From Deltaproteobacteria bacterium (GTDB lineage: Bacteria; Desulfobacterota; Syntrophobacteria; Syntrophobacterales; Thermodesulforhabdaceae), in contig JAFDGW010000002.1 in assembly GCA_019309115.1 (NCBI GenBank), forward strand, positions 1 to 64,000: a stretch of 64,000 nucleotides of DNA, in the 5' to 3' direction. The notes beneath the pieces are model-generated. The model did not search any database. It saw nothing but the letters and a program-made list of their open reading frames with translations, and was not told where the DNA came from. The position numbers were made by a program, and so were the translations under genes. Positions 1-64,000 of the stretch are shown here, in pieces; the stretch's first letter is position 1, and each line of letters begins with the position of its first letter.

Positions 1-73
1 GGTGTCCAAGTATTATCTGCTGTTCTTCTGTCAAGTTGTTTAATTCTAGGACTATTGCTCTTTTTGTTTTCAT
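1..73 (-). CDS. tnpB: TnpB RNA-guided nuclease, N-terminal fragment (partial at window edge)
   Basis: The ATG is at 73-71 on the minus strand and the first 24 codons read like the full-length copy at 46905-48314 (starting MKTKRAIVLELNNLTEEQ). Only the start is visible, so intactness cannot be judged. Differences from the other copy in this stretch are few. Confidence 0.75.
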   Translation of the reverse strand, partial: MKTKRAIVLELNNLTEEQQIILGH

Positions 74-187
74 CTCTGCAGTTGTAGTTTACATTCACGG
101 TTGTTTAGTTTCAATGTGCTAACGCACCTGCGGGCTTTCATCCCCTCCCTTACGGAAGGGGTCTTCCCGCCCGCAAAAGATAAAAAG
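1..187 (-). mobile_element. Left end of a second TnpB-only IS200/IS605-type element (cut by window edge)
   Basis: These bases repeat 48242-48428 with about nine differences, roughly 95 percent identity by eye. The stretch holds the first codons of tnpB and the untranslated left end with its hairpins (GTGC/GCAC around 115-128, CCCTT/AAGGG around 147-160, GCGGGC/GCCCGC around 130-175). Both copies share the bases ATAAAAAG at the outer border, which may be target sequence or the element's tip. The rest of the element lies outside the window. Confidence 0.85.
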
Positions 188-218
188 GGGCAGATTTAAG
201 ACAAGCACACAATATAAA

Positions 219-307
219 TGGTGCCTGGGGCGGGAATCGAACCCGCACGGGGACGAAGCCCCAAGGGATTTTAAGTCCCTTGCGTCTGCCTATTCCGCCA
301 CCCAGGC
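219..307 (-). tRNA. tRNA-Leu (anticodon UAA)
   Basis: Reverse complement folds as a class II tRNA: acceptor GCCTGGG at 307-301 pairs with CCCAGGC at 229-223, the anticodon stem AGGGA/TCCCT encloses loop CTTAAAA (anticodon TAA), a long variable arm (GGGGC TTCG TCCCC type) follows, and the T arm contains GGTTCGATTCC. The discriminator is A and CCA is encoded at 221-219. It reads UUA codons. It sits about 30 bp from the left IS end. Confidence 0.96.
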
Positions 308-369
308 ATCCGAATACCTTCGCTATATTTACACGATAAAGAACCGCCAAACAAGATGAAAGAAACACT

Positions 370-1365
370 CTAATGGGATTTTACATCAATGCAACGCATG
401 GCCTTCTCAATTCTAGTTATTGATTCCCCATGACGACGGCAAGCTTCTTTGTCTTGAGACACAAAATCCTTCAAAACTTCGTAAATCTCAGCAGCTCGAT
501 CGGTGCTATTACAAATCAGCAAACAATCAACACCTGCTAATAGTGTTCTTCTTGCCACTTCATCAATCGGAACGTGTTCGGTTATGGCCTTCATGTCCAG
601 GTCATCAGAAATTATCAAACCTTGAAAGCCAAGCCTTTCACGCAACCAGTCCCTGCAAACAACGGTGGACATTAATGCAGGATAGTAGGGATCAAGCATT
701 GGGTAACAGGCATGGGAAACCATCATACCCCACACACCGGCACGCACTGCTTCAACGAAGGGGGCAATGTCTTCCCACATGTCATCGAGAGAATTCCAAA
801 GTATTTGCAAAGCGTCGTTATGCGGGTCTTTAGAAGCTTGGCCCAATCCCGGAAAGTGCTTTGCCACACATTGAACGCCATGTTTTTGATGAAGGGAAAT
901 CCAAAGGGCCCCAAAACGCCCCACTTTTTTGCTATCCCCGCCAAAAGACCTGGTGGAAAGAAAATGCTTTTTAACATCCGAAACCCTGTCCAGAACTGGT
1001 GCAAGGTTAACGTTTATACCGTAAGTACAAAGTGCTTTAGCAGTCTCCGAAGAGGCGGCAGACACACTTATCTCTCCACCACAGGCCATGTCATAAGCAG
1101 AAGGAGTTCCGAGAAAGCGAAGGCGCCTGACGGTACCTCCCTCTTGATCTACCGCGATAAAAGGAGTTCGACCATGCCGGTCTATATAATGTTTTTTGAT
1201 TTCTGAGGTTAGGTGTTTGAGTTGCTTCAAAGACTCAATATTCCTACGAAACAACACAAAACCACCAACCCCTATTTCATTGATAAGCCAATCAATTTGT
1301 TCATTATAATCGGTCCCATTAAAACCAGCCCAGATTCTTAACCCAATGTCATTTGACGTTTGCAT
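370..1365 (-). CDS. nagZ: Beta-N-acetylhexosaminidase NagZ (GH3)
   Basis: Cytoplasmic glycoside hydrolase that removes N-acetylglucosamine from anhydromuropeptides in peptidoglycan recycling. The 331 residues match the usual length of the NagZ subgroup of GH3. Visible motifs are the Asp-rich substrate loop FIAVDQEGGTVRRL near residue 70, KHFPGLG near 165, and the nucleophile region LIISDDLDMKAI near residue 255. It is the last gene of the long rpsB-led operon; its ATG overlaps the 3' end of the GspC-like gene by 17 bp. NagZ identity is strong; GH3 relatives with beta-glucosidase activity are larger. Confidence 0.93.
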   Translation of the reverse strand: MQTSNDIGLRIWAGFNGTDYNEQIDWLINEIGVGGFVLFRRNIESLKQLKHLTSEIKKHYIDRHGRTPFIAVDQEGGTVRRLRFLGTPSAYDMACGGEISVSAASSETAKALCTYGINVNLAPVLDRVSDVKKHFLSTRSFGGDSKKVGRFGALWISLHQKHGVQCVAKHFPGLGQASKDPHNDALQILWNSLDDMWEDIAPFVEAVRAGVWGMMVSHACYPMLDPYYPALMSTVVCRDWLRERLGFQGLIISDDLDMKAITEHVPIDEVARRTLLAGVDCLLICNSTDRAAEIYEVLKDFVSQDKEACRRHGESITRIEKAMRCIDVKSH

Positions 1366-1966
1366 CTTCTTTCATACCCCTTTCTGGCTCACCCAATTTC
1401 TTTTCCAGCTTCCGCCGTTTGAGACGCATCAAAAAAATGTTCCTCATCTTCTCTACGAGTTTTTCCTTTTCTTCCGGGCTCAAGTTCTTGAATTCTTCGG
1501 GAGATGGAAATTCTTTTAATTTATCAACTTCCTCATCACTCACCACAGACACCTTAGGTAACGGTGGAGGTGGAGCCGCAATTTTCCCTGATTGATACAA
1601 TGGTATCTCCTGCTCCTGACCCTTCCAGTTGACAATAATACTTGCCTTTCCAACTTTTGTAACCTTGTAAGGGCCAATGGATTCGCCTTCCTTAAGTACA
1701 ACGTAATTACCCTTTTGATATTCCCCAATATTCCTACGAAGCCTCACCAAAGCTCGCTTTTCATGCTGAAAATAGATGATCCCGTCAAGCTGAATGTCGT
1801 CTGGATTAAAGGTTCCATGATCGACCGTTTTAGAATTTTCTTGAATAGCTGGTGGTTTACGATCCGGAGCAAATAGATTTTTCTCAACAACCACATTTTC
1901 TTGACTAAACAAAGGCGTCGCCAAAACAGCCAGGAAACAAGCCATCAATATAACCTTGCGGATCAT
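1349..1966 (-). CDS. Exported GspC/PilP-like protein of unknown role
   Basis: The 205-residue product starts with a typical signal peptide (basic MIRK, hydrophobic core, then LFSQE) and continues with EKNLFAPDRKPP, which resembles the start of the homology region of type II secretion GspC and type IV pilus PilP proteins. A beta-rich stretch (LDGIIYF, YVVLKEGE, YKVTKVGKASIIVNW) fits that fold. A Pro-rich linker (APPPPLP) leads to a highly charged helical tail. No other secretion gene is visible nearby, so the GspC link is only fold-level inference. It overlaps the start of nagZ and the end of the upstream gene, so it is part of the same transcript. Confidence 0.6.
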   Translation of the reverse strand: MIRKVILMACFLAVLATPLFSQENVVVEKNLFAPDRKPPAIQENSKTVDHGTFNPDDIQLDGIIYFQHEKRALVRLRRNIGEYQKGNYVVLKEGESIGPYKVTKVGKASIIVNWKGQEQEIPLYQSGKIAAPPPPLPKVSVVSDEEVDKLKEFPSPEEFKNLSPEEKEKLVEKMRNIFLMRLKRRKLEKKLGEPERGMKEDANVK

Positions 1967-2523
1967 CTTTTTGCCTCGCTAACGAACATGCGCATTTGAT
2001 CATATAAAAAATTCGCAACTATTTGCGCAAACATCCTACCATTGGAAGCAAACCTGAGCTTTCTACCAAGCTCCAACTGTATTCCCATACCACTTCTGTT
2101 ACGATTAACAACATTTTTCGGATGTGAGCCCTTTATGTCGTTCCGACGTTTTTCCAAAATTTTGAATCCCTTTGACCGCAACATAGATTCTAATAAGGTT
2201 GCTCCTTCCACATCCTTTCCACCAACTACCACAACCGCCTCTTGTTCCGATAACCCGTGAACACTGACCGTGTAATCTACCTGTTTTGCAATTCGACACC
2301 AAAACTCTTCGTTAAAACAAGTACTTGGTACATGGAGCTTGAGAAAATTTTCATTTTCCATAATACCTTCAAAAGCATAGAACCAAAATGAAGAACCGGC
2401 GATCATATCAGCAACTTCCGATGTCCCTGGTTCAATTCGACCACCATGTGGTGCCATAACAAGCACTGGGTACAACCCAACGCGCCATCGAATACGATAA
2501 TCTATACCCAAACAGAAGGACAA
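1963..2523 (-). CDS. Poly-gamma-glutamate hydrolase family protein (DUF867)
   Basis: The sequence shows the motifs of the phage-type poly-gamma-glutamate hydrolase PghP family, a zinc carboxypeptidase-like fold: VMAPHGGRIEPGTSEVA (zinc His/Glu) near residue 24, FYAFEG, a second zinc His in TVSVHG near 88, and GMGIQLELG near 147. At 186 residues it is complete for the family. The family cleaves gamma-glutamyl bonds, but cellular members are uncharacterised. Its place between tsaB/ykgJ and nagZ suggests a cell-wall or peptide clean-up role, which is inference. There is no signal peptide. Confidence 0.75.
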   Translation of the reverse strand: MSFCLGIDYRIRWRVGLYPVLVMAPHGGRIEPGTSEVADMIAGSSFWFYAFEGIMENENFLKLHVPSTCFNEEFWCRIAKQVDYTVSVHGLSEQEAVVVVGGKDVEGATLLESMLRSKGFKILEKRRNDIKGSHPKNVVNRNRSGMGIQLELGRKLRFASNGRMFAQIVANFLYDQMRMFVSEAKR

Positions 2524-2543
2524 TTTTATCCCTCCCCTGTTGT

Positions 2544-3104
2544 TTAAAGAAACCTTAAGAGCCTTAACGGTACAGGGTCATCAGGAAGTTCCCTTAAATA
2601 AAAGCATTCCTCCTTTTCAAAACGACGACAGGCAATAGGCCTTTCATTGTAAATACCGCAAATGGCACATCCACTGGCCTTATCCTGCCACAAAAAAGGA
2701 CAAAAAGTATGCCCCTTACCAATACCCTGGGAAAACATCTGCCGCCACCTCTGAGGAACCCGGGAATTTGGAGGAAAATCAGGTAACCCGCTTGCAAATT
2801 CACAACATCGTCCGCATCTTATACAGTATGACCCGCCTTTGTCGGTGCTACCTTTCGATCCCACATTTACATGAACCGTTTCAAATGCAATGGCTCGTTC
2901 AGTTAGATGCCTTCTTAAAAGAACAAGCCTCCACCTTCTAGGTCTATTTAACATGTTGGTGGTATTGTACAATTTTATTAAATTTCGGATCCAAAATTTT
3001 GCGGGAAACAGAGGATTAGCCACAACTCGAATAAGCCTTCTGCGGTTGGAAGGAAGCATGCGACTTACAATTCTAACAAAAGCTCTTAGGTAAATGTCCG
3101 ACAT
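2544..3104 (-). CDS. YkgJ-type cysteine-cluster protein
   Basis: A 186-residue protein with a basic, helical N-terminal half and a C-terminal metal-binding module: CIRCGRCCEFASG near residue 96, followed by CPFLW, CAICGIYNERPIACRRF and EECFYL. The CxxCxxCC-to-CxxxxxRPxxC pattern is that of the YkgJ/zinc- or iron-chelating family (PF03692), whose function is unknown. It directly follows tsaB (one base between stop and start) in the long operon. A second family member is encoded at 58621-59544. Confidence 0.75.
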   Translation of the reverse strand: MSDIYLRAFVRIVSRMLPSNRRRLIRVVANPLFPAKFWIRNLIKLYNTTNMLNRPRRWRLVLLRRHLTERAIAFETVHVNVGSKGSTDKGGSYCIRCGRCCEFASGLPDFPPNSRVPQRWRQMFSQGIGKGHTFCPFLWQDKASGCAICGIYNERPIACRRFEKEECFYLRELPDDPVPLRLLRFL

Positions 3105-3830
3105 TTAACCCGGAATTCGTATATTTGGATTTTTAATTTCTGCCCCAGATGGACGAATATAAAGGGGCACAAGGGTTAACGGATCGTCAACATTTCCTCT
3201 ACGGAACCTGCGATAGCCAAGGAACGCGATGGACGAAGCTCTTACGGAATCAAAAATGGGCGGTGCTTCCCGGGCTAATTGAGAACCAGTTTTAATCAAA
3301 AAACTCCTGAAAACTTTCCGACCATCTCCACAAAAGATGGTTGGGCCATCCAGAATGCTGGTGTTAAAGATTTCCTCTGGAGGACTTACCATGTAATCGC
3401 ATATCCTATTCAACGCTCCTGTTCCATTGCACTTAAAAACAGTCCAGTACACCTCCTTCTTTCTGGCATCAATCAGTGGACATACGGAAAGAGGAGACCA
3501 GGCAAACGGCACAGCCAGGGCGTCCAGTGAAGGTACACCTACTACTGGTTTGTTGAGAGACCATGCAAGGCATTTCACGGTTGTCACACTTATTCGCAAT
3601 CCCGTAAAGCTTCCAGGGCCAATACCCACGCAGAAAAGATCCACATCCTTCAAATTCAGCCCTGTCGCTTTTAAGGCTCGGTCCACCTCTGGAAGCAATC
3701 TTTTGTTGTGAGTATCAACCCGCTGTATCACACTTTCGTACAATACCGCGTCGTGGTCATTATCATCATTGAAATAGACAATTCCCACAGTGCCGGACGT
3801 CATTGAAGTATCAACCGCTAGGACTATCAT
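3105..3830 (-). CDS. tsaB: tRNA threonylcarbamoyladenosine biosynthesis protein TsaB
   Basis: TsaB is the non-catalytic ASKHA-fold partner of TsaD in making t6A37 of ANN-decoding tRNAs. Recognisable are the N-terminal MIVLAVDTSMTSGTVGIV, the VGIGPGSFTGLRISV motif near residue 70 and the GVPSLDALA helix. At 241 residues it matches the bacterial family. Its ATG overlaps the rseP stop (3827-3830). TsaD, TsaC and TsaE are not in this window. Confidence 0.93.
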   Translation of the reverse strand: MIVLAVDTSMTSGTVGIVYFNDDNDHDAVLYESVIQRVDTHNKRLLPEVDRALKATGLNLKDVDLFCVGIGPGSFTGLRISVTTVKCLAWSLNKPVVGVPSLDALAVPFAWSPLSVCPLIDARKKEVYWTVFKCNGTGALNRICDYMVSPPEEIFNTSILDGPTIFCGDGRKVFRSFLIKTGSQLAREAPPIFDSVRASSIAFLGYRRFRRGNVDDPLTLVPLYIRPSGAEIKNPNIRIPG

Positions 3831-4921
3831 TTGCCTCTCAGAATGTCTGGAATCGAAGGGAACAACCTGACCAAGTCATTGTAAAAGACTGCAACCATCA
3901 ACACTATAAGCAGCGCAAACCCAATCTTTTGAACCCACTCCACTGCCTTCTGGTGGAACCGCCTTCGCGTGATAGCTTCCAGCGTAAAAACCACAAGATA
4001 GCCGCCATCAAGCGCAGGAAAAGGCAAAAGGTTCAGAATACCGAGGTTCAGGCTTATCAAAGCTATGAAGTGGATGAAGGGGAAAAAACCTGCTTGCGCC
4101 TGTTGTTTTGCCATCTGAGCAATAAGTATTGGCCCACCTACTGTTTTAAAAGGCACAATCCTTTGAATTAGTTTTACCAGGGTCAGGAAAAACAGCTTGG
4201 TTATATACACCATCTGAACAAAACTCTGGACAAAGGCATCCAAAAGGCTAACTTTTCTCAGCTCCACCCTACCTGAAGCTGTGATACCAATTATCGGCCT
4301 TTTGACTACTTCACCAAAGATATTTTTAACTTCGCGAATTTCTGGGGCTACAGTCAGTACAATCAACTCCCCAGCTCGATCAACTACTATTTTCAATGGT
4401 GGGTCTCCCGGCCTCCATTGTTTGATGGCCTGTGAAAGGTTATCCCATTGGGCTATTTTTCTTTCGTTGATTTGGATAATCAGATCACCGGACTTAAAGC
4501 CAGCCAGTTCAGCCGGAGAGCCAGGCTCAACACTACCCACTTCAGGAAGCAACGTAGGAATTCCTGAAAAAACAAAAACCACAAAAAACAAAACTAGCGC
4601 AAGAAAGAAGTTACACAAAGGTCCTGCCGCTACAATTAGCGCTCTTCGACCAGATGACTGATATTGAAAACTGCGGTGGTAATCCGATGGATTAACTTCA
4701 TCAAGGCTTTCTTCACCCAGCATCTTTACATACCCACCAAAGGGAATAGCGGCGATACAATATTCGGTCTCACCTCTCGTCCACTCAAATATAGGAGGGC
4801 CGAAACCGATGGAAAACCTTTCGACATGTACTCCACACCATCGGGCTACAAGAAAATGACCTAACTCGTGAACGAAAATGAGAACACCCAGGACAATAAT
4901 TGCATATATGATGGTCATCAT
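3827..4921 (-). CDS. rseP: RIP metalloprotease RseP (site-2 protease, M50)
   Basis: Membrane-embedded zinc protease that cuts anti-sigma factors and cleared signal peptides. The protein begins with a hydrophobic segment holding HELGH (HExxH), has one central PDZ domain (about residues 115-195, with GFKSGDLIIQINERK) and ends with the NLLPFPALDGG motif that supplies the third zinc ligand, then further membrane segments. I prefer the ATG at 4921, just before the first membrane segment and six bases after the dxr stop; an in-frame ATG at 4951 would add ten residues and overlap dxr. Operon position between dxr and tsaB matches the cdsA-dxr-rseP order common in bacteria. Confidence 0.93.
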   Translation of the reverse strand: MMTIIYAIIVLGVLIFVHELGHFLVARWCGVHVERFSIGFGPPIFEWTRGETEYCIAAIPFGGYVKMLGEESLDEVNPSDYHRSFQYQSSGRRALIVAAGPLCNFFLALVLFFVVFVFSGIPTLLPEVGSVEPGSPAELAGFKSGDLIIQINERKIAQWDNLSQAIKQWRPGDPPLKIVVDRAGELIVLTVAPEIREVKNIFGEVVKRPIIGITASGRVELRKVSLLDAFVQSFVQMVYITKLFFLTLVKLIQRIVPFKTVGGPILIAQMAKQQAQAGFFPFIHFIALISLNLGILNLLPFPALDGGYLVVFTLEAITRRRFHQKAVEWVQKIGFALLIVLMVAVFYNDLVRLFPSIPDILRGK

Positions 4922-4926
4922 GGTTT

Positions 4927-6120
4927 CTAATATTTCCTTTTTACTTCCCATTCTTTCAGAATTTCCTGAGCCCTTTTTCTAGCCCAGGCATCCACACTGA
5001 GGACCTGCTCAACGCTTCCCGTCTGTTCAATTCTGTGTTCGTTCATAACAGACTCTATTAGCCGCGGTATGTCATAAAATCCTATACGGTGATTGAGAAA
5101 AGCATAAACTGCTTCCTCGTTTGCAGCATTAAGGACGGTGGGCATGGTATGCCCGACACGGCAGGCTTCCTTAGCCAGTTTGAGGCACGGAAATTTTTGT
5201 TCGTCAGGGGGCAGAAAGGTAAGCCTACCAACCTGCAGCAGATCCAGAGGTTTTACACCGACATTTAGCCTCTCTGGATAGCTTAATGCGTAAGCAATTG
5301 GAATGCGCATATCCGGTACAGCCATTTCGGCAAGAATCGATCCATCGACGAATTCAACCATTGAATGGATAATGCTTTCCGGATGCACAACAATGTCAAT
5401 CATTTCCATAGGCACGTCAAAAAGCCATTTAGCTTCTATCAACTCTAACCCTTTGTTCATTAATGTAGCCGAATCAATAGTTATTTTGCTTCCCATGGAC
5501 CAATTCGGATGTTTCAAGGCAACCTCAGGAGAAACCGACTCAATCTCTGACTTGCTCTTGCCAAAAAACGGTCCTCCGGAAGCGGTTAAAATAATTCGTT
5601 TTAGATGTAATGAATCATGCCCCTGCAATACCTGGAACACCGCATTGTGTTCACTATCCACAGGAAGGATTGTTGCTCCCGTTTTCTTGGCCAGTCGCGT
5701 TATTATCTCACCAGCTATCACCATAGATTCCTTATTGGCCAAGGCCACAACTTTTCCAGCCTTTACAGCTTCATAAGTCGGAAGAAGGCCAACCGCTCCT
5801 ACGATAGCAGAAACGACAATGTCTGCATCTGATAGGGAAGCAGCTGTACAATATCCTTTCTCGCCAAACCAGATTTCAATACCCGACAGAGCCTCCGGAA
5901 GCTTGCTTTCTAGATTCTTGACCTCCCGCTCAGACTTAACAACCACTAACCTGGGTTTAAACTCTTCAATCTGCGAAAGTAAAAGATCAACATTCTTCGC
6001 CGCAGTAAGGGCCAGCACTTCAAACCTGTCTGGATATTTTCGAATAATGTCTAGCGTTGACGATCCAACAGAGCCAGTAGAACCAAGCACAACAACTCGC
6101 TTTCTAGCAAAATTGTCCAT
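4927..6120 (-). CDS. dxr: 1-deoxy-D-xylulose-5-phosphate reductoisomerase
   Basis: Second enzyme of the MEP isoprenoid pathway; converts DXP to 2-C-methyl-D-erythritol 4-phosphate with NADPH. Motifs: the NADPH loop VVLGSTGSVGSSTLDI at the N-terminus, NKESMVIAGE, the metal-binding DSEHNAVFQ and LTASGGPF, and HPNWSMGSKITIDSATLMNKGLE. The ATG at 6120-6118 overlaps the cdsA stop as ATGA, which favours it over an in-frame start 33 bases upstream. Length (about 397 residues) is normal. Together with uppS it places two steps of isoprenoid carrier synthesis in the same transcript. Confidence 0.96.
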   Translation of the reverse strand: MDNFARKRVVVLGSTGSVGSSTLDIIRKYPDRFEVLALTAAKNVDLLLSQIEEFKPRLVVVKSEREVKNLESKLPEALSGIEIWFGEKGYCTAASLSDADIVVSAIVGAVGLLPTYEAVKAGKVVALANKESMVIAGEIITRLAKKTGATILPVDSEHNAVFQVLQGHDSLHLKRIILTASGGPFFGKSKSEIESVSPEVALKHPNWSMGSKITIDSATLMNKGLELIEAKWLFDVPMEMIDIVVHPESIIHSMVEFVDGSILAEMAVPDMRIPIAYALSYPERLNVGVKPLDLLQVGRLTFLPPDEQKFPCLKLAKEACRVGHTMPTVLNAANEEAVYAFLNHRIGFYDIPRLIESVMNEHRIEQTGSVEQVLSVDAWARKRAQEILKEWEVKRKY

Positions 6121-6950
6121 CACAAAATCTCCAACAATCTCCAAAATATCCACGTCATAGGAAAGGCAAAAAGCAAGCTATCCAACCTATCGAGGACCCC
6201 TCCATGACCGGGAAGAATGGTTCCAGAATCCTTAACACCCTTGCGCCTTTTCAAAGCTGATTCAAAAAGGTCCCCGACCTGCGCGGCAAAAGATATAGAG
6301 AAAGCACCACACAAAGCTTTTAGGATAGTGAATCCATCAACAAGTAACCAACCTGAAAAGGTGCCAAATAAAACAGCTGCTCCAAAGCCACCAAACATCC
6401 CTTCGACCGTCTTTTTAGGACTCACCGATGGACAAAGAGGACGCTTACCGAAGCGCCTACCAATGAAGAAGGCCCCAGCGTCTGTAGCAGCAACTGTGAT
6501 GAGCACGAACAAAAGTAGCCCACGATGAGGTTCTCCATTTGGCAACCTGAAAAGAGTTACAAAGCCCAGAAAATATCCCACATAGATACTGCCACCAAGC
6601 AAAGAGAAAATTTCGCTTAAACGAAATATCCCCTTTGAATACAGGTAAAGATACGCCACAAAATGACATAACGTCACTGCTATTAGGGCTATGTGTAATC
6701 CAAGTTCGCCAGCCAAGAACCCACCAATGGGAAAGCAAAGGGCAGCGCCACAAAGGATCACCGTATCCTTTAGCGTTGGTTCGGAGGGTAGGACAAGATT
6801 ACAGGCTTCAATTACACTCATAATAACTGCCAGCACGACGACGAGCATTATCACCCATTCGGGTGCGGTAACTACCAGAACAACGAGAGGAATAGCAATG
6901 GCCAGAGAGGTTATCCACCGTTTCTGCAGTTCCGTGAGTTGAATCATCAC
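6120..6950 (-). CDS. cdsA: Phosphatidate cytidylyltransferase (CDP-diacylglycerol synthase)
   Basis: Integral membrane enzyme that makes CDP-diacylglycerol from phosphatidate and CTP. The 276 residues contain about eight hydrophobic segments and the C-terminal family signature KRRKGVKDSGTILPGHGG followed by VLDRLDSLL, with metal-binding acidic residues. TDAGAFFIGRRFGKRP and SPKKTVEG near the middle also match the family. Two adjacent ATGs (6950 and 6947) are possible starts. It sits 16 bases after uppS and overlaps dxr by four bases. Confidence 0.95.
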   Translation of the reverse strand: MMIQLTELQKRWITSLAIAIPLVVLVVTAPEWVIMLVVVLAVIMSVIEACNLVLPSEPTLKDTVILCGAALCFPIGGFLAGELGLHIALIAVTLCHFVAYLYLYSKGIFRLSEIFSLLGGSIYVGYFLGFVTLFRLPNGEPHRGLLLFVLITVAATDAGAFFIGRRFGKRPLCPSVSPKKTVEGMFGGFGAAVLFGTFSGWLLVDGFTILKALCGAFSISFAAQVGDLFESALKRRKGVKDSGTILPGHGGVLDRLDSLLFAFPMTWIFWRLLEIL

Positions 6951-6966
6951 AACTTTTGATCAGTTA

Positions 6967-7740
6967 TTAAAATGCCGAACAGTTTTCTGCAACAGTGAGC
7001 TGTTCGCTTATTTTTCCAAACCGTCTTTCCCTGGTCTGAAATGCCTCAAGAGCCGCATAGAACTCTTTTTCGCCGAAATCCGGCCAAAGGGTGTCGATGA
7101 TGTAAAGTTCAGTGTAGGCAATTTGCCAGAGAAGAAAATTACTGACTCTGCATTCTCCGCTGGTACGAATTAGCAAATCTGGATCGGGCACGCCAGCGGT
7201 AAAGAGATGAGCTGCAAAAGTATCCAAATTGATATCATCTGGTTTCATTTCGCCGCGCTTCACTTTCTCTGCTATGCGGCGTGTAGCTTCCACTATTTCA
7301 TGTCTGCCCCCGTAATTCAGGGCGACTTGCACGATCAGGTTTTCACCATTCTTCGTCTTTTCAACGACATTGTCGAGCATAGCCAAAACGTCCGATGGAA
7401 GACTTTCACGGTCTCCTATATGCAAAATCTTGATTCCCTTCTCAATTAAACCGGACAACTCCTTTTGCAAAAACTTTTTCATAATACGCCACAGTGAATC
7501 AATCTCCGCTTTAGGACGCTGCCAGTTTTCTTTGGAAAAAGCATATAGAGTCAAGTAAGGTATTCCACAGTCCACGCAACAACGGATTACCGTTTTTACC
7601 GCCTCGATCCCTGCTTCATGTCCATAAACACGATTTTTAAGGCGTCTCCTTGCCCATCTCCCGTTACCGTCCATAATGACGGCAACGTGCTTGGGTAATT
7701 TTTTAAAGTAATGCCTGCGGCTCTCAGGATCAGACCTCAA
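6967..7740 (-). CDS. uppS: Undecaprenyl (isoprenyl) diphosphate synthase
   Basis: Cis-prenyltransferase that makes the C55 lipid carrier for peptidoglycan and other wall polymers. The catalytic region [16 protein letters not shown] lies near residue 18, followed by [10 protein letters not shown] and [15 protein letters not shown]; the C-terminal [19 protein letters not shown] and YTELYI motifs are intact. Length of 257 residues is typical. Its start overlaps the end of frr by 11 bp, so the two are translationally linked. Confidence 0.95.
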
Positions 7741-8290
7741 GAATTTCCTTCTCCTTCTTTTCTAGAAGTTCATCCACCTTTTTAACGAATTCATCGGTGA
7801 GCTTTTGAATTTTTTCCTGTCCTCGAAACTGATCATCTTCAGAAATTTGCTTTTCCTTTTTCATTTCTTTTATCATTTCGTTTGCATCACGGCGGATGTT
7901 GCGCAGAGCAACCTTTGCTTCTTCTGCCATCTTTTTGACAACCTTCACCAGCTCCTGACGCCTTTCTTCTGTTAGTGGAGGAATGTTTATCCTGATAATT
8001 TTTCCATCGTTGTTTGGAGTTAACCCAAGATCGGACTTCAAAATTGCCTTTTCTACCTCAGCAACGACACTCAGATCCCACGGCTGTATCATTATAGTTC
8101 GCGGTTCTGGAACGGTGATCGTAGCAAGTTGGTTAAGGGGTGTTGGCGTACCATAATATTCCACTCTTATATGCTCTACTAGTGCTGTGGAAGCTCTACC
8201 AGTTCTGAGCCGCTTGTATTCACTTTCCAGATTTTTCAAGGTTTTCGTCATTCGTTCTCGAGCGTCATCGTAAATCTCGTTTAACATCAT
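7730..8290 (-). CDS. frr: Ribosome recycling factor
   Basis: Splits post-termination ribosomes together with EF-G. The 186-residue sequence shows the family features [50 protein letters not shown] and the long helical [19 protein letters not shown]. Two consecutive ATGs (8290, 8287) follow a strong GGAGG; the second has the better spacing. The start overlaps the pyrH stop. Gene order rpsB-tsf-pyrH-frr is the classical bacterial one. Confidence 0.96.
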
Positions 8291-9030
8291 TCACCTCCTG
8301 CCACCACCGTTCCGATAGGTTCACCTCTTACAACACGCTCCATATTTCCCGGTACCCTCACATTGAACACAACTATTTTCATGCCCTGATCCCTGGCCAG
8401 AGAAATAGCCGTAGCATCCATAACCTTCAGGTTTCTAGCCAAAACTTCAGTATAAGTAAGTCTATCATATTTATGGGCATTAGCATTTCTTTCAGGGTCT
8501 GAATCGTAAACTCCATCTACCTTGGTACCCTTAAGCAACGCTTCGGCTCCTATTTCTATCGCCCGAAGGGCAGCAGCCGTATCCGTTGTAAAAAAGGGTA
8601 ATCCGGTTCCAGCGGCAAAGATGACGATTCTTCCCTTTTCCAAATGCCTGATCGCCCTTCTACGTATATACGGTTCCGCAACTTCCCTCATGGTAATGGC
8701 TGATTGAACCCTGGTAGCCACACCATGTTTTTCCAGCGATTGTTGCAGGGCCAATGCGTTTATTACTGTGGCGAGCATTCCCATATAATCAGCGGTGGAA
8801 CGGTCCATCCCCTGAGCAGCGCCGGAAACTCCCCGAAAGATGTTGCCTCCACCTATCACCAACGCAATTTCCACTCCCATTCCGTGTACTACTGCAATCT
8901 CCTGAGCCATGCGATCTATTGTTACGGTGTCAATTCCATACGGTTGATCCCCCATTAGAGCTTCTCCGCTCAGTTTCAATAAAACTCGCTTATAAATGGG
9001 AGATTCCGGCATTGCTTTTTGACCCCTCAC
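8287..9030 (-). CDS. pyrH: UMP kinase
   Basis: Phosphorylates UMP to UDP in pyrimidine nucleotide synthesis; amino acid kinase fold. Motifs: [24 protein letters not shown], the [15 protein letters not shown] helix, [17 protein letters not shown] and the C-terminal GTVV. A GTG at 9030 overlaps the tsf stop as GTGA; an ATG at 9012 with GAGGGG ten bases upstream is at least as good and would shorten the N-terminus by six residues. pyrK and pyrD of the same pathway occur separately at 37.7-39.4 kb. Confidence 0.95.
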
Positions 9031-9629
9031 TCTTCGCCAAGTTGATACCTGGTGAAACGCCGAATTATTACCTTTTCGCCAATTTGCGCGACAAGCTCGT
9101 TTAGATAATCTCGCACGGTCTTATCGGTATCACGTATAAAAGCCTGCTCCATTAGAGCGGCTTCTGAATAAAATTTCTTCAACTTACCTTCGACTATTTT
9201 GTCGATTATGTGCTCGGGTTTACCGGACTCTCGGGCTTGCGCTTCGTATATTGCCTTTTCTCTCTCAACGATTTCTTGAGGAATATCCTCTTTTTCAATT
9301 CCCAGAGGATTCGTAGCAGCTATCTGCATTGCAATGTTCTTGGCAAATTCCTGAAAGGCATCACTTCGCGCAGCAAAGTCTGTTTCACAATTTATTTCGA
9401 CAAGAACCCCTATGCGACCACCACCGTGAATGTAAGCCTGAACCACACCTTCTTTCGCTTCCTTACCCGCCCTTTTGAGAGCCGTGGCAAGACCTTTTTG
9501 CCTCAATATATCAATTGCTTTCTCAATATCGCCGTTGGTTTCTTCCAGTGCTCGTTTGCAGTCCATCATGCCCGCATTCGTTTTAGCACGTAGTTCCTTT
9601 ACCAATTCAAGTGACACAGCCAACGTCAT
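9027..9629 (-). CDS. tsf: Translation elongation factor Ts (short form)
   Basis: Guanine nucleotide exchange factor for EF-Tu. The N-terminal UBA-like module ([19 protein letters not shown]), the basic KKGL-type helix ([16 protein letters not shown]) and the core domain with [14 protein letters not shown] are present. At about 200 residues it is the short EF-Ts type seen in Thermus and many deeply branching bacteria rather than the 280-residue E. coli form. AGGAGGG abuts the ATG at 9629, so a TTG two codons later with better spacing could be the real start. Confidence 0.94.
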
Positions 9630-9641
9630 CCCTCCTTTCTT

Positions 9642-10514
9642 TTATTCCTCTTTTCCTTCGCTATTTTCTCGCCTTTCCTCGACCACTTTTTCTGACTCTT
9701 CTGTCTCTTCTTCTACCGGTTCTACCGGATTGACTATTTCAACTTCCAGCCCTTCTTCTTCCTTTAACAAGCTTCCGGGTGATACCTCAGCTTCCAGTTC
9801 CTTATCAGTTTCAGCCTGCATGGATTCCTCAAAACGTTTTTTCCCCTCAATGCAAGCATCGGCGATCCTTGAGGTAATAAGTCGAATTGCCCTTATAGCG
9901 TCATCATTTCCGGGTATGGGATAATCAATAACATCCGGATCACTATTGGTATCCACAATGGCAACTACAGGAATACCCAGCCTGTTGGCTTCTGCCACGG
10001 CTATTTTTTCTTTAGGTGTGTCGACGACATAAAGGACACCCGGTAGGTGCCCCATTTCTTTTATACCTCCAAGGTTTCGCTCCAATTTCTCACGTTGCCT
10101 GGCCAACCTCAGAGCTTCTTTCTTCGGAAACTTGGAAATACTTCCATCTTCGAACATAGCATCCAGTTCTTTCAGGCGATCCACACGTTGTTTAATGGTT
10201 TTGAAATTCGTAAGCATACCCCCGAGCCAGCGGTGATTGACATAATACATTCCGCACCGTTCGGCTTCTTCACGAATAATGTCCTGAGCTTGAGGTTTGG
10301 TTCCCACAAACAGAACTGTTTCGCCTTTCGATGTAGCTTCCACGACAAAATTGTAGGCTTCTTGGAACATTCTGACCGTTTTTTGAAGATCTATAATGTA
10401 AATACCGTTGCGAGACCCAAAGATAAAGGGCTTCATTTTGGGATTCCACCGCCGGGTCTGGTGCCCGAAGTGTACTCCCGATTCAAGAAGTTCTTTCATG
10501 GTTACCAATGCCAT
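9642..10514 (-). CDS. rpsB: 30S ribosomal protein S2 with acidic C-terminal tail
   Basis: Ribosomal protein S2: [53 protein letters not shown] and [18 protein letters not shown] are all conserved. The 290-residue protein is longer than the usual 230-260 because of a Glu-rich tail of about 45 residues ([19 protein letters not shown] onward). First gene of the long operon and directly preceded by a good promoter. The tail is low-complexity and probably disordered. Confidence 0.96.
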
Positions 10515-10612
10515 ACTGTTCTACCTCCTCCTTTGGTTATCCCTCCACCCCCGTCGCACCACTAATGGGCACCAAAAGGAATCAAAGGGGTGTGCGGTTT
10601 GAAAGCCGTGTA

Positions 10613-10641
10613 TATCTAGCACGCTACCAGTAGGGCTGCAA
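10613..10641 (-). promoter_or_regulatory. Sigma70-type promoter of the rpsB operon
   Basis: On the minus strand TTGCAG (10641-10636) and TAGATA (10618-10613) are separated by exactly 17 bases, and TGC precedes the -10 box (extended -10). It lies about 100 bases upstream of the rpsB ATG and points at it. The -35 and -10 boxes match consensus at four of six positions each or better. Confidence 0.7.
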
Positions 10642-10676
10642 TAAAAATGTTCAGCTTTGCAAGGGGTTACAACAAA

Positions 10677-10705
10677 TTGACTCTAGCACACATACCGATT
10701 AGAGT
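10677..10705 (+). promoter_or_regulatory. Likely promoter of plsC and the plus-strand genes
   Basis: TTGACT at 10677-10682 and TAGAGT at 10700-10705 are 17 bases apart and lie 64 bases before the plsC ATG. The -35 is strong, the -10 moderate. The region 10515-10768 is a divergent intergenic space with this promoter and that of rpsB back to back; I see no RNA gene in it. Confidence 0.55.
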
Positions 10706-10768
10706 GATAGTGATCGAAGATACCGTACTCAACAAATTCCAAATGGGCTGCAAATAGGGAGCAATACA

Positions 10769-11518
10769 ATGAATCATAGATTGAGAATGTGCATTAGAAC
10801 TGCAATATTTTACCCCGTGCTGGTCGCGACTTCGGGGTTACTTGGAACCATGGCTATCCTGACTCTGTTCATTACCAGAAACTCGAACATAGGACACTGG
10901 TACGCTCGGCTATGGGGTTATATCCAGGTTAAAGTAGGGGGGGTAAAGGTTATTGTTCGAGGCATTGATAAGATCAACACGAAGCAGGCCTACGTATACA
11001 TGGCAAACCATCAAAGCTGGTTTGATATATTCGTGTTGCTAGCTTACATTCCAGGCCAATTTCGCTGGCTTGCAAAAGAAGAACTTTATCGAATTCCGAT
11101 CGTGGGTAAGGCCATGAAGCTTATTGGCTATATCCCAATAGATAGAAGTAATAGAACTAAGGCCTTTGAAAGTTTGACTAAAGCCGCTGAGCAAATCCGC
11201 ATGGGAACTTCGGTCATGATTTTCCCGGAAGGAACCCGAAGTAAGGACGGAGTACTTCAGGCTTTCAAAAAAGGCGGATTTATTCTGGCCATCCAAAGCC
11301 AGCAACCTATTCTGCCAATAAGCATAAGCGGCACCCACAAAGTTATGCCTAAAGGAAAATGGATGATAACACCCGGCCAGGTAATAATTACAATACACGA
11401 TCCTGTTTCCACCGAGGCCATTGGACTCAAGGACAGGCAGCAATTAATAGAAATTGTCAGATCAAGGATCCTTCAGGGTCTGTCCCCAGAAGAGCAGGGA
11501 ATCGCAAGAGCTGCCTGA
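10769..11518 (+). CDS. plsC: 1-acyl-sn-glycerol-3-phosphate acyltransferase
   Basis: Membrane enzyme making phosphatidate, the substrate of CdsA encoded on the other side of the promoter region. An N-terminal hydrophobic segment is followed by the acyltransferase motifs NHQSWFDIF (HX4D) near residue 76, RWLAKEEL, and MIFPEGTRSKDG near 150. The 249 residues are normal for the family. AGGGAG precedes the ATG. Its stop is part of the GGAGG ribosome site used by rnj. Confidence 0.93.
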   Translation: MNHRLRMCIRTAIFYPVLVATSGLLGTMAILTLFITRNSNIGHWYARLWGYIQVKVGGVKVIVRGIDKINTKQAYVYMANHQSWFDIFVLLAYIPGQFRWLAKEELYRIPIVGKAMKLIGYIPIDRSNRTKAFESLTKAAEQIRMGTSVMIFPEGTRSKDGVLQAFKKGGFILAIQSQQPILPISISGTHKVMPKGKWMITPGQVIITIHDPVSTEAIGLKDRQQLIEIVRSRILQGLSPEEQGIARAA

Positions 11519-11531
11519 GGAGGTCTAAGCG

Positions 11532-13202
11532 GTGGCTGAAAACAACCAGCCTGTCTATGTTGTACCCCTTGGAGGTCTTGGTGAAATAGGGCTTAATATG
11601 ATGGTCTTCTCATGTGGAGACTCAGCTATCGTTGTGGACGCAGGATTGATGTTTCCAGAAGAGGAAATGTTCGGAATTGATGCGGTAATACCCGATTTCA
11701 CATATTTGCGCGAAAATGCATCGAAAATCAAAGCACTGATACTAACCCACGGCCATGAAGATCACATAGGAGCCATTCCATTTTTTTCCCCGGAATTTAA
11801 TGTGCCTATTTATGGAACTCGCTTCACCTTGGCGCTGGTAAGGGAAAAACTGAGAGAACATAAGCTCGTAAATCGAGTTAGCCTCGTGGAAATGACGCCG
11901 GGCAGTTGCATAAAGTTCGGGGTAATCGAGGTTGAGCCTTTCTCAGTGTGTCATAGCATTCCTGACGGAGTGGGTCTAATCATCAGGACCCCACAGGGTA
12001 CTATAGTGCACTCGGGTGATTTTAAGATAGATCACCAACCTGTTGACGGCATCTCCTTTGACTACGGAAAACTGAGTAACCTTCAAAGTGAAGAAGTTTT
12101 GCTTCTATTGTCAGACTCAACAAACGCAGAACACGAAGGCTATACCCTGTCAGAGCGAGAAATCAAAAAGACTTTTACTCAAATCTTCAGGGAAGCACCT
12201 GGTCGCATAATCGTCGCCGTTTTTGCCAGCAATATCCATCGTATTCAACAGATAATAGATACCGCCGTCCAGCTGGGAAGAAAGGTCCTTTTCCATGGCA
12301 AGTCCATCCAGACAAACATCCGAATAGCTGAAGAACTGGGTTATCTCAACATAAACCCGCTGGATAAAATTACTCTAAAAGACCTGTCTCGCCTGCCTGA
12401 TGAAAAAGTTGTTATCGTAACCACCGGAAGCCAGGGCGAGCCTATGAGTGCCCTTACCAGAATAGCCTTCGATGACCATAAGTGGATTAAGCTGAAGAAA
12501 GGCGACACCGTCATATTGTCGTCGAAATTCATTCCCGGGAACGAACGAACCATACATAACGTCATTAATCACCTATACCGCCATGGCGCTGAAGTAATCT
12601 ACGAAAGTGTCAGGAATATTCACGTATCAGGACATGCCTATCAGGAAGAGTTGAAATGGCTTATAAACATGGTGCGACCTCGATATTTCGTACCAATCCA
12701 CGGAGAATATCGACATCTGGTAAAACACTGCCAGCTGGCCGAAGAAGTCGGAATTCCAAGGAACCGCTGCCTGCTAATTGAAAACGGTCAGAGTCTTGAG
12801 ATAAGGTCAAAGAAGGTAATGCTTGGTCATCGAGTGTCCGTGGGTAGGGTCTTTGTCGATGGTAAGGGAGTGGGAGATATAGGCAAACCAGTCCTAAGAG
12901 ACCGAAAACACCTCGCCGAAGACGGGCTTGTTATAGTTTCTGTGGTCATAGATCAGGAATATGGTGATATTCTCAACGGTCCAGATGTATTCAGCAGGGG
13001 TTTCGTTTCTGAGGAGCTTAATACAGAAATTCTATACTGTGCTCAGTGTTTGATTCTTGAAATATTCGATCGATTTATGGAAGAAGGAATTCGACCTGAA
13101 ACTGGTGAAATACAGAGACGGATACGTAAGGAACTGAAAAGTTTTTTTTACAAGGTCTTAGGACGGAGACCTGTGATTTATCCAGTCGTAATGGAGGTTT
13201 AA
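11532..13202 (+). CDS. rnj: Ribonuclease J (metallo-beta-lactamase/beta-CASP)
   Basis: Endo/5'-exoribonuclease of mRNA and rRNA processing. The metallo-beta-lactamase motif LTHGHEDHIGAIP lies near residues 72-84, VHSGDFKIDH near 157, the beta-CASP motifs (SDSTNAEHEGYTLSE, IVAVFASNIHRIQ, ILSSKFIPGNE) follow, and HVSGHA/VPIHGEYRHL supply the last metal ligands. 556 residues is the usual length. Start is GTG with GGAGG from the preceding stop region. The genome also has RNase G at 26.3 kb, so it carries both a J-type and an E/G-type RNase. Confidence 0.95.
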   Translation: MAENNQPVYVVPLGGLGEIGLNMMVFSCGDSAIVVDAGLMFPEEEMFGIDAVIPDFTYLRENASKIKALILTHGHEDHIGAIPFFSPEFNVPIYGTRFTLALVREKLREHKLVNRVSLVEMTPGSCIKFGVIEVEPFSVCHSIPDGVGLIIRTPQGTIVHSGDFKIDHQPVDGISFDYGKLSNLQSEEVLLLLSDSTNAEHEGYTLSEREIKKTFTQIFREAPGRIIVAVFASNIHRIQQIIDTAVQLGRKVLFHGKSIQTNIRIAEELGYLNINPLDKITLKDLSRLPDEKVVIVTTGSQGEPMSALTRIAFDDHKWIKLKKGDTVILSSKFIPGNERTIHNVINHLYRHGAEVIYESVRNIHVSGHAYQEELKWLINMVRPRYFVPIHGEYRHLVKHCQLAEEVGIPRNRCLLIENGQSLEIRSKKVMLGHRVSVGRVFVDGKGVGDIGKPVLRDRKHLAEDGLVIVSVVIDQEYGDILNGPDVFSRGFVSEELNTEILYCAQCLILEIFDRFMEEGIRPETGEIQRRIRKELKSFFYKVLGRRPVIYPVVMEV

Positions 13203-13210
13203 GCCCGGTT

Positions 13211-15523
13211 GTGGAAAGAAAAAAAAGTGAGCTATTAGGGTTAATTTTCTTTTTTCTAGCGACCCTTTCATTGATAAGCTTGTTATCCTTTGATCCCACT
13301 GATCCAACCATATTTAACGCATCTTCGCTGAACTCAACGGTACATAATTTGTTGGGTCTTTTCGGCGCACACTTGGCCTGGCTCCTCTACACGGTTATCG
13401 GAATTGCCAGCTTTTTTATTCCCGGTCTGTTGTACCTAATAGGATACAGGCAACTAAAAAGGACAAACAAAGGCTCTGCCAGAAATCAGTCAATAATTGC
13501 CCTAGGCCTAGCATTAATCTTCATAAGCTTAGTCGTGATACCACCTATTATAACACCTGTTGTAAAAATACGTGGAACTTCCTTTCCAGTCTGCGGTCAT
13601 GCAGGAAAAGTCATTGCTAACCTTTTGATCAAAACATTTTCACGAACAGGAGCGCTCTTTGTAACTTTTGGACTGGTTATTCTGGGATTTGTCGCATTGC
13701 TGCCCTGGACACTTTCGGAAACAGGGCCAAGACTGGCTCAAATGACAAGCGTTGTTACTATGTCACTTGTCAGATTCTGTAAAAGTCTTTCTGAAAACAT
13801 CAGAGCCAAATTAAATAAAGCAAGACCGTCAAGCAACTCTGCAGCTCACAGCAACTCGAATTCACATATATCTGAAGAGGCGCTCCTAGACATAGAGGTG
13901 CTGGACTACGATGAAGAACCAGTAACTATGTCCTCCAAAAGCAAAGTAACGCCGCAGGAAGTGGAAGAAACTTTATTCTCCGTAGAAGACCAGTCGTTCT
14001 CCCACGTGACGATCCAAGAAAGTTTCCCTAAGAAATTGCCCGATACGAAAAATCCCAAAAAACAAAAAGCTCATAAATTAAACCGGTCGGAAAACGACTT
14101 TTACCTACCCGACATCGGGCTTCTGAATCGATACAGCGAAGAGCAACAAATGGAAGATATCCATTTCCTGAAAAGAAAGGCCGAAATACTCACTCAAAAA
14201 CTAGCCGATTTCGGCATCAAGGGCGAGGTGGTGGATATTCACCCTGGTCCCGTTATCACCATGTTTGAGTATGTTCCGGCACCTGGAATTAAAATAAACC
14301 GAATTGTGAATCTTGCCAATGATCTAACCATGGCCCTCAAAGCCATGAGTATTCGTATAGTGGCTCCGATTCCAGGCAAAGCGGCAGTTGGAATTGAAAT
14401 ACCCAATAAAAGACGTCAACTCGTACCGATACGATCGATCATAGAATCGAATGAATTTCAAAAAGCTACACAGCCACTCACTATTGCCCTTGGTAAAGAC
14501 ACCGTGGGAAGGCCTGTAGTAACTAATCTGGCTCGCATGCCACATTTGCTTATCGCCGGAGCAACCGGTACCGGCAAGAGCGTATGTTTGAACAGCATAC
14601 TTTGTAGTCTTCTTTTCCGAAATAAGCCGAATTGCTTAAAATTGCTGCTTATAGATCCAAAGCGCATTGAACTTAGTTTTTACGAAGGGATCCCTCACTT
14701 GATTCACCCTGTTGTTACTGACGTAAAAAAAGCCACCCAGGCGTTACGCTGGGCTGTATCGGAAATGGAAAACCGTTACGAATTGATAGCGGAAACGAAC
14801 GCAAGGAATATAGAAGGTTATAATAAAGCCATTGCTAAGATGGGGGAAAACGGAGAATATCCTCATATGCCCTATGTTGTCATCATAATTGATGAACTTG
14901 CAGATCTCATGATGGTAGCATCTCGTGATGTTGAAGAATCCATTACCAGACTAGCCCAGATGGCCCGCGCCGCGGGCATTCATCTAATTCTGGCCACACA
15001 GAGACCTTCCGTCGATGTTATCACTGGACTGATAAAAGCAAACATCCCATCGAGAATATCCTTTCAGGTATCGTCTAAGGTAGATTCCAGGACCATTTTA
15101 GACACACCAGGTGCTGAAACTCTTTTGGGCGCGGGGGATATGCTTTTTTTGCCTCCTGGAACGGCCAAGCTGCAGAGGATTCATGGTGCATATATTTCTG
15201 AGGAAGAAGTAAGGCGAGTAACCAACTTCTGGAGGCAGCAAGCAGAAGCAATGCAATGGGAACATGAACACGTGTCGCTGGAGGATTCGTCGAACAAAGG
15301 TATTGACTTTGATGAAATGGAGCGAGACGAAAAGTACGAAGAGGCTGTTCGAATTGTGCTACAAACTCGCCAGGCATCAATTTCCATGTTGCAAAGAAGG
15401 TTGAGGGTCGGATACAACAGAGCGGCTAGAATGATAGAAATGATGGAACAGGAAGGAATTGTTGGACCATCAGATGGTGTCAAACCCAGACAGGTTCTTT
15501 TACCACCTCCGGAAGACAACTGA
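13211..15523 (+). CDS. ftsK: DNA translocase FtsK/SpoIIIE
   Basis: Septal ATP-driven DNA pump for chromosome dimer resolution and terminus segregation. Four hydrophobic segments span roughly residues 10-175, then a short linker, the alpha-beta motor domains (Walker A AGATGTGKSVCLNS near 450, Walker B VVIIIDELADLMM near 555, LATQRPSVDVITGLIK), and a C-terminal winged-helix gamma domain (residues about 705-765) that reads KOPS. 770 residues is the compact FtsK/SpoIIIE length. GTG start nine bases after rnj. Confidence 0.95.
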   Translation: MERKKSELLGLIFFFLATLSLISLLSFDPTDPTIFNASSLNSTVHNLLGLFGAHLAWLLYTVIGIASFFIPGLLYLIGYRQLKRTNKGSARNQSIIALGLALIFISLVVIPPIITPVVKIRGTSFPVCGHAGKVIANLLIKTFSRTGALFVTFGLVILGFVALLPWTLSETGPRLAQMTSVVTMSLVRFCKSLSENIRAKLNKARPSSNSAAHSNSNSHISEEALLDIEVLDYDEEPVTMSSKSKVTPQEVEETLFSVEDQSFSHVTIQESFPKKLPDTKNPKKQKAHKLNRSENDFYLPDIGLLNRYSEEQQMEDIHFLKRKAEILTQKLADFGIKGEVVDIHPGPVITMFEYVPAPGIKINRIVNLANDLTMALKAMSIRIVAPIPGKAAVGIEIPNKRRQLVPIRSIIESNEFQKATQPLTIALGKDTVGRPVVTNLARMPHLLIAGATGTGKSVCLNSILCSLLFRNKPNCLKLLLIDPKRIELSFYEGIPHLIHPVVTDVKKATQALRWAVSEMENRYELIAETNARNIEGYNKAIAKMGENGEYPHMPYVVIIIDELADLMMVASRDVEESITRLAQMARAAGIHLILATQRPSVDVITGLIKANIPSRISFQVSSKVDSRTILDTPGAETLLGAGDMLFLPPGTAKLQRIHGAYISEEEVRRVTNFWRQQAEAMQWEHEHVSLEDSSNKGIDFDEMERDEKYEEAVRIVLQTRQASISMLQRRLRVGYNRAARMIEMMEQEGIVGPSDGVKPRQVLLPPPEDN

Positions 15524-15530
15524 AATTCAC

Positions 15531-16268
15531 TTGAATAAATATTGCACCACGCCTACATTGCTAGCCTTGTTTGCAATTTGGTCGTTCTGTCTGTTTCCCT
15601 CGCGAACTTACGCAATCGGCGAATGGTTGCTAAACCGTTTGGAAAATCATTACCGCAAACTTAGGCCATTTGAAGCCACTTTTATCCAGGAAATTTATGC
15701 TCCCCAATCCCTGGTGCCTTCCACCACGGCTTCCGGCAAGTTCATCTTTGTAAACCCATGCCACATAAAATGGAGATACGATGAGCCGGAAAAACAAATA
15801 TTTGTGATTTTGCCAGCGTTAGCATGGGTATACGCACCAGAAGATAACCAAGTTCAGATACTTGATACAACTCGCTTTGAAAAATCAATTATAGTCAGGG
15901 CTTTCTCGGATGGCATTATAAAAACCTTTTTTGTCACTTCTCTTCAGACTGTGCGAGAAGATAAAAACCTTTACAAGGCCGTGGTACTGAAGCCAAGAAA
16001 GGCCGAGGAAGAAGTACAGGAAATTACTATGGTTGTGAACGAGCAAATCCCGAAGATCGCAAAAATTATTACGATAGACATCGTCGGTCGTAAAAATATT
16101 TTAATTTTTGACAAAGAAAAACCGCTTAAAAAAGTTCCGTCATCGGAGTTCGCTCCGCCAAATCTGAAAAGCGTCACAGTTATTGATGTTAGCGGAAATA
16201 TAGTTTCTGCAGAATCTTTCGAAAATCTGCTAAAAAATTCAATGAAAAAGGAGTCGTGTAATCCATGA
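15531..16268 (+). CDS. lolA: Outer-membrane lipoprotein carrier protein LolA
   Basis: Periplasmic shuttle for lipoproteins. After a signal peptide (core LLALFAIWSFCLF, cleavage near RTYA) comes the LolA fold with ATFIQEIYAP, SGKFIFVNPCHIKWRYDEPEKQ and VWVYAPE-like strands. The open frame extends back into ftsK to 15459, but the TTG at 15531, eight bases after the ftsK stop, gives a proper signal peptide, so I choose it. The C-terminus overlaps nadA by four bases. LolA implies an outer membrane. Confidence 0.85.
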   Translation: MNKYCTTPTLLALFAIWSFCLFPSRTYAIGEWLLNRLENHYRKLRPFEATFIQEIYAPQSLVPSTTASGKFIFVNPCHIKWRYDEPEKQIFVILPALAWVYAPEDNQVQILDTTRFEKSIIVRAFSDGIIKTFFVTSLQTVREDKNLYKAVVLKPRKAEEEVQEITMVVNEQIPKIAKIITIDIVGRKNILIFDKEKPLKKVPSSEFAPPNLKSVTVIDVSGNIVSAESFENLLKNSMKKESCNP

Positions 16269-17176
16269 CAAATAAAGAGCTGATTCGTCGCATTGGAGAA
16301 CTCAAGGCAAAAAGAAACGCTATAATACTGGCTCATAATTATCAGGTCCCAGAGGTCCAAGACATAGCGGACATTACGGGAGATTCTCTTGAACTAAGCC
16401 GCAAAGCTGCAGAAACAGAAGCTTCAGTAATTGTTTTTTGCGGTGTCCATTTCATGGCCGAAACGGCCGCCATCCTGAACCCCGATAAGGTGGTTTTGCT
16501 ACCACGGAAAGATGCCGGCTGCCTGATGGCTGATATGATAACCCCACAAGATATGGAATGGATTCGCCGTGAATTTACGGACACTCCTATAATAACCTAC
16601 GTTAATTCAACAGCCGAAGTTAAGGCCATGAGCACTATCTGCTGCACATCTGCAAATGCTGTATCTATAGCCAGGAGGTTCGCAGAATACCCTCTTATTT
16701 ACATGACACCTGATAGAAATCTTGCGATGTACGTCGCAAAATTTGTAGAAAACAAAGTCCAGTTCTGGAATGGATATTGTCCTGTGCATGACTCACTGAC
16801 ACCAGAGCATGTTTTGAAGCAAAAAGAAAAGCATCCAGAGGCTGTATTTATCGCGCATCCTGAATGTCGTCCCGAAGTTATTGAATTGGCCGATCAGGTT
16901 TTCAGCACATCTGGTATGCTGAAGTTTGTGGAGGAATCTGACAATGAAGAATTCATCGTTGGCACGGAGATTGGGATACTCCATACTATGAAAAAAAGGG
17001 CCCCCAATAAGAAATTTTACCCAGCATGGGACCTCATGATCTGCAACGACATGAAAAAAACCAGCCTGATGGATGTGTTAAAGGCCCTTGAAACCATGAA
17101 GCCGAGAATCACGGTGCCAGAAAGTGTTCGCATAAGGGCGTTGGACGCGATAATGGGAATGTTGCAAGGACAATGA
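16265..17176 (+). CDS. nadA: Quinolinate synthase
   Basis: Condenses iminoaspartate with dihydroxyacetone phosphate in NAD synthesis; a [4Fe-4S] enzyme. Motifs: AIILAHNYQVPEVQDIADITGDS, the cluster cysteine in VFCGVHFMAETA, CCTSANA near residue 122 and the third ligand in the later HPECRPEV / VGTEIG region. 303 residues is the usual short bacterial type. ATGA overlap with lolA and four-base overlap with pdxA. nadB and nadC are not in the window. Confidence 0.95.
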   Translation: MTNKELIRRIGELKAKRNAIILAHNYQVPEVQDIADITGDSLELSRKAAETEASVIVFCGVHFMAETAAILNPDKVVLLPRKDAGCLMADMITPQDMEWIRREFTDTPIITYVNSTAEVKAMSTICCTSANAVSIARRFAEYPLIYMTPDRNLAMYVAKFVENKVQFWNGYCPVHDSLTPEHVLKQKEKHPEAVFIAHPECRPEVIELADQVFSTSGMLKFVEESDNEEFIVGTEIGILHTMKKRAPNKKFYPAWDLMICNDMKKTSLMDVLKALETMKPRITVPESVRIRALDAIMGMLQGQ

Positions 17177-18192
17177 ACGTCATGAAGGATCTTCCAAAGA
17201 TTGCAATTACCCTTGGCGATCCGTGCGGTGTGGGTCCGGAGGTGATAATAAAAGCCTTATCGGCTATGGGGCCTCCTTGGGATTTTATTCCCATTGTAAT
17301 AGGAGAACCCAAGGCCTGCATCAGAGAAATCCGCCGTCAGGGGGTAAATCTTCCTATAGTGGAAACAGACAACATTGACATGATAAGTCCCTCACATTCC
17401 TTAATAGTACACAACCCATCCAACTCCTTGGATGAGCGTGATCTAGAGCCAGCCAAGCCAACAGCCCAAACAGCTAGAGCGGTTATCAGGTGGATCGAAA
17501 AAGCCGTAGCATTTGCCATGGACGGACATGTGCATGCTATCTGTACAGCGCCAATCAACAAAGACGTACTGGCCGCACATGGCTTTAACTTCCCCGGCCA
17601 CACTGAATTTTTACAGTCACTGACGGGAGCAAACAACGCTGTGATGATGCTAGCCGGTCCGAAGCTAAAAGTCACCCTTGTGACGATTCATCTGCCACTT
17701 GCCCAAGTCCCCAGTGTACTATCGTCTGAAAAGATAATCCAAGTAATTCAGACGACATCGGACAGCCTGATTCAATTTTTCGGGATCGAACATCCAAAAA
17801 TAGCCGTGTGTGGCTTGAATCCTCATGCGGGAGAAGCCGGGCGATTTGGCCGAGAAGAAGCCGAAATCATTACTCCTGCCGTGGCTACCTTTGAAAGTGT
17901 TGGGGGATCGAATGTTTACGGACCGTTTCCTGCAGACACCGTGTTTTTCAGGGCAGTTGCAGGAGATTTCGATGCGGTAGTTGCAATGTACCATGATCAA
18001 GGCTTAATTCCTGTAAAACTCCTTCACTTTCATGAAGCCGTCAATGTAACACTAGGTCTTCCAATAATCAGAACATCCGTTGACCATGGAACGGCTTACG
18101 ACATTGCGGGAAAAGGTATAGCTCATCCAGGCAGCATGATTTCCGCATTGAAAATGGCTGCAGAAATGTCCGTTCGAAAAAAGCGCTCATGA
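17173..18192 (+). CDS. pdxA: 4-hydroxythreonine-4-phosphate dehydrogenase
   Basis: NAD-dependent step of the DXP-dependent pyridoxal phosphate pathway; its product joins with DXP, the same metabolite used by Dxr. Motifs: ITLGDPCGVGPEVIIKAL at the N-terminus, PGHTEFL (metal His), VCGLNPHAGEAGRFG and MYHDQGLIPVKLL with the remaining metal His residues, and IRTSVDHGTAYDIAG. 339 residues, full length. Overlaps nadA and the UvrA-like gene by four bases each. Confidence 0.95.
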   Translation: MNVMKDLPKIAITLGDPCGVGPEVIIKALSAMGPPWDFIPIVIGEPKACIREIRRQGVNLPIVETDNIDMISPSHSLIVHNPSNSLDERDLEPAKPTAQTARAVIRWIEKAVAFAMDGHVHAICTAPINKDVLAAHGFNFPGHTEFLQSLTGANNAVMMLAGPKLKVTLVTIHLPLAQVPSVLSSEKIIQVIQTTSDSLIQFFGIEHPKIAVCGLNPHAGEAGRFGREEAEIITPAVATFESVGGSNVYGPFPADTVFFRAVAGDFDAVVAMYHDQGLIPVKLLHFHEAVNVTLGLPIIRTSVDHGTAYDIAGKGIAHPGSMISALKMAAEMSVRKKRS

Positions 18193-20537
18193 CTACAGAA
18201 AGTATCAAAGTCACCGGAGCTAGAACTAGAAATCTAAAAAATATAAACGTTGAAATACCATTGCACAGCATAACAGCCATTACGGGGCCAAGGGGTTCTG
18301 GAAAAACTGCCCTGGCAGTACACACCATCATATCGTTTTTCTTGCGGACATTCGACAAGGTATTCCAAGGCTATCGATCGGCCTTAAATACTGACGATCC
18401 GGATGTAGATTCAATTGCCCCAATTTTGGCTCCAATTATGCCATTAACCCCATCTTCTGCCATGATTCGTCAGCACACAATCGCATCTTTCACAGAATTG
18501 GAGCACCTTTTAGCTCAGGTGTTTTCGCGGTACGGAGAGCTGCGCTGTCTCAGATGCGATACCCCTGTCGAAACCTTTTCGCCATCTCGGGCAGCATCTA
18601 GGATCTTCACCCTCCCAGAAGACACCCGTTTTTACCTCCTGGCAGAGATAGGGCAGATACCTCATTCCAGGTTGCCTCACTCACTCAAAAGACTCCAGCG
18701 ACAGGGGTTTCTTCGGGTGATAATAGATGATCAACTAGCGGAGTTGGAAAATCTTCGTCCTGTTCCCTGGAAAAAACGCCACAACCTGTGGGTTGTTGTT
18801 GATCGCCTTATGGTAAAAAAACGGTATTACGATAGACTACAGGAGTCCCTGGAAACGGCATTCAAGACGACAACGACAGGAAAGGTGCAAATTCTGACCA
18901 GCGACAACCGTCTGTTTTATTTTTCTGATCGTCCCATATGTTTTAGATGCAACATGGAATACGAAAAGCCTACCCCACAACATTTTATGAAAGCTTCTGG
19001 CAAACATCTGTGTCATAAATGCGCCAGATCACCAAAATCGGAATGCCCGTATTGCCGTGGAACGGGTCTGCACTATGCCAATCTAAATGTGAGGTGGGCA
19101 ACACTGACATTTTACGAAATAGTCAAACTATCTCCATCTGAGCTCAGGGAATTGGTAATGGGGCAGACAGGAAAAAGCCAGGACGTGCCATTATTGCTCC
19201 ATCATATATCCGAATGGTGCGATATTCTCGAGAAATTAGAACTAGGACGCCATTCGATAAGCACTCAACTTGCAAATCTATCTACCGGCGAAATCACACG
19301 TCTTGCTCTTTCCAGATTTCTGATGGCTCCTTTTTCCGGAACCTTATGCGTGCTTGATGAAGTCCTTAGCGAGTTGGACGACCTTGATATGGCCTTCGTG
19401 GTTGACCGGCTTAGAGATATGACCAAAAATGCAAATACTGTAGTGATTGTAACTTCCAATCCCAACCTGTTAAAATTTGCCGATCATGTTATCGAAATAG
19501 GACCATCGTATGGACCCAATGGCGGAAATCTCATTAGGGTATCTGATTCCTCAGAATTCCTTAAAAATCTAGAGAATCACGTAGAACCCAATTACCATTT
19601 ATTTAAAGAATTCACACCAGGCCTACAAAAAGGTTATGTCCGTCTAAAAGGCATGAACTCCGTTAACCTGAAAAACATATCTTTAGAAATACCCATCAAT
19701 TCCTTTGTCTGCCTGCAAGGTCCAACCGGTTCGGGGAAAACGTCTTTACTAAAGTCCCTAAGCAAAGCTCTCTCGCACACGCAGGAGCATAAAAGAGTGA
19801 TTTTTATACCTTGTTCGAAGCAGAACGTCACTAGCAAATCAACTATCGCAACGTTACTCAATATTCTCACTCCTATTCGTACCTTTTTCGCGAAACTTCC
19901 GGCTGCAAAAAAACGCGGATACAAGCCCAGTTATTTTTCTTACATAAGCCCCGAAGGACAGTGCCCACGTTGCAAAGGAAGAGGGCAGGAACAAATCCCT
20001 TGTGGTTCTGTGCATACCAGAGTTATTTGTGAAACCTGTGGGGGAAGCCGTTATAAACCTGAGATCTTGGAGGTAAGATATAAAGGTTTCTCAATAGCCG
20101 ATGTTCTGCAGATGCCTGTTTACAGGACAGTGGAGTTATTCAACTTCATACCCACGGTAAAAAACGCCTTACAGCTTTTAACAGATCTCCAGATTGACTA
20201 TCTTCATTTGGGCATGACTATGGCTTCTCTGTCTCATACGGAGCGCAAACTTTTGACAATAGCCCGCCAGATAGCCCCTCTGGAAAACCCTTCATTTTCC
20301 GAAACTCCCTGTTTTCTTCTTTTTGATGACCCCGTGTCGGGCCTCAGAGTTGATGATGTTCACGGCCTATTGCTTCTTTTTAGAAAGCTTCTCCAGAAAG
20401 GTCACACCATTATTGCAACAGATAGAAACCACATTTTGGAAAAAGCCTGCAATTGGCTCATTCTACTTGGTCCATCAAGGAACAAAAAAATCAATGATGT
20501 GCTTTATTGTGGTTTACCCGAAAGAAGTAAAATCTAG
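18189..20537 (+). CDS. Divergent UvrA-like ABC ATPase
   Basis: A 782-residue UvrA homologue, shorter than canonical UvrA (about 940). It keeps two ABC modules: Walker A GPRGSGKT near residues 33-40, a UvrB-binding-like region (about 135-245, ending VVVDRLMV...LQESLETAF), a zinc module with CFRC, CHKC and CPYCRGTG, a first signature LSTGEITRLAL near 364, Walker B LCVLDEVLSELDD; then Walker A GPTGSGKTS near 512, CPRCKGRG/CETCGGSRYKPE, a second signature LSHTERKLLTIA near 680 and FLLFDDPVSGL near 710. Canonical UvrA has LSGGE at both signatures, so both sites, especially the second, are changed. It overlaps pdxA at its start and converges with rex. It may be a paralogue with its own role; whether the genome has a normal uvrA cannot be seen here. 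Confidence 0.85.
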   Translation: MTTESIKVTGARTRNLKNINVEIPLHSITAITGPRGSGKTALAVHTIISFFLRTFDKVFQGYRSALNTDDPDVDSIAPILAPIMPLTPSSAMIRQHTIASFTELEHLLAQVFSRYGELRCLRCDTPVETFSPSRAASRIFTLPEDTRFYLLAEIGQIPHSRLPHSLKRLQRQGFLRVIIDDQLAELENLRPVPWKKRHNLWVVVDRLMVKKRYYDRLQESLETAFKTTTTGKVQILTSDNRLFYFSDRPICFRCNMEYEKPTPQHFMKASGKHLCHKCARSPKSECPYCRGTGLHYANLNVRWATLTFYEIVKLSPSELRELVMGQTGKSQDVPLLLHHISEWCDILEKLELGRHSISTQLANLSTGEITRLALSRFLMAPFSGTLCVLDEVLSELDDLDMAFVVDRLRDMTKNANTVVIVTSNPNLLKFADHVIEIGPSYGPNGGNLIRVSDSSEFLKNLENHVEPNYHLFKEFTPGLQKGYVRLKGMNSVNLKNISLEIPINSFVCLQGPTGSGKTSLLKSLSKALSHTQEHKRVIFIPCSKQNVTSKSTIATLLNILTPIRTFFAKLPAAKKRGYKPSYFSYISPEGQCPRCKGRGQEQIPCGSVHTRVICETCGGSRYKPEILEVRYKGFSIADVLQMPVYRTVELFNFIPTVKNALQLLTDLQIDYLHLGMTMASLSHTERKLLTIARQIAPLENPSFSETPCFLLFDDPVSGLRVDDVHGLLLLFRKLLQKGHTIIATDRNHILEKACNWLILLGPSRNKKINDVLYCGLPERSKI

Positions 20538-21166
20538 AAGTTTGTGGACAGATGATAGGCTATGCTGTCCAGCTTTATAGTGAAGTCTATGTTTTCAACG
20601 TGACAGCAATCGGGTACTTGTATTTGTACAGGCGCAAAATTGAGAATCCCGTTGATACCCGCAAGAATCAACTGATTTGCAACACTCTGAGCGGCATTTG
20701 CGGGAGTAGCTATAACACCAATATGTATGTCCCGTTCCTTGACCACCTCCTCTAAGTCATCAATGTGATTAATAATCAGACCATTCGGCAATTTCGTTCC
20801 CACTTTTTCAGGGTCAACATCGAAAGCTGCGGCAAATATGTAACCATACCTCATGAAATTGGCATGACGAATAAGAGCAGATCCCAAACTTCCAACACCA
20901 ACCATAGCCAAGTTCCACGTGCGATTAAGCCCGAGTATTTCTTTTATTTGCGATATTAAATCAGTTACGCGATATCCTACACCTCTAACACCAAACTCTC
21001 CGAAGTATGCCAGATCCTTCCGTATCTGCGCAGGATTTATACCACAGTGCTTTGCCAGCTTCTCAGAAGATATGACATCAAGGTCCTCTTCCTCCAAACC
21101 TTCCAAGACCCTTAGATACACCGACAAACGATTTATGGTCGCCAAAGGTATTTTCGTAAATTTCAT
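20534..21166 (-). CDS. rex: Redox-sensing transcriptional repressor Rex
   Basis: NADH/NAD+-responsive repressor. The N-terminal winged helix contains LSVYLRVLEGL, SSEKLAKHCGINPAQIRKD and LAYFGEFGVRGVGY; the Rossmann domain has MVGVGSLGSALIRH near residue 92 and ends with the domain-swap helix. 210 residues, full length. It lies just after the F0 genes on the same strand, separated by a hairpin, and overlaps the UvrA-like gene tail to tail by four bases. A good Rex site lies on the atpZ promoter 2 kb upstream. Confidence 0.94.
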   Translation of the reverse strand: MKFTKIPLATINRLSVYLRVLEGLEEEDLDVISSEKLAKHCGINPAQIRKDLAYFGEFGVRGVGYRVTDLISQIKEILGLNRTWNLAMVGVGSLGSALIRHANFMRYGYIFAAAFDVDPEKVGTKLPNGLIINHIDDLEEVVKERDIHIGVIATPANAAQSVANQLILAGINGILNFAPVQIQVPDCCHVENIDFTIKLDSIAYHLSTNF

Positions 21167-21196
21167 AAGTGGCCCACTCTTACTCAGAAATCAAAG

Positions 21197-21231
21197 ATAG
21201 CGGTGAGGTCACCCTCAATCCTCACCGCTAT
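21197..21231 (-). terminator. Strong hairpin between atpE and rex
   Basis: ATAGCGGTGAGG at 21197-21208 and CCTCACCGCTAT at 21220-21231 form a perfect 12-bp stem with an 11-base loop. In the minus-strand transcript it follows the atpE stop and is followed by a weak T-tract (CTTTGATTTCT). It may end the atp message or lower rex expression by partial readthrough. Confidence 0.6.
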
Positions 21232-21267
21232 ATTACTCTTTTGAACCGCCTCTTACAACCTTTTGAA

Positions 21268-21645
21268 CTAATGACCTGCCAAGCCGATGAATCCCTGAAT
21301 GAGCTTGCTGACAGGGTTCGCGTAAATAAGAATCAAAGCCACAACGAGAGCATAGATCGTGAGGGACTCAATCATAGCGAGACCGATCAGCATGGTAACT
21401 GTGATCTTACCGGACGCTTCTGGATTCCTCGCAACCCCTTCAACAGAACCCTTAACCGCCAAACCCTGACCAACACCACAACCAGCAGCAGCAAAGGTAA
21501 TAGCGAGAGCCGCAGCCAAAGCAGACCAGGAGAAGAACTTCAGTCCGGTAACCGTCACGCTAGCACCAGCCTCTTCAGCGGCAAACGCCAGAGCGGTAAA
21601 ACCGAGTAAGAACAGCACCGTCAGCAAACCAGTCCTTCGAAGCAT
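21268..21645 (-). CDS. atpE: ATP synthase F0 subunit c, with Na+-type ligand residues
   Basis: Ring subunit of the rotary ATP synthase. Two transmembrane helices flank the polar loop [10 protein letters not shown]. The carboxylate is Glu93 in MIESLTIY. An extra N-terminal stretch of about 25 residues ([20 protein letters not shown]) looks like a cleaved signal sequence, as in other c subunits with long N-termini. Aligned with the Ilyobacter tartaricus c subunit at a constant offset of 28, Gln60, Glu93, Ser94 and Tyr98 match its Na+ ligands Gln32, Glu65, Ser66 and Tyr70; position 67 is Leu instead of Thr. Confidence 0.93.
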
Positions 21646-21732
21646 ACTCCTATACCTCCTTTAAACTTAAAAATGTGTTGTGTAACGATTCATAAAACAA
21701 GCCGTAAACCACCCGGCCTTCCTCCCAATACC

Positions 21733-22455
21733 TTAATGAGCTTCCTCAATAGCCCCTGCAAAATACATCATGGAAAGAACACAGAAGATAAAAGCCTGTA
21801 TAAACCCGGTGAACAATCCAAGCACCATCATTGGTAAAGGCGCAAGGTACATCCCAGCAAGAAAGAACAAAATGGCAAGCACTAGCTCTTCACCAAAAAT
21901 ATTACCAAAAAGACGTATGGACAAGCTCATCACACGTGCCAGATGGCCGATCACTTCAATCGGGAACATAAGAGGGGCTAACCACAACACCGGACCCGTA
22001 AAATGCTTGATATACTTAATACCGTGAAATTTAATGCCTACAAGCTCACTATAAGCAACCACTATTATGGCACACGCCAAGGTAGTATTAAGATTCGACG
22101 TTGGAGCGTAAAACCCCGGAATCATACCCATATAGTTACTGCAAAGTATAAAGATACCCAACGTTGCAATAAGCGGAAAGATAAAACGACCTTCCTCCCC
22201 AACAATACCAATCATGAAGTCCTCTATTCCACCTAAAACTGTTTCAAAAAAGTTCTGACCTTTCGCCGGAACCACCTCAATCTTTTTTCCAACCTTCCAC
22301 CCGATTAAGATAAACACCAACATTAACAACCATGCGTAAATCACATGAGGCAAAAGAAGCTTCTGCAAAAAGGTGTGAGCCTCATCGGCACTCAACACCA
22401 CCGGCAATCCAAGCTTTTTCAATAACATCGGCAGAAAAAGAACCGGATGCTCCAT
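21733..22455 (-). CDS. atpB: ATP synthase F0 subunit a
   Basis: Stator channel subunit that passes ions to the c ring. The 240 residues hold five to six transmembrane helices; the essential Arg is in MSLSIRLFGNIFGEELVLA near residue 182, preceded by FPIEVIGHLARV, and the SNLNTTLACAI segment is typical. It lies between atpI and atpE on the same strand. Subunits b and delta and the F1 genes are not here, consistent with the split atp arrangement common in Desulfobacterota. Confidence 0.96.
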   Translation of the reverse strand: MEHPVLFLPMLLKKLGLPVVLSADEAHTFLQKLLLPHVIYAWLLMLVFILIGWKVGKKIEVVPAKGQNFFETVLGGIEDFMIGIVGEEGRFIFPLIATLGIFILCSNYMGMIPGFYAPTSNLNTTLACAIIVVAYSELVGIKFHGIKYIKHFTGPVLWLAPLMFPIEVIGHLARVMSLSIRLFGNIFGEELVLAILFFLAGMYLAPLPMMVLGLFTGFIQAFIFCVLSMMYFAGAIEEAH

Positions 22456-22459
22456 TTGG

Positions 22460-22846
22460 TTACCCCTCTCTTTTTAATGCCTGTTTTATACACAACTGAC
22501 CCGCTACACCTATAAAACTCAACCCTATCAACAATAATCCCCCAGCAAAAGCCAGAGGGTTAACCCATTTATTAGCCACGATAATCCCAACAATCACTAT
22601 GAGTACTAAAAAACGAGCATAATACTTCAAAAGCACAACAACCTTTTTCCTTGGTTTCTGAGCCCGATTAAAAATCCTATTCAATTGCCATTCAAGGAGT
22701 TCGAAATTAACAGCCATCAAAACCCACCCGACAAAAATGCTCAACGCAACCTGATACGAATAACTGCTTGCAATCAACACCGCCAACGACCCCAACAACC
22801 CATGTACCAGCTTAATTCGCCTGACGACCTCTTTCTCACCGATCAT
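22460..22846 (-). CDS. atpI: ATP synthase subunit I
   Basis: A 128-residue protein with four hydrophobic helices and basic loops (NRAQKPRKKVV), matching the ATP synthase I-chain family, a c-ring assembly helper. Four bases separate it from atpB and its start touches the atpZ stop. Assignment rests on hydropathy and on position at the head of the F0 genes, plus the NFELLEWQLNRI motif. Confidence 0.82.
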   Translation of the reverse strand: MIGEKEVVRRIKLVHGLLGSLAVLIASSYSYQVALSIFVGWVLMAVNFELLEWQLNRIFNRAQKPRKKVVVLLKYYARFLVLIVIVGIIVANKWVNPLAFAGGLLLIGLSFIGVAGQLCIKQALKREG

Positions 22847-23097
22847 TAATAATACTTCTTTCTTCCCTCTTCTTCTCGCTGTTGCTTCTTGGCAAAGCGA
22901 TAATAATTTTTAAAGCCAGCAACAATACCGAAAATCATAAAAACTATTGTCAACCACGGCCAGGTACCAAATTGGGTATCCAGAAAAAACCCAATTCCCA
23001 CACCAATGAAGATGGCAAAGGCTACAGAAAAACCTACCGTGGATGCCTTCACCAACTGCCTAACATATTGCTTCGTTTCTTCCTTCATCCTGGCCAC
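22846..23097 (-). CDS. atpZ: AtpZ/AtpI family small membrane protein
   Basis: An 83-residue protein with two membrane helices (FSVAFAIFIGVGIGFFLDTQFG and WLTIVFMIFGIVAGFKNYYR) and a charged tail, as in the AtpZ family found at the head of F0 operons, where it has been linked to Mg2+/Ca2+ supply and c-ring assembly. GTG at 23097 or ATG at 23088 could start it. The promoter is so close that the 5' leader is only about 15-25 bases. Confidence 0.85.
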   Translation of the reverse strand: MARMKEETKQYVRQLVKASTVGFSVAFAIFIGVGIGFFLDTQFGTWPWLTIVFMIFGIVAGFKNYYRFAKKQQREEEGRKKYY

Positions 23098-23098
23098 T

Positions 23099-23149
23099 TC
23101 GTGTAATTGTTCACAACGCTAACTAGCACAGCCATCTTTCTCAAGTCAA
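23099..23149 (-). promoter_or_regulatory. atpZ-atpI-atpB-atpE promoter with overlapping Rex operator
   Basis: On the minus strand TTGACT (23149-23144), an 18-base spacer ending TGC, and TAGTTA (23125-23120) form an extended -10 promoter. The expected start point near 23113 falls inside an 18-mer at 23116-23099, TTGTGAACAATTACACGA, which matches the Rex consensus TTGTGAA-N4-TTCACAA at 12 of 14 positions (one half perfect). A repressor there would block initiation directly. Confidence 0.65.
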
Positions 23150-23189
23150 TGTTTTTTTAGGGCTGTTCGAAAAAGAACAGATATCCCGT

Positions 23190-24488
23190 CTAAGAAAACA
23201 ACTTATCCAATACCCGACCGGCAGCCTCAATAGTACGGTCCAGATCTTCAACAGTGTGAGCAGTACTTATGAAAAAGGCTTCGAATTGAGACGGAGCAAG
23301 ATATACACCCTCATCAAGCATACCCTTCCAGAATCTGGCATACAGCTCGGTATCGCATTTTTTAACATCATCAAAGTTTTTTATGGGACCCTTTCCGAAA
23401 AAACCACATCCCATAGAACCAACTCGTTGTACCGTAACTTCCACTCCAGCGTGTTTTGCTACTTCTCTAAGCCCCCGCTCCAGATAGGCTCCCTTTTTCT
23501 CAAGTTCTGAATAAATTTCTGGTTTTTCCTTCAAAATGCTCAGAGTTGCTATTCCTGCCGCCATGGCAAGCGGATTTCCTGATAGAGTCCCCGCCTGATA
23601 GATATTTCCTTCAGGTGCAACCTGGGCCATTATGTCCCGACCACCTCCGTAAGCACCAACCGGCAAGCCACCACCTATGATCTTCCCCAAGCAGGTTATA
23701 TCGGGCTTCACACTGTAAAACTCCTGTGCCCCTCCAGATGCCAGACGAAAACCGGTAATGACTTCATCGAAAATCAGAAGGGCACCGTACTTATCACAGA
23801 TATTCCGCAATCCTTCCAAAAAATCCGGCTCCGGCGGGATTACCCCCATGTTTCCGGCCACAGGCTCAACGATAATGGCCGCAACTTCCCGTCCAACTTC
23901 ATCCATAACTTTTTCTACCACTGCCCCATCATTGTAAGGCAGTGTAATGGTATGCAACACGACTTCTTTTGGAACACCAGGACTACCTGGTATACCCAAC
24001 GTAGCTATGCCGGACCCTGCTTCAACCAGCAGGCAATCACTATGTCCGTGGTAGCATCCCGTAAATTTCACGATTTTCGAACGTCCCGTAACCCCTCGGG
24101 CAAGCCTCAAAGCAGACATGGTTGCTTCCGTGCCCGAATTTACAAACCTAACCATTTCAATAGAGGGAACCATTTCTACCACGAGTTCCGCCATTTGAAC
24201 TTCTAGTCTGGTGGGAATTCCATATGACGTGCCCTTTTCACTCGCGCCCTTGACAGCCTTCACCACTTCCGGATGAGCGTGCCCTAAAATCAACGGTCCC
24301 CAGGAACACACATAATCAATGTAGCGATTCCCATCTTCATCCCAAATATGCGCCCCGCTGGCATTAGCAACAAATATCGGCTCCGCCCCAACCGCTCTAC
24401 CGGACCTTACCGGGCTATTAACCCCGCCAGGCATAACCTTGCAAGCTCGGCCGTAAAGTTCATAGGATTTTCTTCTATCCATATTCAA
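23190..24488 (-). CDS. hemL: Glutamate-1-semialdehyde 2,1-aminomutase
   Basis: PLP enzyme giving 5-aminolevulinate in the C5 haem pathway. Motifs: [16 protein letters not shown] near the N-terminus, [18 protein letters not shown] near residue 120, the PLP Asp in [12 protein letters not shown] and the PLP Lys in [17 protein letters not shown] near 270. 432 residues, normal. It works upstream of HemC and CobA-HemD encoded at 48.4-50.9 kb. It lies upstream of nothing obvious on its strand except the ClC gene 10 bases before its start. Confidence 0.95.
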
Positions 24489-24498
24489 CTCCCAACCT

Positions 24499-26283
24499 TT
24501 AGAAAGTTTCCTCTCCCTTTATTCGTTCCATCTCTTCATGATATGCCGATACAAGTTCATCCAGTTTTAACACGCCTTCAACCTCGCCCTCGTCATTCAC
24601 TACAGGCAGATGATAGTATCCAGAACGAAGGAATTTTACCAGTGCCTGATCGAGCGTTTCATTCCACTTAACACTCACGGGCGGGGACACTAATTCAGCC
24701 ACAACCAGCAAATCCGACAAATCATCTTCAAAAATAAGATTCCTAACAGAAGGTACCGCCAGTACGCCCCTTAGACGAAAATCCTGATCCACTACGGGGA
24801 AAAATGAATCTCTGGTCCTGGCCACAAGTCGCTTTAACTCTCCAAGCGTCATATCCATCGGCAAAATGGTAACCGCTCTACCCTTCGGACAGACATCACC
24901 TACGTGAAGACCATGAAGCACATTGACCACCGTTTCTGCTCGGTGTGCTGGAGAATGAAATTTGTTGAGCACTTGTTTTTCATAGAGGTGCCATTTTTGC
25001 GACAGAATAATAGCTATAGTTGATGTGAACATGAGAGGGACAAGCAAGCCATAACCTTGCGTCATTTCGCTGACCATCATAAGAGCCCCCAAGGGTGCCT
25101 TTGCAACTCCGGCAAAGAAAGCACCCATACCTACCAGGGAAAAAGCTCCAGGATGAGTTACAACATTCGGAAAAAACTGCTGCCCCAGTTGTCCGACCAC
25201 ACCGCCGACCATTGCACCAATGTAAAGTGAAGGTCCAAAAACACCGCCACTCCCGCCGGAAGAAATGGTGCAAGAAGTGGCCACTATCTTCAGCAGAGCC
25301 AACACGACCATAAAACCGGCAGTGAGGTGTCCGCAAAGAGCCTTCTGAATAGTGCCGTAACCACCGCTCAGTACCTGAGGAAACCACAAGCCAATTAAGC
25401 CAACAAAAACTCCTCCCAGAGCTGGCTTCAAGTGTCTTTTAAGCGGCATAAGCCGAAACACTCTGTCTCTGAGCCCGTAGAAGGTTTTCACGTAAATGTA
25501 ACCAAAAGGAACGCAGGCGAGACCGAGAACTAAATATGTTAACAATTCCAGAGGGTTTGTGAAATACACAGGAGGTGTCTCAAATATTGGCTTATGGCCG
25601 AATATAATGGTAAAAATGGAATAAGCCACTACCGACGAAATCACACATGGTACGATAGCTTCGGATTCGAAATCCTCTCGATATAGAACTTCCACAGCCG
25701 TCAATGCGCCACCGAGAGGGGCGCGGAAGATTGCACCGAGTCCCCCAGCACACCCGGCAAGAAGAAGAATCCTGCGGTCTTTAATGCTCAGCCCAAGCAC
25801 TTGAGCAAGCCATGATCCAAAACCTGAACCGATTTGAGCAATGGGCCCTTCACGACCGGCGCTCCCTCCCGTCGCAAGAGTTATGACCGATGCGAGACTT
25901 TTAACATAGGGAACCCTCCACCGCACATAACCGTTGCGGTTATGAAAGGAGTCAATCATGGCATCTGTACCATGCCCCTCAGCTTCAGGAGCCCATGTGT
26001 AAACGATCAACCCAGAAAGTAAACCTCCCACCACCGGTAAAACGAACAAAAGCCACCGTTTAAAGGGACGAACCACCTCAATGTTTACCAGATGTTCACC
26101 TGCCGGATGAGTGAGCTTATAACCGGCAAGGTACTCAAAAAGATAGAACTTGCCCCACTCAAGACAGTAAAAAAAAGTGACAGCCCCTAAGCCACTCACA
26201 ATTCCCACTATTGTCCCGTAAATAACCCACTTCAAAGCGGCCTGACGGTTCAGACGATCGCGCAATTTGAATATTAACCCCAT
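24499..26283 (-). CDS. ClC-type chloride channel/transporter with CBS pair
   Basis: About 440 residues of ClC membrane domain followed by two CBS domains (about 460-590). Selectivity motifs are visible: [16 protein letters not shown] (gating Glu in GREGP) near residue 140 and [19 protein letters not shown] near 345. Where the E. coli antiporter has the internal proton glutamate (IIEEM), this protein reads AVEVL, so the second Glu is Val, as in many ClC channels. Whether it is a channel or an exchanger therefore cannot be settled by eye. The CBS pair suggests nucleotide control. Confidence 0.9.
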
Positions 26284-26300
26284 GCGTCACAACCTCCGCT

Positions 26301-27830
26301 TCATTTCTGCTTATCGTCGTGCACAAATGGAACCACCTCGAATTGCTCCACATGCAAGGATTCATCAGCTTGCAGGTATATTCTGGCATGAAGTTTCTCC
26401 TCAGCGCTTTCGAAAGCACCTCGCTCTTCGTCGTAGAATAAATCAATCACTTCTGGATGCGCTTTGACAAGAATATCTCTTCCAAAAAGCTCTTTTTTGT
26501 CTCGTTCTATTGTCCTGAGGATTTCATAACACACTGTTTGTCGCGATTTGACAAAACCGGTTCCATCACAGTAGGGACACGGCTCCTGCAAAAGCCTTGA
26601 TATACTTTCCCGTGTTCGCTTTCTCGTCATTTCAACTAGGCCAAACTCAGACATCCGCAAAACCTTTGTCTTGTTCCTGTCCCGTTTGAACGCTTCTACC
26701 AGTGCTTCAAATACCCTTTCCCGATCTCCTGCCCTTTCCATGTCGATGAAGTCTATGATTATAATCCCGCCGATATTTCTCAACCTAAGCTGACAAGCAA
26801 TTTCCTTTATGGCTTCCAGATTTGTCTTTAAAATGGTGTCATCAAGATTTCTCTTACCAACATAGCGGCCTGTGTTCACATCTATCGCAGTCAGTGCTTC
26901 GGTGGTTTCAATGACAATGTAACCGCCGGATTTGAGCCACACCTTTTTATTGAGTGCCCTCTGAAGTTCCATTTCTATTCCATAAGCGTCGAAAATGGGC
27001 TGATTTCCTCGATATAATTCCACGTTGTATTTGAGAGAAGGCATGTAAGCTTCTACGAATTCTATGATTTTTTCATACTCCTCCTCAGAATCTACAACCA
27101 ACCGCTCAACTTCCTTAGTAAACAAGTCCCTTGCAGCCCGCAGAGTGATGTCCAGTTCCCTGTACACAAGTGAAGGTACAGGCATTTTTTCGGCTCTGGC
27201 ACATATCCTTTCCCAGAGCTTTATTAAAAACCTCATCTCGGCTTCCAGTTTCTCAGGTCCAGCTCCTTCAGCCGCCGTGCGCACTATAAAGCCGTAATCG
27301 GGGGGCTTTATAGAGAGCATGATTTCCCTGAGCTTCTCACGCTCATTTTCATCGTCAATGCGGCGAGACACCCCAACATGCTTAACCATAGGCATAAGAA
27401 CTAGATTTCTACCTGGAATTGTAATCTGCGTGGTTACCCTGGCACCCTTGGACCCTAGAGGTTCCTTGGCAACCTGAACTAGGATGTCTTGCCCTTCCCG
27501 TAAACGATCTTCTATTGGAACATCGGCGGCAGATGGAACCTGGGGGTCAAGGTCGGTCTGATCCAGATCGTCACCAAACGCTCGGGCGAGTGACTCATCC
27601 ACCTTGACACAAACATCACCTACATAAAGAAAAGCCGCCTTTGGAAGCCCAATATCCACAAAGGCGGACTGCATACCGGGCAGCACCTTCACTACTTTGC
27701 CCTTGTAAATATTGCCCACAATGGTTCTGTCTGTGTGTCTCTCAATGAAGAGTTCAACAACATGACCGTTTTCCACCAACGCAACCCTAGTCTCATAGGA
27801 CGCAGCATTTATGATCAGTTCCCCCGGCAT
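26301..27830 (-). CDS. rng: Ribonuclease G (Rne/Rng family)
   Basis: Endoribonuclease for rRNA and mRNA processing. S1 domain at residues about 38-130 (GNIYKGKVVKVLPGMQSAFVDIG), RNase H-like and 5'-sensor regions (PGRNLVLMPM, GVSRRI), the DNase I-like catalytic part with TAIDVNTGRYVG and IIIDFIDM near 340, and the zinc link CPYCDGTG near 415. No long C-terminal degradosome scaffold, so RNase G rather than E. 509 residues. It follows the radical SAM gene, an arrangement common in Gram-negative and clostridial genomes. Confidence 0.94.
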   Translation of the reverse strand: MPGELIINAASYETRVALVENGHVVELFIERHTDRTIVGNIYKGKVVKVLPGMQSAFVDIGLPKAAFLYVGDVCVKVDESLARAFGDDLDQTDLDPQVPSAADVPIEDRLREGQDILVQVAKEPLGSKGARVTTQITIPGRNLVLMPMVKHVGVSRRIDDENEREKLREIMLSIKPPDYGFIVRTAAEGAGPEKLEAEMRFLIKLWERICARAEKMPVPSLVYRELDITLRAARDLFTKEVERLVVDSEEEYEKIIEFVEAYMPSLKYNVELYRGNQPIFDAYGIEMELQRALNKKVWLKSGGYIVIETTEALTAIDVNTGRYVGKRNLDDTILKTNLEAIKEIACQLRLRNIGGIIIIDFIDMERAGDRERVFEALVEAFKRDRNKTKVLRMSEFGLVEMTRKRTRESISRLLQEPCPYCDGTGFVKSRQTVCYEILRTIERDKKELFGRDILVKAHPEVIDLFYDEERGAFESAEEKLHARIYLQADESLHVEQFEVVPFVHDDKQK

Positions 27831-27967
27831 ACAAACACCCCATAATACATTTCTCTCATTTCACGCATCACGCACTCAAAAAGCTCACAAGTTTTGTACT
27901 ATCATTAACCCCATATTTTTTCTTCTCAGCTACATCAAACTCACCAAGGATTCCACCCCTTAACAAT

Positions 27968-30490
27968 TCACAGCGGCGCCGAAATTTTTACAATACTCAT
28001 TTGAGCAATCTCTTCTTGGCTCAAACCTATGGAAGATAATATGTCTGCTGGTCTTACAACGGGTGCATCTCCGCCCCGCACGGTTACATCCACTATATCG
28101 TCGTCAATTTGAATAATCTCCATTATAACACGATCGGCTGAAACTTCCTTAACTCCCTTCTTTCTCTTCAAAATAATGTTCCACCGTTCACGATTTTTAA
28201 AAGCATCCATCAAACGTAGCACCTCATTCCTTTTTATGCCTTCTATTCTATAAACAATCCATTGTGGCGGTGCTTTCACTGGTTTTCCCACATAAGCAAT
28301 CATTTCCACAATACGCAATTCCTCCGGTATCGTTCGATTCCACTTTTCAACAAACTCCGAAGCTTCCACTGGCTCCACAAGTGCAACCCAACCCCGCTCA
28401 CATAAGCTCTCCATCCCAACAGGCAAGGCATCGTCAAAGGAAATTCGGGGAAGGGGGTGAAACCCTTGGCTATAAGCCACGGGGACTGATGTCCGACGAA
28501 GTGCTCGAGAAAAAACACGCTGTATATCCGTCTGGGAATAAAACCTGGCGCGTCCTAGTTTCCTGTAAACAAAGGTGTACCAGTAAAGTTGTGTCGTAGC
28601 GGAGCAATTTGCAGATTTAGCAGAATCAACGATTACGGTTTCGGGGTACTCCAAAGATTGCCATACTTCAGGGCTAACCTTCTCAAGATCGCAAACCCCA
28701 CAGCCAGTGCAATGCCCCCAGCGACAATCTTCGGTATATTCTTCCATCTTTGCCTTTTCATATTCCCTGATCAGGTACTTTTTTGAAACGCCGGAACTGA
28801 GATGATCCCAAGGAAGAGGATCGCCCAGGTCGTAAATCCTAGTAGCCAGTGCATGCGGATCCATACCCTCTTCACGTATTGCTTCTTTCCACACTTCCTC
28901 CTTGAAGAGTTCCGTCCACCCGTCCAGTCTTGCCCCCTTTTTCCATGCTTTTAGAACAACCCGGGCCAGACGTCTGTCTCCACGCGAAAGTACCGCTTCC
29001 CATAGGCTTTGCCCCGGATGATGCCACTTAACCTTAACGCCCCTAAAACGACGTAGTCGCCCCTTCAAATAATCGAGTTTCCTTTCCACCTCATCACGAG
29101 AAATCTGACCACACCATTGAAAAGGGGTATGGGGTTTGGGAACAAAGGTGGAAACCGATACGTTAAGGCGACCCTGCACTTTTTTCCCTAGTTTCCATAA
29201 CTCAGAACAAAGAAACACTATGGCATCAAGGTCTTCATCTGTCTCGGTGGGAAGACCTATCATGAAGTAAAGTTTGAGCAGTTTCCATCCGGCTTCGTAA
29301 GCATATCTTGCTGTTTCCATAAGATCGCTGGTGGATATGTTCTTGTTGATAACTCTTCTCAATCTCTCACTTCCCGCTTCAGGAGCTAGGGTAAATCCGG
29401 TCTTGCGCACAGAGCGAATCGCTTTGATCATTTCATGGGACAAGGTTCCGACCCGAAGTGAAGGAAGTGAAACCGCAACTCTGTGCGGTGCCAGTTCTTT
29501 CATGGCGAGAGGCAGTAGTGAATTAATCTGGCTGTAATCACCGGTACTTAACGATAATAGCGACACCTCTTCATAACCAGTTTTCAAAACACCTTGCCGA
29601 AGAGCCTCCAATACCTGCTCAGGATGTCTTTCCCTAACAGGGCGATAAATAAACCCAGCCTGACAGAAACGACACCCTCTTGTACAACCACGAGCTATCT
29701 CAATACTAAGCCGGTCGTGTACTATCTCCAGAACAGGCACTATTTCATCAATAGCGGCCGTGCAAGGAAAGGCATTCAAAGACCTTACTATACGCTTAGA
29801 GACGCTTGTGTAGTCGTCATAAAGAGCCTTAATCCCCATAAACTTGCCGTTAGATGAATAATGCGGCTCAAAAAAAGAAGGCACATAAATACCTTCTATG
29901 TGTCTGATTATCTCAAGAAAACCAAAACGATCTGTGCCACCTTTTCTTTTCCATTCACGATAGGCAGACACTACATCGAGAATCACCTCTTCTCCATCAC
30001 CAAGCACCATGAAGTCGAAAAAGTCTGCGACCGGCTCGGCGTGGAAGGTACATGGCCCCCCGGCGACAACGAAGGGATCTTCTTCCGTACGGTCCTTTGC
30101 AAAAAACGGAACCCCGCTCAGGTCTAATACCGTTAACACGCTGGTGTAAGAAAGTTCATATTGAAGGCTGAAACCAAGAAAATTGAATTGTTTTAGTGGT
30201 CTAGCAAATTCAATGGAACAAAGGGGAACACCGTTGCTACGCAACCAATCTTCTCTATCGGGCCAGGGAGTATAAGCCCGATCAGCGACCACACCTTCGC
30301 AACTGTTTAGGATTCGGTAAAGTATCCTCAGACCAAGATGACTCAGGCCGACTTCGTAAACATCAGGAAACACCAAGACCCATCTGACGTCTGCCCTGTT
30401 CCAGTTCTTTTCTGAGCGGATGGTTTCCAAACCAGCGTATCTCCCTGGCTTTTCCACAAGGAGGAGCTCATTCCCGAGGCCGCAATCCAT
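27968..30490 (-). CDS. TIGR03960 radical SAM protein fused to a TIGR03936/DUF2344 domain
   Basis: An 840-residue two-part protein. The first 620 residues hold a B12-binding-like N-terminus and a radical SAM domain with the cluster motif IARGCTRGCRFCQAGF near residue 265. The last 220 residues (YRKLGRARFYSQTDIQRVFSRALRR, YSQGFHPLPRISF) match DUF2344, which in other genomes is a separate gene. The pair is usually beside rng, as here. Function is unknown; a tRNA or rRNA modification role is often suspected from context, but nothing in the sequence proves it. Confidence 0.88.
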   Translation of the reverse strand: MDCGLGNELLLVEKPGRYAGLETIRSEKNWNRADVRWVLVFPDVYEVGLSHLGLRILYRILNSCEGVVADRAYTPWPDREDWLRSNGVPLCSIEFARPLKQFNFLGFSLQYELSYTSVLTVLDLSGVPFFAKDRTEEDPFVVAGGPCTFHAEPVADFFDFMVLGDGEEVILDVVSAYREWKRKGGTDRFGFLEIIRHIEGIYVPSFFEPHYSSNGKFMGIKALYDDYTSVSKRIVRSLNAFPCTAAIDEIVPVLEIVHDRLSIEIARGCTRGCRFCQAGFIYRPVRERHPEQVLEALRQGVLKTGYEEVSLLSLSTGDYSQINSLLPLAMKELAPHRVAVSLPSLRVGTLSHEMIKAIRSVRKTGFTLAPEAGSERLRRVINKNISTSDLMETARYAYEAGWKLLKLYFMIGLPTETDEDLDAIVFLCSELWKLGKKVQGRLNVSVSTFVPKPHTPFQWCGQISRDEVERKLDYLKGRLRRFRGVKVKWHHPGQSLWEAVLSRGDRRLARVVLKAWKKGARLDGWTELFKEEVWKEAIREEGMDPHALATRIYDLGDPLPWDHLSSGVSKKYLIREYEKAKMEEYTEDCRWGHCTGCGVCDLEKVSPEVWQSLEYPETVIVDSAKSANCSATTQLYWYTFVYRKLGRARFYSQTDIQRVFSRALRRTSVPVAYSQGFHPLPRISFDDALPVGMESLCERGWVALVEPVEASEFVEKWNRTIPEELRIVEMIAYVGKPVKAPPQWIVYRIEGIKRNEVLRLMDAFKNRERWNIILKRKKGVKEVSADRVIMEIIQIDDDIVDVTVRGGDAPVVRPADILSSIGLSQEEIAQMSIVKISAPL

Positions 30491-30617
30491 CCTCCAATCC
30501 TCCCTTCGTCACATTTTAGCGAAAGGCTTTTTAGCACGCGAAAAAGCATCTGTGTATGAATTTGCAGAACAGACAAAGTGCTCAAGTACTGAAAGTGCAT
30601 ATTATCACATTTATGGC

Positions 30618-30646
30618 TTGCAATGCAGGCGATGCCGTGCTAGATG
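30618..30646 (+). promoter_or_regulatory. Likely promoter of the small membrane-protein gene
   Basis: TTGCAA at 30618-30623, 17-base spacer ending GTGC, and TAGATG at 30641-30646. The extended -10 layout is the same as at the rpsB promoter. It lies 84 bases before the ATG at 30730. The rest of the 30491-30729 gap shows no gene. Confidence 0.55.
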
Positions 30647-30729
30647 ATGCGTGATTTGGCTTGATGCTGGTTCTCAACCATTTTTCATCAGATAACGAAC
30701 GGACAAGGTAAAGGAGAGGAGGAAAAGGA

Positions 30730-31047
30730 ATGAAGGTGTTCGTTGGCGGCTTGGTTGCGGCTTTTTTGGGTATTATTGGAATTTTCATGTTTTTTGGCGA
30801 TTTTCTTCGCCTGCTGGCCGGTGCCTTACCCCTTGCGTTGCTTCTGGGTGGAGCAATGGCTGCATATCTTGGTTATGATGAAGTAAGAGATCAGGTTAAC
30901 TTGCCGTTCATTAAAAAGAAAGAAGCTGAAGATGTAGCAGAAACCGGTGACGATATCAGCAAATACAAAGAGGAACTTGAAAAATATAAGGCGGAAGTTG
31001 AAAAACTGAAAGCTGAGCTTGAAAAGAAGGGACAGGAGGAATCGTAA
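30730..31047 (+). CDS. Small membrane protein with C-terminal coiled coil, unknown
   Basis: 105 residues: two hydrophobic helices (about 3-25 and 30-48), then a charged helix with heptads (KYKEELEKYKAEVEKLKAEL) predicted to be a coiled coil. A strong AAGGAGAGGAGGAAAAGGA ribosome site, its own promoter and a terminator directly after the stop make it a well-defined single-gene unit. I do not recognise a family. The shape resembles membrane-anchored phasin-like or stress-type proteins, but that is only a visual likeness. Confidence 0.75.
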   Translation: MKVFVGGLVAAFLGIIGIFMFFGDFLRLLAGALPLALLLGGAMAAYLGYDEVRDQVNLPFIKKKEAEDVAETGDDISKYKEELEKYKAEVEKLKAELEKKGQEES

Positions 31048-31087
31048 GAGTTTTTCTTTGTTTTGTTTTTTGAAGTCATACGAAAAA

Positions 31088-31110
31088 GCACCCGGCGTGG
31101 GTGCTTTTTT
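31088..31110 (+). terminator. Bidirectional rho-independent terminator
   Basis: GCACCC (31088-31093), loop GGCGT and GGGTGC (31099-31104) followed by TTTTTT on the plus strand and preceded by AAAAA, so it also gives a U-tract on the minus strand. It ends the membrane-protein gene and, from the other side, polA, whose stop is four bases away. Confidence 0.88.
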
Positions 31111-31113
31111 GTT

Positions 31114-33819
31114 TCAGGAGTGTGCTTCCGCCCAGTTTTTTCCTATTCCAACATCAACAACGAGAGGAACCTTTAAATCCACAACGTTTTCCATTTCTTC
31201 TTTTACCAAGCTCTTTATCTCCTCCAGTTCGTTGTCGGCCACTTCCAGAACCAGTTCATCATGGACCTGTAGTACCATTCTGGCAGACGGTCGTCGATCG
31301 GACAGTTTCTTGAAAATGCTTATCATTGCTTTTTTAATTATGTCCGCCGCCGAACCCTGAATGGTAGTGTTTACGGCAAGGCGCTCCCCCTGCTGGCGAA
31401 TCGTTCTAGATCTGTCTTGAAGTTCCGGAATGTGACGAATCCTACCCATAAGCGTTCTGCAAAACCCCCTTTCGGTGGCCTCTTCAATGGTTTTCTCAAT
31501 AAACCGTCTAACCCCCGAATACCGATTAAAATACCTGTCAATGATTTCTTTTGCTTCCCTCTTGCTAACTCCAAGTGCCTTGGATAATCCATAGGGACCC
31601 ATGCCGTAAATAATTCCGAAATTTATTGTTTTCGCGAATCTACGCATATCCGGGGTAACCTTATCAAGAGGAACATGAAAAATTTCTGAAGCCGTTCGGC
31701 TGTGGATGTCCTCTCCGCGCCTGAACGCCTCAATGAGACCTTCATCTTCGCTGTAATGCGCAAGAATGCGGAGTTCTATCTGGGAATAATCGGCCGACAG
31801 AAAAATCATGCCCTCTTCAGGAATGAAGGCTTCGCGAATGCGCTTCCCCTCCCCCGTCCTAATTGGAATATTTTGCAGGTTCGGATCGGAGCTGCTCAGC
31901 CTGCCCGTTGCCGTAACGGTCTGGTTGTAGGATGTGTGAATCCTACCGGTACGTTGATTTACCATCTTGGGAAGGGCATCAACGTAAGTGTTTTTCAGCT
32001 TTGCCAGACTTCGGTAGGCAAGAATCTCCTGAACAATCGGGTGCATTGGAGCCAGTGTTTCCAGTACACTCATGTCAGTGGAAGGGCCTGTTTTTGTTTT
32101 CTTGACGACAGGAAGCCCCAGCTTATCGAAAAGGATCTCCGCAAGTTGTTTCGGTGATTGAATGTTAAACTCAATCCCCGCCAGTTCATAAATCTTTTGT
32201 TCACAATCCCTTAGACGCTCATCAAGCTCTTTCGAGAGGTTCTTCAACACCTTAGTGTCCACACGTACACCACACCGCTCCATATCTGCAAGAACCTCAA
32301 CAAGTGGCATTTCTAACTCATAAAAGAGGGAAATAAGCCCCTCCTGTTCCAGCCTTTCTTTAAGAAGCGGCACTAGCCTGACCACAACCTCAGCATCTGC
32401 CCCGGCATATTCCGCAGCTTTATCAACGGGCACCTCAGCGAAAGACAGAACTTTTTTTCCTCCTATGCCGGTAGATGTTAGTTCCTTGTAGGACAACATC
32501 CGCTCCCCAAGATAGCGCTCAACAATCCATTCCAGGCGGTGAGCATGCTGGCCGGGTTCAAGCAGATAACTTGCTATCATGGTATCGAATTGGATACCCC
32601 TGAGATTCACCCCGTAATGGCTCAAAACAACCCGTTCATATTTAAGATTCTGACCATATTTCGGGAAACCATCATCTTCCAGCAAAGCCTTGAACTCACT
32701 CAAAATGCTGTTTACAGAAAGCTGAGAGCGACCACTTCCAATGTTGGTGTGTTCTGCGGGAATGTAGTAGGCTTTATGAGGTTCCGAGGAAACGGCCATG
32801 CCAACAATTCGGGCATCCATCGGGTTTTCTGATGTGGTCTCAAGATCAACAGATACGAAACCGGCCTTGCGAATCTGGTCAACCACGTTCTTCAAGTCTT
32901 CCACTCTGAAGATCAGATCAACCCGTCTCTCATGTGCTTGCATCTGAATATCTTTGCTTTCAATGTTCAAGTCTTGCAAAAATTTCCTGAAACCAAGGCG
33001 ATGGTAGATTTCTCGGAGCCTTTGCTTGTCGGCTTCCGTTGGGCTGAAGAAATCAGGCGTTATATCAGGCAAAAGATCTTTTCTGAGCAAGACCAGCTTT
33101 TTCGACAGGAAAGCCTGCTCTCTGTATTCGATCAGTTTTTTTCTCAAGCTTTCCGGTTTCACATCGTTTATTCGATCATACAGCTCCTCAATGGACGAAA
33201 CCTTTTTCAGGAGGGCCGATGCTCGCTTGGGTCCTATCCCGGGAACTCCAGGTACATTGTCGGACTTGTCTCCAACCAACCCAAGGAAGTCCGCCATCTT
33301 TCCAGGAGGTACACCAAATTTCTCCTCCACTTTTTTATCGTCATACACAGTATCTCTCTGAGGGTCCCACTGAATTATGCTCTGATTCTCAACCAGTTGA
33401 TGAAGATCCTTGTCGCCACTGACGATTACAACACTGAAACCCCAAGTCTTTGCCCATTCACAAATGGACGCAATTAGATCGTCGGCTTCGTAGCCCTCCT
33501 TCTCCAGCCTTGGAATGCCGTAAGCATCGCAAAGCTCTTTCACATACCCCAGCTGAGCCATCAGTTCATCCGGCATCGCTTCCCTTGTTTCTTTGTACTT
33601 GGGATAAATTTCGTGGCGAAATTTGGGACCGAAAGCGTCAAAAAGAACGGCAATGTACTGGGGTTTTTTCTCCTTTAACACCTTATGCAGCATCTGGGCA
33701 AAGCCGAATATAGCCTGAGTTGGTGTTCCGTCAGGAGCTGTAAGGTGGCTTTTTATAGCAAAAAAGGCCCGATATACATAAGAACTACCATCAATCAGAT
33801 AAATGGTCTTTCTTTGCAT
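31114..33819 (-). CDS. polA: DNA polymerase I
   Basis: Replication and repair polymerase with three domains. 5'-3' exonuclease: YLIDGSSYVYRAFFA at the N-terminus, SGDKDLHQLV, VGDKSDNVPGVPGIGPKRA. 3'-5' exonuclease: VSVDLETTSENP and YAGADAEVV keep the acidic residues, so proofreading looks intact. Polymerase: LSADYSQIELRILAH, RRFAKTINFGIIYGM and VLQVHDELVLEV. I choose the ATG at 33819 (MQRKTIYLIDG) with AGGA upstream; the open frame extends 16 codons further into the next gene. About 901 residues. Confidence 0.95.
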   Translation of the reverse strand: MQRKTIYLIDGSSYVYRAFFAIKSHLTAPDGTPTQAIFGFAQMLHKVLKEKKPQYIAVLFDAFGPKFRHEIYPKYKETREAMPDELMAQLGYVKELCDAYGIPRLEKEGYEADDLIASICEWAKTWGFSVVIVSGDKDLHQLVENQSIIQWDPQRDTVYDDKKVEEKFGVPPGKMADFLGLVGDKSDNVPGVPGIGPKRASALLKKVSSIEELYDRINDVKPESLRKKLIEYREQAFLSKKLVLLRKDLLPDITPDFFSPTEADKQRLREIYHRLGFRKFLQDLNIESKDIQMQAHERRVDLIFRVEDLKNVVDQIRKAGFVSVDLETTSENPMDARIVGMAVSSEPHKAYYIPAEHTNIGSGRSQLSVNSILSEFKALLEDDGFPKYGQNLKYERVVLSHYGVNLRGIQFDTMIASYLLEPGQHAHRLEWIVERYLGERMLSYKELTSTGIGGKKVLSFAEVPVDKAAEYAGADAEVVVRLVPLLKERLEQEGLISLFYELEMPLVEVLADMERCGVRVDTKVLKNLSKELDERLRDCEQKIYELAGIEFNIQSPKQLAEILFDKLGLPVVKKTKTGPSTDMSVLETLAPMHPIVQEILAYRSLAKLKNTYVDALPKMVNQRTGRIHTSYNQTVTATGRLSSSDPNLQNIPIRTGEGKRIREAFIPEEGMIFLSADYSQIELRILAHYSEDEGLIEAFRRGEDIHSRTASEIFHVPLDKVTPDMRRFAKTINFGIIYGMGPYGLSKALGVSKREAKEIIDRYFNRYSGVRRFIEKTIEEATERGFCRTLMGRIRHIPELQDRSRTIRQQGERLAVNTTIQGSAADIIKKAMISIFKKLSDRRPSARMVLQVHDELVLEVADNELEEIKSLVKEEMENVVDLKVPLVVDVGIGKNWAEAHS

Positions 33820-34603
33820 TTCCCACGTCCTTTTTTTCACTTTCCAGCGGAGGTGGTAAATACTCAAGGTTTACATGGCTCATTGCTCTGAAAATATTTC
33901 CTCGTACTTTATCGTTAACACGATAAAGACTCCCCAAAAACCGGCGAATATGGGTGCGGGTGCTTTTCCCAGCTGACGGACAGGGATTTGGAAAGTGAGG
34001 CAAACCAGTTTGCTCAACGAACCTTGCTATTTTATGAGAAGGAACCAGTGCTAGCGGACGAATAACCACAATTTCACCATCAAAAAAGGTTTGTTTTGGA
34101 ACAATCGAAGACGTCTGGCCGCTAAAACAGATATTCATAAAAAATGTTTCAATAAAATCGTCCTGATTATGTCCGAAAGCTATCTTGCGAAATCCAATTT
34201 TCCAGGCATGTCTGAACAGAGTCATACGCCGTAAACGGGAACACAGAAAGCAGGGATGTTCCAGGTTTGCCTTGCTATGGGCTTTGATGCCATGATCGGT
34301 TTTTATAATGTCATAGGGAACATCGATTTTTTCAAAAAATTTTCTTAGCTCATCGGCAATCGTTGCATCAAAACCAAGATCAACATAGATGGCCCGTAAT
34401 TCATAATGTATCGGAACATGGCGCAGCCTTTCCTGCAAGAGCGTTAGCAAAGTGATGCTATCCTTTCCTCCGGACACAGCTACGGCTATATGGTCACCAT
34501 CCTCAATCAGGCCGTAACAATGCACTGCCTTGCCGAAAAGATGGCGCACTTCTTTTTCCAAGTAACTCATGAGGTCATCTCGGTATGGCTGAATCCTGAG
34601 CAT
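33791..34603 (-). CDS. TtcA-family tRNA 2-thiocytidine-type synthetase
   Basis: PP-loop ATPase that thiolates tRNA; E. coli TtcA makes s2C32 with a [4Fe-4S] cluster. The PP-loop AVSGGKDSITLLTLL is at residues 42-56, the cluster pair HPCFLCSRLRR gives Cys118 and Cys121, GHNQDDFIETFFMN is the family motif, and Cys208 in PNPCPSAGK is the likely third ligand. The 270 residues fit. ATG at 34603 overlaps the VWA gene by 29 bp; an ATG at 34570 just after that stop would avoid this. Its end overlaps polA. Confidence 0.88.
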   Translation of the reverse strand: MLRIQPYRDDLMSYLEKEVRHLFGKAVHCYGLIEDGDHIAVAVSGGKDSITLLTLLQERLRHVPIHYELRAIYVDLGFDATIADELRKFFEKIDVPYDIIKTDHGIKAHSKANLEHPCFLCSRLRRMTLFRHAWKIGFRKIAFGHNQDDFIETFFMNICFSGQTSSIVPKQTFFDGEIVVIRPLALVPSHKIARFVEQTGLPHFPNPCPSAGKSTRTHIRRFLGSLYRVNDKVRGNIFRAMSHVNLEYLPPPLESEKKDVGNAKKDHLSD

Positions 34604-35771
34604 TAAGGTAAGCCACGGCGCTTTTAAGACTACCTATGGTTAGGTCTTCCATGTGAAATATCGACGCAACCCGCCTAATGGTTATGCTTTCATATTTCCA
34701 CATTTTCTTCGGAATCGGGTTCAACCATACGCTTGCTGGGAAAGCTTTCCTGAGTTCCTGCAGCCATTGATAGCCAGGTCTTCTTACCATAGAAAACATG
34801 TCGATAGCACCAAACGAGGCCATGAGTTCTGAAGGGGCCATATTGGCATCGCCTATGATTATGAGCCTTGCATAAGGGCTATGACTCAAGAGATCTTCCC
34901 ACTTGACCGGTTTTGTACGGGGCGGATCAGCATAAACAGTTCCGTAGATGCAGTTATGAAAATAATAATACTTTACATCATCGAAAGTATCCCTGATTCT
35001 GCGAAAAATCAGTTTCACTAGCGGTATGTATGGCGTCATTGAATATCCACCGTTGTCCAGAAGAACGACCACAGAAACTTTGTTTCTTAGTTCTCGACGA
35101 AAAACCAATTCCAATTCGCCGCCATTTCTAGCCGTCCTGGCAATAGTTTCGTCAATATCCAGCTCACTCAATGGCCCAACGGGCCTGAGACTTTTCATGG
35201 AAGATAGAATTTGCCGTATGTTTTCCCTCGTTAGAGGAGCATCATCGCTGTAATCAACATACCTTCGTTCATCAATCACCTTGCTTGCAGTCCCGTGCAT
35301 TCCGGAACCGTAAACCCTAACCCCACTCTCTGAAAACCCGCTGTGACCGTAAGGCGGTCTACCCCCTGTCCCTATCCAGCGATTACCGCCTTGATGACGG
35401 CCTCGCTGCTTCTGAACCGTTTCCCAGAACCGCTTAATTAGATCCTCAAGGGGTATCGAATGTACGACATCAGGAGGCAAATTTCCCTTGCGGATTTCTT
35501 CAGAAAGCCATTCCCTAAAAGGCTTATAAGTCAGGAGTCTTTCCCATTCTTCGGCAGTTATGCCACCAGAGCCGTCCAGAAAGTAACTCTTAAAAATCCT
35601 CTCGAAGATATCATAATGCTCCACTCGTTTTACCGTTACAAGCCGAAGCACCACGAAAAGTGTGTCTAGGTTCGTAACAAGCCCCTTGCTTAAAGCCCTG
35701 TAAAAGTCCATGATGGCATGCACACTTACAGGAACGCCTGCTTTCCTGAGTTCGTAGAAAAAAGTCAGCAT
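34575..35771 (-). CDS. VWA-domain protein (CoxE-like)
   Basis: 398 residues starting FFYELRKAGVPVSVHAIMDFYRAL, the usual start of CoxE-like VWA proteins that are partners of MoxR ATPases. The C-terminal VWA-like part has VVVLLDNGGYSMTPYIP (about residues 237-253), where the metal-site DxSxS pattern reads DNGGYS, and a later GDANMAPSE. The modified site makes metal binding uncertain. It lies one base after the MoxR gene. Such pairs act as metal-inserting or protein-remodelling chaperones in other systems; the client here is unknown. Confidence 0.78.
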   Translation of the reverse strand: MLTFFYELRKAGVPVSVHAIMDFYRALSKGLVTNLDTLFVVLRLVTVKRVEHYDIFERIFKSYFLDGSGGITAEEWERLLTYKPFREWLSEEIRKGNLPPDVVHSIPLEDLIKRFWETVQKQRGRHQGGNRWIGTGGRPPYGHSGFSESGVRVYGSGMHGTASKVIDERRYVDYSDDAPLTRENIRQILSSMKSLRPVGPLSELDIDETIARTARNGGELELVFRRELRNKVSVVVLLDNGGYSMTPYIPLVKLIFRRIRDTFDDVKYYYFHNCIYGTVYADPPRTKPVKWEDLLSHSPYARLIIIGDANMAPSELMASFGAIDMFSMVRRPGYQWLQELRKAFPASVWLNPIPKKMWKYESITIRRVASIFHMEDLTIGSLKSAVAYLNAQDSAIPR

Positions 35772-35772
35772 T

Positions 35773-36636
35773 TCAGTACCGTCCCCGGCTGGAAATTCCT
35801 TTGAAACGCAATATATCTTCTGTTCTCTTAAGAAGCGTTCCGATGAATGGAATATTCTTACCTCCGCCGGGGCCCTTTACCCCCGCTCTGCGCATTGCTC
35901 CTATCCAATCCAGTAACTCCGCCGTTGCGGGAGGCTTCTCAAAGTCCTGCTCACGCAATCGGTAAAACACCGTAAGGCATGCTTCAATAAACGGCTCGGG
36001 TATATCTGGATAATGCAACCGCACTATAATGGCCATCTCTTCTGGTGACGGAAAGGGAATATAATGACAGAAACAGCGTCTCAAAAACGGATCAGAAAGT
36101 TCTCGTTTGGCATTACTTGTAATAACGATTATGGGCCTGTGCTTGGCCACCACCTTGTAGTTGATTTCACGAATTATGAATGAACCATCCTCCAGCACAT
36201 CTAAAAGGTTATCTTGAGTATCTGAATCGGTTTTATCTATTTCGTCGAGCAACAGTACTCGTCTGTCATCGGCGGTAAAAGCTCTACCGATGGGGCCAAA
36301 ACGAATGTAGTCCCAGATGTTGTTTACATCGCGGCCACTATCCCCACTACCGAAACGGGAATCGTTAAGACGCAAAACCGTGTCGTAAACATAGCAAAGT
36401 TCTTCTCCTTTGAATGTAGATTTACATCGGGCTTCTTCCATGCGAAGGCCCAGCGCTCTAGCAATTTCAAAGGCAAGCTGCGTTTTGCCCGTCCCTGCTT
36501 CACCTGTGAGAAGCAATGGTTTTTCCATGGCAATGGCGATGTTCACGATCTCTTTGAGTTCGGGGTTTAGATAATATCTGTCGGTGCCATCAAATCTGAG
36601 TTCATAACAATCTCTCATTTTCGATTTTACTCCCAT
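35773..36636 (-). CDS. MoxR-family AAA+ ATPase
   Basis: Walker A LLTGEAGTGKTQLAFE near residue 40, Walker B VLLLDEIDKTD near 128, sensor IIVITSNAKRELSDPFLRRC with Arg finger near 170, as in the MoxR group. 287 residues. The likely start is the seventh codon ATG (36618) or the ATG at 36636. It pairs with the VWA gene downstream. MoxR ATPases remodel proteins or insert metals together with VWA partners. Confidence 0.88.
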   Translation of the reverse strand: MGVKSKMRDCYELRFDGTDRYYLNPELKEIVNIAIAMEKPLLLTGEAGTGKTQLAFEIARALGLRMEEARCKSTFKGEELCYVYDTVLRLNDSRFGSGDSGRDVNNIWDYIRFGPIGRAFTADDRRVLLLDEIDKTDSDTQDNLLDVLEDGSFIIREINYKVVAKHRPIIVITSNAKRELSDPFLRRCFCHYIPFPSPEEMAIIVRLHYPDIPEPFIEACLTVFYRLREQDFEKPPATAELLDWIGAMRRAGVKGPGGGKNIPFIGTLLKRTEDILRFKGISSRGRY

Positions 36637-36860
36637 TCTTTAGCATCTGACTCGGACGGTCAACAATACCACATAAGAGAGTATCAGGGAACACTCGAAA
36701 ATCCATCGTTTCGTCAAATGACGAAGGTAGGAAGAACTCCTTAACGAGTCTTGGTCTCAGCTGATTTTCTTCCGATCACCTTCCACAAACTTCTTGACAC
36801 ATTGCCGTACTCTCGTGCAAAGGCATCTTGGTCCGGCTACTGAGGAGGAATATTAACCTT

Positions 36861-37661
36861 ATGTCTCGAACTCCAGATGCCTTAAGAATTTACAGAAAAT
36901 CGCCCTTGATCAGAAAAGGTTCGTTTTGCCTTGTCTGTTCAACTTTGCTCGATCAAATCCCTGGACTTGCTTACGGCTTTTTCACCAGACATGGTGGAAT
37001 CAGCAAGGGATATTATAAATCCCTTAACGTCGCTTATTCCGTAGGCGACGATCCGGAAAACGTCAGTAGGAACATAGAATTTATACGTAAATTCCTGGGA
37101 TTTAAGTCCATAGTGTGGGGGCGCCAGGTCCACGGAACGAAAATCGTCTTTGTCAATGATGAGAAAAAGTGGCATTACCCGGAAGCCGATGCTTTTATTG
37201 TAAAGAGCGCTGGTGTGGGTATTATGATAAAAACCGGAGACTGTCAGGCAATATTGATTGTGGATCCGGAATTGAAAATAACGGCTGCGGTACACTGCGG
37301 TTGGCGAGGTTCTGTGAAAAACATTGTTGAGAAAGTGGTAAACATGCTGTGCTTAGAATTCGGTAGCAAACCTGCTAATCTTGTCGCTGCCGTAGGGCCT
37401 TCATTGGGTCCTTGTTGTGCCGAGTTTGTAAACTTCAAAAGGGAATTGCCCAAGCCCTTTTGGAAATACCAGGTGAGACCAAAGTTTTTCGATTTCTGGG
37501 CCATCACTAAAAACCAATTAATTCAGGCGGGATTGACTTCAGAAAATATTGACATAACCGGCTGGTGTACTTTCTGTAATCCAGATCTGTTTTTTTCGTA
37601 CAGACGCAGGAAAAAAAGCGGTCGCATGGCGGCGGTAATAGGCTTTCGCAATATCGCTTGA
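36861..37661 (+). CDS. pgeF: Peptidoglycan editing factor PgeF (YfiH, laccase-domain)
   Basis: PgeF removes wrongly placed L-Ser from UDP-MurNAc-peptides; relatives were annotated as polyphenol oxidase or purine nucleosidase. GLAYGFFTRHGGIS, WGRQVHGTKIV, TGDCQAILIVD, AVHCGWRGSVKNIV and VGPSLGPCCAEF are the conserved metal and active-site regions. ATG at 36861 follows GAGGAGG by 12 bases and fits family starts better than the upstream in-frame codon at 36828. Its stop is 11 bases before pyrK. Confidence 0.92.
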   Translation: MSRTPDALRIYRKSPLIRKGSFCLVCSTLLDQIPGLAYGFFTRHGGISKGYYKSLNVAYSVGDDPENVSRNIEFIRKFLGFKSIVWGRQVHGTKIVFVNDEKKWHYPEADAFIVKSAGVGIMIKTGDCQAILIVDPELKITAAVHCGWRGSVKNIVEKVVNMLCLEFGSKPANLVAAVGPSLGPCCAEFVNFKRELPKPFWKYQVRPKFFDFWAITKNQLIQAGLTSENIDITGWCTFCNPDLFFSYRRRKKSGRMAAVIGFRNIA

Positions 37662-37672
37662 AGGAGAAAAAA

Positions 37673-38497
37673 GTGAAAAAGCATCAGGAAGAAGCCGTTA
37701 TTCTGGACAACATTCCAATAATCGGACAGGACACATATCGTCTTATTTTGCAGGCGCCGATGATAGCTCGCGAAGCCCGTCCCGGTCAGTTTGTCATGGT
37801 CCGTGTAGATAAATCCTACGATCCATTTCTCAGGCGACCATTTTCATTCTTTCGCATAGACAAAGAAGAAGGCATAATAGAAATTGGCTACAAGGTGGTT
37901 GGTCGCGGAACCACATTGTTATCCCAGAAAAAGCGAGGGCAAACGGTTGACCTACTTGGCCCTCTCGGCAACGGCTTTAGGTTACCTCCGGAAGATACGA
38001 GCGATATATGGGTAATCGCAGGAGGTGTCGGAATAACGGCCCTGATACCGTGCTTGGAAGACCTAAGAATCAAACGTCCCAAAGCAAAAAGAGTGCTTTT
38101 TTACGGAGTAAAAACGGCATCCGAACTCATTCCATCGTCATTTTTTAAATCACTTTGCCACGAAGTACTTTATTCAACCGACGATGGGACGATGGGTTTC
38201 CGTGGAGTTATTACTGAGTGCATAGACTATCACGTTCAAAAGGGCGAGAAACTACCTTCCGTGATTTACGCTTGTGGGCCACTGATCATGCTAAAACACA
38301 TCGCCCGATGGGCTCTGGCTCATTCTATACCAGGACAGTTTTGTCTGGAATCGATCATGGGTTGCGGGTTGGGTGCATGCCTTGGCTGTGCCGTGCCCGG
38401 CAATATACGTCATGGCAACTCTGAAAAGGGATATGTTCACGTCTGTTTTGAAGGACCAGTATTTCCGGTAGAAAACATAAGATGGGACGAGTTGTAA
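37673..38497 (+). CDS. pyrK: Dihydroorotate dehydrogenase electron-transfer subunit
   Basis: FAD and [2Fe-2S] protein that links PyrD (class 1B) to NAD+. The FAD motif RRPFSFFRID is near residue 50, the NAD-binding IAGGVGITALIPC near 120, and the cluster cysteines are in CLESIMGCGLGACLGCAVP with a last Cys in YVHVCFEGP. GTG at 37673 has AAGGAG six bases upstream and is preferred over the TTG at 37658. The 3' end abuts pyrD. Confidence 0.93.
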   Translation: MKKHQEEAVILDNIPIIGQDTYRLILQAPMIAREARPGQFVMVRVDKSYDPFLRRPFSFFRIDKEEGIIEIGYKVVGRGTTLLSQKKRGQTVDLLGPLGNGFRLPPEDTSDIWVIAGGVGITALIPCLEDLRIKRPKAKRVLFYGVKTASELIPSSFFKSLCHEVLYSTDDGTMGFRGVITECIDYHVQKGEKLPSVIYACGPLIMLKHIARWALAHSIPGQFCLESIMGCGLGACLGCAVPGNIRHGNSEKGYVHVCFEGPVFPVENIRWDEL

Positions 38498-38499
38498 AA

Positions 38500-39435
38500 A
38501 TGAAGGATGTAAACCTTTCGGTTACTCTGGGCCCTATTAAGCTTAAAAACCCAGTCATGACAGCTTCTGGAACATTTGGGTATGGCAGGGAATTTGCCGA
38601 TTTAGTACCCCTTGAAGAACTTGGGGCAGTGGTGGTAAAAGGTATATCTCTCAAACCACGACCCGGTAATCCACCACCCCGAATTGTTGAAGCTTGTGCA
38701 GGACTCATAAATTCGGTAGGGCTTGAAAACCCTGGTGTAGAAGTCTTCGTAAAGGATAAGCTTCCTTACTTACAGAAACGCAATGTCCCGGTTGTGGTCA
38801 ACATATTTGGCGAAAGTGTGGAAGAGTATGCCGAGGTCGCCTCGATTTTAGACGATCAGCCAGGAGTTATTGCTCTGGAAATTAACATTAGTTGCCCCAA
38901 TGTGGAAGCAGGAGGAATGGTTTTTGGGAGCAATTCATCGACGGCTGGTCGGGTTGTGGAAGCCGTCAAAAGGACTACGTCGAAACCAATCATTACAAAA
39001 TTATCCCCGCAGGTAACGTCAATTGCCGAAATTGCTCAGGCAGTGGAGCAGGCGGGATCAGATATAGTAGCCTGTATAAATACCATTCCCGCAATGGCCG
39101 TGGATATTTATACTCGAACACCCAGGTTGGGTAACGTAATAGGTGGATTGTCCGGCCCGGCCATAAAGCCCATTGCCCTGAAATGCGTATTTGACGTCGT
39201 GCAGGCCGTTGATATTCCGGTTATAGGAATTGGTGGAATTGCCACCGCCGAGGATGCACTAGAATTTTTGCTGGTGGGAGCAAAGGCAGTTCAAGTGGGA
39301 TCGGTAAACCTCACCAATCCACGAGCTTCCATAGAAATTCTTGAAGGAATACGAAACTTTCTAATCGAGCAGGGAATCAGCAACGTAGAAGATTATATCG
39401 GCACCTTAAAAGTTCTTAGCCACGGTGAGAACTGA
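38500..39435 (+). CDS. pyrD: Dihydroorotate dehydrogenase, catalytic subunit (class 1B)
   Basis: FMN enzyme of pyrimidine synthesis. MTASGTFGYGREF, VVKGISLKPRPGNPPPRI, the catalytic Cys in EINISCPNVEAGG and GIGGIATAEDALEFLLVGA are the expected motifs. An ATG at 38500, just after the pyrK stop, gives the standard N-terminus; an ATG at 38482 inside pyrK would add six residues. The 3' end overlaps the convergent universal stress gene by 20 bp. Confidence 0.95.
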   Translation: MKDVNLSVTLGPIKLKNPVMTASGTFGYGREFADLVPLEELGAVVVKGISLKPRPGNPPPRIVEACAGLINSVGLENPGVEVFVKDKLPYLQKRNVPVVVNIFGESVEEYAEVASILDDQPGVIALEINISCPNVEAGGMVFGSNSSTAGRVVEAVKRTTSKPIITKLSPQVTSIAEIAQAVEQAGSDIVACINTIPAMAVDIYTRTPRLGNVIGGLSGPAIKPIALKCVFDVVQAVDIPVIGIGGIATAEDALEFLLVGAKAVQVGSVNLTNPRASIEILEGIRNFLIEQGISNVEDYIGTLKVLSHGEN

Positions 39436-40402
39436 CCACCCACACAGCACGATAATGGACCATATTCAAAACCTTGTTGCTCACTCTCCCGATGAAGAAT
39501 TCCTTAAACCTGGAAAGCCCTCTACGACCAAGAACGATGGTACCATATCCTTCTTGTCGGGCATATTCTACTATGGTCGCCGCCCGGCTTTTTACGCCAC
39601 ACACGACCTTGGTGACGATGCGGTTTGAGGGAACTCCCTTCTTCTCCAAACAATTCCTGGCCGTTTCAAACACCTTTTCTATTTCTTCCTTGACCCTTTG
39701 AATTTCACCTGTTGCTCGACTCATCCATTGTTTTTGTTCGACCGGTGCAAAAGACCGTGCAATCCGTCCTCTTTCTGGAGCAATTCCACGAATTGCGTGA
39801 AACAGGCAGATAGATTCCAGAGGTAGGCCACAGGAAAAGGTATGCGCCACATGTTCTACGGCCTTCATGGCTCCTTCGGATAAATCCACACCGATAAGAA
39901 GCTTATCGCTATCTACGGTTTTACCAACAATCCAGAGCGGTACATCCGTAAGACAGGCAATAAGCCTCTGAGTTACTGTACCTATAACGAAATCCGAAAG
40001 ATTGCTCAGGCCTCGACGCCCCAACACAACAGCATGGTACCCTCCTTTCCTAGCTTCTGCCGCGATGTCTCTCTCCACCCCCTTCGACTGTTCGCGAATC
40101 TGAATGCGAACACTCACTTGCTCATTATCGAAACCATTCGTTATCAGATAATCTTGCGCCCGCCCCAGAAACTCCTCTATGTTGCGTCTAACTCGAACCC
40201 GCCACGCCCTGATAGCCTCACTTTGGGCCCTTCCTAAAGGATTTATCTCAAAATCCCAAAATCCCTCCGGAACGGGATCCCACACATGGAACAAATGAAT
40301 ATCCCAGTTACAAGGAGAAACAACAGACGCAACGTAACGAACCGCCTCAAAGGAAGTTTCAGAACCATCCAGAGCCACCAAAAGCTTATTCTTGGTACCC
40401 AT
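39416..40402 (-). CDS. Tandem universal stress protein
   Basis: Two UspA domains of about 160 residues each in one 328-residue chain. Each ends with the ATP-binding pattern G-x2-G-x9-G: GRRGLSNLSDFVIGTVTQRL in the first and GRRGLSRFKEFFIGRVSNKV in the second; starts are LLVALDGSETSFEAV and LLIGVDLSEGAMKAV. Both therefore may bind ATP. AAGGAGGAGG precedes the ATG. Role is general stress response; specific partner unknown. Confidence 0.9.
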   Translation of the reverse strand: MGTKNKLLVALDGSETSFEAVRYVASVVSPCNWDIHLFHVWDPVPEGFWDFEINPLGRAQSEAIRAWRVRVRRNIEEFLGRAQDYLITNGFDNEQVSVRIQIREQSKGVERDIAAEARKGGYHAVVLGRRGLSNLSDFVIGTVTQRLIACLTDVPLWIVGKTVDSDKLLIGVDLSEGAMKAVEHVAHTFSCGLPLESICLFHAIRGIAPERGRIARSFAPVEQKQWMSRATGEIQRVKEEIEKVFETARNCLEKKGVPSNRIVTKVVCGVKSRAATIVEYARQEGYGTIVLGRRGLSRFKEFFIGRVSNKVLNMVHYRAVWVVSSHRG

Positions 40403-40572
40403 GGCCTCCTCCTTGGTTTCTAATGTTTAATTTACAGTACCCCGAAACACTTATCATTTCAATAAAACCACGAGCCTGCTCGAAAAATAGAATCATGGTG
40501 CAGGGTAAGGGTTATTCAGAGGAGTATATGAAAGCCACAACACGCGGGACAGTCGATGTCGATTCACCAGTC

Positions 40573-43209
40573 TCATGCTTTCTCCTTTTCTTCCTTTTCG
40601 GTCCGAGGACGTTGCTCCTTGCCGTCCTTGATGGCAGTTTCAAAGCCCGATACCACCGACTTGATGTGAATGTCCCTTTGCGGGAAGGGGATCTCGATCC
40701 CCCGTTCCCGAAAGAGCCGGTCGATTTCGAAGCGAATGTCCGTTTCCACCTGGATGCAGTCATAGACCGTGACCCAGACCCGCAACCGAAAGATGAGCGC
40801 ACTGTCTCCAAAATCGAGAAAGAGAACGCTGGGTTCGGGTTTCTTGAAGACGCCCGGGTGCCTGTCGGCTATTTCCAGGAGCGTTTGTCTTACCAGTTCC
40901 ACGTCGGAACCATAAGCCACGCCCACGTCGATGTTTCGCCTCAGCCTCATATCTTTGAAACTCCAGTTGGTCACTCGGCCGCTGATGAACTCCGAGTTGG
41001 GAATGATGAGCGAAGCGTTGTCCCATGTCTGAACAACGGTGGAGCGTACGTTGATCTTCTTCACCTCCCCCCAAATGCCACCCATCTCGATGACGTCCCC
41101 CACCTGGATGGGGCGTTCGAAGAGCAGAATCAGGCCGCTGACGAAGTTGTTGAAGATGTTCTGAAGGCCGAAGCCCAGCCCCACGCCCAAGGCGCCGAAA
41201 GCCACTGTAAGTGATGTGCCGCTGAAACCAAGCGCGTTCAGAGCCGCCAGCACTCCCAGAAACCAGAGCACATAGGCGCTTATGGTGGTTATGGATTCCT
41301 GGAGGCCCACCTCCAGGCCGCTATTGCGTAAGACACGGTTTCGAAGCAGCTTCTTGAAAAAGCGCGACCCCACATGGGTTACTGCCAGAATGAGCAACGC
41401 GTAGCCCAGGCCGATCAACCGGAGGGTGACTCCTCCGATGGGAACCGGGGTATTGAGCATACGGAAAAATGTGACAATCACGGTCTGTTTGGCCCCCCAG
41501 GCGACCGGGATTCCCACGACGCCCGCAAAGCCCCAGAGCACCCACAAGAGCCGTACCATAAGCCACTGAAAGGAGCGCCGGGTGTCTTCGTCCTCAGCGA
41601 CGGCGAAAGTAGACGCCATCCTGGAGCCCTCTTCCCATTCTCTCAGGGTCTTGTAGCAGATGAAGAGCCAGAGAGCCACGGCGGCCGTGCGTCCCCAGCT
41701 GGCATACCAAACGGTCGCCAGCAGCCCGTAGCCGGCCAGCTCCAGTAAAATGCCTATTCCCGCCACCGCATAGAGCCCCGCAGCGAAAACGGTGGCCCTG
41801 CGACGGGCCCATGAAGATCCTTCGGCGGCCGAGCCCTTTGCCCGCCGAACCATGCCGCGGCCGAGGGTTAGAGTCCAGATGAGGAGAAGCACTTCCAATG
41901 AGAGTCGGTAAAGGAGCAGCAGGGTGCTGGAAGCGCCCAGGATCGCTTGGAGGCACAAATAGGCCAGGATCAGCCACCGGCCCAGGGAGAGGGCCAGCCG
42001 GACACGGAGGCGCACGAACGTTGCCAGGGGTGAATCGTAGCGTTCCTTCACAAGGGCCAGGAAGTGAATGCCCCAGGAGGTAAAGAGCCACAGCATCAGA
42101 ACCTGCACCAAGAGCCGCAGTGGCGGAAAGGTGGTGTAGAGGCCGCGGGCGAGGCCGTAGCCGTAGGTGAAGATCACTGCCCCTGCCAGCGGAAGGGAGC
42201 GGGCCATGAGACTCACGGCCAGGCAATACCATCTCTTTTCGCGTTGGATCGACTTCGTGATGTATGCATGACACAGGTATCTGAATCGAAACAGGGTCAT
42301 TTCCACCACGGCGAAAACCAAAAGGGACGTGATCAGGAGAATCCCGCCTGTATTCCACAGGAACTGGATCTGTTCCACCCAGAAGCCGGGGGAAAGGAGA
42401 CGGGCAGTGAGGATGGCCAGTTCACCCAGTTCCCCTCGGACAGCTTCCACGCTCAGGGCACTCAGAGGGTTTCGACTTCTTCGGAAGAGCTCTTCCTTCT
42501 TTAGCTCCGCCAAGCGCACCGCCAGCTTCTTCTGGAGGACTCCCGCTTCCCGCTGAATCTGGGACCAGTCGGTGGTAAGCTTTTCCACCTTCTCCCGGAG
42601 CCTCTGAAGGAGCTTTTCCTTCTGTTGCAGCAGGCCGTTGATTTCCTTCAATTGGACCAGCAGGGTGCGCATGACGGGTAAGGCCGCACCTTGCGTTTTG
42701 AGATCCTGGCTCTGTTTTTCGATGAGGGATCTCCGGTCCGCCAGTGCCTTAAGGCGCTGATCCAGGTCGGCTTTTCGCTCGGAAAGTTCCTTGAGGCGTT
42801 GAGCCGCCGTCTCCCCGATCTGCTTGAGGGCATCTTGTGCTTTGCTCAGGTTTTCCAGGGAAGCGACATTGGAAAGTGAGAGCAGGTTGCCAAAGGCCGA
42901 AAGCTGAAGCCGGATGGCGCTTATCTCCCGGGAAAAGGAACTTTCCAGTTGTTCCAACTCTTCCCGCCTCCGGGTCAGCTCTTCCAGGATAGCCTTTTCG
43001 GCGGCGATGGCTTTGGTGAACGATTCGGACAGTTGTTCGTACCGGGTTTGGGCGTCCTGCGTAGGCAATGTCTGATCGCTGGGGGCCTGGGCTCGGACGG
43101 GCATAGACCCCGGGCAGATCAGCATTACCGCCAGGAGGCTCATGAGGAAAATGCCGACGAAATGTTTAGCCTGGGATGTGGGAGCAGATGTCATGTGTTT
43201 AACAGCCAT
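40573..43209 (-). CDS. Large mechanosensitive channel of the MscS/MscK type
   Basis: About 878 residues. A signal peptide (GIFLMSLLAVMLICPG ... VRAQA) is followed by a long periplasmic coiled-coil region (residues about 50-260, many Glu/Lys/Gln heptads), eleven or so membrane helices, and the MscS core at the C-terminus: FGALGVGLGFGLQNIFNNFV pore helix, LFERPIQVGDVIEMGG, and the beta/C-terminal domain. This is the layout of MscK/KefA-like osmotic channels. The open frame runs upstream to 43275, but those codons read the last helix of a broken corA, so I use the ATG at 43209. High G+C and codon choice differ from neighbours. Confidence 0.88.
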   Translation of the reverse strand: MAVKHMTSAPTSQAKHFVGIFLMSLLAVMLICPGSMPVRAQAPSDQTLPTQDAQTRYEQLSESFTKAIAAEKAILEELTRRREELEQLESSFSREISAIRLQLSAFGNLLSLSNVASLENLSKAQDALKQIGETAAQRLKELSERKADLDQRLKALADRRSLIEKQSQDLKTQGAALPVMRTLLVQLKEINGLLQQKEKLLQRLREKVEKLTTDWSQIQREAGVLQKKLAVRLAELKKEELFRRSRNPLSALSVEAVRGELGELAILTARLLSPGFWVEQIQFLWNTGGILLITSLLVFAVVEMTLFRFRYLCHAYITKSIQREKRWYCLAVSLMARSLPLAGAVIFTYGYGLARGLYTTFPPLRLLVQVLMLWLFTSWGIHFLALVKERYDSPLATFVRLRVRLALSLGRWLILAYLCLQAILGASSTLLLLYRLSLEVLLLIWTLTLGRGMVRRAKGSAAEGSSWARRRATVFAAGLYAVAGIGILLELAGYGLLATVWYASWGRTAAVALWLFICYKTLREWEEGSRMASTFAVAEDEDTRRSFQWLMVRLLWVLWGFAGVVGIPVAWGAKQTVIVTFFRMLNTPVPIGGVTLRLIGLGYALLILAVTHVGSRFFKKLLRNRVLRNSGLEVGLQESITTISAYVLWFLGVLAALNALGFSGTSLTVAFGALGVGLGFGLQNIFNNFVSGLILLFERPIQVGDVIEMGGIWGEVKKINVRSTVVQTWDNASLIIPNSEFISGRVTNWSFKDMRLRRNIDVGVAYGSDVELVRQTLLEIADRHPGVFKKPEPSVLFLDFGDSALIFRLRVWVTVYDCIQVETDIRFEIDRLFRERGIEIPFPQRDIHIKSVVSGFETAIKDGKEQRPRTEKEEKEKA

Positions 43210-43822
43210 CTCCTTTTCCTTGGAGTAGAAAAGCATCAGCACGGCCACGTCGATAATGACGAACCACCCGGCCATAGGCCCGCGGCCATTTAAGTTCCAG
43301 CACGTGTCCGAAGTTTATCTCATAGACCCCCGCAATGAAGGTTAGGGGAATGAAAGCGATGGTCAGGACCTTGGTTTTCTCGCTCATGTGATTGCTCACG
43401 GGCGAGAGATAAACGTTCAGAAGGGACGTGCCCATTTCTCCCTTTGATTTTCCAGCGTGTCCAGCACCAGGAAGACGTGATCTTGCAGGTCTCTTCAGGT
43501 ACGGCTGGATTTCCCGGCTCATGAAGGCCCCTTCCTCATGGCGCAGGAGTCTCACAACATTCCACAGGGGAACCACGGCCTTACGCGTGAAAAGGCATTG
43601 CCTGCGGATGTAGTGGATCGGATCCAACAGATCGTCTCCTTCGTCACGAAACAGCATATCCTCCCTTACTTTCAATACCACGAAACATTGGTCCACCACC
43701 AGATCCATGAGGCAATAGAGCAGGTTATACTGCTTCCAGTGCCTTGCAACAGTGGTGTGGATACAATGGAGCTCGGCTTGGCCGATGCAGTGACCTTGTA
43801 TGACGCAGGATTGTTTCGGCAA
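43210..43822 (-). pseudogene. corA: Broken CorA-type Mg2+ transporter gene
   Basis: Minus-strand reading gives CorA C-terminal-half sequence in pieces: YNLLYCLMDLVVDQCFVVL, then RKAVVPLWNVVRLLRHEEG and IQPYLKR; a frame change near 43490 is needed to read LQDHVFLVLDTLENQRE; a second near 43440 returns to MGTSLLNVYLSPVSNHMSE; a third near 43280 moves from ELKWPRAY to GWFVIIDVAVLMLFYSKEKE, the last helix. The family GMN signature reads EIN (43310-43327), about four residues are missing before FIPLTFIAG, and the N-terminal domain of some 150-200 residues is absent. It is not functional as transporter. Confidence 0.82.
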
Positions 43823-44047
43823 CGGTTTCCTTTCGCTTGATGACGTAGGAACCCTACCAAAAATCAGCTCACGTCGACAGCAAAAATCTATCCTGTGAGA
43901 GCTTACACACGACGAGTAAATCTAACGCTTTCGTTGCGATCCACCACAGTACCGAATACCCACTTGACGAATTTCTGTTCAGAATGCACCTTCAACACTG
44001 TCGCTTATCCAGCCGTTAGCTTGTCAACTCAAACAAAGGAGGAAGCC

Positions 44048-45034
44048 ATGCGAAAGCTACTTACAACTATTACCTTGCTAACTTTTGCCCTTTTTATCCA
44101 TCCTATCGGAGCACATGCTAAAACCATTATAAAGCTCGGAGTTGTAACCAAACCTGGTTCGGCTCAAAATGTCTGTGCAGAAAAGTTTAAAGAGTTACTG
44201 GAAAGCAGATCAGACAAGTATGAAGTTAAGATTTACCACAGCGCATCGCTTGGAACAGAAACTGAGATACTGCAGCAAATCCAAATGAATACGGTTCACA
44301 TGGGAATCATAACGTCCGGTCCATTTGATGTTTTTCTACCAGAAGTAAGGGTAATAGATTACCCTTTTCTCTTTGCCAACTATGAACAGGTGGATTCTGT
44401 GCTGGACGGAAAACCGGGGCAGTTGCTTCTCAAGAAGCTCGAAAAAGTAGGATTTAAAGGGCTGGCTTTTTCAGAAAATGGATTCAGGCATCTCACCAAT
44501 AACAAAAGGCCTGTTCACACAGCAGATGACGTAAAAGGCCTTAAAATTCGCGTTATGGAATCGGTGCTTCACAAAGAATTATGGAGGCTACTCGGAGCAA
44601 ACCCAACACCTATGGGGTGGCCTATATATACGGAACTTCAGCAAGGAACAATTGATGCTCAGGAAAATCCTCTGTGGGTAATCTGGACTTATAAACTTTA
44701 TGAGGTGCAAAAATATCTAACCTTGACTCATCACGTCTATTCCGCACACATAGACATTGCGAACCTAAAATGGTTCAGTAGCTTGCCCAAAGAAGATCAG
44801 CAACTGATAAAAAGTTGCATGCTGGAGGCCGCTCACTATCAGCGAAGATGGAACCGGGAAAATGAAGCGAACTTCTTGAAAAAACTTAAAGAAGCCGGAA
44901 TGATTGTAGACGAGCATCCTGATCTCAAATCCTTTAGAGAAAAGGTAAAAGACATTCAGAAACTTTCTATTTTTCAGGCAAAGGGAGTAAAAGAACTCCT
45001 TCCAATTTTCCTCGAAGCAGTAAAACAGCAGTAA
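44048..45034 (+). CDS. dctP: TRAP transporter substrate-binding protein (DctP family)
   Basis: Periplasmic receptor of a tripartite ATP-independent transporter, typically for C4-dicarboxylates or other organic acids. Signal peptide MRKLLTTITLLTFALFIHPIGAHA, then IIKLGVVTKPGSAQNVCAEKF, the conserved YPFLFANYEQV, the carboxylate-binding Arg region LKIRVMES near residue 165 and TPMGWPIYTELQQGTIDAQENPL. ATG at 44048 follows AAAGGAGG; the frame extends upstream without meaning. Substrate cannot be told from sequence. Confidence 0.92.
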   Translation: MRKLLTTITLLTFALFIHPIGAHAKTIIKLGVVTKPGSAQNVCAEKFKELLESRSDKYEVKIYHSASLGTETEILQQIQMNTVHMGIITSGPFDVFLPEVRVIDYPFLFANYEQVDSVLDGKPGQLLLKKLEKVGFKGLAFSENGFRHLTNNKRPVHTADDVKGLKIRVMESVLHKELWRLLGANPTPMGWPIYTELQQGTIDAQENPLWVIWTYKLYEVQKYLTLTHHVYSAHIDIANLKWFSSLPKEDQQLIKSCMLEAAHYQRRWNRENEANFLKKLKEAGMIVDEHPDLKSFREKVKDIQKLSIFQAKGVKELLPIFLEAVKQQ

Positions 45035-45039
45035 GACAC

Positions 45040-45084
45040 AAGCTGTGTCGGTGGCGGCCATAACGTGAACTACCGACACAGCTT
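45040..45084 (+). promoter_or_regulatory. Perfect 13-bp hairpin between dctP and dctQ
   Basis: AAGCTGTGTCGGT at 45040-45052 and ACCGACACAGCTT at 45072-45084 are exact inverted repeats with a 19-base loop, starting five bases after the dctP stop and followed by TTTAATTTT. It probably acts as partial terminator or 3' stabiliser so that the binding protein is made in excess over the permeases. Confidence 0.75.
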
Positions 45085-45104
45085 TAATTTTCGCTGAGTT
45101 GGTC

Positions 45105-45641
45105 ATGGACAAGAAATCTTCTGCAACAGGGTTAATAGCGAAAGTTAGTGACAAATTAAACTACGTCGTAGAATGGCTTCTCTGTTTTCTCGGAATCGTC
45201 ATGGCAGTTGTCATGACGATACAGGTATTTTGCAGATACGTGCTTAACCACTCCCTATTCTGGTCCGAAGAGTTTGGAAGAATATGTCTTGTATGGTTAT
45301 CCTTTCTTGGGGCAACTTCAGCCTATAAACGGCATCTGCACATAGGCATAGATTTCCTCACAAGGAAACTACCCTTGTATCAACAGAAAATTTGCTCGCT
45401 GCTCACAATAATAGCTTCCTGCTACTTCTACGGCGTGTTGGTTTATTTCGGGATAAAATTTGTCGGATTTGTGTCTTTTCAGAAAACAGCCGCTATCGGG
45501 TTGCCAATGAGCGTTACTTATCTGGTCATACCGATCAGCGGGTTCATTTTTTTTATCCATGCCTTTGATCACTTTCTCAAAATAGCCATGGAGTTAAAGT
45601 CAGGTAGGAAATCAAGCGATGATGCTGGTGTTATTAATTAG
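45105..45641 (+). CDS. dctQ: TRAP transporter small permease (DctQ family)
   Basis: Four membrane helices in 178 residues, with the family features FCRYVLNHSLFWSEEFGRICLVWL near residue 40 and AYKRHLHIGIDF. It forms the membrane unit with DctM. ATG at 45105 chosen; the TTG two codons earlier is unlikely. The 3' end overlaps dctM by 23 bp, so translation is coupled. Confidence 0.9.
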   Translation: MDKKSSATGLIAKVSDKLNYVVEWLLCFLGIVMAVVMTIQVFCRYVLNHSLFWSEEFGRICLVWLSFLGATSAYKRHLHIGIDFLTRKLPLYQQKICSLLTIIASCYFYGVLVYFGIKFVGFVSFQKTAAIGLPMSVTYLVIPISGFIFFIHAFDHFLKIAMELKSGRKSSDDAGVIN

Positions 45642-46893
45642 TCTTTTTGTGTTCTTCCTGCTTAATGTTCCAATTGCACTGTCTATAGCTTTGGCATCTC
45701 TCCTCGCCTTTCACGCTCACGGGGACCTTCCCTTAATGATGGTTATACAGCGTCTCTATGCTGGCGTTGACTCCTTTCCTCTCATGGCCGTTCCCTTGTT
45801 CATGTACGCAGGGCTCCTGATGGAAGCAGGGGGCATATCAAGAAGGGTTGTGGATCTGGCGGAAGCAACAGTGGGTTGGCTACCTGGCGGGCTTACGGCC
45901 GTTACAATTGTGTCGGCAATGTTTTTTGCCGGAATATCGGGATCTGCCGCTGCGGACGCCGCTGCTGTTGGCAGCATCCTAATACCTGCAATGATTCAGC
46001 GTGGCTATGATCCAAAACTAGCCAGTGCCGTAATGGCGTCAGGGGGCTCTCTGGGCGTCGTAATTCCACCGAGCATTCCAATGATAATCTTCGGATTCCT
46101 CACCGGAGCATCCATCGGAAAACTCTTTGCGGCTGGTATACTTCCGGGAATCGTCATAGGCATCAGTCTCATCGCTCTGTCGGTTTTCATAGCATGGCGC
46201 GGAGGCATGAAAGACATCACATCTTTCTCGGTGTCCAAATTCGTACGGGCCCTATGGGAAGCCAAATGGGCGCTTGGAGCACCGGTGGTAATTCTAGGAG
46301 GAATTCTCGGAGGAATTTTCACGGCAACAGAAGCAGCAGCTGTAGCAACCGCTTATGCTTTGATTGTTGGTTTGTTCATACATAGAGAATTAAAAATCGA
46401 GCAATTACCTGGAATCTTCATTAAAGCAACCCTCACTGCCAGCACCATTCTTTTCATAATATCGACGGCATCTGTTTTTAGCTGGTTGATGGCTATAGAG
46501 GACATACCCGGAAAGATTGCTGTCCACATCCTAGGCATCACCAGGAATCCAATCGTTCTCATTCTCATCGTGAATGCCATACTCTTGCTTGCCGGGACAT
46601 TCGTTGAAACAACGGCTGCCCTTATCCTTTTCGTGCCCGTCATCATGCCTCTTGTGCCAGATCTTGGGGTTGACATGATCCAGCTTGGGGTCATAGTCGT
46701 GGTAAACCTTGCAATCGGAATGCTAACACCTCCACTGGGAATATGCCTGCTGGTTTCATGCAGTATAGCTGGTATACGCCTGGAAGAAATAATCCGGCGA
46801 ATATGGGCATTTCTCATGGTCTTAATCCTGAATTTGTTACTTATAACCTTTTGGAAACCTTTGACAATGTGGATACCCGGATTTATGAAGTGA
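45619..46893 (+). CDS. dctM: TRAP transporter large permease (DctM family)
   Basis: Large membrane subunit with about 12 helices and the motifs FPLMAVPLFMYAG, ISGSAAADAAAVGSILIPAM and GVVIPPSIPMII, and in the second half PLGICLLVSCSIAG. The 424 residues are normal for the family. The stop TGA (46891-46893) is the reverse complement of the last TCA of the insertion sequence right end, so the present C-terminus (WIPGFMK) is set by the insertion. The element does not appear to have removed a domain. Confidence 0.92.
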   Translation: MMLVLLISLFVFFLLNVPIALSIALASLLAFHAHGDLPLMMVIQRLYAGVDSFPLMAVPLFMYAGLLMEAGGISRRVVDLAEATVGWLPGGLTAVTIVSAMFFAGISGSAAADAAAVGSILIPAMIQRGYDPKLASAVMASGGSLGVVIPPSIPMIIFGFLTGASIGKLFAAGILPGIVIGISLIALSVFIAWRGGMKDITSFSVSKFVRALWEAKWALGAPVVILGGILGGIFTATEAAAVATAYALIVGLFIHRELKIEQLPGIFIKATLTASTILFIISTASVFSWLMAIEDIPGKIAVHILGITRNPIVLILIVNAILLLAGTFVETTAALILFVPVIMPLVPDLGVDMIQLGVIVVVNLAIGMLTPPLGICLLVSCSIAGIRLEEIIRRIWAFLMVLILNLLLITFWKPLTMWIPGFMK

Positions 46894-47050
46894 ACTACTC
46901 CGCCCTAACGGACGGAGCTTCTAAGGGAGTTTGATAGGTCACTCCTACCCTTATCCCCTCCGGGCGGGTTCACACCACCCCCTACTCCTATCCCCGCAAA
47001 AAGCAGGGACTCGGAGATACCTTTACCCAGCTTGTAGATTCTTATCCTGA
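46891..47050 (-). ncRNA. Predicted omega RNA (guide RNA) region of the TnpB element
   Basis: In TnpB systems the guide RNA scaffold overlaps the 3' end of tnpB and runs to the right end, with the flanking host sequence as guide. Here the last 50 codons of tnpB are Gly/Ser-rich with no family likeness and lie over GC-rich inverted segments (for example CCGCCCGGAGGGG and the RE hairpin). The guide would start CTTCATAAATCC, antisense to the end of dctM. This is by analogy only. Confidence 0.5.
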
Positions 47051-48314
47051 CCACTTTTTTGAGTCCCGTTACAAGGTCAAACCACTTCCTCTTGAATTTC
47101 CTTAAGATATTCCCTGCTCCATTAACGTCTGCATTGATGTATCCCTTAATCGGTGAGTAGAACAACCCTCTCTTTTTCCTCCTTCCGTTACCTTTGCTCG
47201 CCTTTGTTACTCCTGCTCCTTCATCGCACGAGTCGGTAACGGAAGTGTAGCTCTCATCTATTAGCTTAACTTCTATCCCTACTTCTTTGAGTTTGTAGGT
47301 CAGGTATTCTGTTACTTTTCCGTGTGGCAGCAGTTTGAACATCTGATTTACAAGGTCCGGTAGGCTGGTCTCTCTGTTTTTTGACTCTTGAACTTTTCCT
47401 ATTGCTACCGTTCTTACTCCGTTCCTAAGTGCAAGCTTTCTTATCAGGTTGCTCACCTTGTGAGCATAGTCTCTCAATAGGTTCTTGATGCTTTTCCAAA
47501 GTTTGTGGAGTCTCTTTTCCACTTGAATAGTCGGCAGTCCTTTATTTTTGAGGTTGTCAAGCCTTCTTTGCAGGTTAGCTATCTTTTTGAGCTTCTTCCT
47601 GAGTAGTGTCTTTAGCCCCCTTCCATCTATGATGTAGGAGACTGGATTTCCCTCTACTACACAAGTTGCAAAGTTTGTGATTCCGTAGTCTATCGCCAAT
47701 ATTTTGTTCCCTATGGGTTTAACTTCAGGAACTTCCTTTTCATACACTACTACCATTTTAAAGCTTATATGCCCATAGGATTTATACGGAACTATCTGAA
47801 TGTTGAGAGGTTTAAGCTTTTTCAGGTCTTTGTATCCTGTTTCTATCCACAGGTACTCAGGTGAAAATCCAAACTTTTTGAGCAGGTACCCCTTTAAGCT
47901 CTTTGAAATGGATAGCCTTATCCTGCTTCCTTCTATTTTGAACCCCGTTTTATCCCAAGTTACTACTCTGTGGGGTGTTTTGGGATTTACGTAACCCGGT
48001 GGTCTAACAGTCTCTATCCCTTTCTTCTTGAACCTTTCAGGATTTTCTAGGAATTTAAAAAAGTTACTCCACCCTCTTGACAGTTCGTCAAGGACTATTT
48101 GAGCTGAACGCGACTGTAAGGAACGAAGATGAAGAGATGTATCTTTGAGTTTGTTATACAGGTCTCTATAGTCAGGTTTTGCTAATCTGTTCTTTACGAG
48201 GTAGTTTGCTTGATTCCAGAGCTTTCCAGCGTGGTAGGTGAGGTGTCCAAGTATTATCCGCTGTTCTTCTGTCAAGTTGTTTAATTCCAAGACTATTGCT
48301 CTTTTTGTTTTCAT
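46905..48314 (-). CDS. tnpB: TnpB RNA-guided nuclease with relocated RuvC-II glutamate
   Basis: 469 residues, full length. RuvC-I ILAIDYGITNFAT with Asp209; where canonical TnpB has the RuvC-II Glu (VVxEDL) this reads VAIGKVQE with Gly306; a Glu354 in KLIDESYTSVTDSC is at the place described as the alternative catalytic Glu in Fanzor and some TnpB proteins; RuvC-III Asp396 in INADVNGAGNI. The usual CxxC...CxxC zinc knuckle is reduced to one Cys (DSCDEG). N-terminal MKTKRAIVLELNNLTEEQ and the helical WED/REC part look intact. It could cut DNA using an RNA guide and protect the IS from loss. Confidence 0.9.
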   Translation of the reverse strand: MKTKRAIVLELNNLTEEQRIILGHLTYHAGKLWNQANYLVKNRLAKPDYRDLYNKLKDTSLHLRSLQSRSAQIVLDELSRGWSNFFKFLENPERFKKKGIETVRPPGYVNPKTPHRVVTWDKTGFKIEGSRIRLSISKSLKGYLLKKFGFSPEYLWIETGYKDLKKLKPLNIQIVPYKSYGHISFKMVVVYEKEVPEVKPIGNKILAIDYGITNFATCVVEGNPVSYIIDGRGLKTLLRKKLKKIANLQRRLDNLKNKGLPTIQVEKRLHKLWKSIKNLLRDYAHKVSNLIRKLALRNGVRTVAIGKVQESKNRETSLPDLVNQMFKLLPHGKVTEYLTYKLKEVGIEVKLIDESYTSVTDSCDEGAGVTKASKGNGRRKKRGLFYSPIKGYINADVNGAGNILRKFKRKWFDLVTGLKKVVRIRIYKLGKGISESLLFAGIGVGGGVNPPGGDKGRSDLSNSLRSSVR

Positions 48315-48354
48315 CTCTGCGGTTGTAATTTACATTCACGGTTGTTTAGTTTCA

Positions 48355-48415
48355 AGGTGCTAACGCACCTGCGGGCTTTCATCCCATCTCTTACGAAAGG
48401 GGTCTTCCCGCCCGC
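48355..48415 (-). repeat. Left-end hairpins of the TnpB element
   Basis: AGGTGC (48355-48360) and GCACCT (48365-48370) form a perfect 6-bp stem with loop TAAC; GCGGGC (48371-48376) pairs with GCCCGC (48410-48415) around a second small stem. In the left copy the first stem has a mismatch while the inner CCCTT/AAGGG stem is perfect; in this copy the reverse holds. Such single-strand hairpins are the TnpA recognition form in this family. Confidence 0.7.
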
Positions 48416-48430
48416 AAAAGATAAAAAGCA

Positions 48431-49948
48431 TTAAAAATAGGAAAGAATTGCCTGTACGAGCCCATTGATCGTATATTCCTTAGCTACAATGTGGACATTT
48501 ATTCCAAAATTCCTGGCAGTTTCCGCCGTGACAGGCCCTATACAGGCAACGATCGTTTTATTCAGCAAATCTGCTGGCCTGTCCGTTTTCATGATGTGGC
48601 AAAAATTTCTAACCGTCGACGAAGATGTAAAGGTTATACAATGAACACCTTCTTTCAGAAGCTCGGTCATTATATTGCGATCTTCCTCACTGACCCGAGC
48701 AGGCACCGTGGCATAAACGGGCGCAACCGTCACATTCGCCCCCATTTTTCTAAGAGACTCCGGCAGGATATCTCTTGCTTTCAGTGCTCTTGGAATAAGT
48801 ACATTTTTCCCATACACCATTTCTTTGCTGAAAGACGCTGCTAGATCTTCAGCCCTATAACTTTGCGGTACTACATCGACCCGAATTCCTCGATTTTCTA
48901 TTGCTGTAGCTGTCGCAGGGCCTATCGCTCCAATTCTGCATCCCATCAAAACCCGAAGATCTTTGCCAAGATCCCATAACCTTTTAAAAAACTGTTGCAC
49001 GCCGTTAACGCTGGTAAAAATAACCCATGAATAATTCGATATGTCCTGTATGGCCTGATCGCATGCGTCCCACGACGGTGGAGGCACAATCTCAATAGAC
49101 GGAAATTCGATACAATTGGCACCCAGTTCTTCAAGTTTTTGCTTCAGGTGGCTCGCCTGAGCCCGTGCTCTGGTAATCACAATTCTCTTCCCAAAAAGCG
49201 GCTTGGTTTCAAACCAGTTTAGCGCGGGTCTCAGCGACACCACGTTTCCTACCACTATGACGGCAGGAGGCTTGACATTTTCTCTTTCCGCCAGAGAAGC
49301 TATCGAATCCAGTGTGCCCGTTACGGTTCGCTGACGTAGCGTGGTACCCCATTCGATAACAGCAACGGGAGTATCGCTAGGCATGCCATGTGCCATAAGA
49401 CAATCACTTATGTAATGAAGGTTTTTGACACCCATGAGGAATACCAGGGTACCCCCAAGTTTTGCTAAGGCTTCCCAGTTTATCTTCGAACGCTCGTCAT
49501 CTTCTCGTTCGTGCCCTGTAATAAAAGCTATAGAAGCGGTAAAATCGCGGTGAGAAAGTGGAATACCCGCATAGGCAGGCACAGCTATGGCTGAAGTCAC
49601 CCCAGGCACAACTTCGAAAGGAATACCAGCTTTTCTCAGGGCCTGCGCTTCTTCACCTCCTCTTCCAAAGATGAATGGATCACCACCTTTCAGACGAACC
49701 ACCACCAAGTTTCTTGCTTTTTCGATCAAAAGACGATTAATCTCTTCCTGGCTTTTCGTATGATGCCCCCCCTTCTTGCCAACGTAAATCTTCTCAGCGT
49801 TTTCCCTAGTTTGTTCAAGTAAGGCTTCATTTGCCAGATAATCGTAGATTATGACATCCGCTTGTTTGAGAATCTCACGTCCTTTCAACGTAAAAAGCCC
49901 TGGATCCCCTGGACCCGCTCCAACCAGATAAACCTTCCCACCTGCCAT
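48431..49948 (-). CDS. cobA-hemD: Fused uroporphyrinogen-III methyltransferase / uroporphyrinogen-III synthase
   Basis: The first 250 residues are SUMT ([48 protein letters not shown]), which makes precorrin-2 for sirohaem, cobalamin and, in these organisms, haem by the alternative route. The last 250 residues are HemD ([57 protein letters not shown]). The fusion is common in Desulfobacterota and clostridia. It starts 8 bases after hemC. The stop is only a few bases from the IS left end, so the insertion just misses the gene. Confidence 0.94.
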
Positions 49949-49955
49949 AATCTTT

Positions 49956-50885
49956 TTACCCGGAAGAATAAATTTCCTCTAGGATCTCCCTACCGCCAGC
50001 GTTCAACAGCTTGCGGGCAAGCTCTCTACCAAGCTTTTCAACATCACTCGCCGGCCCGGCCATTTCGTCTCTTATCAACACTTGACCATCTACGGATGCA
50101 ATCATCCCAAATATTCGTGCATGACCGTCCTTAACCACGCAGTGCCCGCCTATCGGAACCTGACATCCACCTTCCAGTTCGGCCAAAAAACTTCTTTCGG
50201 CTTCCACCTCAGCGGCCGACGTCTCGTTGTGAATGGGAGCAAGGAGTTCTCTCATTCGTTCATCGTCTTCTCTTATCTCTATCCCCAGAGCACCCTGAGC
50301 TACAGCCGGCAGGAAGTATTCAGGTTCCAGAAACTCTGTAATAACATCATTCCATCCCATGCGAATCAGACCTGCAGCAGCAAGTATTACGGCATCGTAC
50401 ATCCCATCTCGCAGTTTTTTAAGGCGTGTGTCCAGATTCCCTCGTAAGGTCTTTACCTTTAGGTCTGGTCTAATATGTAAAATCTGAGCGGTCCTCCTCA
50501 AACTACTGGTGCCCACCACTCCGCCCAAGGGAAGATCGGAAATCCTCTTCCAGTCAACCGCTACCATAACATCTCTTGGATCTTCCCGCTTGGGCACCGC
50601 GCCAATTACCAAACCATCCGGAAGTTGGGATGGAACATCTTTCATACTGTGTACCGCAAGATCAATTTCTCCCCGAAGCAGTGCATCCTCTATTTCCTTA
50701 ACAAAAAGCCCCTTACCCCCTATCTTGGCAAGGGGCACATCGGTAATCTTATCACCTGTTGTCTTGATTATTCTGATTTCTACTTCAACGTCAGGCCATT
50801 GTTGCTCAATCAACTCTTTAACGAAGTTGCTTTGCTTTAAGGCCAGAACACTTCCCCGACTTCCCAGCAGCACGTGCTTTTTCAC
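49956..50885 (-). CDS. hemC: Hydroxymethylbilane synthase
   Basis: Porphobilinogen deaminase. LGSRGSVLALKQSNFV, FVKEIEDALLRGEIDLAVHSMKDVP, GTSSLRRTAQIL, and the dipyrromethane cofactor Cys in LEGGCQVPIGGH near residue 240. 309 residues, complete. It feeds the adjacent HemD part of the fused gene; hemB is not in the window. Confidence 0.95.
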   Translation of the reverse strand: MKKHVLLGSRGSVLALKQSNFVKELIEQQWPDVEVEIRIIKTTGDKITDVPLAKIGGKGLFVKEIEDALLRGEIDLAVHSMKDVPSQLPDGLVIGAVPKREDPRDVMVAVDWKRISDLPLGGVVGTSSLRRTAQILHIRPDLKVKTLRGNLDTRLKKLRDGMYDAVILAAAGLIRMGWNDVITEFLEPEYFLPAVAQGALGIEIREDDERMRELLAPIHNETSAAEVEAERSFLAELEGGCQVPIGGHCVVKDGHARIFGMIASVDGQVLIRDEMAGPASDVEKLGRELARKLLNAGGREILEEIYSSG

Positions 50886-50902
50886 TCTTTAAAATTCCTC
50901 CA

Positions 50903-51136
50903 TTACTTGCACGAGGCACAGGAAGTGGCCGTACAACCGCTGCAACCGGACGATGAAGAACCTACGCGGCTGCTCGCCGCACCTTTATCTCCCCCGCTTT
51001 TAAAACCGAAAACGGACATCCGCCTGGTCACTTCATTTGACCCACAAGCAGGGCAGTTTATCGATTCACTATTGCTGAACACTAGCCTTTCAAACTGCCT
51101 ATGACAACTGTTGCATTCATACTCGTAAATTGGCAC
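50903..51136 (-). CDS. FmdB-family zinc-ribbon protein
   Basis: 77 residues. N-terminal MPIYEYECNSCHRQFERL and NCPACGS give the CxxC...CxxC zinc ribbon of the FmdB/putative regulatory family. The tail is low-complexity Ser/Gly with CSGCTATSCASC, a second Cys cluster. The family was named from a formamidase regulator; its function in general is unknown. It lies between hemC (17 bases) and the cyclophilin-like gene. Confidence 0.82.
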   Translation of the reverse strand: MPIYEYECNSCHRQFERLVFSNSESINCPACGSNEVTRRMSVFGFKSGGDKGAASSRVGSSSSGCSGCTATSCASCK

Positions 51137-51194
51137 GGTTTTCTACCTCCTAAAAATAATTTTTCACTACGAGGCACATCCATCCCGCCAGAAA

Positions 51195-51578
51195 CTAATC
51201 CTTTTTTTCAATCCGGACAACCTCTCCGTCACGCACCTCTTTTAAAATCTCAACATCCTCTTCAACCTGCCCGACAATGTTCACAGCACTGGCAGGCCTG
51301 ATCTCACCAGGACCACTCACCGGAGTCGGCCCAAAAAATATGCAAAAGGCCTTTCCGGTAGGCCAGTAACCTATATCGCCTTTTGAAACAACCTCTTTTG
51401 CTGTTTCATCCAGAGGCATATCCACCGGTATAGGAAAGTAAATCTCATCACCCCAAGTTTGAACCACCCCTTCGATGGGAATAGCACCTTCTATGGCCTT
51501 TGCAGTGGGCGAATCGTTCAATCGAGCCGTCAGAACCGCCTGCCCCGCCCTGATTTCTATTCTGCAGCCCATGGACAC
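51195..51578 (-). CDS. Cyclophilin-like fold protein
   Basis: 127 residues with the pattern of the TM1367/cyclophilin_like family: CRIEIRAGQAVLTARLNDSPTAKAI, VQTWGDEIYFPIPVDM, GDIGYWPTGKAFCIFFGPTP, and NIVGQVEEDVEIL. This group has a cyclophilin beta-barrel but lacks proven prolyl isomerase activity. It is 14 bases from the next gene and in the same operon. Confidence 0.78.
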   Translation of the reverse strand: MSMGCRIEIRAGQAVLTARLNDSPTAKAIEGAIPIEGVVQTWGDEIYFPIPVDMPLDETAKEVVSKGDIGYWPTGKAFCIFFGPTPVSGPGEIRPASAVNIVGQVEEDVEILKEVRDGEVVRIEKKD

Positions 51579-51592
51579 AAAACCTCCTGGCT

Positions 51593-52564
51593 TTACTCGA
51601 CAGAATCGCCATTATGTTTAACCATTTCCTCCATCACCGCGCATAAAAACAGTGGAAACATTATTTCATGATGTCCGACCAAATTGTACCCTTTACCCTT
51701 CGGGGCTACTGGCCTTTCAACAACGTTTTTCAAAGGCCTGTAATGAACCTGAAAGTCGAAATTAACAGTAGCGAAATCTTCAAGAGTGTAACCCAAGTTG
51801 CGAACCAAACTCACGGCTTTCAAAAATACTTCGGGCATTACAACCGCCGATCCAAGGTTTATGTAAATCCCTTGATCCAGCGTGCTGACCACGTGGGAAA
51901 AGATTCGAAAATCCGTGTGAGAAAGAGCCCCCATAGCAGCTCCATCCATCTTCGGGTGCATGTGAACAATGTCAGTGCCAATTGCCACGTGCACCGTAGC
52001 CGGAATATCCAGCTCGTAAGCCGTAGCGAAGATACTGTAACGACGATAAGGCAGATCATAATCGAATACAAATCTGCCCACATTCCAGCCTAGCCCCTTT
52101 TCGGGAAAACGCTTTAATCCATCTGCAATAGCTCCGTGAATAAATTCAGCCGTCTCCCGCACAGCTCCGAAAGAACCATTGCGAACATGCTCGGCCACAT
52201 TTTCAGAAGTACCCCCGCACAGAGCTACTTCAACATCGTGAATCAACCCCGCGCCATTAGTCGCAAAACCTGTAAAAACGCCATTTCTTAGGGCCTGAAT
52301 CAGGATGGGACTTAATCCCACCTTTATCGGATGCGCCCCCATTCCGAGCAGAACTGTTCTGTCATGCGTAATCGCATCAACCGTATGTTTTATGACCTCC
52401 CTCAGATCGTCAGCCGCAAAGCTTTCCGGCAAAATATTGATAAACTCTGAAATTTTAATATTCCGACTCCACAACTTAGAAAACTGTTCAACTCGAGCTT
52501 TATTTATCCTGTCGTAAATGGAATAGGTCTTAAAGTTTTCAAGGTTCAGTGGTGTCCATTCCAT
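51593..52564 (-). CDS. Deoxyhypusine-synthase-like protein, unknown function
   Basis: About 323 residues. VLLGMGAHPIKVGLSPILIQ, FATNGAGLIHDVEVALCGGTSE and HVAIGTDIVHMHPKMDG give an NAD-binding fold resembling deoxyhypusine synthase, a family found in bacteria where eIF5A is absent. I cannot name the reaction. The open frame starts at 52603, but ATG at 52564 fits better and reduces overlap with gmhA to 26 bp. Close to gmhA, so a sugar-phosphate or polyamine link is possible but unproven. Confidence 0.6.
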   Translation of the reverse strand: MEWTPLNLENFKTYSIYDRINKARVEQFSKLWSRNIKISEFINILPESFAADDLREVIKHTVDAITHDRTVLLGMGAHPIKVGLSPILIQALRNGVFTGFATNGAGLIHDVEVALCGGTSENVAEHVRNGSFGAVRETAEFIHGAIADGLKRFPEKGLGWNVGRFVFDYDLPYRRYSIFATAYELDIPATVHVAIGTDIVHMHPKMDGAAMGALSHTDFRIFSHVVSTLDQGIYINLGSAVVMPEVFLKAVSLVRNLGYTLEDFATVNFDFQVHYRPLKNVVERPVAPKGKGYNLVGHHEIMFPLFLCAVMEEMVKHNGDSVE

Positions 52565-53159
52565 GGGTTCTGTCCATAAAGAGTTTGCGTTCAATGAGTC
52601 CACAAATAATATGAATTAGCAAAATATGACATTCTTGAATCCTAGGCGTCGAATCACTAGGAACGTGAATAATTCTGTCACAATAAACGTCCATTTCGGT
52701 AGTATCTTTACCGGACAATCCGAAGGTATGGAGTCCATGTTCTCGTGCCCACCGTAAGGCTTTCACTACATTGGGCGACTTTCCGCTGGTGCTAATGCCG
52801 AAAGCCACATCACCCTGCTCGGCCAGAGCACTAAGCTGCCTTACAAAGACCATGTCAAAGTTATCATCGTTGGAAATGGACGTGAGAATGGAGGTGTCCG
52901 TCGTGAGTGCAATCGCTGGCAAAGGCGGTCTTTTCAGTTCAAAGCGATTAACCAGTTCAGCCGCAAAATGCTGGGCATCGGCTGCACTGCCTCCATTGCC
53001 GAATACAAAGAGCCTGTGATGCCCTCGAAAGGCAGCAGCAATTACTTCAACCATATCCTCGATCCAGCTGGTAGTCTGATCTTTAAGTAAACCGACGAGG
53101 CGCAGTAAATCATCGAAGGAATTACTTATGTATTGTCTGCCTCTATTATCCAAACCCAT
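52539..53159 (-). CDS. gmhA: SIS-domain protein, phosphoheptose isomerase type
   Basis: GmhA turns sedoheptulose 7-phosphate into D-glycero-heptose 7-phosphate for LPS core. FVFGNGGSAADAQHFAAELVNRF, ALTTDTSILTSISNDD, GISTSGKSPNVVKAL, and PRIQECHILLIHIICGLIE match GmhA well; DiaA is the close alternative. 206 residues. Overlaps the next gene and starts eight bases after the aminotransferase gene. LPS heptose genes other than this are not here. Confidence 0.85.
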   Translation of the reverse strand: MGLDNRGRQYISNSFDDLLRLVGLLKDQTTSWIEDMVEVIAAAFRGHHRLFVFGNGGSAADAQHFAAELVNRFELKRPPLPAIALTTDTSILTSISNDDNFDMVFVRQLSALAEQGDVAFGISTSGKSPNVVKALRWAREHGLHTFGLSGKDTTEMDVYCDRIIHVPSDSTPRIQECHILLIHIICGLIERKLFMDRTHGMDTTEP

Positions 53160-53167
53160 AGCAGTTA

Positions 53168-54148
53168 TTAGTCATAAATCTTGAGCGTAACTTCTGAATC
53201 AGTGCTCATATCCTCTCGCAACAATTTTAAAAATTTCTTGTAAAAAGGACCCGGTTGCCCGTTCCCTATTTTCTTATTATTGAACATGACAACAGGCAGA
53301 ACATCGAAGGTGGTACCAAACATCATAACTTCCTGTGCTCTATATGCTTCTTCCAATGGTATATCCGCTTCTCCTATGTGAGACAGCACTTTTGCTTTTA
53401 TGAGCTCACCAGCCAGCTCCATCATGCGAGATATGGTTATCCCCCTGAGCACCTTATTAAACCTGGGCACTAGAAATGCGTAATCGGTCGTTATGATCCC
53501 TATATTTTCTGTCGGACCCTCTCCGATATTCCCACGTTCATCAACTGATATCGTGAATTCTACCCCTTCCTCCTCAGCTTCTTTGCTCATAAGAACATTT
53601 GGCAGATAATTACAGCTTTTAACAGACGCAAAAAATGGCGGTTTCATAGGAATGCGACTGGTTTTGACCTTTACACCCTTGGCATAGTGTTCTTTTGGGT
53701 GCTGAGGAATTGTGGTAACAACAATGTAAACCTGACTGCCTATTGACTCAGATGGACGTGCAGAAAATCCACCTGGGCCTCGAGACACAAACAGCCTAAT
53801 AAGACAATCTTTTTCTCCGGCGGAAAGTACTGTTTGCTTAACCACTTCCAGGAGTTCTTGTCGAGACATGGGAATTTTCAGCTCTGCTACCGCAGCAGAT
53901 CTTTCCAGGCGATCAAGGTGCTGATTCACCAAATACAACCTCCCACCAACACATTTGAAAACTTCGAACACACCATCTCCTCGGTGTACCATGTGATCGT
54001 CGATGGGCATGAGCATAAAAGATGGATCTCGTACAATCCCACCAAACCAGCTGGAGTACATTGCAAGATATTTGCTGTGGTAATTGTACGATTGTTCACA
54101 CAGTCTTCGATATATTTCTTCAGGCGAGAGAATTAATGGTCGATCCAT
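53168..54148 (-). CDS. Class IV PLP aminotransferase (IlvE/PabC/D-aminotransferase type)
   Basis: 326 residues with fold type IV features: DDHMVHRGDGVFEVFKC, RLERSAA, the PLP Lys in FASVKSCNYLPNVL near residue 190, GNIGEGPTENIGI and PRFNKVLRGITIS. It may be branched-chain aminotransferase, 4-amino-4-deoxychorismate lyase or D-amino acid aminotransferase; sequence alone does not decide. First gene of the seven-gene run down to cobA-hemD. Minus-strand TGC-TAGCTA about 40 bases upstream may be its -10. Confidence 0.8.
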   Translation of the reverse strand: MDRPLILSPEEIYRRLCEQSYNYHSKYLAMYSSWFGGIVRDPSFMLMPIDDHMVHRGDGVFEVFKCVGGRLYLVNQHLDRLERSAAVAELKIPMSRQELLEVVKQTVLSAGEKDCLIRLFVSRGPGGFSARPSESIGSQVYIVVTTIPQHPKEHYAKGVKVKTSRIPMKPPFFASVKSCNYLPNVLMSKEAEEEGVEFTISVDERGNIGEGPTENIGIITTDYAFLVPRFNKVLRGITISRMMELAGELIKAKVLSHIGEADIPLEEAYRAQEVMMFGTTFDVLPVVMFNNKKIGNGQPGPFYKKFLKLLREDMSTDSEVTLKIYD

Positions 54149-54322
54149 AGAACACCCCTTCCGTATCGAATAAACTTAGGCGACTTTTCCCTTGTGAAAT
54201 AGCTAGCACACGATAAAAGTAATATGACTGTTTAGCAAGTCTAAAAAGCGCTCCCATTAAGGACGAACGTTACATGGGAAAGGATTTTGGATAACCTAAA
54301 CAATCCAAAATCAAAGGCGAAA

Positions 54323-55003
54323 ATGCCAAAGCTCAGCGGTTTTGTATTTGATTTTGATGGCACATTGGCGGTGTTGAATATAGACTTCGTCGGACTGAAA
54401 CGCACAGTCGTTGCAATGGCCAAGGCTTTCGATGTTTTCATAGAAGATAAAATTCTGGACCTACCACTACTTGAACTTATCAGCACCCTTGAGAACAGAA
54501 TACCATCTTCAAGAGATTTCAACATCTTCAAAATCAGCGCGCTCAGGTTGATAAAAGACGCCGAGATAAAGGCAGCAAAGAAAGGTAAACTTTTTCATTT
54601 TACAAAACCCCTTCTCAACAAACTAAAAAGGCTCGGCTTTTTTACGGCGATTATTACACGGAATTGTGATACAGCCGTAAGAATTGTTTTCCCGGATATC
54701 GAACACTATTGTCATGTCTTTCTTCCCAGGGAATCGGTGAAAAGGGTAAAGCCTCATCCGGAACACATCAATGCCGCCTTGACGAAATTTGGTAAGTCAA
54801 AAGATTCGTGTCTCATAATCGGAGACCACCCGCTGGACATAGTTGCAGGTTGTGAAGTAGGTATAATGACCGCGGGAGTTGGTAGCGGCAGGATCACCGA
54901 AGTCAAGTTAAAGGAAGCAGGGGCCGATTTTGTGGCACCTGACTGTCTTGAACTCTTTAGACGTTTGCAACGAGAAGGTTTAATAAACGGGTTTGATCTA
55001 TGA
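54323..55003 (+). CDS. HAD-superfamily hydrolase
   Basis: FVFDFDGTLAVLN (nucleophile DxD) at the N-terminus, FFTAIITRNCDTAVRI (motif II Thr/Ser), KRVKPHPEHIN (Lys) and IIGDHPLDIVAGCEVG (motif III). About 226 residues with a helical cap. Subgroup resembles phosphoglycolate phosphatase. ATG at 54323 preceded by AAGG is preferred over TTG at 54287. ATGA overlap with the next gene. Confidence 0.82.
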   Translation: MPKLSGFVFDFDGTLAVLNIDFVGLKRTVVAMAKAFDVFIEDKILDLPLLELISTLENRIPSSRDFNIFKISALRLIKDAEIKAAKKGKLFHFTKPLLNKLKRLGFFTAIITRNCDTAVRIVFPDIEHYCHVFLPRESVKRVKPHPEHINAALTKFGKSKDSCLIIGDHPLDIVAGCEVGIMTAGVGSGRITEVKLKEAGADFVAPDCLELFRRLQREGLINGFDL

Positions 55004-55893
55004 AAAAGGACACAAAAACGGTGCAACTTAGGAAATGGTTGATAGGCTTCACTGGCTGGTGTGATGCTGGCAATGTTGTCAACAATATGGTGGAACACAT
55101 ATTGTCTGTGACGGAGGCACAAAAGTTGGACGAATGGGACCTTGAATCGTATTGGCATATTGAGTCAGAGAGGCCCTACGTGGTTATAAAACACGGTTTG
55201 ATACGGAACTTTGCGTGGCCGGCTATGAGCTTTTACCGCTTGGAATCGAAAGGCAAAGAAATCGGACTCGCCCTGAGTGCCGAACCGTCACGAAACTGGA
55301 AACATTTCGCAAAAGAACTGATCGAGAGAATAGAAGCTTATGGTGGCAAACAGGTCATTATGGCAGGTAGTCTGTATGATAAGATTTTCCATGATGAAAC
55401 AATCATATCTGGCGTTGTACTAGATCCAGAGAGTTTGAATCTGGTTTTGTCGGCGGGATGTAAATTGGTGGAGTACGAAGGTCCGGCGGCGGTTCACACG
55501 GCTGTGATGGAAGAAGCTAGACGCAGAGGAATTGTGGCTATTAGTTTATGGATCCACGTGCCCTTCTATCTAAAGGGACCTCACGAAAAAGCAATGGCTC
55601 AATTGTTGGATGTATTGGGACGCATCAGTGGAGTGTTCTTTGACACGGGCGATTTACTGGACAGATGGGCTGTTAGGGTAAAAAACATTGAGAAAATATT
55701 GGAAGAAGACGAAGAATTGCGAAGTGTACTGGAAGCTCTTAAAGAAAAAGAAAAGGAGGAAAAATCACCTTCCAAAGCTCTACCAGCCACTTCGTCCATG
55801 ACCACCACACCTGCTAAACCTAAGGTAATCCGAATAGATGAGTTCATCCGCAGGCGTAAAGGCCCATCGGAAGGAGACTTCTACAATGAGTAG
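55000..55893 (+). CDS. PAC2-family protein
   Basis: 297 residues with WLIGFTGWCDAGNVVNNMVEHIL, SERPYVVIKHG, GKQVIMAGSLYDK, and the helical tail. This is the PAC2 (proteasome assembly chaperone 2) superfamily, widespread in bacteria without proteasomes and of unknown function. The last 40 residues are charged and Pro/Thr-rich. ATGA overlap with the HAD gene and overlap with the yjbQ start suggest a coupled operon. Confidence 0.8.
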   Translation: MKKDTKTVQLRKWLIGFTGWCDAGNVVNNMVEHILSVTEAQKLDEWDLESYWHIESERPYVVIKHGLIRNFAWPAMSFYRLESKGKEIGLALSAEPSRNWKHFAKELIERIEAYGGKQVIMAGSLYDKIFHDETIISGVVLDPESLNLVLSAGCKLVEYEGPAAVHTAVMEEARRRGIVAISLWIHVPFYLKGPHEKAMAQLLDVLGRISGVFFDTGDLLDRWAVRVKNIEKILEEDEELRSVLEALKEKEKEEKSPSKALPATSSMTTTPAKPKVIRIDEFIRRRKGPSEGDFYNE

Positions 55894-56320
55894 TAACACA
55901 ACAATGCACTTTTTTGACATAACCGTCGAGATGGATCGAGGGGTGGACATTAGAGACATTACCTCCGCAATCCAAAATCTGGTCGGGAAATCGGGGGTCA
56001 GAAACGGTGTAGTGCATATTACGTCCGTTGGTTCAACCGGTTCTGTAACGACGATAGAATTTGAGCCCGGGGCTGTGGAAGATCTGAAGAGAGCAATCAA
56101 CGAATTGGCTCCGCCAGACAGAACGTACGAGCATGAAAAGGCATGGCATGACGGAAATGGCCACAGCCACGTGCAGTCGGCTTTGCTAGGCCCTTCTCTA
56201 AGCGTCTCAATTCGCGATGGTAGGTTGGCCCTGGGCACATGGCAACAGATCGTGCTGATAAACCACGACATTCGCAGGAGGAATCGCAGGGTTACGGTAA
56301 CAATAGTTGGCATCACCTGA
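55886..56320 (+). CDS. YjbQ/UPF0047 family protein
   Basis: 144 residues matching YjbQ: MHFFDITVEMDRGVDIRDIT, NGVVHITSVGSTGSVTTIEFEPG, DGNGHSHVQSALLGPSLSV, RLALGTWQQIVLINHD. The family can show weak thiamine phosphate synthase activity in E. coli; native role is not known. ATG at 55886 with AAGGAG nine bases upstream; the frame extends 16 codons into the PAC2 gene without a ribosome site. Confidence 0.88.
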   Translation: MSSNTTMHFFDITVEMDRGVDIRDITSAIQNLVGKSGVRNGVVHITSVGSTGSVTTIEFEPGAVEDLKRAINELAPPDRTYEHEKAWHDGNGHSHVQSALLGPSLSVSIRDGRLALGTWQQIVLINHDIRRRNRRVTVTIVGIT

Positions 56321-56393
56321 AACAGCTGGCGACAAGAGTGTACGCTTGAGTGCAGAAAAGGGCGATAAAATCAGAGCAGTGGAGGAGTAATTC

Positions 56394-57038
56394 ATGAAAG
56401 CCCTGGCAATCAACGGAAGTCACAGGAAAGGTAAAAATACGGCAATCCTGCTAAAAGCTGTTCTGTCGGAACTAGAAAAGGGCGGAATCGAGACGGAATT
56501 GATAGAACTTTCGGATTTTCGCATAGAAAGCTGCCGTGCCTGTAACAAATGCCTTTTCAAACCCGAATGCTCTATAAAAGACGACGACATGGCCACAATC
56601 GCCCAGAAGATGATTGAAGCCGACGTGATCATAATGGGATCCCCTGTTTACAACGGTAATGTAACATCAAAACTAAAAACCCTGCTGGACAGAACGCGGT
56701 GGATGCACATGACCAAAGAGATGCTCGCCGGAAAGTTGGGAGCGGTGGTTACGGTTGCGGGTCTCAGAAACGGAGGGCAAGAACTTGCCAACGAAATTCT
56801 GGAACGGTTCCTCGCTTCGCGACAGATAGAGGTAGTTCACCCGCGTGATCCTGATGGTAACATTTTCAACATGGGGGTTATGGGAACACTGTTTGACGAA
56901 ATCACAGAAAACGATGGTAAGCTGACTGTACGATGGAAAAAAAGTGTTCAAGATGACAAACTTGCCATGGCTATGTGCAAGATCCTTGCCGACCGTATCA
57001 TCCACGAATTGCGAAAAAGACATGGTCAGCTTGCCTGA
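56394..57038 (+). CDS. Flavodoxin-fold FMN reductase with Cys motif
   Basis: 214 residues starting KALAINGSHRKGKNTAIL (FMN phosphate loop), with SCRACNKCLFKPECSI near residue 44-58, a four-Cys motif as in iron-sulfur flavoproteins (Isf), and MGSPVYNGNVTSKLKTLLDR near 80. Probably an FMN and [4Fe-4S] electron carrier. About 70 bases before the NIL-ferredoxin gene. Confidence 0.83.
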   Translation: MKALAINGSHRKGKNTAILLKAVLSELEKGGIETELIELSDFRIESCRACNKCLFKPECSIKDDDMATIAQKMIEADVIIMGSPVYNGNVTSKLKTLLDRTRWMHMTKEMLAGKLGAVVTVAGLRNGGQELANEILERFLASRQIEVVHPRDPDGNIFNMGVMGTLFDEITENDGKLTVRWKKSVQDDKLAMAMCKILADRIIHELRKRHGQLA

Positions 57039-57105
57039 GTTGCCGAATTCCGTTAGAACCTGGAGTGATTCTTTGGCACATGCTTATGATCAGGAGAAAG
57101 GATAA

Positions 57106-57525
57106 ATGTATGCAAAGGTGCTGGTGCTCAGATTTCCTCCGGAAATCGTGGATAAACCAATCATTACGAATCTGGTGAGAAGTTACAATCTAACTTTCAA
57201 CATACTGAAAGCTCAGATATTTCCTCGCAAGGAAGGCCTGATGGTTCTCGAGCTTCGGGGAAATAAGCTGGACTACGATCGTGGGATAGAGTATCTAAAG
57301 CGGATAGGTGTGCGGATCGAGCCCATAGATCAGAGCATAAAAAGAGACGACGAGGCTTGCTTTCAGTGTGGTGCCTGTACTGCCGTGTGTCCTACCGGTG
57401 CATTATACATAAAACGCCCTGAAATGGAGGTTATATTCGATTCCGAACGATGTAGTGGATGTGAATGGTGCGTCAAGGTATGTCCTGCACATGCCATGAC
57501 GGTAACTCTGTCTGAAGCGGAATGA
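57106..57525 (+). CDS. NIL-domain ferredoxin (2x[4Fe-4S])
   Basis: 139 residues. N-terminal NIL/ACT-like domain (VLVLRFPPEIVDKPIITNLV to about 75), then two cluster motifs: CFQCGACTAVCPTGAL and CSGCEWCVKVCPAHAM. In methanogens a similar ferredoxin works with a DUF39 protein in homocysteine synthesis from aspartate semialdehyde. Here the partner is not adjacent; instead its stop overlaps the mnmA ATG as ATGA, so it may serve sulfur transfer to tRNA or be just co-transcribed. Confidence 0.85.
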   Translation: MYAKVLVLRFPPEIVDKPIITNLVRSYNLTFNILKAQIFPRKEGLMVLELRGNKLDYDRGIEYLKRIGVRIEPIDQSIKRDDEACFQCGACTAVCPTGALYIKRPEMEVIFDSERCSGCEWCVKVCPAHAMTVTLSEAE

Positions 57526-58667
57526 ATCGGTATCAGGTGCAAAACTCTAGGATATGCGTTGCTGTAAGTGGCGGCATAGACAGCCTGCGAACTGCGGCGT
57601 TGCTTAAAGAACAGGGTTGCGATGTTGTAGCAATCCACATGAAGCTTTTTCAAGAAGATACAATCCCTTCTCAGAGACTGGAAAGGATCAAAAGAATACT
57701 TGAAACGTTCGGTATTGACCGGATACACCTGGTTGACTTCAGCAATCACTTCGAAAAGCTGGTAATTCAGCCCTTTATCCAGTCTTACATAAGCGGTATG
57801 ACCCCAAATCCGTGCACAATTTGCAATCCTACTGTGAAGTTTGGCCTACTTTTAAACTATGCCACCAGAGTAATGGGCTGTTCATACTTGGCTACAGGCC
57901 ACTATGCCCGCATCGAAAAATCGCCGTACGACACGGCTCGCTTTGCAATACGAAAAGCCAAGGATCAGAAAAAAGACCAATCGTATTTCCTCTTTGCTCT
58001 AGCTCAAGATCAGTTAAGAAAGGTGATTTTTCCCCTTGGGAACATATCTAAAAGAGAGGTTCTTAAGTGGGCCAGAAATCGGCGTCTGGAAGAAATGGTT
58101 CAAATTGAAAGTCAGGAAATATGTTTCATATCGGCTGGTCGCTATTCCGACTTTCTCGAAAATCGGGTACCACCAGCATTACTTAAGGCTGGACCCATTA
58201 AGGATCTGAACGGCCGTGTACTCGGATACCACGGCGGTGTTCACCTGTACACCGTCGGGCAACGGCGAGGCCTTGGAATCCCATCGCACGCCCCTTACTA
58301 TGTGGTCAAAATAGAACCCGAAACCGCCACCATTTATGTCGGAAGAAAAAAGGATATCTTTTCGGAAAGTGCCACAGTGCAATCGGTTGTATGGGGTGCA
58401 ATTGAACCACCATCGGCCGGCTCGGAATTCAGGGCTTTTGTGAAAATCAGACAACAACATACCCCTCAGCCTGCAATAATTTCCGTGCACTCTTTTACAG
58501 AGGCAAAAGTAGTATTCGACGAACCTCAACCGGCCATAACCCCCGGACAGGCTGCCGTTTTTTACGATGAAGATGGTTTTGTCCTCGGTGGTGGATTTAT
58601 AAAGAGGGAGGCATCCTTAGATGAAAAAACATCAAAACCCTGCGGAATGGAATACCAACCAGCTTAA
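57522..58667 (+). CDS. mnmA: tRNA-specific 2-thiouridylase MnmA
   Basis: Makes s2U34 in tRNA Lys/Glu/Gln. PP-loop CVAVSGGIDSLRTAAL near residue 12, TPNPCTICNPTVKFG near 95-108, GHYARI, KDQSYFLFAL, ESQEICFISAGRYSDFL near 197-212, VGQRRGLGI. Cys98, Cys101 and Cys201 give a CxxC plus one Cys set as in [4Fe-4S]-dependent tRNA thiolases, whereas E. coli MnmA has a single Cys at the first site. 381 residues. The 3' end overlaps the YkgJ gene by 47 bp. Confidence 0.93.
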   Translation: MNRYQVQNSRICVAVSGGIDSLRTAALLKEQGCDVVAIHMKLFQEDTIPSQRLERIKRILETFGIDRIHLVDFSNHFEKLVIQPFIQSYISGMTPNPCTICNPTVKFGLLLNYATRVMGCSYLATGHYARIEKSPYDTARFAIRKAKDQKKDQSYFLFALAQDQLRKVIFPLGNISKREVLKWARNRRLEEMVQIESQEICFISAGRYSDFLENRVPPALLKAGPIKDLNGRVLGYHGGVHLYTVGQRRGLGIPSHAPYYVVKIEPETATIYVGRKKDIFSESATVQSVVWGAIEPPSAGSEFRAFVKIRQQHTPQPAIISVHSFTEAKVVFDEPQPAITPGQAAVFYDEDGFVLGGGFIKREASLDEKTSKPCGMEYQPA

Positions 58668-59544
58668 GGATAATTGGCTTTACTGGGTAGAAGAATTATC
58701 AGAGGAAACCGGTCATGTTGTACCAGCAAAACGAATAATCCTCCAGACGGAAAGTGACCCGGAAGCAATGTTCATATTCCAGTCCTGGCAAAATATGAGG
58801 CCGGAAGAACGTGTCAAATCCTGGAAAAAACTCCTGTCCATCACTCAGAGAGAAGCGGAAAATCCTTTGCCTGCCTGTGTGCAGTGCGGAGAATGCTGCC
58901 GCCGGGGAAGCCCGACTTTGTATATGGAAGACTTGGAATTATTGAAAACCGAGAAAATACCCTGGAATCAGCTGGTAACTCTAAGGCGAGGCGAACCTGT
59001 CCGACACCCAGCAAGTGGGAAGACCTTTTTTCTTGTAGACGAAAGAATAAAGCTTCGAGAAAAACCGGGAACCAACACCTGTGTTTTTCTGAATGAAACA
59101 AGTGATGTATGTACCTGTACCATCTACGAAAATAGACCCCTTCAATGCCGTGCACAGGCCTGCTGGGATTTGACTGCTTATGAACAACTTAAAGATCAAG
59201 TTTACCTCACTAGACGAGACATATTTGCCGAAGTAGATGTACTCCTTGACATAATCATCGAACATGACAAACGATGTGGTTTTGAAAAACTGCATTTTCT
59301 TTTCCAACAACTTGAACGGAACAGGGACGTAGCAAACCAGATTCTAGATCTGGTAGCCTATGAAAGCCACTTTAGAAACTTTGTCGGTCAACAGCTGAAT
59401 ATACCAGAAGAAATCTATGATCTCGTGTTTGGCCGTTCCTTTGAAACCTTGATCTCACTCTTCGGCTGTAAAATAAAAATCTCGGGCGACACAAGGTATT
59501 TGGAAGTCATCGGCACCGTAGAAGAGGATCCCAAAAAGCGCTAG
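58621..59544 (+). CDS. YkgJ-type cysteine-cluster protein
   Basis: 307 residues. Central metal-binding part ACVQCGECCRRGSPTLY near residue 84, then CVFLNETSDVCTCTIYENRPLQC and QACWDL. Start ATG at 58621 with GGGAGG nine bases upstream lies inside mnmA, so the two are made together. The family (PF03692) is of unknown function; shares only the Cys module with the product at 2544-3104. The C-terminal half is helical and unknown. Confidence 0.8.
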   Translation: MKKHQNPAEWNTNQLKDNWLYWVEELSEETGHVVPAKRIILQTESDPEAMFIFQSWQNMRPEERVKSWKKLLSITQREAENPLPACVQCGECCRRGSPTLYMEDLELLKTEKIPWNQLVTLRRGEPVRHPASGKTFFLVDERIKLREKPGTNTCVFLNETSDVCTCTIYENRPLQCRAQACWDLTAYEQLKDQVYLTRRDIFAEVDVLLDIIIEHDKRCGFEKLHFLFQQLERNRDVANQILDLVAYESHFRNFVGQQLNIPEEIYDLVFGRSFETLISLFGCKIKISGDTRYLEVIGTVEEDPKKR

Positions 59545-59547
59545 GAT

Positions 59548-60003
59548 TCATGAAGCCCGGCGAGGACAATCACCGGATCTCAAGAATTGTTCCACTGCCT
59601 CCCTCAGGTCGTTCGGCAAAGAGCGGGCTCTCCAGTCCCGACCAATGGCAACAATTGTGGCTTCACCTTCGGCTACCTGCTCACTGGTTCCTGCGCGATA
59701 AAACTGAAACCCAAAGGTGATCGATTTTTCTTTAAGTGAATTGATCAAAACTCTGAGCTCCAGCTCCTCGCCGTACCATACCGGCCTTGTAAACTTGCAG
59801 GAGGCGTCGACGACGGGAAGCCCGAATCCTTTGTCGGTGTTACGAAAGTACCTGTGTGGAGGCAACCCTAGGGCCTTAAAGAACGCCTCAATGCCGTGAT
59901 GACAGTATCTGAAGTAAGAAGCAAAGTACACGACCCCGTAAGGGTCTGTGTCCCCAAAGTGTATTATTATAGGCACCGATATAAAGGTTTTTTGGTTAGT
60001 CAT
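59548..60003 (-). CDS. YbgC-type acyl-CoA thioesterase (hotdog fold)
   Basis: 151 residues of 4HBT fold: IIIHFGDTDPYGVVYFASYFRYCHHGIEAFF holds the catalytic Asp of the YbgC/FadM group, then VDASCKFTRPVWYGEELELRV and FGFQFYRAG. Converges with the YkgJ gene with three bases between stops. Substrate unknown; such enzymes hydrolyse short to medium acyl-CoA. Confidence 0.88.
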   Translation of the reverse strand: MTNQKTFISVPIIIHFGDTDPYGVVYFASYFRYCHHGIEAFFKALGLPPHRYFRNTDKGFGLPVVDASCKFTRPVWYGEELELRVLINSLKEKSITFGFQFYRAGTSEQVAEGEATIVAIGRDWRARSLPNDLREAVEQFLRSGDCPRRAS

Positions 60004-60068
60004 GATAACAACCTCTTTTTTTAGCTATAACCAGGTCTACCATCCAACACCACCAATCCAGCCTAAGC

Positions 60069-60680
60069 CTATTCTGCCAGCTCAATAAGCAGCCTGCTGG
60101 TATGTTCAGCCAGATCAGCGAGCACATCCGAGGGCATGAAAGAATCCACGCCGGCAGGAAAAAGACATTTAGCTTCGGCGGGAAATTCATCATCGGCCAG
60201 GTAAAAAATGTAAAGGAGCGGCACTTTGGGTAAGGGGAAAACCACAACGGCAACATCGCCAGGTGTGTTGTTTGTTATATAACCATCCAGCTTTGATACA
60301 ATGCTGTCCAGTGAGTCTCGTATTCGATGAACATGGGGGATGAGAATCTCTTCGGCATTAGCCCGAAAAGCTCCCCAGTAAGGCATTGTGTTAGGTAACT
60401 CCCTGAAAGATATCCACTTCTGAACCGACGCCCAAGGTTCTGATGGAACATTTAACGCATACATGCTGATAATAATTGACTTCGGCCCAGTCTCAAGCTT
60501 CCCGTCAAGGGTTATACCCTCTGGCGCTAATCGACATTCGGAAGCAAATGCCTTAAAGACAACTTTATCCTCATGTTTCCTTCCGGGTAATGCTGCAGCA
60601 AGTTCTTCAAGATCCCTTGCCAAGGCCCTGCTCAAATAATGAAGCGAAATTTCGAAGTAATTTTCATTTTCTCTGCTCAT
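60069..60680 (-). CDS. DUF3786-like protein
   Basis: 203 residues of mixed helix and strand: FEISLHYLSRALARDLEELAA, APEGITLDGKLETG, FRELPNTMPYWGAFRANAEEIL, VVVFPLPKVPLLYIFYLADDEFPAEAKCLF and a helical end. The LPKVPLLYIFYLADDEFPA block is like DUF3786, a family of anaerobes with unknown function. Divergent from the gene at 60776; AAGGAG ribosome site. Confidence 0.62.
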   Translation of the reverse strand: MSRENENYFEISLHYLSRALARDLEELAAALPGRKHEDKVVFKAFASECRLAPEGITLDGKLETGPKSIIISMYALNVPSEPWASVQKWISFRELPNTMPYWGAFRANAEEILIPHVHRIRDSLDSIVSKLDGYITNNTPGDVAVVVFPLPKVPLLYIFYLADDEFPAEAKCLFPAGVDSFMPSDVLADLAEHTSRLLIELAE

Positions 60681-60775
60681 GTCATTATCTCCTTTTCATT
60701 GCGCCACATTTCACATAAGATTTATAAACGATTTTTGGAAGAATTGAAAAGCAAAGCACAAAGAGGAGACCGAAA

Positions 60776-61186
60776 ATGACAGACAGACAGCCCAGTGCTA
60801 AGGATCTGGCACAGGCAACACCCCTGGCCATGAAAAATCCTTACATCCTTAATTTTTGTAAGGTTCTTGTTGAGAAAAAAGGCGAAAAGCATACACCGGC
60901 GGCTTTGAAAAAATTGCTGGACGATATGTACAGGCTCTTTGAAAACCTGCTGGGTCAAAATATGGTAAAAGCGCTACCGGAAGACAAGCGAAAAGAATAC
61001 CTTCAATTGTGCGACGACCTGAATCAGATTTCATACGAGAAGATAGCAGAAATTTTCGACAAGCATGTACCCAACTACCGAGAAATAATGAAAAAAACAA
61101 TGATTCAATTTACGGAACTTTTCATGAAAAATCGTGGTTTTAATCCTGAACAGATCAAAAAAGAGTTTGCTTCAATGAACGACTGA
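60776..61186 (+). CDS. Hypothetical helical protein
   Basis: 136 residues, nearly all alpha-helical by composition and charged; features: NPYILNFCKVLVEKKGEKHTPAAL, LLDDMYRLFENLLGQNMVKALPE, and KTMIQFTELFMKNRGF. GAGGAG ribosome site 8-10 bases before ATG. I do not recognise a family. It is followed by the zinc-binding protein gene after 16 bases, probably in one transcript. Confidence 0.65.
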   Translation: MTDRQPSAKDLAQATPLAMKNPYILNFCKVLVEKKGEKHTPAALKKLLDDMYRLFENLLGQNMVKALPEDKRKEYLQLCDDLNQISYEKIAEIFDKHVPNYREIMKKTMIQFTELFMKNRGFNPEQIKKEFASMND

Positions 61187-61202
61187 CAGGAGTGACACTA
61201 CC

Positions 61203-61472
61203 ATGAGCCATGACGACAAAACCATTTGCCCACACTGCGGCGAAAAGATGAAAAAATGGAAGGTTCCTCTATTCTCATCGTGGACTTCGGAATTCTTTTA
61301 TGTTTGTTTCAATGACGACTGTCCATACTTCCAGAGAGGCTGGAAACATATGTTCGAAACTTACCGGAATCCTTGCTCATATCGGTATTTCCACGATCCG
61401 GAAACAGGTCAATGCGGACCGTTACCGGTGTGGTCTTTGGATGATCTGAAATCTGGCATCATGGAAGAATAA
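61203..61472 (+). CDS. Small zinc-binding protein (Ogr/Delta-like pattern)
   Basis: 89 residues. CPHCGEKMKKWKVP and FFYVCFNDDCPYFQRGW form a CxxC...CxxxxC zinc site, reminiscent of Ogr/Delta phage activators, then WKHMFETYRNPCSYRYF and a Pro/Trp-rich tail. Preceded by CAGGAGTG. Its function is unknown; the family likeness is limited to the Cys part. Confidence 0.65.
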   Translation: MSHDDKTICPHCGEKMKKWKVPLFSSWTSEFFYVCFNDDCPYFQRGWKHMFETYRNPCSYRYFHDPETGQCGPLPVWSLDDLKSGIMEE

Positions 61473-61533
61473 GCGGTCTGATGGTCCATACTACCTACCC
61501 TGCATGTCTGAAAAGGCGAGGTAGGGACATTTG

Positions 61534-62415
61534 TTATTCCAGCTCGTAAGACCAGATGGGCAGGATGTTACGTTCTTTCAAATAGGCTTCGATTGCCGGA
61601 GGGAAATCGTGGGCTACGAAAATTTTGAACACCGGAATTTCAAATTCATCGGAAAGAACCTCGCACAGATTCTCGAAACGTGAAATCTCCTTTTTCGACG
61701 GCCTGACTTTCACCTCACCGATGATGAGCATTCTCTCACCGTCCCTCCGTGCATAACCGAAGATATTAACCTGGCGCTCTTTGCCTCTCACTTTGAAGTA
61801 ACGCCTTACAAGCCGATCTTCTACTTCAAGGTTGTATTGAGCCAAAATCCGGGGCAAAGCCTTATAGGATCTGTTCTCCAGGGTATATCCCACAGTGTCG
61901 GAAAGGCCTTCAAGGCGTTCCTTCACCCCACTCATTTCTCCCGTAAGACGCTCAATTTCTTTCTCGGTGCGTTTCTGAGCCTCAGCAAGCTCCTGAACCG
62001 TTTCTTCCAGCCTTGTAAGCCGTTCCTCCGAACGTTCCTGAGCTTCAGCAAGCCCTTGAACTGTGACCTCCAGCCTCGTTAGCCGCTCCTCCGAACGCCT
62101 CTGAGCCTCAGCAAGCTCCTGAACCGTTTCTTCCAGCCTTGTAAGCCGTTCCTCCGAACGTTCCTGAGCCTCAGCAAGCCCCTGAACTGTGACTTCTAGT
62201 CTTGTTAACTGCCCTTCCGAACGCCTCTGAGCTTCAGCAAGTTCCCTGGTGGCTTCTCCGAGCTCACGAACTATTTTCTTAAGCTCGTTAAATTCGCTTT
62301 TGGTAACTGACTCCTCTCGCTGTCGTTCTATTTCTTCCAGCAGGCTCAGAAGCACAAGCCTCAGCTGTGGATCAACATTCTCTAGTTGTTTAATAAAACC
62401 AACACTTACGGGCAT
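61534..62415 (-). CDS. Coiled-coil protein with PD-(D/E)XK nuclease-like domain
   Basis: About 293 residues: N-terminal helix, then four 21-residue repeats (AEAQxRSEERLTRLExTVQxL, about 60-145), a linker, and a C-terminal domain with KERQVNIFGYARR and MLIIGEVKVR, which carries the ExK of the PD-(D/E)XK fold (DUF3782-like). Such proteins are common and variable in repeat number in thermophiles and cyanobacteria; their role is unknown. ATG at 62415 with GAGG upstream is preferred over GTG at 62421. Confidence 0.75.
   Translation of the reverse strand: MPVSVGFIKQLENVDPQLRLVLLSLLEEIERQREESVTKSEFNELKKIVRELGEATRELAEAQRRSEGQLTRLEVTVQGLAEAQERSEERLTRLEETVQELAEAQRRSEERLTRLEVTVQGLAEAQERSEERLTRLEETVQELAEAQKRTEKEIERLTGEMSGVKERLEGLSDTVGYTLENRSYKALPRILAQYNLEVEDRLVRRYFKVRGKERQVNIFGYARRDGERMLIIGEVKVRPSKKEISRFENLCEVLSDEFEIPVFKIFVAHDFPPAIEAYLKERNILPIWSYELE
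61987..62238 (-). repeat. Four 63-bp tandem repeats inside the coiled-coil gene
   Basis: Units of 63 bp code for 21-residue repeats; odd and even units alternate (RRSE...LEVTVQGL versus ERSE...LEETVQEL), so the higher-order unit is 126 bp. The two 126-bp units are nearly identical at DNA level, a sign of recent duplication or gene conversion. Confidence 0.85.
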
Positions 62416-62676
62416 AACCACCTCTGTAAGAATTTCAATTTTAGTCCTGAATACCCCGTTTTTTCTAAAAGTACTATTCCAACCTCACAAATCAAGGCAA
62501 ATCTGGGAGAGAAAACCAATATTTCGCCTATCACCCACCGCTGATGACGCCACGAAACAGCAGCTCAGGCTTGCAATTTCGAATGTGACAAAATGGTACC
62601 TTTTCAAATACCCAAATAGTCCTTCGCTAAAAGTTGACGAAACAATCTCTTTTTGTTAGCTATTTTGCCTTGGACT

Positions 62677-62752
62677 GGGCGACTAGCTCAGTGGATAGAG
62701 CGTTGGTCTCCGGAACCAAAGGTCCCGGGTTCGATCCCCGGGTCGCCCTCCA
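62677..62752 (+). tRNA. tRNA-Arg (anticodon CCG)
   Basis: GGGCGAC at 62677-62683 pairs with GTCGCCC at 62742-62748; D arm CTCAGTGGATAGAG, anticodon stem TTGGT/ACCAA with loop CTCCGGA (anticodon CCG), T arm CCGGG TTCGATC CCCGG, CCA encoded at 62750-62752. It reads CGG codons. It stands alone between the coiled-coil gene and hpnH. No gene is seen at 62416-62676, and no clear promoter stands out. Confidence 0.96.
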
Positions 62753-62890
62753 GAAAAATTCCCCTTTTCTGTAAAACTCGGCTCGTAAGCATTTATGCAA
62801 CAATGACAGGTTCTTTTCTCAATGTAGAGTGATTGTCTCCTGCTACTTTTTACAGGAAAGTACACCAACTACCGGACGAGGTTCAAAAAT

Positions 62891-63892
62891 TTATTTAATT
62901 AACCCAAAATTCCAGAAAATCATTCGTACAAGATCTTTTCCTTTCAGCGTTCTTACGATAGTCGGTTCATATCCACAGTGGACCATACATTGCTGGCATC
63001 TAGGGTCTTTGCCAGAAACATAGTAGTCCCAGTTGGTTTTTTCCATGAGTTCCCGGAAGGTGGGATAGTGAGCATCCGTTATCAAGTAACATGGTGATTT
63101 CCAGCCCACGGGGTTCCGGGTTGGGTTTCCCCAAGGAGTGCAATTGAAAGTCCTCAGACCAGCACAAAAGTCCAGGTAAATAGGATTGCTCATTATGGGA
63201 AAACGCCCAATCCATTTTCTTATGACTTTGAACTTTTCCGTGATCTCTTTGCGATTAAGGAATATTTCATCTTCAACCTCGGTGTAACTGAAACCGGGTG
63301 CTACCAAAATACCGTTAACATCGGCAGCCGTAAGAATTTCGAAAAGCTTTTCCAAATCACTTATGTCCGTTTCTCTGTAAACAGTGGTGTTCGTGGTAAC
63401 CTGAAACCCAACCTTTCTCGCTTTCTTAACAGCCTTTAAAGCTTTATCAAAACCGCCATCCCTGCCGATTATGCTATCGTGAACGCGAGCAGTACCATCA
63501 AAATGAACATTCCAGAAAAAGCGTTTGCTCGGCTTGAAATCTTCCAGTGCGTCCTCAAGGAGCATACCATTAGTGCAAAAGAAAATGTGCCTACCTTTGT
63601 CCAAAACACTTCTAACAAGTTCTTTAACCCTGCTGTAAAGCAAAGGTTCCCCACCCGTTATAGTGACCACCGGCGTGCCAGTAACGTCAACGGCTTCTAG
63701 GCATTCTTCCAGCGTCAGTTCCTTATCAAGTGTGTTTTTGTACTCCCGTATGCGACCACATCCCTTACACTGCAAATTGCACTTGTGTGTGGGCTCCAGC
63801 ATGAGAACCAGCGGGAACTTTTCCCGACCTGAAATTCTTTGTCCCACGAGATAATGAGCCATCGAAAGGTTAAGACTTAGAGGGAATCGCAT
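62891..63892 (-). CDS. hpnH: Adenosyl-hopene transferase HpnH (radical SAM)
   Basis: Adds adenosyl to diploptene, first side-chain step to bacteriohopanepolyols. Radical SAM cluster PTHKCNLQCKGCGRI near residue 40, then TITGGEPLLYSRV, FWNVHFDGTARVHD and a C-terminal CQQCMVHCGYEP. ATG at 63892 follows AAGGAG with eight bases; TTG at 63919 would overlap the hpnA stop. Shows that the organism makes hopanoids; shc is not in the window. Confidence 0.93.
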   Translation of the reverse strand: MRFPLSLNLSMAHYLVGQRISGREKFPLVLMLEPTHKCNLQCKGCGRIREYKNTLDKELTLEECLEAVDVTGTPVVTITGGEPLLYSRVKELVRSVLDKGRHIFFCTNGMLLEDALEDFKPSKRFFWNVHFDGTARVHDSIIGRDGGFDKALKAVKKARKVGFQVTTNTTVYRETDISDLEKLFEILTAADVNGILVAPGFSYTEVEDEIFLNRKEITEKFKVIRKWIGRFPIMSNPIYLDFCAGLRTFNCTPWGNPTRNPVGWKSPCYLITDAHYPTFRELMEKTNWDYYVSGKDPRCQQCMVHCGYEPTIVRTLKGKDLVRMIFWNFGLIK

Positions 63893-63915
63893 TTCCAGTC
63901 TCCTTGAACAAATTT

Positions 63916-64000
63916 TCAACAGTAGCCGTGTTCAATATACCAGTGCACAGCGTCTTTTATCGCAACGTCGATGGGGGACTGAGGCAGTCCAAGCTCTCTC
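63916..64000 (-). CDS. hpnA: Hopanoid-associated sugar epimerase HpnA, C-terminal end (partial)
   Basis: The last 27 codons read ELGLPQSPIDVAIKDAVHWY then IEHGYC and stop TGA at 63918-63916. The ending LGLPQ-P--VA---AV-W----GY is typical of HpnA-type NAD-dependent epimerases. It continues out of the window and lies directly before hpnH, the usual hopanoid gene neighbour. Confidence 0.72.
   Translation of the reverse strand, partial: RELGLPQSPIDVAIKDAVHWYIEHGYC

What the first reader, a model, noticed from the sequence alone, without database searches (positions are those of the whole stretch)
46905..48314. TnpB with relocated catalytic glutamate and reduced zinc knuckle
Seen: RuvC Asp209 (AIDYG) and Asp396 (NADVNGA) are kept, but the RuvC-II position reads AIGKVQE (Gly306), and a Glu354 lies in IDESYTS. 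Known: Fanzor proteins and part of the TnpB tree have a rearranged RuvC-II glutamate of this kind. The CxxC pairs of the zinc knuckle are nearly gone. Inference: an active, guide-RNA-dependent nuclease from the Fanzor-like branch, in a likely anaerobic and possibly thermophilic host, compact (469 residues) and therefore of interest.
Basis: partly seen in the sequence, partly recalled or inferred. Interest (0 to 1): 0.72.

Follow-up and report, generated by a model that had tools for sequence, protein, structure and literature searches.

The report
Zinc-free TnpB with shifted catalytic glutamate
This is a multicopy jumping gene from a probably heat-loving bacterium that encodes an RNA-guided DNA cutter (TnpB) and its guide RNA; the unusual position of its catalytic glutamate is real, but it marks a large, already described branch of TnpB proteins, not a new kind of enzyme.

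Summary
ORF 46905-48314 (minus) is a TnpB-family protein keeping D209 and D396, with G306 at the canonical RuvC-II position and E354 after the next strand. Across 174 dereplicated TnpBs the two glutamate positions are mutually exclusive (106 alternative, 67 canonical, 0 both, 1 neither). Among 81 aligned relatives, D209, E354 and D396 are the only invariant acids. The ORF lies in a 1,531-bp IS200/IS605-type element (46890-48420; target motif TTTAT; right end TTCAC) with about 24 left and 20 right ends in the genome, each in a different context. Its last ~130 nt fold into a covarying omegaRNA scaffold with an ISDra2-like pseudoknot, so the flank (46870-46889) is the natural guide. Relatives in hydrothermal MAGs carry a Y1 tnpA upstream; this genome has only a tnpA remnant. 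Selection on tnpB is purifying (dN/dS ~0.08-0.14). The protein sits on the 'Ealt' side of the TnpB tree but is D-Phi-G, IS200/IS605-linked and zinc-free. It is therefore not in the DPG, IS607-linked clade that gave rise to Fanzors, and it is not unusually compact. It is a new subfamily of a described kind; nuclease activity is likely but untested.

The parts
46890..48420 (-). Whole insertion element, 1531 bp, tnpB only (no tnpA)
   Evidence: Left boundary from 24 genome copies with constant TTTATC... and different 5' flanks; right boundary ...TAGTTCAC from about 20 copies with different 3' flanks; coordinates checked.
48421..48425 (-). Target/transposon-adjacent motif (TAM) TTTAT
   Evidence: TTTAT precedes the left end in 22 of 24 genome copies and in relatives L110, L111/L124 and L301.
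48356..48415 (-). Left-end subterminal palindromes (GCGGGC...GCCCGC 48415-48371; GGTGCGTTAGCACC 48369-48356)
   Evidence: Read from sequence; conserved in the left-end copies.
46905..48314 (-). tnpB ORF, 469 aa (functional fold about residues 1-430)
   Evidence: Pfam OrfB_IS605 and Cas12f1-like_TNB; NCBIfam NF040570 RNA-guided TnpB over cut-off; AlphaFold2 model pLDDT 84.9, pTM 0.81, disordered from 430; Foldseek hits to Cas12f, ISDra2 and ISFba1 TnpB and mimivirus Fanzor2.
47688..47690 (-). Codon of RuvC-I Asp209 (D-Y-G)
   Evidence: Invariant in 81 of 81 relatives.
47397..47399 (-). Codon of Gly306 at the canonical RuvC-II Glu position
   Evidence: Gly in 81 of 81 Ealt relatives; aligned to canonical Glu by hhalign; end of strand 300-306 in the model.
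47253..47255 (-). Codon of Glu354, the alternative catalytic glutamate (Ealt)
   Evidence: Glu in 81 of 81 relatives; mutually exclusive with canonical Glu over 174 TnpBs; two residues after strand 348-352.
47127..47129 (-). Codon of RuvC-III Asp396
   Evidence: Invariant in 81 of 81; start of helix 395-407.
46890..47020 (-). omegaRNA scaffold, overlapping the 3' end of tnpB
   Evidence: Conserved structure with 18 of 37 pairs compensated; z-score -4.05; covariance-model match 144.8 bits; weak Rfam matches to sot0042 and HgcC at the same place and strand.
46968..46973 (-). GTGAAC loop sequence, proposed pseudoknot partner of the 3'-terminal GTTCAC (46890-46895)
   Evidence: 92.4% of cells paired against 20-56% in slid versions that keep at least 4 pairs; one double change, L028.
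46898..46917 (-). Right-end hairpin CTCCGTCCGTTAGGGCGGAG, followed by TAGTTCAC
   Evidence: stem replaced wholesale (CCTACGAC/GTCGTAGG, CCCTTGAC/GTCAAGGG) in relatives with pairing kept.
46870..46889 (-). Natural guide TTCATAAATCCGGGTATCCA (flank just outside the right end)
   Evidence: Position next to the conserved right end; different in each genome copy. Guide length assumed from ISDra2 (16 nt resolved, PMC10097598).
1..187 (-). Left end and first 24 codons of a second copy, cut by the contig end

Best explanation
A non-autonomous (tnpB-only) member of the IS200/IS605 family. Its TnpB is an RNA-guided DNA endonuclease of the D-Phi-G/Ealt branch. The nuclease site is D209-E354-D396, with Glu supplied from just after RuvC strand beta5 instead of the end of beta4, where Gly306 now sits. 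TnpB binds the ~130-nt omegaRNA encoded by its own 3' end (46890-47020) plus ~16-20 nt of flanking DNA as guide. It would cut sites reading TTTAT followed by the guide, that is, the element's own empty donor site, so that repair from a sister copy restores the element. Insertion itself (single-strand transfer 3' of TTTAT) is done by a Y1 TnpA acting in trans. Shown here: element ends, TAM, omegaRNA structure, residue conservation, purifying selection, relatives with tnpA. Inferred: catalysis by E354, guide length, cleavage and homing.
For: Families. Glutamate swap. Single Ealt side in the tree. Fold. Ends and copies. omegaRNA. Y1 tnpA in relatives. Purifying selection, dN/dS 0.08-0.14 against relatives and 0.20 against another copy in the genome. 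Literature: Ealt/Ecan and D-Phi-G/DPG clades (PMC10711439); SpuFz1 D383/E541/D606 coordinating two Mg2+ (PMC11423790); ISDra2 pseudoknot between GUUCA and GAA, and TNB inserted between beta5 and alpha4 (PMC10097598).
Against: No transcript, cleavage or metal-site data. No intact Y1 tnpA in the 96%-complete assembly, only an 88-residue remnant, so current mobility is doubtful. Several copies in the genome are decayed. No empty orthologous site was found for this copy. This copy has a one-base insertion in the scaffold compared with 23 aligned ones.
Confidence: 0.82

Rival explanations
1. A catalytically dead TnpB: loss of the canonical glutamate inactivated the nuclease, and the protein now only binds DNA, as TldR repressors do.
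For: Canonical Glu is replaced by Gly; nuclease-dead TnpB relatives exist (TldR; PMC13418256); one relative, L368, has lost both glutamates.
Against: D209, E354 and D396 are the only invariant acids in 81 relatives; zero of 174 have both glutamates and one has neither, as expected of a swap and not of decay; dN/dS ~0.1 over the fold. The equivalent Glu coordinates metal in SpuFz1 (PMC11423790).
Confidence: 0.08
2. A bacterial Fanzor progenitor (pro-Fanzor) or Fanzor sensu stricto.
For: Shares the Ealt position with Fanzors; Foldseek finds mimivirus Fanzor2 9b0l at TM 0.57.
Against: DYG instead of DPG; IS200/IS605 Y1 tnpA and right-end hairpin instead of IS607; no zinc finger. Cas12f and TnpB structures match better than Fanzor2.
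Confidence: 0.04
3. An inert relic: an immobile multicopy element whose TnpB survives only by recent copying.
For: No intact cognate tnpA in the assembly; decayed and truncated copies; a frameshifted tail in the window copy.
Against: The window ORF is intact over the whole fold; dN/dS 0.20 against another copy of the same genome; the scaffold fold is intact.
Confidence: 0.12

Closest known systems
D-Phi-G/Ealt TnpB clade (Yoon et al. 2023, PMC10711439); NCBIfam NF040570
   Same: RuvC triad with Glu moved to the position just before the zinc-finger region; D-Phi-G at RuvC-I; RNA-guided TnpB family hit over cut-off.
   Different: Forms its own starred group of 10 on a long branch (1.11), 24-31% identical to the other Ealt relatives in the alignment; known so far from hydrothermal/thermophile genomes; no zinc finger at all.
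ISDra2 TnpB (IS200/IS605)
   Same: Same domain order, omegaRNA from the right end, GUUCA-GAA pseudoknot, target motif at the left end.
   Different: ISDra2 uses the canonical Glu278 and has a CCCC zinc finger; here Gly306, Glu354 and no zinc finger. TAM TTTAT here; ISDra2 TTGAT from general knowledge.
Fanzor / pro-Fanzor
   Same: Alternative glutamate position.
   Different: Fanzors are DPG and IS607-linked or eukaryotic; this is DYG and IS200/IS605-linked.
sotRNA / HgcC (Rfam RF02656, RF00062)
   Same: Best, though sub-threshold, Rfam matches to the 3' end of tnpB, right strand. sotRNAs are tnpB 3'-overlapping transcripts in haloarchaea (general knowledge).
   Different: Scores 29.3 and 26.9 bits against cut-offs of 88 and 50, so not members.

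Membership tests
TnpB (RNA-guided, OrfB_IS605) | Family profile and fold | tested here: met
   PF01385 65.2 bits (cut-off 30.5), PF07282 40.3 (26.3), NF040570 145.8 (100); Foldseek to ISDra2 and ISFba1 TnpB.
TnpB (RNA-guided, OrfB_IS605) | D-E-D RuvC triad | tested here: met
   D209, E354 (alternative position), D396 invariant in 81 relatives.
TnpB (RNA-guided, OrfB_IS605) | omegaRNA overlapping the right end, guide from the flank | tested here: met
   Structure and covariation, pseudoknot, covariance-model hits at tnpB 3' ends of divergent TnpBs such as L310, L302, L324, L112 and L115. Transcript not tested.
TnpB (RNA-guided, OrfB_IS605) | Guide-dependent DNA cleavage | not testable with these tools
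   Needs biochemistry.
IS200/IS605 element | Insertion 3' of a short fixed motif, no terminal inverted repeats, subterminal hairpins, fixed right end | tested here: met
   TTTAT in 22 of 24 left ends, TTCAC at right ends, hairpins near both ends.
IS200/IS605 element | Y1 HUH transposase TnpA | tested here: inconclusive
   Present and overlapping tnpB in relatives L123, L125, L127; also just upstream in L128. Absent from this element; only an 88-residue remnant in the genome.
Ealt D-Phi-G clade | Glu at the alternative position, non-Glu at the canonical one, hydrophobic residue after the RuvC-I Asp | tested here: met
   G306, E354, DYG.
Fanzor / pro-Fanzor | DPG at RuvC-I | tested here: not met
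   DYG.
Fanzor / pro-Fanzor | IS607 linkage (pro-Fanzor) | tested here: not met
   Y1 tnpA and IS200/IS605-type right end.
Fanzor / pro-Fanzor | Ealt six residues before a CxxC zinc finger | tested here: not met
   Ealt present but no CxxC pair.
TldR (nuclease-dead) | Loss of RuvC catalytic residues | tested here: not met
   All three acids present at conserved positions.

The most novel reading that the evidence does not exclude
A deep-branching, zinc-free, thermophile-borne TnpB subfamily with a Fanzor-type active site and an IS200/IS605 lifestyle. It would be an active, heat-stable prokaryotic enzyme in which the effect of moving the catalytic glutamate (for example on collateral single-strand cutting) can be separated from the DPG motif, the zinc finger and the eukaryotic context.
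Probability: 0.5. Interest if true: 0.45.

Novelty: new member of a known kind. Interest (0 to 1): 0.3.

Why it matters
The Ealt arrangement is proposed (PMC10711439) to lower collateral ssDNA cutting in Fanzors. A prokaryotic Ealt TnpB without a zinc finger and without DPG, with its TAM, scaffold and natural guide all mapped, makes that idea directly testable. The subfamily also illustrates transfer of RNA-guided transposons between phyla in hydrothermal habitats: 77-85% protein identity between Desulfobacterota, Aquificota and a viral contig, and no hit in the 59 most closely related genomes searched. The finding itself is otherwise ordinary: Ealt TnpBs were more than half of the TnpBs collected here, though the sample was seeded with them.

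Tried and rejected
AlphaFold2 on the 10-sequence alignment gave a poor RuvC (pLDDT 58.4); it was replaced by the 81-sequence model. Plain column counting at the canonical Glu failed for canonical TnpBs because MAFFT shifted that motif; this was corrected by reading the local motif. An orthologous empty site in four family genomes was sought and not found because synteny is broken. A cognate full-length Y1 tnpA in the genome was sought and only a remnant found. The other Y1-like hit, on C67, sits inside a DNA methylase ORF and was not taken as the mobiliser. E310 and D353 were considered as alternative catalytic acids and rejected for lack of conservation. No Rfam family reached its cut-off at the element.

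Full report
OBSERVATION. The minus-strand ORF 46905-48314 encodes 469 aa and is a TnpB-family protein by Pfam and NCBIfam, over the curated cut-offs. There is no CxxC pair between E354 and D396. C363 is the only cysteine there, and its column is mostly Leu in relatives.

IS THE RELOCATION REAL? TnpBs were collected from related genomes, genome contigs and viral contigs. ORFs were aligned and dereplicated at 90% identity to 174 sequences. 106 have Glu at the E354 column and no canonical RuvC-II Glu; 67 have the canonical Glu and not E354; none has both; one (L368, Lys at the E354 column) has neither (for five canonical proteins the motif had to be read by eye from the output, and single apparent exceptions of the pattern search, L206 and L152, were read the same way). 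CxxC pairs are absent in 104 of 106 of the alternative group and present in nearly all of the other. The sample was seeded with zinc-free alternative-Glu proteins, so proportions are not population frequencies, but mutual exclusion does not depend on that. In an 81-member alignment of the alternative group (A5) the only invariant acids are D209, E354 and D396, and G306 is invariant. Profile-profile alignment with canonical TnpBs puts G306 on the canonical Glu and E354 on the Pro before the YTS motif.

STRUCTURE. AlphaFold2 with the 81-sequence alignment gave pLDDT 84.9 and pTM 0.81, with disorder from residue 430. D209 lies in strand 204-210, G306 ends strand 300-306, E354 follows strand 348-352, and D396 starts helix 395-407. 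In ISDra2 TnpB the zinc-finger (TNB) domain is inserted between beta5 and alpha4, and the triad is D191, E278, D361 (PMC10097598). The topology therefore places E354 at the exit of beta5, the site described for alternative-Glu TnpBs and Fanzors (PMC10711439). The Fanzor SpuFz1 triad D383, E541, D606 coordinates two Mg2+ (PMC11423790). Foldseek's best PDB hits are Cas12f, ISDra2 and ISFba1 TnpB; mimivirus Fanzor2 comes lower (TM 0.57). Coordinates could not be read, so distances are not measured.

THE ELEMENT. Searching the genome with the ends of the element gave 24 clear left ends and about 20 right ends, most at contig ends, as expected of a collapsed repeat. Left ends begin TTTATC followed by TTTTGCGGG, with different sequence before them (TTTAT exact in 22 of 24). 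Good right ends finish ...TAGTTCAC (TTTAC in L028), with different sequence after them. In the window the element is 46890-48420, TAM 48421-48425, guide 46889 down to about 46870. The insertion sits at the stop codon of the neighbouring dctM gene; the element's end supplies the TGA. A second copy's left end fills window 1-187.

GUIDE RNA. The last ~130 nt of 24 copies and relatives (A7) fold into four main stems plus a basal hairpin. 97.2% of cells pair, 18 of 37 pairs show double changes, and no shuffle of 500 reaches the observed values; slid controls fall to 40-49% paired. The window sequence folds with z = -4.05. The GUGAAC loop at -84 to -79 can pair with the 3'-terminal GUUCAC (92.4% of cells, one double change), the same kind of pseudoknot as in ISDra2 (-5U to -3C with -103A to -105G). 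A covariance model from these sequences finds 25 places in the genome and, independently, the 3' ends of divergent TnpBs such as L310, L302, L324, L112 and the canonical L115. Rfam's best sub-threshold matches at the spot are sot0042 and HgcC. The window copy has one extra G in the scaffold, which also changes the reading frame of the disordered protein tail compared with relatives.

RELATIVES AND HISTORY. Close relatives (77-85% identity) occur in Desulfobacterales, Desulfurobacteriaceae and Ca. Desulfofervidaceae MAGs and on a viral contig; a sister group (52-55%) occurs in Persephonella/Hydrogenothermaceae. No hit was found in the 59 other genomes of the relatives search, so the element most likely arrived by horizontal transfer. 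dN/dS is 0.08-0.14 against close relatives. Relatives L123, L125 and L127 have a Y1 tnpA overlapping the start of tnpB, and L128 has one just upstream. L122 seems to show tnpA deleted, from sequence inspection. The window genome has only an 88-residue tnpA remnant, 59% identical. In the tree all alternative-Glu proteins, plus L368, are on one side of a branch; the window protein is in a starred group of 10 on a long branch. L114's own placement is unsure because of its long branch.

COMPARISON. Yoon et al. split Ealt proteins into a D-Phi-G clade and a DPG clade, the latter holding Fanzors and cyanobacterial IS607 pro-Fanzors. The window protein is DYG, IS200/IS605-linked and zinc-free, so it belongs to the first.

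MECHANISM. Shown: ends, TAM, scaffold, catalytic-residue conservation, selection. Inferred: TnpB processes the 3' end of its transcript, uses the flank as guide, cuts TTTAT-guide sites left empty when the element leaves, and so promotes its own retention, as established for other TnpBs. Transposition would depend on a TnpA in trans that is not intact in this assembly.

Noticed in passing
G000:C67:94500-98400 (L088): A RAYT/Y1-like domain (PGATYFITFRTYNHRV...MPDHVHIVAKPL...YVHHNPVKAGLV) is read in frame inside a >1000-aa DNA methylase ORF; an odd fusion or in-frame insertion.
   Followed up: no
L368:2968-4248: A TnpB nested among alternative-Glu proteins has Gly at the canonical site and Lys at the alternative site: candidate naturally nuclease-dead TnpB.
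   Followed up: partly
window 46880-46900: The element's right end supplies the stop codon (TGA) of dctM; joining the flanks would give ATG AAA TAA, the same protein end, so the insertion looks harmless.
   Followed up: partly
G000:C5:22937, C9:66252: A second, related family of right ends (..TGGGTCTTCTGGATGGGGAGA..CTACCAGAAGC..TTCAC) suggests another TnpB element family in the genome.
   Followed up: no
G000:C36:65666-65888 and C66:23342-23712: Short (220-370 bp) left-end/right-end derivatives lacking most of tnpB: possible non-autonomous mini-elements carrying an omegaRNA.
   Followed up: partly
L114 (3038 onward): A TnpB with E-x6-CxxC (Fanzor-type Ealt with a CxxC) lies next to a serine recombinase ORF in a same-phylum genome: possible IS607-type Ealt TnpB outside cyanobacteria.
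   Followed up: no
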